A stretch of DNA of 37,262 nt from NCBI GenBank assembly GCA_944390795.1, contig CALXRI010000029.1, positions 1 to 37,262 of the forward strand. Reading direction: 5' to 3'. Below the pieces are notes generated by a model. It was not told the origin of the DNA and did not search any database. It saw only the letters and a list, made by a program, of their open reading frames with translations. Numbering within the stretch: position 1 is the stretch's first letter; each line of letters opens with the position of its first letter. A program made the translations under genes and the position numbers. This stretch comes from an uncultured Victivallales bacterium (GTDB lineage Bacteria > Verrucomicrobiota > Lentisphaeria > Victivallales > UBA1829). Shown here in pieces: positions 1-37,262 of the stretch.

Positions 1-102
1 CTTCCGGAAAGCGGAGAACAGCGGATTCCCGTGACGGAATTCGGTCCGGACGATCCTTATACGGTGATGACAAGCCGAACTGTTGAGTTTACCGGAGAAT
101 GA
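1..102 (+). CDS. C-terminal end of a heparinase II/III-like protein (partial)
   Basis: The window opens inside a gene. Reading from base 1 gives 33 residues ending at a TGA at 100-102. They match the last residues of the two complete heparinase-like proteins downstream almost residue for residue, including the pattern PVTEF-x-x-DDPYTVM-x-x-TVEF. The 3' flank is also nearly the same as the flank after 8077. This is therefore a third paralogue of the same family, most similar at its end to the protein at 5003-8077. Nothing can be said about its N-terminus or catalytic residues. Confidence 0.88.
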   Translation, partial: LPESGEQRIPVTEFGPDDPYTVMTSRTVEFTGE

Positions 103-109
103 GTTTATG

Positions 110-146
110 CGGCATCCGCGGACAGATTACCGCCGGATGCCGTTTT
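110..146 (+). terminator. Rho-independent terminator of the first heparinase-like gene
   Basis: Arms CGGCATCCG (110-118) and CGGATGCCG (134-142) are perfect reverse complements and are followed directly by TTTT. The hairpin starts 7 bases after the stop codon. A nearly identical hairpin lies after the paralogue ending at 8077. Confidence 0.85.
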
Positions 147-217
147 CCCGTTTCCTCGGTGATATTTGACCGAAATAAGTGTATTCTGAGAAAATCTCAG
201 CAGATGAAACAGAAAAA

Positions 218-276
218 GGCCGGCATTGCGCCTGTTGTTGATTTACCACATGAAAACGACAGGCGCAATGCCGGTC
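218..276. repeat. Long near-perfect inverted repeat
   Basis: Arms 220-235 and 259-274 are 16-base perfect reverse complements (CCGGCATTGCGCCTGT and its complement). With two G-T pairs the stem reaches about 22 pairs (218-239 with 255-276), leaving a 15-base loop. An A5 run lies just left of the stem, so a minus-strand transcript would end in a hairpin plus U5. On the plus strand a T7 run lies about 11 bases past the stem. It may be a bidirectional terminator or a dispersed palindromic repeat. No second copy was seen in the window. Confidence 0.75.
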
Positions 277-421
277 AATCTTTACGATTTTTTTCTTGTT
301 CAGAAAGGCCTTTTTCTCTGATTATCAGGAGGGGCCTGCGGAGTCGCGGGAAAACATCCGCGCGGCTCGGAAGAAAACAGGCAAATCCCGAAATTGTATA
401 TGTCTTCACCGGATTTGTGCA

Positions 422-449
422 TTGACGAACTCCTGTTTTGCCGTATAAT
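422..449 (+). promoter_or_regulatory. Strong sigma70-type promoter with no obvious gene behind it
   Basis: TTGACG (422-427) and TATAAT (444-449) are separated by 16 bases, matching the consensus at 11 of 12 positions. The -10 context, CCG then TATAAT followed by A/T and AAAG, resembles the promoter at 656-683. The next convincing start codon is at 735, so this promoter makes either a leader of about 280 bases or a separate small RNA. Confidence 0.65.
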
Positions 450-655
450 ATAAAAGCAGATCTGTTTGGTGGTGTCTCTGTATCAGGATGCTTCATCGGA
501 AAACGGGAAATTGCGCCATGAAAGGGATACAGCGTTCGCCGGAAACCGGATCGTTTCCGCAGGAAGATAAGAGTCTGGGACATTGAGATAAACCGGCCGC
601 CCGGAACGGTATCGGAATCTCTGCAATTATTTTGCATTTTATTTCCTGTATCCTC
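450..655 (+). other. Leader or small-RNA region without a convincing gene
   Basis: No convincing protein gene lies between the two promoters. There is a perfect 7-bp hairpin, CGGAAAC (540-546) with GTTTCCG (553-559), not followed by a T run. A 32-codon frame runs from ATG 488 to TGA 584-586 but lacks a properly spaced ribosome site. A dyad TGCAA (622-626) / TTGCA (632-636) lies about 20 bases upstream of the next -35 box and could bind a regulator. Confidence 0.4.
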
Positions 656-683
656 TTGAAAAAAAACGTTTTTCCGTTATAAT
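656..683 (+). promoter_or_regulatory. Promoter of the first pseudopilin-heparinase operon
   Basis: TTGAAA (656-661) and TATAAT (678-683) are spaced by 16 bases, 50 bases upstream of the first start codon at 735. It probably serves the small frame, the pseudopilin and both heparinase-like genes up to the terminator at 8085, because no terminator was seen in between. Confidence 0.75.
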
Positions 684-697
684 ATATAAAAGAAATA

Positions 698-711
698 CTA
701 TATCGATATAG
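698..711. promoter_or_regulatory. Perfect 14-bp palindrome just after the promoter
   Basis: CTATATCGATATAG is a perfect palindrome starting 15 bases after the -10 box, inside the presumed start of the transcript. The position fits a repressor operator. No regulator for it can be named from the window. Confidence 0.5.
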
Positions 712-734
712 CTGAAATCTAAGGAAAGGGAAAC

Positions 735-896
735 ATGAACATCGGCTTACGCAAGATGCGTTTGCGCCGGGTGGAACCGCGGGATGACCGGGATGTCATA
801 AAAGAGCGTCTTTCTCCATTCACGGGACGCAGTCTGAAGCGGAGAGTGTTTTTGGGAAAAAATCACTTGCTGAATGCATCAGGAGGGATTTCATGA
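735..896 (+). CDS. Small Arg-rich protein or leader peptide, 53 aa
   Basis: ATG 735 is preceded by a good ribosome site (AAGGAAAGGG), and the frame runs 53 codons to a TGA at 894-896. The stop overlaps the ATG of the pseudopilin at 893, an arrangement typical of translational coupling. The product is basic, with many Arg and Lys residues, has no signal peptide or membrane segment, and resembles no family I recognise. It could be a real small protein or a leader peptide that sets the translation rate of the pseudopilin. The ribosome site and the overlap are the main support; without a homologue it remains uncertain. Confidence 0.5.
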
Positions 897-1555
897 AATG
901 CCGTTTTACTTTGATCGAGCTTCTCGTCGTGATAGCGATCATCGCGATTCTTGCCGCACTGCTGATGCCTGCGCTGGACAAGGCCCGGAAAGCCGGACAG
1001 GCGGCTTCCTGTCAGTCCAATATGAAACAGCAGGGACTGGCGGTATTCGCCTATGCCATGGATTATAAAGACAATTACCCTGCGAATAGCGCAACCAGTC
1101 CCACCGCAGGATACGTGCCGGCATTTTTGAATCCTTATCTGACGAATGGAAAAGTTGTTCAGAGCTCAAATTACAATTATTTCAATCCTTTTGTTGTGAA
1201 AACATCCCCCGCTTCCAAAGCATTTTACTGCCCCTCCCGGGATAATACCCGGCTTACCGTTCAACATTCGGATTACGGCGCCAAACATGGCGCCTGGTGG
1301 TCTGGCGATGTCAATGGCTGGATAAAGGTCAAAGTCTCCACTCTGAAAAAACCGTCCGTTTCCATACTCAGACTGGATACCATTTACGGGATCGGTGTCA
1401 ATTACGGGGCAGTGAATTTCGATTATGTCCATCAGATTCATTACCGCCACCGGAACCGCAGCAACGGCCTGTATTTTGACGGTCATGTGTCGACATTCGC
1501 CAACCCGCCGGGAATGACCAACGCCAATATCCGCAACTACATGAAAATCGAATGA
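893..1555 (+). CDS. Pseudopilin-like protein with H-X9-DG motif
   Basis: This 220-residue protein starts with a very short leader (MKCR) followed by FTLIELLVV and a hydrophobic helix of about 20 residues. That is the N-terminal methylation/cleavage motif of type IV pilins and type II secretion pseudopilins (TIGR02532-like). His186, Asp196 and Gly197 form the H-X9-DG motif of the TIGR04294 family. A Cys pair (C37-type AASC and FYCPS) lies in the globular part. The ATG is set by AGGAGG at 881-886. Residue -1 is Arg, not the usual Gly. The first 60 codons are close at DNA level to the pseudopilin at 36476, while the globular part differs. It probably sits at the inner membrane or in a pseudopilus; its link to glycan breakdown is inferred from gene order. 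Confidence 0.9.
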
Positions 1556-1558
1556 GGC

Positions 1559-1631
1559 TTTCAGGCGGAGAATCTTCCCGGAGAATCGTTTCATTGGCTT
1601 TTCCGGAAACTGCAGATTCTACAGCCTGAAA
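1559..1631 (+). other. Structured spacer between pseudopilin and heparinase-like gene
   Basis: TTTCAGGC (1559-1566) pairs with GCCTGAAA (1624-1631), and AGAATC (1569-1574) pairs with GATTCT (1615-1620). The two stems are stacked with small internal loops, and the outer stem begins 3 bases after the pseudopilin stop. No T run follows, so it is not an ordinary terminator. It may protect the upstream message or lower expression of the next gene. Confidence 0.5.
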
Positions 1632-1691
1632 TACATCCAATAAGCGTGAAACAAACAGAAATTTTTATAAACAAACAGAAAGGATTTGCTG

Positions 1692-4600
1692 ATGCGTTTG
1701 ACTGGAATTCTTGTCGCCGTGATGATTTTATTCGGAACCTGTGCACTTCACGGGAAAACGGAAAAGCCGCTGCCGAAACTGGAAATCATTTCCGCCGTTT
1801 ACGGGAAAGCCCCGGAATCCGCAGATATTACGGAAAAAGTCAGAAAAGCGGTCAAAGCAGGCACCTATCTTGATTTTCACAACCATCCCCGCTGGACGGG
1901 AAAGGATCTCAAGATTCCCAATGCGGACAAGAAGATTCACCTTGTCTACAGACTCGGAGGCGAACAGAAGGAGCTCGAGTGCCGTTACAATGCGCGGATC
2001 AGACTCGGGGAACTTCTGCCGAAATTCCAGTTCGGCACACCGGAATGGCTTGAATATTTCATTGATTTCTCCGGAACCGCCATGGCTGTGACTGCTTCTG
2101 CGTTTTTCAAGGATCTGCCAGAGGAAAGGTATATTTTCTGCCCGAAATGCGGAAAAATAAAAGGCATTGCCTTTCTTCCGCTTGAGAACGATCACATCCG
2201 ATGCACTCTCTGCGGTTTTGTCTTCACCGACAAGGCCCTTCCGACTACCGGTGTGGACATCTTTGAGGGCATGAAACATGAATACCATCAGCTTCCCGAC
2301 GGAACAAAACTCTACTGGAAGCCGTTTTTGCGTTGCAAGAAAGCGCAGTTCGCTTTTAATGAAACACTTAGAACACGGAGGCGGGACCCCGAAACCGGCA
2401 GAAAACGTCTGAACGCCATGATTGCCTATGCAAAAATTTTCAAGAAGCATATGGTGGCGGGCTTCGGGAAGAATATGCTCCGTCCGGGATATCCCTATCA
2501 CTGCAATTACGGGCGGTTGTGCCATTTCGGCGATTACGTGTTTCCTTCCCTCTACTGCATCATTTACAAGGAGATTGAAAAGAGCGGAGTCAAGATCACG
2601 CCGGAGGAACGCGCGCAATACCGCTCCCTGGTGGAGAATATTATTTCCGAAATCACGCTTCCGTTCATCCGTCAGTGGCGCGGCATGGCCAACCCCATGG
2701 GGCAGGCGTTCGCCGACTGCATCCGTGTCGGCAGCGTCTTTCCCGAGGCCAGGATTGTCGATTATTACACGCCTGATGAAAACGGCAACCCGCGGATTCT
2801 GAGCGGGACGGATCTTGTGTATGAGACGGTTCAGGGACGGAACGGTCTGGAAAATCTGGTTTCGACCTACTGGTATTCCGACGGTCTGATGCATGAGCCG
2901 ACGGTCGCGTATCAGAAGATGCTCGCCGGCGGAGTCGGCAATGCGCTGGGCCGTCTGGAAGAATTCAGGAAGCCCGCGGAGTATGATCCCGTCAAACGCG
3001 GCTATCAGCCTTTCCCGAAGATCAAATTCTCGGAGCGTCCGGAACTCTGGCTTCCCCTGCACAAACACTGGGAAGTGGTGTTTCCCAACGGCGGCGCGAT
3101 TCCGTTCGGAGATTCCGGTTCGGGTATTGTGAACAAGAATCCGCCGCAGAACAGCGAGGTTTATCCCGGGTGGGGCATCGGAGTCTTCCGGAACGGAAAT
3201 ACTGCCGTCGCGATGAACTGGGGCAATCTGAAAGACGGGCATTCCCACAACGACATGCTGAACATCATTTACTGGGCGGACGGTGTGCTGCTCCTGAATA
3301 CGACCGGTTATCCCCCGAACGAGCCGAAAATGCCGCTTGACTACTGGCGGAGCGGTGCCGGCGCACACAATACGGTCATGATCGACGGGAAGAATCACGA
3401 GCGTGCCTGCGGCGGTCCCGCGGCCTGGGGCATTTCCGATCATCTCGAGGTGATGCAGGGTTTCTCCGACAGGAGCCATCCGGGCGCGGTTCTCCGGCGG
3501 ACTGTGTTTTTCGTGAACTCCCGCCCGGGCCTGCCGCCTTATCTGGTGGATTTTTACCAGGCGGACGGCGGAAAGGAGAGCCATGACTATTTCCTTCTGG
3601 TGCAGGCGGACCGGGCCCCGCTGGAAAAGTTGGAGGTTTTCTCACCGAAACTGAAGGCGACGGGAAAAGCCACCTTTGCGGAAGAGTTCGCAAATGCGGA
3701 AAAGGTCAATGTGTATCCGTTCATCCGGAATCCGATGGGCGGAAAATTTCAGGGGAGCGCAAAAGTGCTCTGGACGATTCCGCATCAGGGGACGGATTTC
3801 TTCCTGCACGGTATTCTGGCTCCGGAAGCGGCGGGAAGCAATACTTTGTATACCGGGGATGCCCTTGGCATCCGCCATACGGGACCGCGGAACAAGGATC
3901 CGCTGGACCGGACCGTGAAAAGGGTCATCTGGCGGCGGGAAAAGGCGCCGGATGAACAGGAAATGCACAGCTGCTTCATGGCTGCGTATGAATACACGAA
4001 AGACAGGAACAAACTGGATCTGAAAGAGGTGAAACGCCTGAACGTTTCCGGAACTCCGGCTTCGCGTGCGGCGGAAGTGACGCATGGAAGCGGGAAAGAC
4101 ATCCTGCTGCTTTCCGACGGGAACGGAGCGATGTCCGTGAACACCTCCGCGGGGAAGATTGTCTTTGACGGGATTGCTGCGCTGCTGAGCCTGGACCGGA
4201 ACGGAAAGCTTCTGAAAGTGACGACGACCGGCGTCCGTTCTCTGGAAGTGAACGGGAAAAAGATTTCCGCCGGGACTCTGATCCGTGGAAAACTTGCCGG
4301 TCTGCCGAGCGGACTTTCGGAATGGCTGCAGAATGAGAAGAATGCAGCGGTCGTTGCGGAGGGACGGATTCCGCAGGAATTGGTCGGGCAGCTTCTGATC
4401 GTCCGGCATAAGACCGGCACGACCTCCTATAAGATCACCGGGGTCAAGGCTCTTCCCGGCAATCGGACGGAAGTGCAGCTGAACCGCTCCGCGCGGAAGG
4501 TGATCGCCGTGGTTGACGTTGCGCCGAACCGGAAGGATATGACGATCCTCTCCGGAGGAAGCCACAATTACATTGCTCCCGGGGACAACTTCATTGCAGG

Positions 4601-4796
4601 CGGCAAGGCGTATGAAATTCAGTCCATGGATGTTGCCGAGACGCAGAAACCTGTCGGAAAAACGCTGGGATATGCGAAGCTGAAGCTGAAGAAGCCTCTT
4701 CCGAAAAGCGGGGTGCAGCGGATCCCCGTGACGGAGTTCGGTGCTGACGATCCTTATACTGTCATGGCAACAAAAACCGTTGAGTTCGGGAAATAA
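1692..4796 (+). CDS. Secreted heparinase II/III-like polysaccharide lyase, copy A
   Basis: 1034 residues. ATG 1692 is chosen over the TTG at 1686 because AGGA at 1681-1684 is well spaced and a signal peptide follows at once (MRLTGILVAVMILFGTCALHG). Residues about 25-110 form a beta-rich domain with the pattern VYGKAPESADIT...LVYRLGG, reminiscent of DUF3395-type domains. A zinc-ribbon-like insert has C150-x2-C153 and C171-x2-C174. An alpha-helical toroid follows, then a heparinase II/III-type C-terminal part with H517-S-H519-N-D-M and the motif around H559 (AHNTVMIDG). Family members cleave acidic polysaccharides such as heparin, alginate or chondroitin by beta-elimination; the substrate here is unknown. 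It is 206 bases from copy B and very similar to it along the whole length. Confidence 0.85.
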   Translation: MRLTGILVAVMILFGTCALHGKTEKPLPKLEIISAVYGKAPESADITEKVRKAVKAGTYLDFHNHPRWTGKDLKIPNADKKIHLVYRLGGEQKELECRYNARIRLGELLPKFQFGTPEWLEYFIDFSGTAMAVTASAFFKDLPEERYIFCPKCGKIKGIAFLPLENDHIRCTLCGFVFTDKALPTTGVDIFEGMKHEYHQLPDGTKLYWKPFLRCKKAQFAFNETLRTRRRDPETGRKRLNAMIAYAKIFKKHMVAGFGKNMLRPGYPYHCNYGRLCHFGDYVFPSLYCIIYKEIEKSGVKITPEERAQYRSLVENIISEITLPFIRQWRGMANPMGQAFADCIRVGSVFPEARIVDYYTPDENGNPRILSGTDLVYETVQGRNGLENLVSTYWYSDGLMHEPTVAYQKMLAGGVGNALGRLEEFRKPAEYDPVKRGYQPFPKIKFSERPELWLPLHKHWEVVFPNGGAIPFGDSGSGIVNKNPPQNSEVYPGWGIGVFRNGNTAVAMNWGNLKDGHSHNDMLNIIYWADGVLLLNTTGYPPNEPKMPLDYWRSGAGAHNTVMIDGKNHERACGGPAAWGISDHLEVMQGFSDRSHPGAVLRRTVFFVNSRPGLPPYLVDFYQADGGKESHDYFLLVQADRAPLEKLEVFSPKLKATGKATFAEEFANAEKVNVYPFIRNPMGGKFQGSAKVLWTIPHQGTDFFLHGILAPEAAGSNTLYTGDALGIRHTGPRNKDPLDRTVKRVIWRREKAPDEQEMHSCFMAAYEYTKDRNKLDLKEVKRLNVSGTPASRAAEVTHGSGKDILLLSDGNGAMSVNTSAGKIVFDGIAALLSLDRNGKLLKVTTTGVRSLEVNGKKISAGTLIRGKLAGLPSGLSEWLQNEKNAAVVAEGRIPQELVGQLLIVRHKTGTTSYKITGVKALPGNRTEVQLNRSARKVIAVVDVAPNRKDMTILSGGSHNYIAPGDNFIAGGKAYEIQSMDVAETQKPVGKTLGYAKLKLKKPLPKSGVQRIPVTEFGADDPYTVMATKTVEFGK

Positions 4797-5002
4797 ACGC
4801 GGGTCCGGAAGCTTTCTTCGCCTGAAAGTGCAGAGGAACAAATTTCCTGCGGCGGGGTCGAAGCGGATATCGGCTTTCCGCGGAGACAGGGCGCAGGAAA
4901 GTGTTCCGTCGGCCGGACATGCCGGGGACATGCGGAATCCGCACCGGGAAACGAAATTCTCCATGATTTGATTTGTAAATTCATATCCGGAAAGGGAAGT
5001 GA
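4797..5002 (+). other. Spacer between the two heparinase-like genes
   Basis: No terminator, good promoter or gene is visible in these 206 bases. Unlike the other two paralogues, copy A is not followed by the CGGCATCCG hairpin, so copy B is probably read from the same transcript. A ribosome site (AAAGGGAAG) lies just before ATG 5003. Confidence 0.5.
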
Positions 5003-8000
5003 ATGAAACTGACAAAAATATCTGCTGTCTGTCTGATCGTTCTGTGCGGATGTCTGTTGCATGGCGGGACTCCGGAACCGTTGCCGAAACTGGAAATCAT
5101 TTCCGCCATTTACGGGAAAGCCCCCGAAACCGCGGACATTACGGAAACAATCCGGAAATCGGTCCGTTACGGCATGTATCTGGACTTTCACAACCATCCC
5201 CGCTGGACGGGAAAGAATTTCAAGATTCCCAATGCGGACAAGAAGATTCACCTTGTCTACAAACTCGGAGGCGAACGGAAGGAGCTTGAGTGCCGTTACA
5301 ATGCGCGGATCAGACTCGGGGCTCTCCCTCTGAAATTTCAGTTCGGAACGCCGGAATGGATTCAATACTGGTTTGATTTTTCCGGCGCTGCCCTGAATTA
5401 CGCGCGTGAAAACTGCCCGAAATGCAAGATGAAGAACTGCATCACCTTCCTGCCGCTGGAGCTGGATCATCTGCGATGCAAAAAATGCGGTTTCATTTTT
5501 TCAGAAGAGACGCTTCCGACCACCGGTTCGGAAATTTTTGAAGGGATGAAGCTGGAATATCACCAGATGCCGGACGGAACAAAAATCATCTGGAAACCGA
5601 TTCTCCGCTTCCTCAAGGGGCATCACGCTTTTTATGAAATACTCCGGACGAGGAGAAAAGATCCCGAGACCGGCAGGAAACGGCTGGATGCCATGCTGGC
5701 CTATGGAAAATTCTACAGGAAGCATATCCTGCGGAAACTTGGAAGAAGAGTCTGGAGGCCGGGATATCCCCACACTCTCAACTACGGACGGTTGTGCCAC
5801 TTCGGCGATTATGTCTTTCCCTCTCTCTACTGCATCATTTACACGGAGCTTGAGCAAAGCCGCTTTAAAATCACGCCGGAGGAACGCGCGGAATACCGCT
5901 CTCTGGTGGAGGATATTATCTCGGAGGTCACGCTTCCGTTCATCCGCCAGTGGCGCGGCATGGCCAACCCCATGGGACAGGCGTTTACCGACTGCATCCG
6001 TGCCGGTCGCATCTTTCCCGAAGCGAAGTTCATTGATTATTACTCGCACGATGCAAAGGGCAATCCGCGGATTCTGAGCGGAACGGATCTGGTGTATGAG
6101 ACGGTTCAGGGGCGGAACGGTCTGGAGAATCTGGTTTCGACCTACTGGTATTCCGACGGCCTGATGCATGAGCCGACCGTCGCGTATCAGAGGATGCTCG
6201 CCGGCGGAGTCGGCAATGCGCTGGCACGCCTGGAAGGATTTCAGCCTCCCGCGGGCTATGATCCCGTCAGGCGCGGCTACCAGCCGTTTCCGAAGCAATA
6301 CCGTTTTCTGGATCGTCCGGAGCTTCAGCGGCCCCTGAACCAGCACTGGCAAGTGGTGTTTCCCAACGGCGGCGCGATTCCCTTCGGGGATTCCGGGCCG
6401 GGAATTGTGAACAAGAAGCCTCCGCAGGAGAGCGAGGTTTATCCGGGGTGGGGAGTCGGGGCTCTCCGGCATGGACAGAGCGCGGCCGCCGCAATGAACT
6501 GGGGCAATCTGCAAGACAGTCATTCCCACAACGACATGCTGAATCTTCTTTACTGGGGAGAAGGAATCCTTCTTCTGAACACGACGGATTATCCTACCAA
6601 TGAACCGAAGTCGCCCGGGGCATACTGGAGGAACGGTACCGGCGCGCACAATACGGTCATGATCGACGGGAAGAATCACGAGCGCGCCTGCGGCGCTCCC
6701 GCGGCGTGGGGCGTTACGGATCATCTCAAGATGATGCAGGGATTCGCCGACAGGAGTCATCCGGGCGCCGTTCTCCGCCGGAGTGCGTTTCTTGTGAATT
6801 CCCGCCCGGGCCTTCCTCCCTATCTTGTCGATTTCTATCAGGTGGACGGCGGCAAGGAGAGTCATGACTATTTCCTTCTGGTCCAGACGGACCGTGCCCC
6901 GGAGGCGAAACTGAAGGTGATTTCCCCGGAACTTGCGGCGACTGGAAAAAAGGATCTTTCGCAAGTGTTTTCCAATGCGGAAAAGAAGAATGTCTATCCG
7001 TTCATCAGGAATCCGGAAGAAGGCACATTCTCCGGGAATGCGGAGCTGTTGTGGACGATTCCGCATCAGGGGGCGCTGCTTCATCTGCATGGCGTTCTGG
7101 TCCCGGAATCCATTGGAAAAAGTGCGCTGTATACCGGGGATGCTCCCGGCATCCGTCACACCGGTCCGCGGAACAAGGATCCTCTGAACCGGACGGTGAA
7201 AAAGGTGGTCTGGCGGCGTGAGAAGGGTATTTCGGAAAGAAGCATGAACAGCTGTTTCCTTGCGGCGTTTGAATATGCGAAGGACAGGAATGAAGTGGAT
7301 CTGAAAGATGTGAAGCGTCTGAATGTTTCCGGAACTCCGGCCTCCCGCGCGGCGGAAGTTACGCATGGAGGCGGGAAGGACATCCTGCTGCTTTCCGACG
7401 GAAACGGAGTGATGATGTCCGTGAACACCTCGGCGGGAAAGATCGCATTCAACGGAATCGCTGCGCTTCTCAGCCTTGACCGGAACGGAAAGCTTGTGAA
7501 AGTGACGACGACCGGCGGGCGTTCTCTGGAGGTGAACGGGAAGAGGATTCCCGTCGGCAGTCTGATCCGGGGGCGGCTTGCGGGCATGCCGTCCGGACTT
7601 TCGGAATGGCTTCAGAATGAGAAGGACGCTACGGTCGTTGTCAGCGGAAAGCTTCCGCGTGAAGCGATTGGAAATATCCTGATTGTGAAACATCGGACCG
7701 GCACGACCTCTTATAAGATCACCGGAGTCAAGGCGCTTTCCGGAAACCGGACGGAGCTGCAGCTGGACCGCTCCGCGCGGAAGGTGATCGCCGTGGTTGA
7801 CGTCGCTCCGAACCGGAAGGATATGACGATCATTTCGGGGGGAACTCACAGTTACATTGCTCCCGGGAACAATGCCGTTGTAAATGGAAATGCCTACAAA
7901 ATCCAGTCCGTTGAACCGCCGGGAAAATCCGACTGGAAAACGCTGAACTATGCCGCATTGAAGCTGGAGAAGCCTCTTCCGAAAAGCGGAGAGATGCGCT

Positions 8001-8077
8001 TCCCCGTCACGGAGTTCAGCGCGGACGATCCCTATACGGTGATGACAAGCCGGACTGTTGAATTTGCCGGGCGATGA
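5003..8077 (+). CDS. Secreted heparinase II/III-like polysaccharide lyase, copy B
   Basis: 1024 residues, a tandem paralogue of copy A. The signal peptide is MKLTKISAVCLIVLCGCLLHG; the LCGC segment could be a poor lipobox, so lipoprotein anchoring is possible. The domain order is the same as in copy A: beta domain, zinc-ribbon-like insert (C138, C141, C159, C162), helical toroid, and heparinase-type beta part with H507-S-H509-N-D-M and H549 in AHNTVMIDG. The region between the ribbon and the toroid is the most divergent from copy A, while the stretch around the MHEPTVAYQ motif and the C-terminal region are nearly identical. The two may act on different linkages of one polymer, which is inference. 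A terminator follows 8 bases after the stop. Confidence 0.85.
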   Translation: MKLTKISAVCLIVLCGCLLHGGTPEPLPKLEIISAIYGKAPETADITETIRKSVRYGMYLDFHNHPRWTGKNFKIPNADKKIHLVYKLGGERKELECRYNARIRLGALPLKFQFGTPEWIQYWFDFSGAALNYARENCPKCKMKNCITFLPLELDHLRCKKCGFIFSEETLPTTGSEIFEGMKLEYHQMPDGTKIIWKPILRFLKGHHAFYEILRTRRKDPETGRKRLDAMLAYGKFYRKHILRKLGRRVWRPGYPHTLNYGRLCHFGDYVFPSLYCIIYTELEQSRFKITPEERAEYRSLVEDIISEVTLPFIRQWRGMANPMGQAFTDCIRAGRIFPEAKFIDYYSHDAKGNPRILSGTDLVYETVQGRNGLENLVSTYWYSDGLMHEPTVAYQRMLAGGVGNALARLEGFQPPAGYDPVRRGYQPFPKQYRFLDRPELQRPLNQHWQVVFPNGGAIPFGDSGPGIVNKKPPQESEVYPGWGVGALRHGQSAAAAMNWGNLQDSHSHNDMLNLLYWGEGILLLNTTDYPTNEPKSPGAYWRNGTGAHNTVMIDGKNHERACGAPAAWGVTDHLKMMQGFADRSHPGAVLRRSAFLVNSRPGLPPYLVDFYQVDGGKESHDYFLLVQTDRAPEAKLKVISPELAATGKKDLSQVFSNAEKKNVYPFIRNPEEGTFSGNAELLWTIPHQGALLHLHGVLVPESIGKSALYTGDAPGIRHTGPRNKDPLNRTVKKVVWRREKGISERSMNSCFLAAFEYAKDRNEVDLKDVKRLNVSGTPASRAAEVTHGGGKDILLLSDGNGVMMSVNTSAGKIAFNGIAALLSLDRNGKLVKVTTTGGRSLEVNGKRIPVGSLIRGRLAGMPSGLSEWLQNEKDATVVVSGKLPREAIGNILIVKHRTGTTSYKITGVKALSGNRTELQLDRSARKVIAVVDVAPNRKDMTIISGGTHSYIAPGNNAVVNGNAYKIQSVEPPGKSDWKTLNYAALKLEKPLPKSGEMRFPVTEFSADDPYTVMTSRTVEFAGR

Positions 8078-8084
8078 GATTATG

Positions 8085-8124
8085 CGGCATCCGCCGGACA
8101 GATTTCCGCCGGATGCCGTTTTTT
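8085..8124 (+). terminator. Rho-independent terminator of the heparinase operon
   Basis: CGGCATCCG (8085-8093) pairs with CGGATGCCG (8110-8118) and is followed by T6. Stem, loop and flanks are almost the same as the terminator at 110-146, so the terminator was copied together with the gene. Confidence 0.9.
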
Positions 8125-8167
8125 CCTCCCCCGTTTGCGGAGCATGGCGTGTCCTTTCCTTCCGGGA

Positions 8168-9133
8168 TTACGAAAGGCTTTCTGTCTTGTCGCATGCCGG
8201 GCACTTCCCGGAATCTTTCCCATCTCCGCCCGCATGCAGAAACCTATGCGGAGTAGTGCCGTAGATTTTCCGGAACAGCCGGATGAAGTGGCTGATGTCG
8301 TAGAAATCATATTTTTCCGCCACCTCCTTGATGATGAGGCGTTTTTCCAGCAGTTCCGATACCGCGTTGTGAAAGCGGTACTTCAATTCATATTCCGCGA
8401 ATGGCGTGTTGACGATGGCGGAGAACTGTTTCCTGAAATAACTCTGGCTCATATTGCAGGCGTCGGCGGCTTCCCGTGCGCTAATGCGCCTTGTTGTGGA
8501 AGCCAGCAGGGAGAATGCCGGAATCAGGGGGGAATAATGGCTGCTTCTCTTTTCCTGCAGGATGCGGTCCGGAAGGGAGGAGAGGAGATCCATGAAAAGG
8601 CCGGTTACGGCGTGCCAGGAATGCAGGTAATCCGTTTTCAGGTGTGTCCTGTAAAAATGTTTCCAGTCGTGGCCGTACAGGTGCATGGAGTTTTCCACCA
8701 GATCCAGAAAATGGTTCCCGAAAAGAGTTTGAATGCATCGCATGCATATTTCCACTCCCCCGTTTTCACGAATGACGCGATGCCGGATGTCGGGAGGGAG
8801 CGCCAGAAGCGATTCGAGTTTTGCCGAGTCCCCGAGCATGGCTTTGAAAAGAGTTTCCGGATGCAGAACGCTCATGAAATGGATGGAGTCGTTGTATTCA
8901 TAAAAGCTTCCGTGCGGTTCCCATGGAGAGGTCAGGATGCAGGATATCCCGTTGAAATCCAGTTCGGATATGCCGATTCTCATCCGGTTTCGTCCAGTCA
9001 GCAGAATGTTCATGTGAACCGCCTGATGGAAATCCACATCGTATTTCGCCCATTTGTCGGGGCGCTGGCGGCAGACCTCTCCGTGCCATGGATTCAGTTC
9101 AGTCAGTTCCCAGTCGAAAAATTCCTGCTTCAT
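8168..9133 (-). CDS. AraC-family transcription regulator
   Basis: 321 residues. The N-terminal half contains FHQAVHMNILLTG-type sequence, consistent with a ligand-binding cupin fold. Residues about 215-298 carry two helix-turn-helix motifs of the AraC/XylS type: REAADACNMSQSYFRKQFSA, then IIKEVAEKYDFYDISHFIRLFRKIYGTTPHRF. The gene is divergent from the GH95-like gene at 9267, with 133 bases between the starts, which is the usual layout for a sugar-responsive activator and its target. ATG 9133 has AAGGA about 12 bases upstream on its strand. A frame of 353 codons on the other strand (8135-9196) is rejected because the helix-turn-helix sequence is unambiguous. Its inducer is unknown. Confidence 0.9.
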   Translation of the reverse strand: MKQEFFDWELTELNPWHGEVCRQRPDKWAKYDVDFHQAVHMNILLTGRNRMRIGISELDFNGISCILTSPWEPHGSFYEYNDSIHFMSVLHPETLFKAMLGDSAKLESLLALPPDIRHRVIRENGGVEICMRCIQTLFGNHFLDLVENSMHLYGHDWKHFYRTHLKTDYLHSWHAVTGLFMDLLSSLPDRILQEKRSSHYSPLIPAFSLLASTTRRISAREAADACNMSQSYFRKQFSAIVNTPFAEYELKYRFHNAVSELLEKRLIIKEVAEKYDFYDISHFIRLFRKIYGTTPHRFLHAGGDGKDSGKCPACDKTESLS

Positions 9134-9158
9134 AATGCGGATGCATCCTTGTGGAATG

Positions 9159-9202
9159 TCAGATTATACTGTTTTTTTGATGGAATATACATGTAAAAAG
9201 CC
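9159..9202 (+). promoter_or_regulatory. Conserved 44-bp upstream element, copy 1
   Basis: This stretch aligns without gaps to 11652-11695, sharing TCAGAT, ATAC, GTTTTTTT, TACATG, AA and AAGC at the same offsets, and in both cases ends exactly at the -35 box. It also holds TATAAT on the minus strand (9163-9168), a possible -10 box for the divergent AraC gene. It is likely an activator site or UP element; binding by the neighbouring AraC protein is inference. Confidence 0.6.
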
Positions 9203-9230
9203 TTGAGTCAAGATTTTTTCCGGTTATAAT
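9203..9230 (+). promoter_or_regulatory. Promoter of the GH95-like gene
   Basis: TTGAGT (9203-9208) and TATAAT (9225-9230) are spaced by 16 bases, 36 bases upstream of the start codon at 9267. The T-rich run and CCG before the -10 box resemble the promoter at 656-683. Confidence 0.75.
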
Positions 9231-9266
9231 TGAAAGTATGGAAAGAGAACCGGAGGAAAATCAGCC

Positions 9267-11633
9267 ATGAAAAGCACGGCGTCCGTGATCGGGAGACAGA
9301 ATTTCAGACGGGAAAATTCCGGAAGCTCGTGGACCGACGGTCTGCTGCTCGGAAACGGCAGTCTGGGGGCTGTTGCGTTCGGCTCGTATGCGATGGAGTG
9401 GATTCTCAATAAAAGCGACATTTATCAGAATCTCCCCCGCGATCCGGAATGCCTTTCCCATCGTGCGGTGATGGAAAAAATCCGTTCCATGCCGCGGAAG
9501 AACACCATGTTCCTGAAGGATTTTGAAAAAGGGGCTCCTCCTCTGTATACCGTTTCCGCGGCGCATCTGCGTTTGAAAACCTTTGAAGGATTCGGCTGGT
9601 TCTGCTCCGCCGTTCCCGCCATGCCGCAGGATCTTTCCCTCTATGACGGGGAGTTGAAAAGCTTCATGCGGAAAGCTTCCATGAAAATTGAGGCGCTTTC
9701 GTTTCTGCCATGCGGGAGGAATGTGCTTTGCATCCGGGCAGTCGATTCCCATGAGTTCGGGAAAAGACGTTCCTTCTGCTGGGAACTGCTGCGTCCGGCG
9801 GATGAACGGCTTGCGCCTCCCGTCTGGGCGGAGGGAGAGGCGGATGAACTCCTGTTTCTCCAGAGCCTTCCGGACGGGGAGGGGCATTATGCCGTCATGC
9901 TCAAGGTTCTGCCTCATGACGGCGTCAGAGCCGTTCTCTCCAGAAAAGGGAAATCCTACGCCATTCTCCGGAACGCCGGAGGTGTCGATGCCTTTCTCGC
10001 TGTCCGGTCTTCTCTGGAGTGCCCAGATCCGCTTGAAGCCGTCCGGAGCGACATTGCCGAATGCGCGAAGGAAGGGCTTGACGCTCTGCGGCGGAAAAAC
10101 CGCCGCTGGTGGCATTCGTTCTGGTCCCGGTCCTGGGCGGATTTCACTTCGGAGCCGGAGATCGGGAAAAACTGGGCCTTTTCTCTTTATGAACTAGCCT
10201 GCACGTTCGGCAAGGCGCCGATGGCTGGTCTGAACGGCCTGAGCTACGGTCCCGTGGATGTGATCTCGCCGGGGCTCGGTTCTCCCTATTATACGCACGA
10301 CCAGAACATACAGATCAGCATGATGCCCTTTCCCATGGTCAATCATTGCGAGTTTCTCAGCGCAATGGCGGACACCTATCTGAACGCGTTGGAACAGCTC
10401 CGGGCGAGAACCCGGCTTCTTTTCGGAGGTGACGGAGTCTGTCTGCCTCTCTGCATGCTTCCCGGGGGGCGGGAGGTTCCCGTGGCGGGATACCGCTACA
10501 CCTTGTGCGGGAGCGCCTATTCCGGCTCGGTTCTCGCCTCCGCATGGCGTTATTCCCGGGATGAATCGTTTCTGCGCGCGAAGATTTATCCCCTTCTGAA
10601 GGAATTCATCCGTTTCTATCTTTCCATCATGCATAAGGGAGAGGACGGCCGATACCATCTTGACTGGAGTGTGCCTCCTGAAATTTTTTCCATGACACGG
10701 GACGATGTCTGCACACTCAGTCTTCTGCGGCCCTGTCTGGAGACCGCCGTCGAAGCGTCGCAGCTTCTGCATGCGGATGAAGCGGAACGTCATCTGTGGG
10801 AGGATGTCCTTGCACATTATCCGCCTTTCGCCCGGCACTCCGAAGGCGGCTGGTGGTGCGGTCCGGACATCCCGGTGCGGCATTCCATGTATGGCGGCCA
10901 TCTGCTTTATCCTTTTTTCCCGTCTGAGGCTGATCTGGATGCGGAGACGGCCGCAAAGACGCTGGAATACTGCGGAAAATACGCGCTGGAGCGTTCTTTT
11001 GCGGACTGCAGCGGAGCGTTTCATTATGTCTACGAATGGTCGGCGTTCAATACTGCCGCGGTGCGTCTCCGCCTGGAAGGGCCGTCCGCCTGGAAGCATC
11101 TGGTGCGTTTTCTGGAGCATTTCGGCAAACCGAACGGGCTTTTCACGCACAACTCCATTCTGCTCATGGATCCGGACGAGGCGGACCGGAATGTCCATGA
11201 CTCTCCCTCCGTGACGCTGGAGAATCCGGCGGGGGAAAGAGCGGAAATCTCTGCCGCCGCAAGATCCGGGCAGGATGCTACTCCCAATCCCGATGCGAAG
11301 CGCATTGCGCCTCCGGTGCAGGAAGGGTCTTCCGCGTTTCTTTTTCTCGCCACGGAGACGCTGCTCCAGAGCTGGGGCGGTGTCATCCGACTGTTTCCCT
11401 GTGTGCCGGAAGGTTTTTCCGGTGAGTTCCGCAATCTTCTTGCACAGGGCGGTTTTGAGGTTTCCGCGGAGATGAGGAAGGGAAAGGTGATCTTCTGTTC
11501 GGTCAAATCCCTGCGTGCCGGCGGATTCCGTCTGGTTTGCAGAGGACGGAAGGAGATTTTCTCGGCATCCCTGCGGCGCGGGGAAACCTGGAAATTCAGG
11601 GAGTGTCCCGGATCCGGCGATCAGGAAAAGTGA
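9267..11633 (+). CDS. GH95-like glycoside hydrolase
   Basis: 788 residues. The start has a strong ribosome site (GGAGG at 9252-9256) and no signal peptide, so the enzyme is probably cytoplasmic. Residues about 18-45 (WTDGLLLGNGSLGAVAFG, then a hydrophobic stretch and LNKSDIYQN) match the N-terminal signature of GH95 alpha-L-fucosidases/galactosidases, which read LGNGRLGAMVFG...LNEDTLW. Around residues 344-360 the segment H-D-Q-N-I-Q resembles the catalytic Asn-containing region of the (alpha/alpha)6 barrel, and HSMYGGHLLYPFF and related motifs follow. A small beta domain closes the protein (GFRLVCRGRKEIF). It is divergent from the AraC gene. Assignment to GH95 is by motif; GH65-type or another related clan remains possible, and the sugar released is unknown. 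Confidence 0.75.
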   Translation: MKSTASVIGRQNFRRENSGSSWTDGLLLGNGSLGAVAFGSYAMEWILNKSDIYQNLPRDPECLSHRAVMEKIRSMPRKNTMFLKDFEKGAPPLYTVSAAHLRLKTFEGFGWFCSAVPAMPQDLSLYDGELKSFMRKASMKIEALSFLPCGRNVLCIRAVDSHEFGKRRSFCWELLRPADERLAPPVWAEGEADELLFLQSLPDGEGHYAVMLKVLPHDGVRAVLSRKGKSYAILRNAGGVDAFLAVRSSLECPDPLEAVRSDIAECAKEGLDALRRKNRRWWHSFWSRSWADFTSEPEIGKNWAFSLYELACTFGKAPMAGLNGLSYGPVDVISPGLGSPYYTHDQNIQISMMPFPMVNHCEFLSAMADTYLNALEQLRARTRLLFGGDGVCLPLCMLPGGREVPVAGYRYTLCGSAYSGSVLASAWRYSRDESFLRAKIYPLLKEFIRFYLSIMHKGEDGRYHLDWSVPPEIFSMTRDDVCTLSLLRPCLETAVEASQLLHADEAERHLWEDVLAHYPPFARHSEGGWWCGPDIPVRHSMYGGHLLYPFFPSEADLDAETAAKTLEYCGKYALERSFADCSGAFHYVYEWSAFNTAAVRLRLEGPSAWKHLVRFLEHFGKPNGLFTHNSILLMDPDEADRNVHDSPSVTLENPAGERAEISAAARSGQDATPNPDAKRIAPPVQEGSSAFLFLATETLLQSWGGVIRLFPCVPEGFSGEFRNLLAQGGFEVSAEMRKGKVIFCSVKSLRAGGFRLVCRGRKEIFSASLRRGETWKFRECPGSGDQEK

Positions 11634-11651
11634 CGGAGCGCCGTAGACAGG

Positions 11652-11695
11652 TCAGATAATACAGTTTTTTTATTAAATTTTACATGGAAGAAGCA
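11652..11695 (+). promoter_or_regulatory. Conserved 44-bp upstream element, copy 2
   Basis: Same element as at 9159-9202, with TCAGAT, ATAC, GTTTTTTT, TACATG and AAGC at identical offsets from the -35 box. It lies between the GH95-like gene and the next pseudopilin operon and suggests that both units answer to one regulator. Confidence 0.6.
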
Positions 11696-11724
11696 TTGTC
11701 TTGCGGATGCTTTTTACTTATAAT
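11696..11724 (+). promoter_or_regulatory. Promoter of the second pseudopilin-glycosidase operon
   Basis: TTGTCT (11696-11701) and TATAAT (11719-11724) are spaced by 17 bases, 89 bases upstream of the pseudopilin start. No terminator is visible between the GH95-like stop at 11633 and this promoter, so some readthrough is possible. Confidence 0.7.
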
Positions 11725-11813
11725 GAAATCAGGATCACGGATTTTGAACAGCCATGCGGCACACTGCAGGATGGCATGCTGCCGCGGATGGAATTCAGGA
11801 AAGGAGCGATTTT

Positions 11814-12614
11814 ATGAGAAAGCGGGATGGCGGTGGAAATACCGGCGGGCCGACAGGATGGCGAAAAGATTATACAGTTTTTACATTGATCGAGCTGCTT
11901 GTCGTGATTGCGATCATCGCGATTCTGGCGGGGATGCTGCTCCCCGCGCTGAATTCGGCCAGGGAAAAAGGAAAAAGCATTGCCTGTGTCAACCGGCAGA
12001 AGCAGATCGGAATCGCCCTGCATCTCTATGCCGATGATTACAAGGGATATTATCCCCCCTGGCGCACGAATGAAACCGGAGCGGACGGTCCGGCTTATAT
12101 TGAAAACAAATTCTGGCACCGGGGATTGACGTCGCTCGGATATACCACGAAAAACAACTTCATCTGCTATCCGAGAAACGCGACAGGCTCCCAGATCGAC
12201 GTCAACGGGAATACCAGCAACAACATCGGATACGGCTACAATTACGGGGGAATCGGCGGCGCCGCGTGCTCCTCCGGAACCGGCGCGGCAAACTATGTGA
12301 CCCCCGCCAACATCCGTGAAATCAGGAAGCCTTCCAAAGTCTATGTCACCATGGATACCGTTTTCCGCGACAGCTCCGGGATCATTACAGGCAAGGGGCT
12401 GGAAACCGTTTACTGGGGGGGATATTACAACGGCGCCGGGATGCCTGACGCGTTCCGCCACGAGGGGGTTGTCAACATCCTGTTCGGCGACGGGAGATGC
12501 ACGGGAGTCAAGGTGTCCAGCAGATGGGATCCCTATCTGACGTTGAAGGCGTGGAGCCCGACCAAGCCCTACGCCTGCTGGACCGGCGGGCGCCATCCCG
12601 CGGAAATCGAATGA
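11814..12614 (+). CDS. Pseudopilin-like protein with H-X9-DG motif
   Basis: 266 residues from ATG 11814, chosen because GGAAAGGAG lies just upstream; the open frame continues further 5' but without a ribosome site. The leader is about 24 residues, basic and Gly-rich, then [20 protein letters not shown] starts the hydrophobic pilin helix. Residue -1 is Val rather than Gly. H216, D226 and G227 form the H-X9-DG motif. The middle is rich in Gly, Asn and Tyr (for example [11 protein letters not shown]), typical of the exposed part. It heads an operon of glycan-processing genes in the same way as the one at 893. Membrane or pseudopilus location is known for the N-terminal motif; its role here is unknown. 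Confidence 0.88.
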
Positions 12615-12650
12615 AATTTTCTGAATGATATTCAAACATAAGGAGTTGAC

Positions 12651-14324
12651 ATGATGTCGCTGAAACACTGCTGGAGCATTCTGCTCCTCTCGGCCGCATT
12701 CGTCTGTTTCGCAGACGCCGGCGGCGTTTTCCAGGTCGGATTCACCGGAAAGAATCCCTTTTCCGATCCGAAAAAAATCACTGTGGCATGGTCGGAAGCC
12801 GACAAGGCCGCCGGATTCGTCATTCCCGGGAAATATTCCGTTGAAACCTTTCGGACGGAAGCTTCCATGCTGTTCGACGATGCGAACCTCCATATTCTTC
12901 TGACGGGATATTCCCGTCCGCAGTTCAAGGCGCCGAAACGGGAACGGAGCGTCTTCGAAGACAATAATTTCGAGGTGTTTCTTGCGCCGGAGGGAACGGA
13001 GAACACCTACTGGCAGATCGCTGTCGCGCAGTCGGGGAAAGTGTATACCGCGAAATCTTCCGGCGGCAAACGGGCGCAAACCGCTCTCCCGGGACTGCAA
13101 TGTTCGGTGAAGAGAGACTGGGCATTCTGGCGCGCCATGCTTTCCGTTCCGCTTTCCTCGCTCGACATTGCGGCGCCTCCCGCTGGGAAAACGCTGCCGA
13201 TGCGCTTCAATTTCTGCCGTCGCAATATCGATTTCCCCGCAAAGGACGGGGAAAACGCCTCCTTCGCGGTTCTGGATTCCCTGAACTATCACAATCCGGC
13301 GGAATGGAATACGGCAGTGCTTTCCCGTGAAAAGACACGTGACGCGAAGACCTGGTATTCCCGTTCGGAGCGGGTGCGGATCAATCTGATTCCGGACAGC
13401 GTTTTTGCCGTCGCGAAGGACAACCGTCTTGCCGCATGGTATGTGAATCCGCGTGATGTGGCAAGAAAGGAGACGGCGGAGTTTTCCGGACAGTGGGTGA
13501 TGCGTTGCGGCAACAACGCCTATCAGGTTCTCACCGCCGCGGTGCCTTCCCTTGAGGAGGGGAAGACATACACGCTCCGGATCCGCGCCCGGCAGTTCGG
13601 CGGAGCCAATGCTATCGGCGCGATGCAGCTCCGGAGACGTCCGGACGGAAAGAACGGTTACCGGGAAGGGAAAAGCATCGTATGGCGTCTGCCCGTGACC
13701 GATGAGTTCAGGGAATACACGCTGCATTTCGTCGCGGAAAAAGACGCGGTGGCGATCTCGTTCTACCGCTTCGGGGACAGGAAGCCGGAGAGCGGCGTGG
13801 AGTATGCCTCCATCCGGCTTTACGAAGGAAAACTTTCCAGCTTTGAAATCCGCAAGGTTTCCCGCATGGGCGGCAAGTCCGTCATGCCGGGCACGGACAT
13901 GCTTCCGCCTCCGAATCTCTACGGACGGATGGAAGAAACGCTTTCCGCGCTTGCCGTCTGCGAGGATCTGGTCCTGACGCGCGATCCGCTGGAACTGTTC
14001 TCCGGGCTCAACGTCCACTGCGACAGCATCACCACGACAGGAAACGATGCCGATCTCTACTATACCGACGGCGATCCTGCCGCGATTCAGAAGAAGCTGG
14101 AGGACGGGTCCTACGATCTTTATCTGGTCGGGCGCAACATCGGGAAGATCGGGAAAGGGCTTGCCGCCTACATGGAAAAGAATGTGAAAAACGGCGCCGG
14201 ACTTCTGATCGCCAACGCTTCCGCGTACGGAAATCTGGCATCTCTGGTAAAACAGGGACGCGTTCCGGAAAAATGTCTGGAGGGAATTTTCCGGGGCGAC
14301 GGCGGAGTATTTGATTTTTTTTGA
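12651..14324 (+). CDS. Secreted CBM9-like protein, N-terminal part of a split glycosidase
   Basis: 557 residues to a TGA at 14322-14324. AGGAG at 12641-12645 serves ATG 12651 or 12654. A signal peptide follows (SILLLSAAFVCFADA). Residues about 25-220 look like a CBM9/DOMON-type carbohydrate-binding beta-sandwich (EDNNFEVFLAPEG...YWQIAVAQSG), residues about 250-400 like a second beta-sandwich, and residues from about 430 begin a glutamine-amidotransferase-like fold (YLVGRNIGKIGKGLAAYM...NGAGLLIANAS). That fold stops abruptly at the TGA and its next strand, RGRIIFYN, is found in the -1 frame of the following gene. The gene therefore looks like the first part of one protein of about 1506 residues, joined by frameshifting or broken by a one-base loss in a T tract. 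Confidence 0.85.
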   Translation: MMSLKHCWSILLLSAAFVCFADAGGVFQVGFTGKNPFSDPKKITVAWSEADKAAGFVIPGKYSVETFRTEASMLFDDANLHILLTGYSRPQFKAPKRERSVFEDNNFEVFLAPEGTENTYWQIAVAQSGKVYTAKSSGGKRAQTALPGLQCSVKRDWAFWRAMLSVPLSSLDIAAPPAGKTLPMRFNFCRRNIDFPAKDGENASFAVLDSLNYHNPAEWNTAVLSREKTRDAKTWYSRSERVRINLIPDSVFAVAKDNRLAAWYVNPRDVARKETAEFSGQWVMRCGNNAYQVLTAAVPSLEEGKTYTLRIRARQFGGANAIGAMQLRRRPDGKNGYREGKSIVWRLPVTDEFREYTLHFVAEKDAVAISFYRFGDRKPESGVEYASIRLYEGKLSSFEIRKVSRMGGKSVMPGTDMLPPPNLYGRMEETLSALAVCEDLVLTRDPLELFSGLNVHCDSITTTGNDADLYYTDGDPAAIQKKLEDGSYDLYLVGRNIGKIGKGLAAYMEKNVKNGAGLLIANASAYGNLASLVKQGRVPEKCLEGIFRGDGGVFDFF

Positions 14325-14357
14325 GACCCTCCCCCGGAAAAGTCGTCACGGGGGAGG
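14315..14357 (+). other. Candidate programmed -1 frameshift site
   Basis: In the upstream frame the bases read GAT TTT TTT TGA, so T-TTT-TTT (14315-14321) is a slippery heptamer with the stop directly behind it. A one-base backward slip gives TTT TTT TTG AGA and enters the frame of the next gene. Six bases after the heptamer a 9-bp GC-rich stem begins: CCTCCCCCG (14328-14336) with CGGGGGAGG (14349-14357), loop 12 bases. Heptamer, spacer and stem fit the known layout of bacterial -1 sites. The T8 run could also cause RNA polymerase slippage. A simple indel or read error in the homopolymer is the alternative. Confidence 0.6.
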
Positions 14358-17170
14358 TTGTCAGCGGCAGAGGACGCATCATTTTCTACAACTCGTTCCG
14401 TCCGCAGGGTTTTCTGTTCCGCGAGGCGTATGAGACGGACAGCCAGTTTCCGTTTGACATGCATGCCAATGCATGGCTGGCGCGGCTCTGCCATTATGCG
14501 GCGGGAGCCATAGAAAGAGGGTTTTCCGCCTGCGGCGTTTCCGGAGGCCGGGTTTCGGTTTCCTGTGCGGAAGGGGTCGGCGGAACCCGTCTGGAATGGC
14601 GTCTTTCCGCAAAGGACGGAACCAGATGTGCGCAGGGCGTGGCCCCGGTGCGTTCCGGAAAGGCGGAAATCGCCCCGGAATTGAATCGCGGCGGAAGACA
14701 CCTGCTGTCCCTGCGTCTGCTTGACGGGAAAGGCTCGGTGCTGGACTACTGCGCCGTGACGCTGCGGAAGGAGGGCCCCCGGATTGATCTTCTTGAAGAT
14801 GTCCGGAAGTACAACACCGCCGCCGTCCCGGCTGAGATCCGTTTCCGGGCGTCCGGCGTCCGGAACGGGATGAAAGCTCTCTGGACGCTTGAGGATTTTT
14901 CCGGGAGGATTCTCGAACGCGGCGAACAGGAAGCGTTGCCGGAGGGGCGTTTTCAAGTTCCTCTTTCCGCGCTTTTCACCGGTTTTGCACGCCTGAAGAT
15001 GACGCTCCTGGAAAACGGCGCGCTTCTTGACAGCGCGCGGATTCCGGTCTACGTGCAGGACCGCGACCGTCTCCGGCTGCTTTCCGACTTCACGCCCTGC
15101 GTCTGGCCGCCTGAGGGATATTTGAGCCGGGAGTATGCCGATGCCGTGAATCTCCGTCTGGAGGAGATCGGAATCCGGAGTCTCGGGTTTGTGCTGGGGG
15201 ATAAAAGCCGTGCACTGGCCTCCGGAATGGGAATCGCGTCCGGCGCGGCGGTCGGCGGCGGGGCGCGTTTCATCGGCTGGAAACAGAAATCCGGCATCCG
15301 CGCGCAGGCGATCAACACGGAAGAGGCGCGCCGGGAAATCGCCGCACAGGCGGAGATTGCTGCGGAACGCGCCCGGCTGGCGGGTCCCGTCGGCTATCAG
15401 ATCTGCGACGAGCCCGGACTCTGCCGCAAAGGCGAGGCGGATGAACTGGATTCGACCCCGGAAAATCTTGCGGAATACCGGAGACGCATGAAGGAGAAAT
15501 ACGGCTCCGTCGGACATTTCAACCGGACATGCGGCAGCTCCTATTCATCGTTTGACGAGCTTCGTCCAGGTCTGATCGCCCGCGCAAGGGCGGAAGGACG
15601 TTTCGCCGAGTTCATCGAATGGCGGAACTTCAATACCGATCGCTGGTGCGAAGTGTTCCGTCTGATGTCCGACAGCGTGAAGAAAAAGGATCCCGGCGCC
15701 CGCTTTTCCATCCCGAACACCTTTGGGCAGGGGGCGCTGGGCGGAAACGACTACTGGCGTCTTCTGACGAAAGCCGGCGTTGACTTTTCGCAGGAATACA
15801 CCTCCATGGTCTACATGGGCGGAATGGAAAACCCGAGCCCGATCCATGATTTTGACGAATTCTACCGTTCCTTTGCGCCGGGAATGCGCCTCTGGGGATA
15901 TGTCGGATATGTCAATACCCGGTCCCGGCTGATGTTTCAGCCGTGGTGGTTCGCCGCGCACCGCTACGGCGGATTCACATGGTTTGCCGCGCACGGGCCT
16001 TCTGTCCGGAGCGACGGGCTGCGCGCCGCCTGGAATCTGGTCGATGTGCCGGGAAACGGTCTTACCGCCGACGCCGCGCATCTGAAGGATGCCCTGAATG
16101 GTTCCGGACTTCTGGACGGCATGGGGCGGCTTTTTCTGGAATATGACTGGGCGCCGCGGAAGATCGCCGTCTATTATTCCCATAACAGCATGCTGGTGAA
16201 TTTCTGTCTCGGGAGTGAAACGCGCGAGGGGGAAATCGGAAAGAGCGGCCCGCTGCATGACTATTTCCACAGCCGGCACTGTCTCCGCTATCTTCTGGAG
16301 GAAATGCTGTATCAGTATGACTTTGTCGCGCCGGAACAGGTGGAGAAAGGTCTGCTTTCCTCCTTTCAGGTTCTGTTTCTGCCGGGGATCTCCGCTCTTT
16401 CGGATCGGGAAACCGCCGCGCTGAAACGTTTCCTGCGCGCAGGCGGAACGATTGTCGCCGATTCTCCGCCCGGACTCTACGACGAACTGGGGCGGAAACG
16501 CAGTTCCGCTCCTCTGGAAGGCATCCGGGGCGTGCATCTGACGGGAAGACCGTTCGATGACCGCGACGCCGGACTTCGCGGAAAAATCCGTTCCCTTCTC
16601 GATTCCGCCGGGGTGTCTCCCGTTCTGGAGTCGGACCGGTCCGCTCCTGTCGCGGGGCGTGAAGCCATGCATTTCCGGAACGGCATCATGAACGTCTTCG
16701 TCATCCTGCGGAATCCGGTCCGTGCGGACCGGTCAGGCGTTCAGAAACTGCGTTTCCCGTGCGAAGGGCATGTTTACGATCTCCTGCTCGGAAAATATCT
16801 GGGAAGGGGACGCGAGGCGCAGGCCCTTCTGACGGAAGAGCGTCCCGCAGCCGTTTTCGGCGTGTATCCGTACCGGGTGAAACGCCTGAGTGTCACTCTG
16901 CCCGGCCGCATCAGGGCAGGAAGCGATCTTGCCGCGGAAATTGCGGCCGAGCCCGATTCCGGTTCGCCGGGCAGGCACCTTTTCCACGCGGAGCTTGTAT
17001 TCCCCGGACGCAGGACGCGTCACCATATGAAACGGAATCTCCCGGCGGAGAACGGCGCGCTTGCGTTCCGCTTCCGCATGGCGTTCAACGACCCGAAGGG
17101 CCGCTGGATTCTCCGGGTGAAGGATGTCATGACCGGTATGACGCGGGAAAAGAGTTTTATTCTGGAATGA
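14321..17170 (+). CDS. GH42-like glycosidase, C-terminal part of a split gene
   Basis: 949 codons if counted from the TTG at 14321. The frame is open only from 14315, there is no good ribosome site near the TTG, and the first residues complete a domain begun in the previous gene, so entry by -1 frameshift is the better reading. After a beta-sandwich (about 60-230) comes a TIM barrel of the GH42/GHL type (about 240-600). It holds YQICDEP with E364 as a possible acid/base, and a stretch with CGSSYSSFDELRP typical of the family. From about 640 follows a beta-galactosidase trimerization or amidotransferase-like domain (VLFLPGISALSDRETAALKRFL-type), then a beta-rich end. Substrate unknown. It is followed by the GHL6-like gene 15 bases later. 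Confidence 0.8.
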   Translation: MRPSPGKVVTGEVVSGRGRIIFYNSFRPQGFLFREAYETDSQFPFDMHANAWLARLCHYAAGAIERGFSACGVSGGRVSVSCAEGVGGTRLEWRLSAKDGTRCAQGVAPVRSGKAEIAPELNRGGRHLLSLRLLDGKGSVLDYCAVTLRKEGPRIDLLEDVRKYNTAAVPAEIRFRASGVRNGMKALWTLEDFSGRILERGEQEALPEGRFQVPLSALFTGFARLKMTLLENGALLDSARIPVYVQDRDRLRLLSDFTPCVWPPEGYLSREYADAVNLRLEEIGIRSLGFVLGDKSRALASGMGIASGAAVGGGARFIGWKQKSGIRAQAINTEEARREIAAQAEIAAERARLAGPVGYQICDEPGLCRKGEADELDSTPENLAEYRRRMKEKYGSVGHFNRTCGSSYSSFDELRPGLIARARAEGRFAEFIEWRNFNTDRWCEVFRLMSDSVKKKDPGARFSIPNTFGQGALGGNDYWRLLTKAGVDFSQEYTSMVYMGGMENPSPIHDFDEFYRSFAPGMRLWGYVGYVNTRSRLMFQPWWFAAHRYGGFTWFAAHGPSVRSDGLRAAWNLVDVPGNGLTADAAHLKDALNGSGLLDGMGRLFLEYDWAPRKIAVYYSHNSMLVNFCLGSETREGEIGKSGPLHDYFHSRHCLRYLLEEMLYQYDFVAPEQVEKGLLSSFQVLFLPGISALSDRETAALKRFLRAGGTIVADSPPGLYDELGRKRSSAPLEGIRGVHLTGRPFDDRDAGLRGKIRSLLDSAGVSPVLESDRSAPVAGREAMHFRNGIMNVFVILRNPVRADRSGVQKLRFPCEGHVYDLLLGKYLGRGREAQALLTEERPAAVFGVYPYRVKRLSVTLPGRIRAGSDLAAEIAAEPDSGSPGRHLFHAELVFPGRRTRHHMKRNLPAENGALAFRFRMAFNDPKGRWILRVKDVMTGMTREKSFILE

Positions 17171-17185
17171 TAAAGGAAAAGCCCC

Positions 17186-19282
17186 ATGGATCCGTTTGAA
17201 GCACGATTCACTTTCTTCTGGTACAATGACCGGGAAATTTTTCACGACTCCCAGGAGGAGATGGATGCGAAAATCCGGAAGGTTGCCGAACAGGGAATCA
17301 CGCACATCATCACGTTTTCCTGCACGCATTTCCGCTGGTCCTACCGTCCCTGGTGGGACCGGATCAACGCGTGCCTTGCGAAAATCGTAACGGCGGCGCA
17401 CCGCTGCGGCATCCGCGTGATCGAGCATCATTCCGCCGAACTGACCAGTTATCCGGACACGCCGGAAAGGCTTGACCGGATGCGGCGGTATCTGAACGAC
17501 AGGGGATCCTCGGCGGACTCCTGGCCGGGAATCGTCCCGATGCTTCTCGCGCCGGATTCTCCCGCGCTTGCCTGGGCGCAGATCAGCGGGAAGACCCTGC
17601 AGGTGAACGTCACGGGATACGCCGCCACGGGGAAATGCTACAACAATCCGGAGTACCGCAGGGAATACCTGAAATATCTGGAAAGCGTATATGCCACCGG
17701 CGTTGACGGGATCATGACGGACGACGTCCAGTATTACTGCCACTGCCGCTGCGCCCATTGCACCCGTCTGTTCCGGGAAAAATACGGGTATGAACTTCCT
17801 CCCCCGGAGAAATGGGACGCCTGGTTCGGGAACATGCGCGATCCGTCGTTTCTCGCATGGCTGCGCTTCCGCTTTGACTCCACGCATGCGTTTCATGAAG
17901 TTGTCGCCGCGCACTATGAAGCCATGGGCCTGAAACTGCTGCGTCCGAATTATCTTTCTTTTGCAATCACGAGGGACTGGACCGCGTTTTCCGTGGAGAC
18001 CGTGCCGCGCATGGACTGGTTTTTCCAGGAATGCGCAAGATCGTGCGTGATCCGCTATTCCTGGCTGAAAGTCCTGTCGGAGCAGACGCACCGCGCGATG
18101 GTCGCAAGAGCGAGGGGAATTCCGCACGGCATCCTTTTCTATGCCTATGATCCGGAACAGCTTCTCTTTTCCTGGGGAATTTCCATGGTCGCCGGCGCAT
18201 TTTACATCAACACCCCGGAAGGGAAAAGCCGCGAAGTGAACGAGAAGGTCATCCGGGACTTTGAAAAGGCGCATGCCGCGGAACTGTTTCATGCGGAGCC
18301 GATGGCCGAAGTCGGATTCCTCGACTCCCGGGAGAACCGTTTTTTCTCCGCCGGCTATGAAATGTCGCGCATGGAGTTCTGGATGCAGGCCTGCATTCTG
18401 CACAACATCCCCGTGCTCATGCTGGATGCCGGGCGTCCGGAATCCTGGCGGAACTGCCGCACGATCTGCGTGAACGAGGTCAATATCCTGAGCGAAGCGC
18501 AGATCGCGGAGCTGAAGCGTTTTGCGGAGGAGGGGGGGAGCCTGATCCTTTCCGGCATTCCGGGCAATCAGGAGGAGAGCGGCCGGGAGCGCACTCCCGC
18601 GGAAGTGGAACGTCTCTGGGGAATTTCTCTGCGTCCGCCCTCCGGGGAAAAGACTCATGTCGTCAGTTACGGCGCAGGCCGGATCTGCGTGACGGACATC
18701 TCCTTCGGGTATCCCGGACCGGAATCCGAGATTCAGGCGATGTTCGGGAGAAATCATATGGATTTCCCCTATGGGGAAATGCCCTTTGAACTGCTGAAAC
18801 AGATCGGGTTCATCTGCGCAAACACCATCCGGACCGGTAATTGCGCGGTGCCGTCGAATGTGGGGACTCTCTATCGGGGACTGCGGGAAAAGAGCGTCGA
18901 AATCTGTACGATGATCCGCTCTCTCGCTCCGGGGAAGACATTTCGGACGGAACTTCCCGAACTGATGCTGGCGGCGCCTTTCCGCTCGAAGACGGAACGC
19001 TCGATCACGCTCCGGATTCTCAATGCCGGCGGAACGCTTGCGCCTCCGGGAGACGGGAAAGCGGTGTCGCACGACGATCCGATTCCGTGGCGGGATCCGG
19101 GGGAGGGGATCGGCCGGATTGTTCTGGCGCTTCCGGAGGGAATGGAAGATGCCGTCCGCGCCGAACTGTTTCTGCCGTCCGGTGCGCGGGAGAAACTGCA
19201 GTGCCGCCGGCAGGACGGAATGCTTGAAGTCCGGCTGCCATGCGGATTTCTGAAAACGTTTGCCATGGTGAAGATTGTCTGA
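17186..19282 (+). CDS. GHL6-like TIM-barrel glycoside hydrolase
   Basis: 698 residues, no signal peptide, ATG set by AAAGGA just upstream. The first 330 residues look like a TIM barrel of the hypothetical glycosyl hydrolase 6 type: MDAKIRKVAEQGITHIITFS, a strand ending in GVDGIMTDDVQYY with D179 and D180 at the expected active-site position, and a Cys cluster directly after it (CHCRCAHC) that may bind a metal. From about 380 a beta-galactosidase trimerization or amidotransferase-like domain follows (AQIAELKRFAEEGGSLILSG), then a beta-rich end with EKLQCRRQDGMLEVRLP. It sits 15 bases after the GH42-like gene and 21 before the next, in one operon. Probably cytoplasmic; substrate and activity unproven. 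Confidence 0.75.
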   Translation: MDPFEARFTFFWYNDREIFHDSQEEMDAKIRKVAEQGITHIITFSCTHFRWSYRPWWDRINACLAKIVTAAHRCGIRVIEHHSAELTSYPDTPERLDRMRRYLNDRGSSADSWPGIVPMLLAPDSPALAWAQISGKTLQVNVTGYAATGKCYNNPEYRREYLKYLESVYATGVDGIMTDDVQYYCHCRCAHCTRLFREKYGYELPPPEKWDAWFGNMRDPSFLAWLRFRFDSTHAFHEVVAAHYEAMGLKLLRPNYLSFAITRDWTAFSVETVPRMDWFFQECARSCVIRYSWLKVLSEQTHRAMVARARGIPHGILFYAYDPEQLLFSWGISMVAGAFYINTPEGKSREVNEKVIRDFEKAHAAELFHAEPMAEVGFLDSRENRFFSAGYEMSRMEFWMQACILHNIPVLMLDAGRPESWRNCRTICVNEVNILSEAQIAELKRFAEEGGSLILSGIPGNQEESGRERTPAEVERLWGISLRPPSGEKTHVVSYGAGRICVTDISFGYPGPESEIQAMFGRNHMDFPYGEMPFELLKQIGFICANTIRTGNCAVPSNVGTLYRGLREKSVEICTMIRSLAPGKTFRTELPELMLAAPFRSKTERSITLRILNAGGTLAPPGDGKAVSHDDPIPWRDPGEGIGRIVLALPEGMEDAVRAELFLPSGAREKLQCRRQDGMLEVRLPCGFLKTFAMVKIV

Positions 19283-19303
19283 CAGCGACGCGGGAATGAA
19301 AAT

Positions 19304-22174
19304 ATGATCTATTATTATGATTTCAACGGGGAATGGAAGCTGGAGAACTGGCATGAGGTCTCAAAAGCCGGAGGCGGGGTCCGGCTGCTTTGCGAATTCG
19401 AAGGCCGGGAGGGGGATTTCATACTGCTCTGGGACGACTGCCGCGAAGGGGCTCCATGGGAGCCGCGCATCGTAAGCGTCAACGGAGCGGACGCCTCGCT
19501 TCAGGACCGCTTCTATATCCGGAAACGGGGAAGCCGGCGCGGAATGCCGCTCCGGCTGCATGCGGGGACCAACACGGTGACGGCGGAGATCATTCCGCGG
19601 GAATACCGGATCGAAAATTTCCGCATGAGTCTGATTCCGGCTCCTTCTCCTTCTCCCGTTGTCCGGGGGACTGTGAAGCGGAGCGCGCCGGAAGACGAAG
19701 CGTATCCGGAGAGTCCGGAAATCCCTCATCCGGGATACCGTCCCGGACTGGGACGGGAAAACACGCCGGGCCGCTTCGGATTCCTCAAGGGCGACGGCCT
19801 GCTCGACTGCGCCATGCCGTGGTTCGGCATCGTCAACAAGATGTTTCTCTGCGGACACCCGCGTTACAGGAAACCGTATGCCTGGACCTATTCCCTGAGG
19901 CAGAACGACTATGAAGGAGAGGGCGAAGCGGAGGTCAATCCCCTTTCCGTCCGCTGGCGGGGCGGCGGCACGACCTATACCTATTCCCTGGCTTCCGGCG
20001 GCATTGTCACGGAAGTGGAAGAGGGGGACGTCCGGATTTCCAAACTGCAGTATGCGGGCAACTACCGCTATGTGCTGACCGCCGGTGAAGCGGCTGCGCT
20101 GGATGATTTTTCCGGGGAGATGCCTCAGAACTGGCTGATGCTGTTCGGATGCTCCGAGTTCCCCGACATTCCGCTGCTGATCGTGCTGGAGCGGAAACCG
20201 GACTCCATCGAGTTTCTGCGAATGGAAAACGGACGGCTCGAAGGGGTGGTTTTCCGCGGATGCCGGAAAATGGTGACGGCCACGCCGTTCGGGTTCGAGG
20301 CATTGGAGCCGAAGTCTCCGGCGGACGAGGCGTTTCTTGCGGATGCGGCGAAACGCTGCCGTTTCTGGAGCCGTTCGTTTCTCGCATATCCGGTCCGATG
20401 CCGCGAATATTTCCGGAAGGATGCCGAGACGCGGACGGTGCATATCGTGCAGGAATTTGAATACCGTGTTTCGCGTGACGAATGGGGAACAGCTCCCTTG
20501 TACCTTGCGCCGCTGCCGCCGGTATTGAAAATCAGCGGAGGAAAAATGCCTCCGGGCGCGCTGGATTTCCGCTTTCCGACAAAATACGGGCCGCTGTACG
20601 GGTTTGTAGGGCGTTCCTCCGCCTATTCCGTCGACATGGTCCGCACAAAACGCAAATTCCCCCTGCGGTCCGCGGATTCTCCGATTCCGGATCTGCTGGC
20701 GGACGGGCTGCAGGAGTATTTTGATTTCGAGGCGGAATTTCCGGACACGATCCAGAGTTACGCCTATCCCGGCGCCATTCTGGAGGGGTATGCCTATGCC
20801 GCCCCCATGGCGTCATTCATGCCGCCGGAGAAGCGTGATTTTCTGGCGGAGAAGCTTTCGGAGCGTTTGTCGCTGGCATGCGATCCCGACCGCCGCTACA
20901 CGCTGCTCCTGACCGATCACTCCCTGCTGCAGAAGACGAAGCCGGACCGGGAGGCCGTCCGGCGCTATTACACGGATCCCGCGCTCGGAAAGCTCCGGAT
21001 GTTCAATTTGTATGAACGGAAAGAGCCGTTCACCGGCTGCCTCTACGATCTCTGCTACTTCAATGTGTCGATGATGAGTTCCGGCGCCATTGCCACGGGG
21101 TCGCGCGAGGAGGTGATGGCGTATCCGCTTGTGTTTGTGGAGAATGACTGGGGAATCGGGATCACATTCTACATGATGTACACCGCCGCGCTTTTTTCCG
21201 GGGACTGGTCGGCGATCCGGGCTCACTGGACGGATCTGAGGAAAGTCTTCCGTTTTCTGGACGTCTTTCAGGACTGGGCATGCATGGGCGCAGCGTATGC
21301 GGAAAAAGCCCGGACATGGGTGGAAGGGGCGAATTTCGGCGCATTCACGGCGTTTGCCAATATCGCGGAAACCCTGGGCGATGACGAAAGCGCGGACTAC
21401 TGCGTCTATCTCGGGGCAAAGATGCTGACCTTCTGCCGCGCCCGTTTTTTCTCCGGACCTTATTTTGCGCATTGTTACGGAGCCGCTCCCTGGTACGGCA
21501 CTCTCACGTTCGAGGAGGAGCATTCCCCGGATCACAATTTTCAGCATGCGCCGGACAATCTGGGACCCGGCCGGGTCCGGCCCTGCGGCGTTTCCCTGCT
21601 GACCACCGATGCGGTCTATCCGGAGCTGTTCGAATCCTTCCGTGAGACGGCTCCCGGTCCGCACCGCGATATGATGAACCGTTACCGGGAGGCGCTTCGG
21701 GCCGGACTGGACTCCCGCAACAACATTGAATTCAGCTATCTGCTTGTAAACGACGCGCTGGATCCGGAAATTGCTCCGGAAACCGTTCTGGAAAACCTGC
21801 GGATCGCGGAGGATACCAACCGCCTGCTGCGCGACTGGCACGACATCCACAGATTTGAGAACTTCCTGCCGAAAAATTATCTGAAGGCCCAGATCCTCGC
21901 CTGGCTTGCGATGCGCGATCACCCGATCTGGCTTGAGGACTGGAGGGGAATGCGGATTCGTGATGCGAAGTGGGAAAAGCCGCGCGCCCTGATTGAAGTG
22001 GTCGCAACGGAGCAGCCGCAGATCCTGTTCTGCGGAATCCGGGAGATCCCGTCCGCATTTTCCTTCTCCGGAGGGGCGGTCCGGATGGAGAAAACAGAGG
22101 AAGACAAGGTGGAATTCCGGCTTTTCGGATCAGGGGTTCTGGAGCTCATGTTCGGAGAAGGTCCCGGGGTATAA
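19304..22174 (+). CDS. Large protein with a six-hairpin-glycosidase-like C-terminal half
   Basis: 956 residues, no signal peptide, weak ribosome site, 21 bases after the previous gene. I do not recognise a named family. The first 120 residues resemble a jelly-roll of the GH2 sugar-binding type (YDFNGEWKLENWHEV, LLWDDCREGAPWEPRIVSVNG). The middle is a beta-sandwich of the kind that precedes (alpha/alpha)6 barrels. The part from about 590 is helical with W- and D-rich turns such as VENDWGIGITFYMMYTAALFSGDW and EHSPDHNFQHAPDN, typical of alpha-rhamnosidase-like or GH127-like barrels. It is probably a glycosidase or lyase acting with its two upstream neighbours. No catalytic pair can be assigned with confidence. 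Confidence 0.65.
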   Translation: MIYYYDFNGEWKLENWHEVSKAGGGVRLLCEFEGREGDFILLWDDCREGAPWEPRIVSVNGADASLQDRFYIRKRGSRRGMPLRLHAGTNTVTAEIIPREYRIENFRMSLIPAPSPSPVVRGTVKRSAPEDEAYPESPEIPHPGYRPGLGRENTPGRFGFLKGDGLLDCAMPWFGIVNKMFLCGHPRYRKPYAWTYSLRQNDYEGEGEAEVNPLSVRWRGGGTTYTYSLASGGIVTEVEEGDVRISKLQYAGNYRYVLTAGEAAALDDFSGEMPQNWLMLFGCSEFPDIPLLIVLERKPDSIEFLRMENGRLEGVVFRGCRKMVTATPFGFEALEPKSPADEAFLADAAKRCRFWSRSFLAYPVRCREYFRKDAETRTVHIVQEFEYRVSRDEWGTAPLYLAPLPPVLKISGGKMPPGALDFRFPTKYGPLYGFVGRSSAYSVDMVRTKRKFPLRSADSPIPDLLADGLQEYFDFEAEFPDTIQSYAYPGAILEGYAYAAPMASFMPPEKRDFLAEKLSERLSLACDPDRRYTLLLTDHSLLQKTKPDREAVRRYYTDPALGKLRMFNLYERKEPFTGCLYDLCYFNVSMMSSGAIATGSREEVMAYPLVFVENDWGIGITFYMMYTAALFSGDWSAIRAHWTDLRKVFRFLDVFQDWACMGAAYAEKARTWVEGANFGAFTAFANIAETLGDDESADYCVYLGAKMLTFCRARFFSGPYFAHCYGAAPWYGTLTFEEEHSPDHNFQHAPDNLGPGRVRPCGVSLLTTDAVYPELFESFRETAPGPHRDMMNRYREALRAGLDSRNNIEFSYLLVNDALDPEIAPETVLENLRIAEDTNRLLRDWHDIHRFENFLPKNYLKAQILAWLAMRDHPIWLEDWRGMRIRDAKWEKPRALIEVVATEQPQILFCGIREIPSAFSFSGGAVRMEKTEEDKVEFRLFGSGVLELMFGEGPGV

Positions 22175-22203
22175 GCGTCCATCATGTCTGCCGGAAGGGA
22201 AGA

Positions 22204-22229
22204 GGAACGGCGGAAGATTGTCCCGTTCC
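22204..22229 (+). terminator. Weak hairpin after the operon
   Basis: GGAACGG (22204-22210) pairs with CCGTTCC (22223-22229) around a 12-base loop. No T run follows, so it is at best a Rho-dependent or processing end. It is the only structure seen between the stop at 22174 and the next promoter. Confidence 0.3.
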
Positions 22230-22286
22230 CCCGGAATGCCCTCTGCTGCCGCATCGGGGAAAATGACTGATTTTCGGGAGGGGACG

Positions 22287-22315
22287 TTGAAAAAAAGGTC
22301 TTGAAGTGTTAGAAT
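22287..22315 (+). promoter_or_regulatory. Promoter of the large helical-repeat protein gene
   Basis: TTGAAA (22287-22292) and TAGAAT (22310-22315) are spaced by 17 bases. The start codon is 162 bases further on, giving a long leader in which no gene is seen. Confidence 0.65.
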
Positions 22316-22476
22316 ATTCCCGGGGCGGGAGCCTCGGTCCGAAGCGGCGGCGCCGTTCCTGACCGGACAAAATGAGATCCCCCCTCCGGGAAGCAGGGAT
22401 GCTGCTTCAGAAAACGGCGAGATCCGGAAAATGGAATTTCCGGGATTTTGCCGCGCAAGCTGAAAGGAGCCGAATC

Positions 22477-25400
22477 ATGAACGGACGCCGTCTGCCTGTC
22501 GTATTCCTTTTCTTCCTCTGCTCCATCTCCCCCGCGGCAGTGCCTCCGGGAAAAACCGGGGAAAACGCCACCCTTGCAGCTGCATTCCGGAACACGGAGG
22601 ACAAGACACGCTTTCTTGCCGGACTTCTGGAGAAGCAGCCCTCTCCGGAGGCATACGGGGAAAAGCTCTGCGCGCTCTTTTGGGAACAGAAGACGCTGGA
22701 GGACAAGGCCCGCTTTCTGGACGGCTTCCGCATGTCGCGGACATATTCCGCCTCCAGTCCGTATTATCCCGGCAGACCGTATCTGCGCTTCATGCTGGCC
22801 GGGGCTCTCGCGAAGAATCCGGATTCGGCCGATCTTCATTTCTCTCTGGCGCTTCTGCTCCGCCCCCATGAGAGCGTGATGGGCCTTGACCGTCTCGGCC
22901 ATCTCAAAAAAGCGTTTGAACTGGCTCCCGGAAATCCGCTGATCGCATTGGAACTCGGCGGGGAAATGCTGGAAAACGGCGATGCGGCCGGGGCGGAAAC
23001 TCTGCTTGCGCGCCATGCCGGAAAGGCGCCGAGTCCGATGGGACGGAATGATCTTGCGGCGCTCTGTCTCATCAGCGGAAGAAGGGAAAAAGCCCTGGCA
23101 TTGTTCCGGAGCGGGAATTCCGCGGAGAAAACGCAGGAGGAGATTCTCTCGGACATCCTTCTCCTGATCCGCTTCCGGGAGATCCCCGCGGCACGGGAGC
23201 TTCTGGAGCGTGACGGCAGACGTCTTTCCCCGGAGCGCGGACAGTATCTGAGTGCGCTTCTGCATCTGCTGGAAGGGCGGAAAGACAAGGCGCTTCCGCT
23301 TCTGGCCTCCCTTGCGGCGCCAGGCCGCGTCCGGGAAGTCCTGCGATCCGCCCCCTGCCTGTTTTTCGGCGTCAACGGACGCATCCTCGAGCGTCCGGAG
23401 CTTCTTTATCTGGAAGTTTCCCGGAAGGCTCCGCCGGAGAACCTGAGCATTCCGCGGATTCTGTTTGCCGAAAACGGTTCGCTGCACCTGCTGCTGCCGC
23501 AGCGGAACCCGGATGCGGAAATCGCCGGGAAATCCTTCCTGCTGCTTTATGCGCTGAGCAGGGAAAACCCGCATTTGTGCGCGGACGTCCGGAAGGAACT
23601 GGAAAAAGCCGGATGCCGCTATGCCGCGCTTTATCTCGGGCGGAGCGCGGAAGACTGGCGGCGCGACGCCGGAAAAGCCGCCGAAGCGCTCTTCCGGAAG
23701 CATCCGGACGATCCCGTCTGCGCGGAAACCTTTTTTACGGAGGGCAGACGGGCACAGCGGCGCTTTTCCGGAGACGAGCTTTCCGGAATCCTGAAGACGC
23801 TTCTGAAATACCGTTTCCCTTCTGCGGAATCCGTCTTTTACACCATATACGCCCGGAACGATTTTTCCGCGGCGGAAAAACGCGGACTTTTCCGGGAACT
23901 GGCCGGGAGCCTGCTCCCCGCGTCTCCCGATCAGATCGCGGGAAGCCGTTTTGCCGTGCCTCCGGAGTATCTGGACATCCTGACGGAAAAATGGACCCCG
24001 CTGCTGAGGAATCCCGATGCCGATGCGCTTTCTCCGGAGCAGTATCTTGCCGCGCTTTTCCGCTATGCGTCCCTGCTGCGGGACCGGAACCGTTTTCCGG
24101 AATTGATTTCCCTTCTGGAAAACTGCGGCCGGAACTGCCGCCTCCTGGCACGCCGTGACGGGACATACTCTCATTTTTCCTCCGGATTTCCGTTTTTCCC
24201 GGGATCTTCCGGACCGGCGCAGACCGCTTGTTTTTTCGGGATCTCCGACGCCGATTCGCTTTCTCTTGTCAGCCGTCTCTCCCGAAAGCTGGATTCCGGG
24301 GACTTCCGGCGGATGGACGTTCTCGACGGAGTTCCCCGTCCTCTTGCCGCCATCCTGATGGGGCTTCTGAAGGAAAAGCGGAATCCCGCGCCGCCGTCGG
24401 AGTTCTCTTCCCTGTGGAACGGGCGTCCGCCCGAAATCGACTGGAATGCGTTCCTGGCGGCAATCCGCTCCTCCGGACTGCCGCTTCTGCTGAAGGCGGC
24501 GGCCGCGAACATGCTCGACTGCCCGGAGGAGGGGCGCGCGCTTCTGAAGGAGGCCGCTGCCGGAAATCCGCGTCCGTCCCCCGGATTTCTGCTGAACGCC
24601 GCCGCTCTTTCCATCCAGTTCGGGGGGAGGGAGCAGGCCGCCGGATTTGCGGAGCAGTTATGCGCTCTCCCCGAAGCGGATCATACCGCCCGGCGGATCG
24701 GCGCCATGGTTCTTCTGAAATGCCGCGCGGGGGAAAAGACGAATCCCCGGGCCGGGGAACTGATCGAAATGCTTTACCGGACAGCGCCGACCCCGGAGGA
24801 ACGGAATGCGCTCTCCTCCTTTCTGCGGCGGAACGGATACGGAAGCGAGGCGGCGCGCCTGAGCCCGAAGAGGGATTCGGACAATATCCGGACTCCCGTC
24901 GTCCGGCATGCCGCCTCCGAGGCGCAGCGGATTCTCGACCTGGCGCGGACGGATCCGGAGGGAGCGTGCAAGGCGCTGCGGCCGCATCTCCGGAACGGAC
25001 TGCTGGAGAAACGGTGGCGTTTTTATTTCCCGGCCGCCACGGGATTCTCCAGTCCGCGGTTTCTGTGGGACCTTGCTGTTTCTGTGCGCATTCCCGGAAG
25101 AATGGCGCTTCTGGAGAAATGCTGCAGAACTTTTTCGGAAAGCGGAGATCCGGACGATCTCCGCTATGCCGCGGAAATGGCGGATTTGCTTCCGAAACCG
25201 AGGACGAAGGCCGCCGCACTGTATGAAAAGATCCTGAAACGGACTCCGGACGACACCTGGTCCCGCTGGAGACTCTTCCTGCTTCAGGCCGGAACCTCCG
25301 CGGATGCCGCACAGGAAAACTACCGCATTCTGCACCGGACCACCGGAATCAATTTCATGCTCCGGATGCAGAATCCGAATGATCCCGCCGCCGTAATGAG

Positions 25401-27846
25401 TTATGTGGAACTGGTCATGCGTGACAACCGTAATCATGCCATGTCCCCTCTCGTTTTCGGCAACCTTCTGAGTCTTCTCCGGAAATCCTATGATACCGGA
25501 GACGGCACCGTCCTGAAGCCGCTTGTCGGGAGAAGATACCGCTTCATTCCGTCCGGAACGGAGGACGCGTCCCTTGCGGCACGCCGGCGCGCGCTTTATC
25601 TTGCGCTTTGCCGTTACGGGGAACAGGTTCCGGAACTGCGCCGTGCCGCGCTGGATGCGGAGCTGGAACTTGCCGGTCCGGAAAAATTTTTCGCGGAAAA
25701 GGATCTTTTGCAGGAAATCCGCTCCGCTTATCCTCCCGGTGCGCCCTCCGCCGTTTCGGATACGCTCCGGGGCGCCGTCTGCGAATACCTGCTCCGGACG
25801 CGGAAATTTGAGGAAATGGAAGGCCTGATTGCGGAACTGCGGAAAAGTGCGCCGGGGGCGGCGGAAGCGTTCGAGTCCTGTCTGACCTTCACCCGCGCGC
25901 TCCTGACCGTTCCCGCCGCTCGGTTTGAACAGGTCTTTTCCGAAGCGCTGGATGCCCGGCGGATTTCCGGTGAGATTCTCCTGCGGAGCGCTCTCCTCGC
26001 GGGCGAGGCCAGGAACCTTTCCTTTCCCGTTGCGCCTTATCTTCTGAAGGACGGCATGCGCGGCGATTCCTTGTCTGCTGTGAAACTCCTGTACACCTGG
26101 CTGGATTTTGCCGCGGAGCGCCGGGATCCCGAAAAAATCCGTGATTTCCTGCTTCATTTCTATACGCTCTGCGCAGAGGCTTCTGCAAACGCTCCGCGGA
26201 CATGGGAGGAGCAGGCGCAGCGGAAATATCTGGATTATCTGCTTGCCCGGATCCCTCTGACAATCAATACCTCTTATCCGGACAGCAAGGCCGTGCTTGA
26301 AGGTTTTCTGCTTGCGCTTGTGTCACCGCGGCGGCCTCCGCTGCCGCCGCGGCAGGAAGGGGATCTCCAGCGGACTCTGGAATTTTCCGCTCTCTGCCGT
26401 TCTCCCGCCTGTCCGGAACTTGACCTGTTCCGGATTCTGAAACAGACCGATGCATTTGCTTCCGGAGAAAAGTTCTCTCTCCCCGGCTGCGTCTCCGCAA
26501 GATTCTTCATGCGGCTCGGGAGGAAAACAAAACGGAAGCTCATCCGCGATATCGACGCGTGCGGAGAGAAAACGTTCGGCATGAAACTTGTCCGTGCGCT
26601 CTGCGGCAGCTGGTATGACGGATCGCTGATGAAGGTCCTTGCCGGGGAACTGCCGGAACTCCGGAAAGTGCGGCAGGAAAAAAGAAGCGCCCTCTGGATG
26701 ACGCTCCGCACGGTTTACAGCGGTTTTCCCGTGTTTCGGTCCGGAGCCCTCCGGAAGGGGTGTCCGGAGCTGGAGAAACTCATTGCCGACGATATCGGGA
26801 AAGCCTGCGAGGCGCAATATGTCCGGGCAATGGCGCTTTCGGAGGTTCCCCCCACGGATGATTTGACTGCCTGCGGCGAACTGCGTCAGCTGTATCGTCA
26901 GCTTGCGAAAGAGGATCCCACCCGGGCGGAAAAACTGGCGGATCATCTCATCGGGCTCGCATTGAACAGCTCCAATCCCATGCTCCAGGTGCAGATGATC
27001 TTCGGGTTCCAGCCGGATTTCCGGATCTGGCGCAAAATCCGGGAGGCGGGGATTCTGAAGTCCGCAAAGGATTTGACGCCGGTCACGCTGGAACGTCTGT
27101 TCCGCGCGGAATATCTGCGCACGCCGCCCGCCGGGCGGGTCCGGCGTTTCCCGGAACTCTATCGGGAGTTTGCGCAGATTTTTCCGGACGCTTTCGGAGA
27201 GCAGGCCGCAATTCATCTGATCGCAGGACTGCATTTCCGCACTCCTGCGGACCTTGCCTTTCTGAATCAGGCATTCGCATCCGTGAAGTCCGCTTCCCCG
27301 GCGGAGGCCGCTGCCCGGAAACTCTTCCGGATGATGGACGAGGCGGCCTGCGGAAAACTTTCGGAGGAGTCGCGCCGCGAGGCGGAACGTCTGGGGGAGC
27401 GTCTCCTGAACAACCGCGCGTCTCCCGCGGAGCGCCGGTGGCTTTCCATGTATCCGGAGCTGTTTGCCGATTCGCCCCGGAAACTCGAATTCCTCCAGGG
27501 CATTGCCGCTTCGCTTTCACGCGAAACGGGGAACGGCTCCGCAGAGAATTCCGACGCCTGCGTCCATCTTCTCGAAATCCTGGTCCGTCAAAAGGAATCC
27601 ATTGGAAAGGAGAAGTTCACCGCGGCGTTTTCCGGATTTTTCGCGAACTGCTTTGAGAAATTCCCCGCGCAGAACAGACTGCTTCGGAAACGTCTGCTTC
27701 CGCCGCTTGCGGATTTCTACACATGGGTCGGAGATGCGGAAAAGGTCCGGCGCCTCCGGGAATCCTCCGCGCGGACGGTCCCGGCGCGGCGGCGCGCTCC
27801 GGTTCCCGCGGGCGCGCGTCCCGTGGAACGGAAGCTCACTTTCTGA
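22477..27846 (+). CDS. Giant secreted TPR-like helical-repeat protein
   Basis: 1789 residues from ATG 22477. This start is chosen because AAAGGAG lies 8 bases upstream and a signal peptide follows (RRLPVVFLFFLCSISPAAV). The open frame begins earlier at 22372 but without a ribosome site. Nearly the whole protein is made of antiparallel helix pairs rich in Ala, Leu, Arg and Glu. Clear TPR-like segments lie near residues 105-230 (HLKKAFELAPGNPLIALELG, AALCLISGRREKALALF), and weaker ones recur throughout. No enzyme motif was seen, and the end is Arg/Pro-rich. Such proteins usually act as scaffolds for envelope or secretion complexes, here perhaps for glycan handling, which is inference only. It has its own promoter and its end overlaps the convergent methyltransferase gene by 11 bases. 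Confidence 0.8.
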   Translation: MNGRRLPVVFLFFLCSISPAAVPPGKTGENATLAAAFRNTEDKTRFLAGLLEKQPSPEAYGEKLCALFWEQKTLEDKARFLDGFRMSRTYSASSPYYPGRPYLRFMLAGALAKNPDSADLHFSLALLLRPHESVMGLDRLGHLKKAFELAPGNPLIALELGGEMLENGDAAGAETLLARHAGKAPSPMGRNDLAALCLISGRREKALALFRSGNSAEKTQEEILSDILLLIRFREIPAARELLERDGRRLSPERGQYLSALLHLLEGRKDKALPLLASLAAPGRVREVLRSAPCLFFGVNGRILERPELLYLEVSRKAPPENLSIPRILFAENGSLHLLLPQRNPDAEIAGKSFLLLYALSRENPHLCADVRKELEKAGCRYAALYLGRSAEDWRRDAGKAAEALFRKHPDDPVCAETFFTEGRRAQRRFSGDELSGILKTLLKYRFPSAESVFYTIYARNDFSAAEKRGLFRELAGSLLPASPDQIAGSRFAVPPEYLDILTEKWTPLLRNPDADALSPEQYLAALFRYASLLRDRNRFPELISLLENCGRNCRLLARRDGTYSHFSSGFPFFPGSSGPAQTACFFGISDADSLSLVSRLSRKLDSGDFRRMDVLDGVPRPLAAILMGLLKEKRNPAPPSEFSSLWNGRPPEIDWNAFLAAIRSSGLPLLLKAAAANMLDCPEEGRALLKEAAAGNPRPSPGFLLNAAALSIQFGGREQAAGFAEQLCALPEADHTARRIGAMVLLKCRAGEKTNPRAGELIEMLYRTAPTPEERNALSSFLRRNGYGSEAARLSPKRDSDNIRTPVVRHAASEAQRILDLARTDPEGACKALRPHLRNGLLEKRWRFYFPAATGFSSPRFLWDLAVSVRIPGRMALLEKCCRTFSESGDPDDLRYAAEMADLLPKPRTKAAALYEKILKRTPDDTWSRWRLFLLQAGTSADAAQENYRILHRTTGINFMLRMQNPNDPAAVMSYVELVMRDNRNHAMSPLVFGNLLSLLRKSYDTGDGTVLKPLVGRRYRFIPSGTEDASLAARRRALYLALCRYGEQVPELRRAALDAELELAGPEKFFAEKDLLQEIRSAYPPGAPSAVSDTLRGAVCEYLLRTRKFEEMEGLIAELRKSAPGAAEAFESCLTFTRALLTVPAARFEQVFSEALDARRISGEILLRSALLAGEARNLSFPVAPYLLKDGMRGDSLSAVKLLYTWLDFAAERRDPEKIRDFLLHFYTLCAEASANAPRTWEEQAQRKYLDYLLARIPLTINTSYPDSKAVLEGFLLALVSPRRPPLPPRQEGDLQRTLEFSALCRSPACPELDLFRILKQTDAFASGEKFSLPGCVSARFFMRLGRKTKRKLIRDIDACGEKTFGMKLVRALCGSWYDGSLMKVLAGELPELRKVRQEKRSALWMTLRTVYSGFPVFRSGALRKGCPELEKLIADDIGKACEAQYVRAMALSEVPPTDDLTACGELRQLYRQLAKEDPTRAEKLADHLIGLALNSSNPMLQVQMIFGFQPDFRIWRKIREAGILKSAKDLTPVTLERLFRAEYLRTPPAGRVRRFPELYREFAQIFPDAFGEQAAIHLIAGLHFRTPADLAFLNQAFASVKSASPAEAAARKLFRMMDEAACGKLSEESRREAERLGERLLNNRASPAERRWLSMYPELFADSPRKLEFLQGIAASLSRETGNGSAENSDACVHLLEILVRQKESIGKEKFTAAFSGFFANCFEKFPAQNRLLRKRLLPPLADFYTWVGDAEKVRRLRESSARTVPARRRAPVPAGARPVERKLTF

Positions 27847-28699
27847 AAATGCGGGCATAGATCCCCGCGGGCAGCAGACGGGCCGTGTTGTGTTCGGGAA
27901 TGGTCATTTCCCCGGTTTCAATGAGCGGCGCGTCCTCGCGGAAAACCTCTCCGAGACACCGTCCGAGGGAAATCGGGGAGAATCCCTGCGAATGGCAGCT
28001 CAGGAGAATGAAATAGGGATTTTCCATATCCAGAATTTTCCTGCAGTTCAGGAGCATGTTCTCAATGCCGTCCTCGATTTTCCAGACCTGTCCCTGTGCG
28101 CCGCGCCCGAAGCTGGGGGGATCCAGCACAATTCCGTTATACCGGTTCCCGCGCCGCTGCTCGCGTCCGACGAATTTCATGGCGTCGTCGCAGATCCAGC
28201 GGATTTTTCCCGGGTTCTGGGCAAGCGCCTGATTTTTTTTCGCCCATTCGATGATGCCGCCGGATGCGTCCAGATGGCAGGTCTCCGCTCCGGCGGAGGA
28301 CATTGCGAGCGTCGCGCCGCCGGAATAGGCGAAAAGATTCAGGGTTTTCGGATGCGTCGGCATCCGGCTGATGCATGAGCGGAGCCAGTCCCAGTTTGGC
28401 GCCTGCTCGGCGAAGAATCCGAGGTGTCCGAACTGGGTCGGCTTCACATAGAGGTTGATTCCCCCCCAGGAGAGAGTCCAGTCGTCCGGCCTGCGTCCGT
28501 TTTTCCATGTCCAGGTTCCGCCGCCCCCGGAGTCGCGTTTGAATTCGGCGTCCGCCTTGTTCCATTCGCTTTCCGGGAGGGACGGTTTCCAGAAGGCGTT
28601 CAGGGCGGGGCGGATAATCCGGTATGCGCCAGCCTGTTCGAGTTTTCTGCTGTTTCCCGAGTCCAGCAGGATGTAAGGGGGATGTTTGCTGTGTTTCAT
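27836..28699 (-). CDS. RlmI-like class I SAM-dependent methyltransferase
   Basis: 287 residues. SAM-binding motif I is LNLFAYSGGATLAMSSAGA (about residues 118-136), followed by an acidic motif II region (HLDASGGIIEWAKKN) and LDPPSFGRG as motif IV, the DPPSF form found in RlmI/YccW-type rRNA cytosine-5 methyltransferases. It lacks the N-terminal PUA domain of RlmI and is shorter. The ATG overlaps the stop of the nagA-like gene by four bases (ATGA), so the two are translated together. Its 3' end overlaps the convergent gene by 11 bases. RNA methylation is the likely role; the target base is not readable from sequence. Confidence 0.8.
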   Translation of the reverse strand: MKHSKHPPYILLDSGNSRKLEQAGAYRIIRPALNAFWKPSLPESEWNKADAEFKRDSGGGGTWTWKNGRRPDDWTLSWGGINLYVKPTQFGHLGFFAEQAPNWDWLRSCISRMPTHPKTLNLFAYSGGATLAMSSAGAETCHLDASGGIIEWAKKNQALAQNPGKIRWICDDAMKFVGREQRRGNRYNGIVLDPPSFGRGAQGQVWKIEDGIENMLLNCRKILDMENPYFILLSCHSQGFSPISLGRCLGEVFREDAPLIETGEMTIPEHNTARLLPAGIYARIFRK

Positions 28700-29868
28700 G
28701 TTTGCTCCGGCGCCGTGTAGACGATCGCACCGTTGGAGACCGTCATGCAGACCTTGTTGGTTTCCAGATCAAAGAAGGTGATGTCCGCCCGTTTTCCCGG
28801 CTGGATTTCTCCGCGCGTGATGAGTCCGAGGTCTTCCGCGGGATTGCTGGTGAAGCACGCTGTGGCGAGATTTTCCGGCATGTGCGAGTAATTTCTGAGA
28901 TGGGCCCATCCCGTTTCCAATGTCATGGAGGTTCCTGCGATGACGCCGGTGCGGGTGTAGACAAGCCCGTCCTCTTTTTTGATGAAGGGCGTATTTCCGG
29001 TGTTCTCAAATTCGATGGCGTTGCTGATGCCGATGATTTTGTCGTTCGGCTTGACGCGTGCCGTGATGTCCACCATGCGCGGGTCGATGTGCACGCCGTC
29101 CACGATCAGCTCCACGGAGATGTCGTCGTGCGTCAGCATGATGTCCGTGATGGAGGAAATCCTGTGATGAAGCGGAGGAAGTCCGTTGTAGAGATGCGTG
29201 CATCTGCGCGCTCCGGCGTCCACCGCGCGCAGGACATCGTCCGGTCCGGCCATGCTGTGTCCCATGGAAGGAATCACACCGTTTTCCAGCAGAAGTTCGA
29301 TGAGTTTGTCCGCGTCCTTCAGTTCGGGGGCGAAGGTGAGAAGTTTGATTCTTCCGCCGCCTGCCGCGATCAGTTCCCTTGCATAGCCGAGGTCAATCGG
29401 GGAAACTGCTTCCGGATTCTGGGAGCCGCATTTCCTGACATTGATGAAAGGACCTTCCAGATTGATGGCGTAAGGATCTGCGCCGGGGTAGCTTTTTTCC
29501 GTCAGTTCGGCCAGCTTTGCCGTCAGTGCGATCATCTTCTCTCTCGGATAGCTTATGAGCGACGGGAGGTAGGTCGTGATGCCGTGCGCCGCGAGATGAC
29601 GGCAGAGGATGCCGATGTCCGCGTCCGGTTCCAGGGCTTTCCCCGTGTCGTAGCCGCCTCCTCCGTGGATATGGCTGTCGATGAACCCCGGTGTCGCGCA
29701 GGTGTGGGTGAGGTCGATGACATGGAGCCCCGGTTCGTCCAGGGAGAATGCCGAAGCGCCTCCGACGGCGATGATCTTGTTCCCCTCGCACAGAATTCCC
29801 GCGTTGGGAATGTTGACGTGCGGCGTCAGACAGTAATCTGTCAGAAATAGAGTTCTGTTTTTAGCCAT
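28696..29868 (-). CDS. nagA: NagA-like N-acetylglucosamine-6-phosphate deacetylase, altered active site
   Basis: 390 residues from ATG 29868, preferred over the TTG at 29874. This is an amidohydrolase barrel with PGFIDSHIHG, LEGPFI (metal-binding Glu), GHSMA and THLYNGLPPL (metal-binding His) and DGVHIDP. NagA converts N-acetylglucosamine-6-phosphate to glucosamine-6-phosphate and acetate in the cytoplasm. Where E. coli NagA has DKLCLVTDA with catalytic Asp273, this protein has DKIIGISNA, so the Asp is Asn283 (AAC at 29020-29022). Unlike E. coli NagA it has a full H-x-H near the start. It may use another metal arrangement, act on another substrate or be weak. It is the first gene of a two-gene operon. 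Confidence 0.85.
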   Translation of the reverse strand: MAKNRTLFLTDYCLTPHVNIPNAGILCEGNKIIAVGGASAFSLDEPGLHVIDLTHTCATPGFIDSHIHGGGGYDTGKALEPDADIGILCRHLAAHGITTYLPSLISYPREKMIALTAKLAELTEKSYPGADPYAINLEGPFINVRKCGSQNPEAVSPIDLGYARELIAAGGGRIKLLTFAPELKDADKLIELLLENGVIPSMGHSMAGPDDVLRAVDAGARRCTHLYNGLPPLHHRISSITDIMLTHDDISVELIVDGVHIDPRMVDITARVKPNDKIIGISNAIEFENTGNTPFIKKEDGLVYTRTGVIAGTSMTLETGWAHLRNYSHMPENLATACFTSNPAEDLGLITRGEIQPGKRADITFFDLETNKVCMTVSNGAIVYTAPEQT

Positions 29869-29899
29869 AAGCAAACCCGCCGGTTAAATAATATGCCGT

Positions 29900-29928
29900 A
29901 ATATGACGCGTCATCGTCAGAATTTCAA
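29900..29928 (-). promoter_or_regulatory. Promoter of the nagA-like operon
   Basis: On the minus strand TTGAAA (29928-29923) and CATATT (29905-29900) are spaced by 17 bases, 31 bases upstream of the start codon. The -10 box is imperfect. Confidence 0.5.
29903..29914. promoter_or_regulatory. Operator-like palindrome in the nagA-like promoter
   Basis: ATGACGCGTCAT is a perfect 12-bp palindrome overlapping the -10 box and spacer of the promoter above. The position suits a repressor. No matching regulator gene is next to it. Confidence 0.5.
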
Positions 29929-29941
29929 TTCAACGAGCCGG

Positions 29942-29981
29942 AAAAAAAGGAAAACCGGAGGACCTGCACGAAATGTCCGGT
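29942..29981 (-). terminator. Rho-independent terminator of the marR-MATE operon
   Basis: On the minus strand ACCGGA (29981-29976) pairs with TCCGGT (29959-29954), then TTTT and, after CC, T7. It begins 12 bases after the transporter stop. The stem is short (6 bp), so strength is uncertain. Confidence 0.55.
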
Positions 29982-29992
29982 CATCCGTCCGC

Positions 29993-31426
29993 TTATTCCT
30001 GCGCAGCGCTTTCGTTTTCCGCTTCGGCCTCGAGCATCGTTTCGGAAAGAGATTTGATCAGAGTCCTGTCCGGCAGACCGTCCTGCGGAAGATGCATGGT
30101 CATTCTTCTTGCGCAGTAAAGGCCGATGCTTCCGGCGATCAGGTCCGCCCCCAGGCGCGCGAGAAACACGCCGTTCAGCGAATGGAGCAGCAGGGCAAGC
30201 AGCGTGAAGGGGATCATCAGCCCCGCAATCCGCAGCGCGTTCAGCCATGCGGCGATTCCGGGCCGTCCGCACCCGGTGAAGAAGAATGTCGAATAGCGGT
30301 GAATCTCAATCATGCCGAAGCCGAACGGGATGATTCTCAGATAGGCGATCATGATCGGGAGCACTTTCGGATCCGTGGAGAAGAATCCGACCATCCTCGG
30401 CGCGAGCGCGACGAAAAGCAGCGCCATGCCGAGCAGATAGTAGAACGCGAAGCGCATGGCGAACCTGCGGCACTGGTTGATCCGGGAATAGAGGCGTGCC
30501 CCGTAGTTCTGTCCGACCATCGGCATCAGCGCGGTGCCGAGCGCCATCGGAAAGAAGAATGCCAGCACTTCAAGCCGTCCCGCCGCCGCCGAGGCCGCGA
30601 CCGCTTCATCGCCGAACTGTGCGAGCACCCATGTCACCACGCCGTTCCCGATCGGCATCAGCAGCATGCCCAGCATGGAGGGGATTGCAAAGCGCGTAAT
30701 CATCATCCAGGTATTTTTCAGAAAACGCCACTGCAGCGCGGAGAATACGAGAAAGGCATAGCGGAAATGGAGAATCAGGAGCATCGCCACTGCCGCGAAG
30801 GCCTGCGAGAGCACCGTCGCCCACGCCGCTCCCGCGATTCCCATCGCCGGGATGCCCGCGAATCCGAAAATGAAGACCGGGTCCATGACGACGTTCAGAA
30901 GCATGCCGGAGACCATCATGCCGCTGGCGATTTTTGTCGCCCCCGCCGCCATCAGGACGTCGTTGCAGCTCATCGTGAGAGCGGCGGTGCAGACGCCCCA
31001 GTACCAGATCGTCATGTAGCTGCGGATGTAGGGCATGACATTGTCCTGTGCGCCGAAAAGCCGGAATGTCTCCTCAATGAAATATGCGCCGAGAAGGCCG
31101 CAGATCAGTGAGAGAATCAGTGTCAGCAGCAGTCCGGAAGTTATCAGTTTCGCCGCCTTGCCGTGCTTTGAGCCTCCGAGCGCCTGCGCCGCGGTCGCCA
31201 TGATTCCGGTCGCCAGTCCGCGGAAGACGCATCCGATAATCATGATGACGGGGAAGGTGTAGCCCATTGCCGCGAGGGCGTCTGTATTGTGAAGCTGCCC
31301 GACGAAGTAGGTGTCCGCGATATTGTAGCCGGAGATCGCGAGGGTTCCGGGAAGCATGGAGACTGCGGTGGCAATCATGGTGCGCCCGATCGGCGCGGTC
31401 GTGAATGAGGCGTTTTCTTTTTTCAT
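29993..31426 (-). CDS. MATE-family efflux transporter
   Basis: 477 residues with about 12 hydrophobic segments in two related halves, the usual size and topology of MATE transporters. Typical segments are SGYNIADTYFVGQLHNTDALAAMGYTFP near residues 32-60, AAGRLEVLAFFFPMALGTALMPMVGQNYGA in the second half, and an acidic tail. Such proteins export cationic drugs, dyes or metabolites in exchange for Na+ or H+. The start codon overlaps the stop of the marR gene (ATGA), so the two are coupled and the exporter is presumably under MarR control. The substrate is unknown. A 402-codon frame on the other strand is a shadow. Confidence 0.92.
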   Translation of the reverse strand: MKKENASFTTAPIGRTMIATAVSMLPGTLAISGYNIADTYFVGQLHNTDALAAMGYTFPVIMIIGCVFRGLATGIMATAAQALGGSKHGKAAKLITSGLLLTLILSLICGLLGAYFIEETFRLFGAQDNVMPYIRSYMTIWYWGVCTAALTMSCNDVLMAAGATKIASGMMVSGMLLNVVMDPVFIFGFAGIPAMGIAGAAWATVLSQAFAAVAMLLILHFRYAFLVFSALQWRFLKNTWMMITRFAIPSMLGMLLMPIGNGVVTWVLAQFGDEAVAASAAAGRLEVLAFFFPMALGTALMPMVGQNYGARLYSRINQCRRFAMRFAFYYLLGMALLFVALAPRMVGFFSTDPKVLPIMIAYLRIIPFGFGMIEIHRYSTFFFTGCGRPGIAAWLNALRIAGLMIPFTLLALLLHSLNGVFLARLGADLIAGSIGLYCARRMTMHLPQDGLPDRTLIKSLSETMLEAEAENESAAQE

Positions 31427-31881
31427 TTCAGATCATATTTTTTCAGTTTTTCCACTATCAGGGCCGAGACTTCGGCAATTTTCGTCATTTCCGCATCCGT
31501 GCACTCTTTTCCGAAGATCCCGGTGACCAGATGTCGGAAGCGCCGGTCGATGTTGTCCAGATGCGTTCTGACCGCCGGCAGGACCCGGATCAGGATTTCG
31601 CGCCGGTTCTCCGGATTTTCGACCCGGCTCAGGAGCCCGAAGCGGACCATCTTGTCCACAGCGGCGGAAACTGCCGATTTCGAGAGACCCGTATGGCGCA
31701 TGACGGTCTGCAGGGAGCAGGACCCGAGTTTTTCAATCGTGACCAGATGTGAAAGCTGGCGCAGACTGAGCTGGGCAATCACGTCGTCGCTCTGGTTGTC
31801 ATTCCAGTATTCCGCGATGGCTCTGCGGCGCAGAATTTCGATGTCGCGGTGCATTTCAAAGAAAACATTCATCTTTTTCAT
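31423..31881 (-). CDS. MarR-family transcription regulator
   Basis: 152 residues from ATG 31881. This start is chosen over the upstream in-frame one at 31932 because AGGA is 7 bases away and the upstream part would cross the promoter. The winged helix is visible at about residues 40-110: LSLRQLSHLVTIEKLG, then SLQTVMRHTGLSKSAVSAAVDKMVRFGLLSRVENPENRR, the last part being the wing. The C-terminal helix would form the dimer (ALIVEKLKKYDL). It is cotranscribed with the MATE gene. A 29-bp palindrome lies at its promoter and ribosome site, so it very probably represses its own operon and is released by a ligand exported by the transporter. Confidence 0.92.
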   Translation of the reverse strand: MKKMNVFFEMHRDIEILRRRAIAEYWNDNQSDDVIAQLSLRQLSHLVTIEKLGSCSLQTVMRHTGLSKSAVSAAVDKMVRFGLLSRVENPENRREILIRVLPAVRTHLDNIDRRFRHLVTGIFGKECTDAEMTKIAEVSALIVEKLKKYDLK

Positions 31882-31887
31882 AAACTG

Positions 31888-31916
31888 TCCTGTTTTGGAA
31901 CTGTTCCAAAACAGGA
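31888..31916. promoter_or_regulatory. 29-bp perfect palindrome, probable MarR operator
   Basis: Arms of 14 bases (TCCTGTTTTGGAAC and its complement, 31888-31901 and 31903-31916) flank a single centre base. It starts right after the -10 box, covers the transcription start, and includes the AGGA of the marR ribosome site. Bound MarR would block initiation; in RNA the hairpin could also hide the ribosome site. Confidence 0.85.
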
Positions 31917-31945
31917 ACCATACACCGGGCAAAGTCTTTTTTCAA
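31917..31945 (-). promoter_or_regulatory. Promoter of the marR-MATE operon
   Basis: On the minus strand TTGAAA (31945-31940) and TATGGT (31922-31917) are spaced by 17 bases. The -10 box abuts the palindrome at 31888-31916. Confidence 0.7.
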
Positions 31946-31985
31946 GGGGCCAAGTGAAAAAACGGTCAGGAAAAGAAGCGGGACG

Positions 31986-32876
31986 TCAGTTCTTGCGCCC
32001 TTCCCGGTAGAAGAGAGGCGAAACGCCGAGATAACGCTTGAACTGTGCCGAGAATTCATAGGCGGAGGAGTAGCCGAGCGTCTTTGCGATTTCCGCGATT
32101 GTGCGCTGCTTGTCCTGAAGCAGGGCCGATGCCGCGTCCAGTCTCCGGCGGACCCGGTACTGCCAGGGTGATACCCCGATGCGCGCCCTGAATATTTTGC
32201 GGAAATGTTCATATCCCCACCCGTTCCTGGCACAGAATTCGTGCATGTCGACGGGGCGGTTGAAATTGTTTCCGAGGGTGCTGCAGGCCAGCTCAATGAT
32301 GTCTTCCCTGTTTCCGTCCGGCGTTACGGGATGTATGTCAGTCTGGCATTCCCGCAGCAGTTCCAGCATTTCCGCCGCGAATTCCGGAAGCTGTTCCTCC
32401 GGCGCATTCCGCAGAAGATGAATCAAATGCCAGATGCGAGTCTGCAGGGAAGCCGTGTGTGCCAGCTTTCCGACCGGACGTTCCGTGCGGATGATCCGCA
32501 TTGCGCGCAGCGACTGGTAGAAAAGCGGACCGATTTCCAGATAGGCTTCCACGTAGCCGCTGTCCGGTTCCACCACGTTGGCGTGAGGGATGCCCGGCTG
32601 ACGCTGAAAATAAGATCCGGAAGTCAGCGGATATTTCCGTCCCCGGTCGTCCGTGAACGAGCCGCGCCCGCGAAGAATGATGACCATCACGTAGCGCGGC
32701 GCAGTGTAGTTCTGAAACTCGATTCCTCCGGCTTTCGGCAGGATTCCCGCGCCGATTCCCTCGCGGGAACTGGCCGTGCCCATGGAACGGAAAACTTTTG
32801 TCCATTCCACTGCGTCAAGACCGGGGAAAGGGGGGCAGAACGCATTATTACCAATTTGCATATTCGATACAGCCAT
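31986..32876 (-). CDS. AraC-family regulator with cupin sensor domain
   Basis: 296 residues. Residues about 45-120 look like an AraC-type cupin (YVMVIILRGRGSFTDDRGRKYPL, then GSYFQRQPGIPHANVV). Residues about 190-293 hold two helix-turn-helix motifs (VDMHEFCARNGWGYEHFRKIF and IAEIAKTLGYSSAYEFSAQFKRYLGVSP). It is divergent from the GH2 gene at 32975 with 98 bases between starts, which makes it the likely sugar-responsive activator of that gene. The ribosome site before ATG 32876 is weak, and a start at the in-frame Met about 6 residues later cannot be excluded. Confidence 0.9.
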   Translation of the reverse strand: MAVSNMQIGNNAFCPPFPGLDAVEWTKVFRSMGTASSREGIGAGILPKAGGIEFQNYTAPRYVMVIILRGRGSFTDDRGRKYPLTSGSYFQRQPGIPHANVVEPDSGYVEAYLEIGPLFYQSLRAMRIIRTERPVGKLAHTASLQTRIWHLIHLLRNAPEEQLPEFAAEMLELLRECQTDIHPVTPDGNREDIIELACSTLGNNFNRPVDMHEFCARNGWGYEHFRKIFRARIGVSPWQYRVRRRLDAASALLQDKQRTIAEIAKTLGYSSAYEFSAQFKRYLGVSPLFYREGRKN

Positions 32877-36136
<3,260 letters not shown>

Positions 36137-36174
36137 GAACAGATTGCTCCTTTTATGATGTTTTCGGCCTGAAT

Positions 36175-36196
36175 CCGCCGGGCGGTCCGGCGGTTT
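36175..36196 (+). terminator. Possible terminator of the GH2 gene
   Basis: CCGCCGG (36175-36181) pairs with CCGGCGG (36187-36193) around a 5-base loop, followed by only TTT. It begins 38 bases after the stop. Confidence 0.45.
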
Positions 36197-36475
36197 CGAA
36201 TAAGCGGAATTGCATTCCGGCGGCGCGGGCTGCACTTGCGGAACGATTGATCCCTGTGGCCGTTTCCGCGGAAAGCGAAGGGGCTCATTCCGCCAGGGGA
36301 AGTGAGAAGGGTGTTTGAACGGGATAACAAAAAAGAGGGTGCTTTTGATGTTTTCCGGATCGATGCGATATGGGAGTGAAAAAGCTGTTCCCGGGTGGGC
36401 GGGGAAACAGCCGGGAAGAGATGGTCCCATCCGGCCATTTTCACATGAAATTTCAGATAACATAAGGAGTATGCC
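36197..36475. other. Intergenic stretch upstream of the third pseudopilin
   Basis: No gene is visible. An imperfect hairpin is formed by GCTGTTCCC and GGGGAAACAGC near 36383-36410, with a one-base bulge. No convincing promoter was found: a TTGATG near 36347 has only a poor -10 partner. The ribosome site AGGAG lies just before ATG 36476. Confidence 0.4.
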
Positions 36476-37213
36476 ATGAAATGCAAATGTCAACGATCTG
36501 GCGGAATGATACTGGGATCCGCATGTCGGGCGTCCGGTCTGCCTGTGTGTTGCCACTCTTCTCTGCGCGGCAGACGGAATTTCACCCTGGTGGAGCTCCT
36601 TGTCGTGGTCGCGATCATCGCGATTCTGGCGGCGCTGCTGATGCCTGTGCTGGACAAGGCCCGGAAAGCCGGACAGGCGGCTTCCTGCCAGAACAATCTG
36701 AAGCAGCAGGGACTGGCTTTCATCGCTTATGCGGACGATTACAAAGGGAACTATCCGGTGGACACTCCGGGGAAGCCGCACTTGACATGTCTGCCTCTGA
36801 GCCCCTACCTGGGGGTCAAAGGGGAAGTTGAAAACGACCACTACAATCCTCGCCTCGGATATAACGGTTCCAAGGCATTTTACTGTCCGTCGCAAGAGAA
36901 CCTGGCCGGCGGTTCGAACGTCTCGGATTACGGCGGATGGCATAAGAGATGGAACTCCAATAAGTTCGAGACCTTGAAATTTTTTCGTGTGAAACAGCCG
37001 TCAACTTGCTATCTCCGGCTTGATTCGGTTTACGGGTGGGAACCTCAATACCGCAACTGCGGCGTTGTAAATCTCACTGGCGAAGGACATATTGCCTACC
37101 GGCATTCGGATCGGAGCAACAGCCTGTTTTGGGACGGGCACGTCGGAACGTTTTCAGGGAAGAAACTGACTCTGTCGGAGGTCATGTTGAAGATGACGGT
37201 TACCTGTTATTGA
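36476..37213 (+). CDS. Pseudopilin-like protein with H-X9-DG motif, long leader
   Basis: 245 residues from ATG 36476, supported by AAGGAG 8 bases upstream. The leader is about 36 residues, unusually long and Cys-rich (C3, C5, C17, C25, C26), before [19 protein letters not shown]. Residue -1 is Asn. H210, D220 and G221 form the H-X9-DG motif. The segment after the helix ([14 protein letters not shown]) is nearly identical in DNA to the pseudopilin at 893, whereas the globular domain has diverged. Either a recent duplication with fast change in the exposed part, or gene conversion of the 5' part, would explain this. It is 40 bases upstream of the start of the next gene. Confidence 0.85.
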
Positions 37214-37253
37214 AATTCAAGGGGTTATATCAATAAAAGACAAGGAGAATGCA

Positions 37254-37262
37254 ATGAAGCTG
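37254..37262 (+). CDS. First three codons of a further gene (partial)
   Basis: ATG 37254 follows AAGGAG at a good distance and encodes Met-Lys-Leu before the window ends. The same three residues begin heparinase-like copy B. By analogy with the cassette at 893-8077 the gene may be another secreted glycan-active enzyme, but three codons cannot show this. Confidence 0.55.

Follow-up and report, generated by a model that had tools for sequence, protein, structure and literature searches.

The locus considered here raises the question of whether a large glycosidase is produced from two reading frames by programmed recoding, or whether a formerly continuous gene has been broken at a run of thymidines. 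The window, i.e., the whole stretch of 37,262 nt that was analyzed, carries on its plus strand an open reading frame whose translation comprises 557 amino acids plus stop (12651–14324) and whose last codons read GAT TTT TTT TGA. A T8 run (14315–14322, plus strand) contains the slippery heptamer T_TTT_TTT (14315–14321) in register with this frame, and the closing TGA (14322–14324, plus strand) was read in the sequence directly adjacent to it. The -1 frame on the same strand is open from 14315 to 17170, which corresponds to 949 codons counted from a TTG at 14321. Six nucleotides past the heptamer begins a GC-rich stem of 9 bp, whose 5' arm CCTCCCCCG (14328–14336, plus strand) and 3' arm CGGGGGAGG (14349–14357, plus strand) are perfectly complementary. 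A first-pass annotation had interpreted these features as a programmed -1 frameshift site that joins a CBM9-like part to a GH42-like glycosidase, and its account of the heptamer, the adjacent stop, the stem at a distance of six bases and the open frame of 949 codons was confirmed. Neither half of the split gene contains a second lesion and the combined product would comprise about 1506 residues. If the T8 site is used for recoding, this would represent, as far as could be found, an undescribed application in a polysaccharide-degrading enzyme, with one gene giving rise to two extracellular forms; an indel allele would make it an ordinary broken or switchable gene. In full-text literature searches, no polysaccharide-utilisation enzyme with described recoding was encountered, which is weak evidence as they covered open-access articles only, and no polysaccharide or glycosidase example is mentioned in the accessible part of a 2016 recoding review (PMC5009743).

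The upstream half comprises a signal-peptide-like N-terminus, beta-rich binding-type domains and most of an alpha/beta domain, with boundaries taken from a structure model of the orthologue L006, and the downstream half contains the end of the alpha/beta domain followed by a GH42-like catalytic part. The L006 model is moderately confident (mean pLDDT 57) and was used for domain boundaries alone. In this model, the junction (residue 558) is situated in a low-confidence loop that precedes two more strands and a helix of the alpha/beta domain. As the stop is thereby predicted to lie inside this domain, the 557-aa product would be incomplete, which is at odds with the short secreted sugar-binding protein that had been proposed. 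A Pfam search of both halves identified no named domain in either, and the terms “CBM9-like” and “GH42-like” are therefore used as loose labels; in their favor, orthologue L006 shows a Glyco_hydro_42 match below the Pfam cut-off, and the family profile gave weak to moderate matches (4e-7 to 0.1) to solved beta-galactosidase/GH42-type chains in the PDB. The split gene is located in a polysaccharide-degradation cluster together with heparinase II/III-like, GH95-like, GH2 and DUF1559 pilin-like genes. Three DUF1559/N-methylation (pilin-like) genes are interspersed among the polysaccharide-degrading genes of the window (893–1555, 11754–12614 and 36476–37213). An Rfam search at the T8 site returned nothing relevant, and no relatives of the split gene were found in plasmid and viral collections.

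tblastn and whole-genome searches identified eight full-length relatives in seven genomes (including three copies in G020 and others in G003 of the same genus, G015, G008, G041 and G017:C105), all of which exhibit one frame of 1466–1525 aa that crosses the junction without a stop, the frame in G003 being known from match coordinates. Judged by this comparison, the two frames together encode a single protein, of which each contributes one half, and the single-frame relatives bear out the assumption of the first-pass annotation that one gene continues across the stop. Relatives of the split gene include Lentisphaerae bacterium ADurb.Bin242 as well as Lentisphaeria and Kiritimatiellae MAGs. L006, which belongs to these full-length relatives, represents a syntenic orthologue, as the preceding DUF1559 gene and the two following genes match at 54–61%. 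In the alignment, the junction falls into a variable linker (DFF|LRPSPGK in the window, SFF|LFGQSGK in L006). The corresponding L006 DNA reads TCG TTT TTC CTT TTC with a longest run of at most T5, and other codons are found at this position in L005, L015, L016 and L017. A T7 run within 45 nt of the junction exists in the distant relative L019, where the frame is intact; this was the sole such case among the relatives read. The T8 run, the stop or the stem was present at the junction in no relative whose DNA was read, the nearest of them being about 56% identical, and alleles above about 56% identity were not found in the genomes searched. At this distance, the orthologues thus retain a single frame without T tract and stem, and the T7–8 run, stop and stem, whose conservation the first-pass annotation had suggested to look for, are not conserved. 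As every full-length relative keeps one frame, a one-base change is considered likelier than a programmed slip. In a further relative, G023:C152:987-5451, the frame change does not coincide with the T8 position and falls between query residues 263 and 281 of the downstream half, indicating that frame breaks are not tied to the T8 site. The codons TTT TTT TTG are rarely used for Phe-Phe-Leu in this genome (2 of 175), which does not discriminate between the readings because all of the hypotheses predict a long run.

The geometry of the site nevertheless had to be weighed against these findings. T8 runs as such are not enriched in the window (3 observed, 3.3 expected). Of 569,805 codon positions in coding regions of this genome, only 383 (0.067%) are followed by a perfect 9-bp stem at a distance of 5–9 nt. 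The 51-nt fold starting at the stop reaches -23.9 kcal/mol, compared to an average of -15.6 for shuffled sequences (z -3.1), with 1 of 200 shuffles being as stable; among the coding 51-mers of this genome, 0.85% fold to -23.9 kcal/mol or better. A 9-bp stem at 5–9 nt accompanies two of the 65 in-register T_TTT_TTT sites of this genome. The second of these coincides with the first codons of an ORF which probably does not represent a gene, and its run and hairpin, in our reading, resemble a terminator region; the T8 site of the split gene is the only convincing one among the 65. In addition, a Shine-Dalgarno-like GGAG, which was absent from the first-pass annotation, is found at 14304–14307 of the plus strand, 7 nt 5' of the heptamer and 13 nt 5' of the TTG in the downstream frame. 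It is possibly a chance occurrence. The GGAG is closer to the heptamer than the corresponding element in dnaX. Taken together, heptamer, stop, rare stem and GGAG give the site the outline of a dnaX-like signal.

It was therefore considered whether programmed -1 ribosomal frameshifting on U_UUU_UUU, aided by the stem and perhaps the GGAG, generates products of 557 and 1506 aa. In E. coli, U_UU.U_UU.U is one of the motifs on which frameshifting can be measured, and stimulatory elements begin 5–8 nt downstream (PMC4066793), which is in agreement with a perfect stem at a 6-nt spacer behind an in-register heptamer with adjacent stop. Sites of the dnaX, IS911 and IS3 type share with the T8 site a slippery heptamer, a nearby stop, a hairpin 6 nt downstream and an SD-like element upstream (PMC4066793). 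They differ from it in that its heptamer consists of U only instead of A_AAA_AAG, that it is unconserved in relatives and that it belongs to a secreted enzyme. According to the recoding review, ribosomes of E. coli shift far less readily on U_UUU_UUU than on A_AAA_AAG (PMC5009743). Furthermore, the same linker folds as strongly in single-frame relatives (-26.2 to -28.6 kcal/mol in L011, -22.7 in L006 and -20.9 in L005), and less weight was consequently given to the stem; the DNA of these relatives is GC-rich. With the run, stop and stem lacking in the relatives read and a short form that would end in an incomplete domain, programmed frameshifting appears unlikely, even though the geometry described in the first-pass annotation fits.

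The same GGAG could also serve as the Shine-Dalgarno sequence for separate translation of the downstream frame, coupled to that of the upstream frame. In this scenario, initiation would occur at the TTG, which overlaps the upstream-frame stop (TTGA) and is preceded by the GGAG at 13 nt. However, TTG is a weak start codon and the spacing is long, the product would start inside a domain and would not carry a signal peptide, and the relatives are fused. Translational coupling is thus regarded as very improbable.

Instead, the locus probably represents a single-frame gene that was broken by a one-base indel at the T tract, with assembly error accounting for a minor part of this assessment. The loss of one base, which the first-pass annotation had listed as the plain alternative, fits at least as well as the programmed slip. 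In this model, the product of the locus would be a single secreted GH42-like enzyme with several domains and about 1506 residues. Its reading frame would originally have been continuous until a one-base change at the T tract interrupted it, at a position that corresponds to the loop preceding the final strands of the alpha/beta domain. The indel might have arisen by replication slippage in the tract or by a base loss that fused two shorter T runs, and stalling of replication at the adjacent hairpin could have favored it. In the population that was sampled, the allele would have reached fixation or a high frequency, and, apart from chance slippage of RNA polymerase or ribosomes on T8, little full-length enzyme would be produced. 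T runs have been described as hypermutable (PMC1088944), and we infer mutation as the cause of the break. The continuity of the homologues through the T8 site, the position of the stop inside a domain and the frame break elsewhere in G023:C152 are in support of an indel. Against it stand the rarity of a stem at this spacing, the dnaX-like placement of the stop right after the run and the lack of a second lesion in both halves. For homologue-validated singleton frame changes, the authors of GeneTack assume errors or indels as a rule (PMC3711429). Their singletons and phase-variation clusters have in common with the T8 site a homopolymer frame change and continuous homologues (PMC3711429). In contrast to these phase-variation clusters, the T8 site is known from one allele; reversible length switching would be compatible with it. 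It is possible that the indel allele is somewhat leaky owing to slippage, which would be intermediate between these readings.

A survey of frame breaks covering 2.75 of 3.44 Mb (80%) of the genome in stretches, in which A/T runs of 8 or longer and G/C runs of 7 or longer were counted, provided an estimate of their base rate. Long homopolymer runs within intact coding sequence amounted to 83, many of them A/T8. Ten frame-change candidates were flagged and only two of them resemble one gene in two pieces, one being the T8 site and the other an A12 run of contig C18. The remaining candidates could be explained on inspection as ordinary junctions between genes, as overlaps or as antisense ORFs. 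A homopolymer-independent search of about 2156 coding ORFs, performed with a detector based on codon statistics that may miss short or weakly coding cases, revealed no further convincing case. Since homopolymer errors are thus not widespread in the assembly, the T8 run probably represents a real allele, and assembly error is less likely to be the cause of the break in a genome that is otherwise clean, with one other convincing break.

The survey also bears on transcriptional slippage, in which RNA polymerase would add a U on T8 and a minority of mRNAs would encode the full-length enzyme, either as a functional mechanism or as a rescue. Slippage has been described for uninterrupted A or T runs of about 9 or more, in some species 8 (PMC1088944), which places the T8 run at the lower limit. 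In tssM of Citrobacter rodentium, an A11 run works in this way (PMC4256274). As at the T8 site, the homopolymer is located just before a premature stop and an added base could restore the frame, but the run consists of A11 rather than T8. The A12-interrupted glycosidase of the same genome, which is out of frame and yet conserved in G002 and G003, lends support to slippage and constitutes the closer parallel to tssM. As the T8 run is not conserved in relatives and many other A/T8 runs are found inside intact genes, transcriptional slippage at the T8 site is considered rather improbable.

The A12 gene is encoded on the minus strand of contig C18 (L135:16146-19993; run at 18778–18789). Its upstream frame contains CBM_4_9-like stretches and ends just after the run. 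Beyond this stop, the -1 frame remains open for another 874 codons, which encode the catalytic part and, at the C-terminus, a CBM9_1 domain. In G002 and G003, which are sister species, the open downstream frame (903 aa) likewise does not begin until close to the run; in G001, the homologue is fused (1235 aa). The frames of the G002, G003 and G012 homologues were taken from match coordinates. According to alignment lengths, the net length over a 331-nt stretch differs from G000 by -1, -1 and -2 bases in G002, G003 and G001, respectively, which would fit A11, A11 and an in-frame A10, provided that the indel is located in the run. Downstream of the run, DNA identity to sister species is 94% and 89%, and protein identity 95% and 91%. 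A rough count from these figures gives a dN/dS near 0.1, and the downstream frame therefore appears to be under purifying selection though out of frame in three species. These comparisons imply slippage or length switching at A12 as the natural reading, for which the tssM poly-A run is a precedent for slippage (PMC4256274). The A12 gene is thus a more interesting lead than the T8 site, and a testable one, as it offers a poly-A-interrupted glycosidase that is split between frames in three congeneric species and apparently under purifying selection. It is conceivable, albeit rather doubtful, that in this genus the frames of several large secreted glycosidases are interrupted by A/T runs where domains adjoin, as with T8 and its stem or with A12 and its length variants in sister species, and that ribosomal or transcriptional slippage or tract-length switching sets the amount of full-length enzyme. 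In another genus, the A12-gene homologue G012:C7:23824-27034 encodes its binding part in one frame and its catalytic part in another; the two matches are separated by 22 nt, and this junction was perhaps broken independently.
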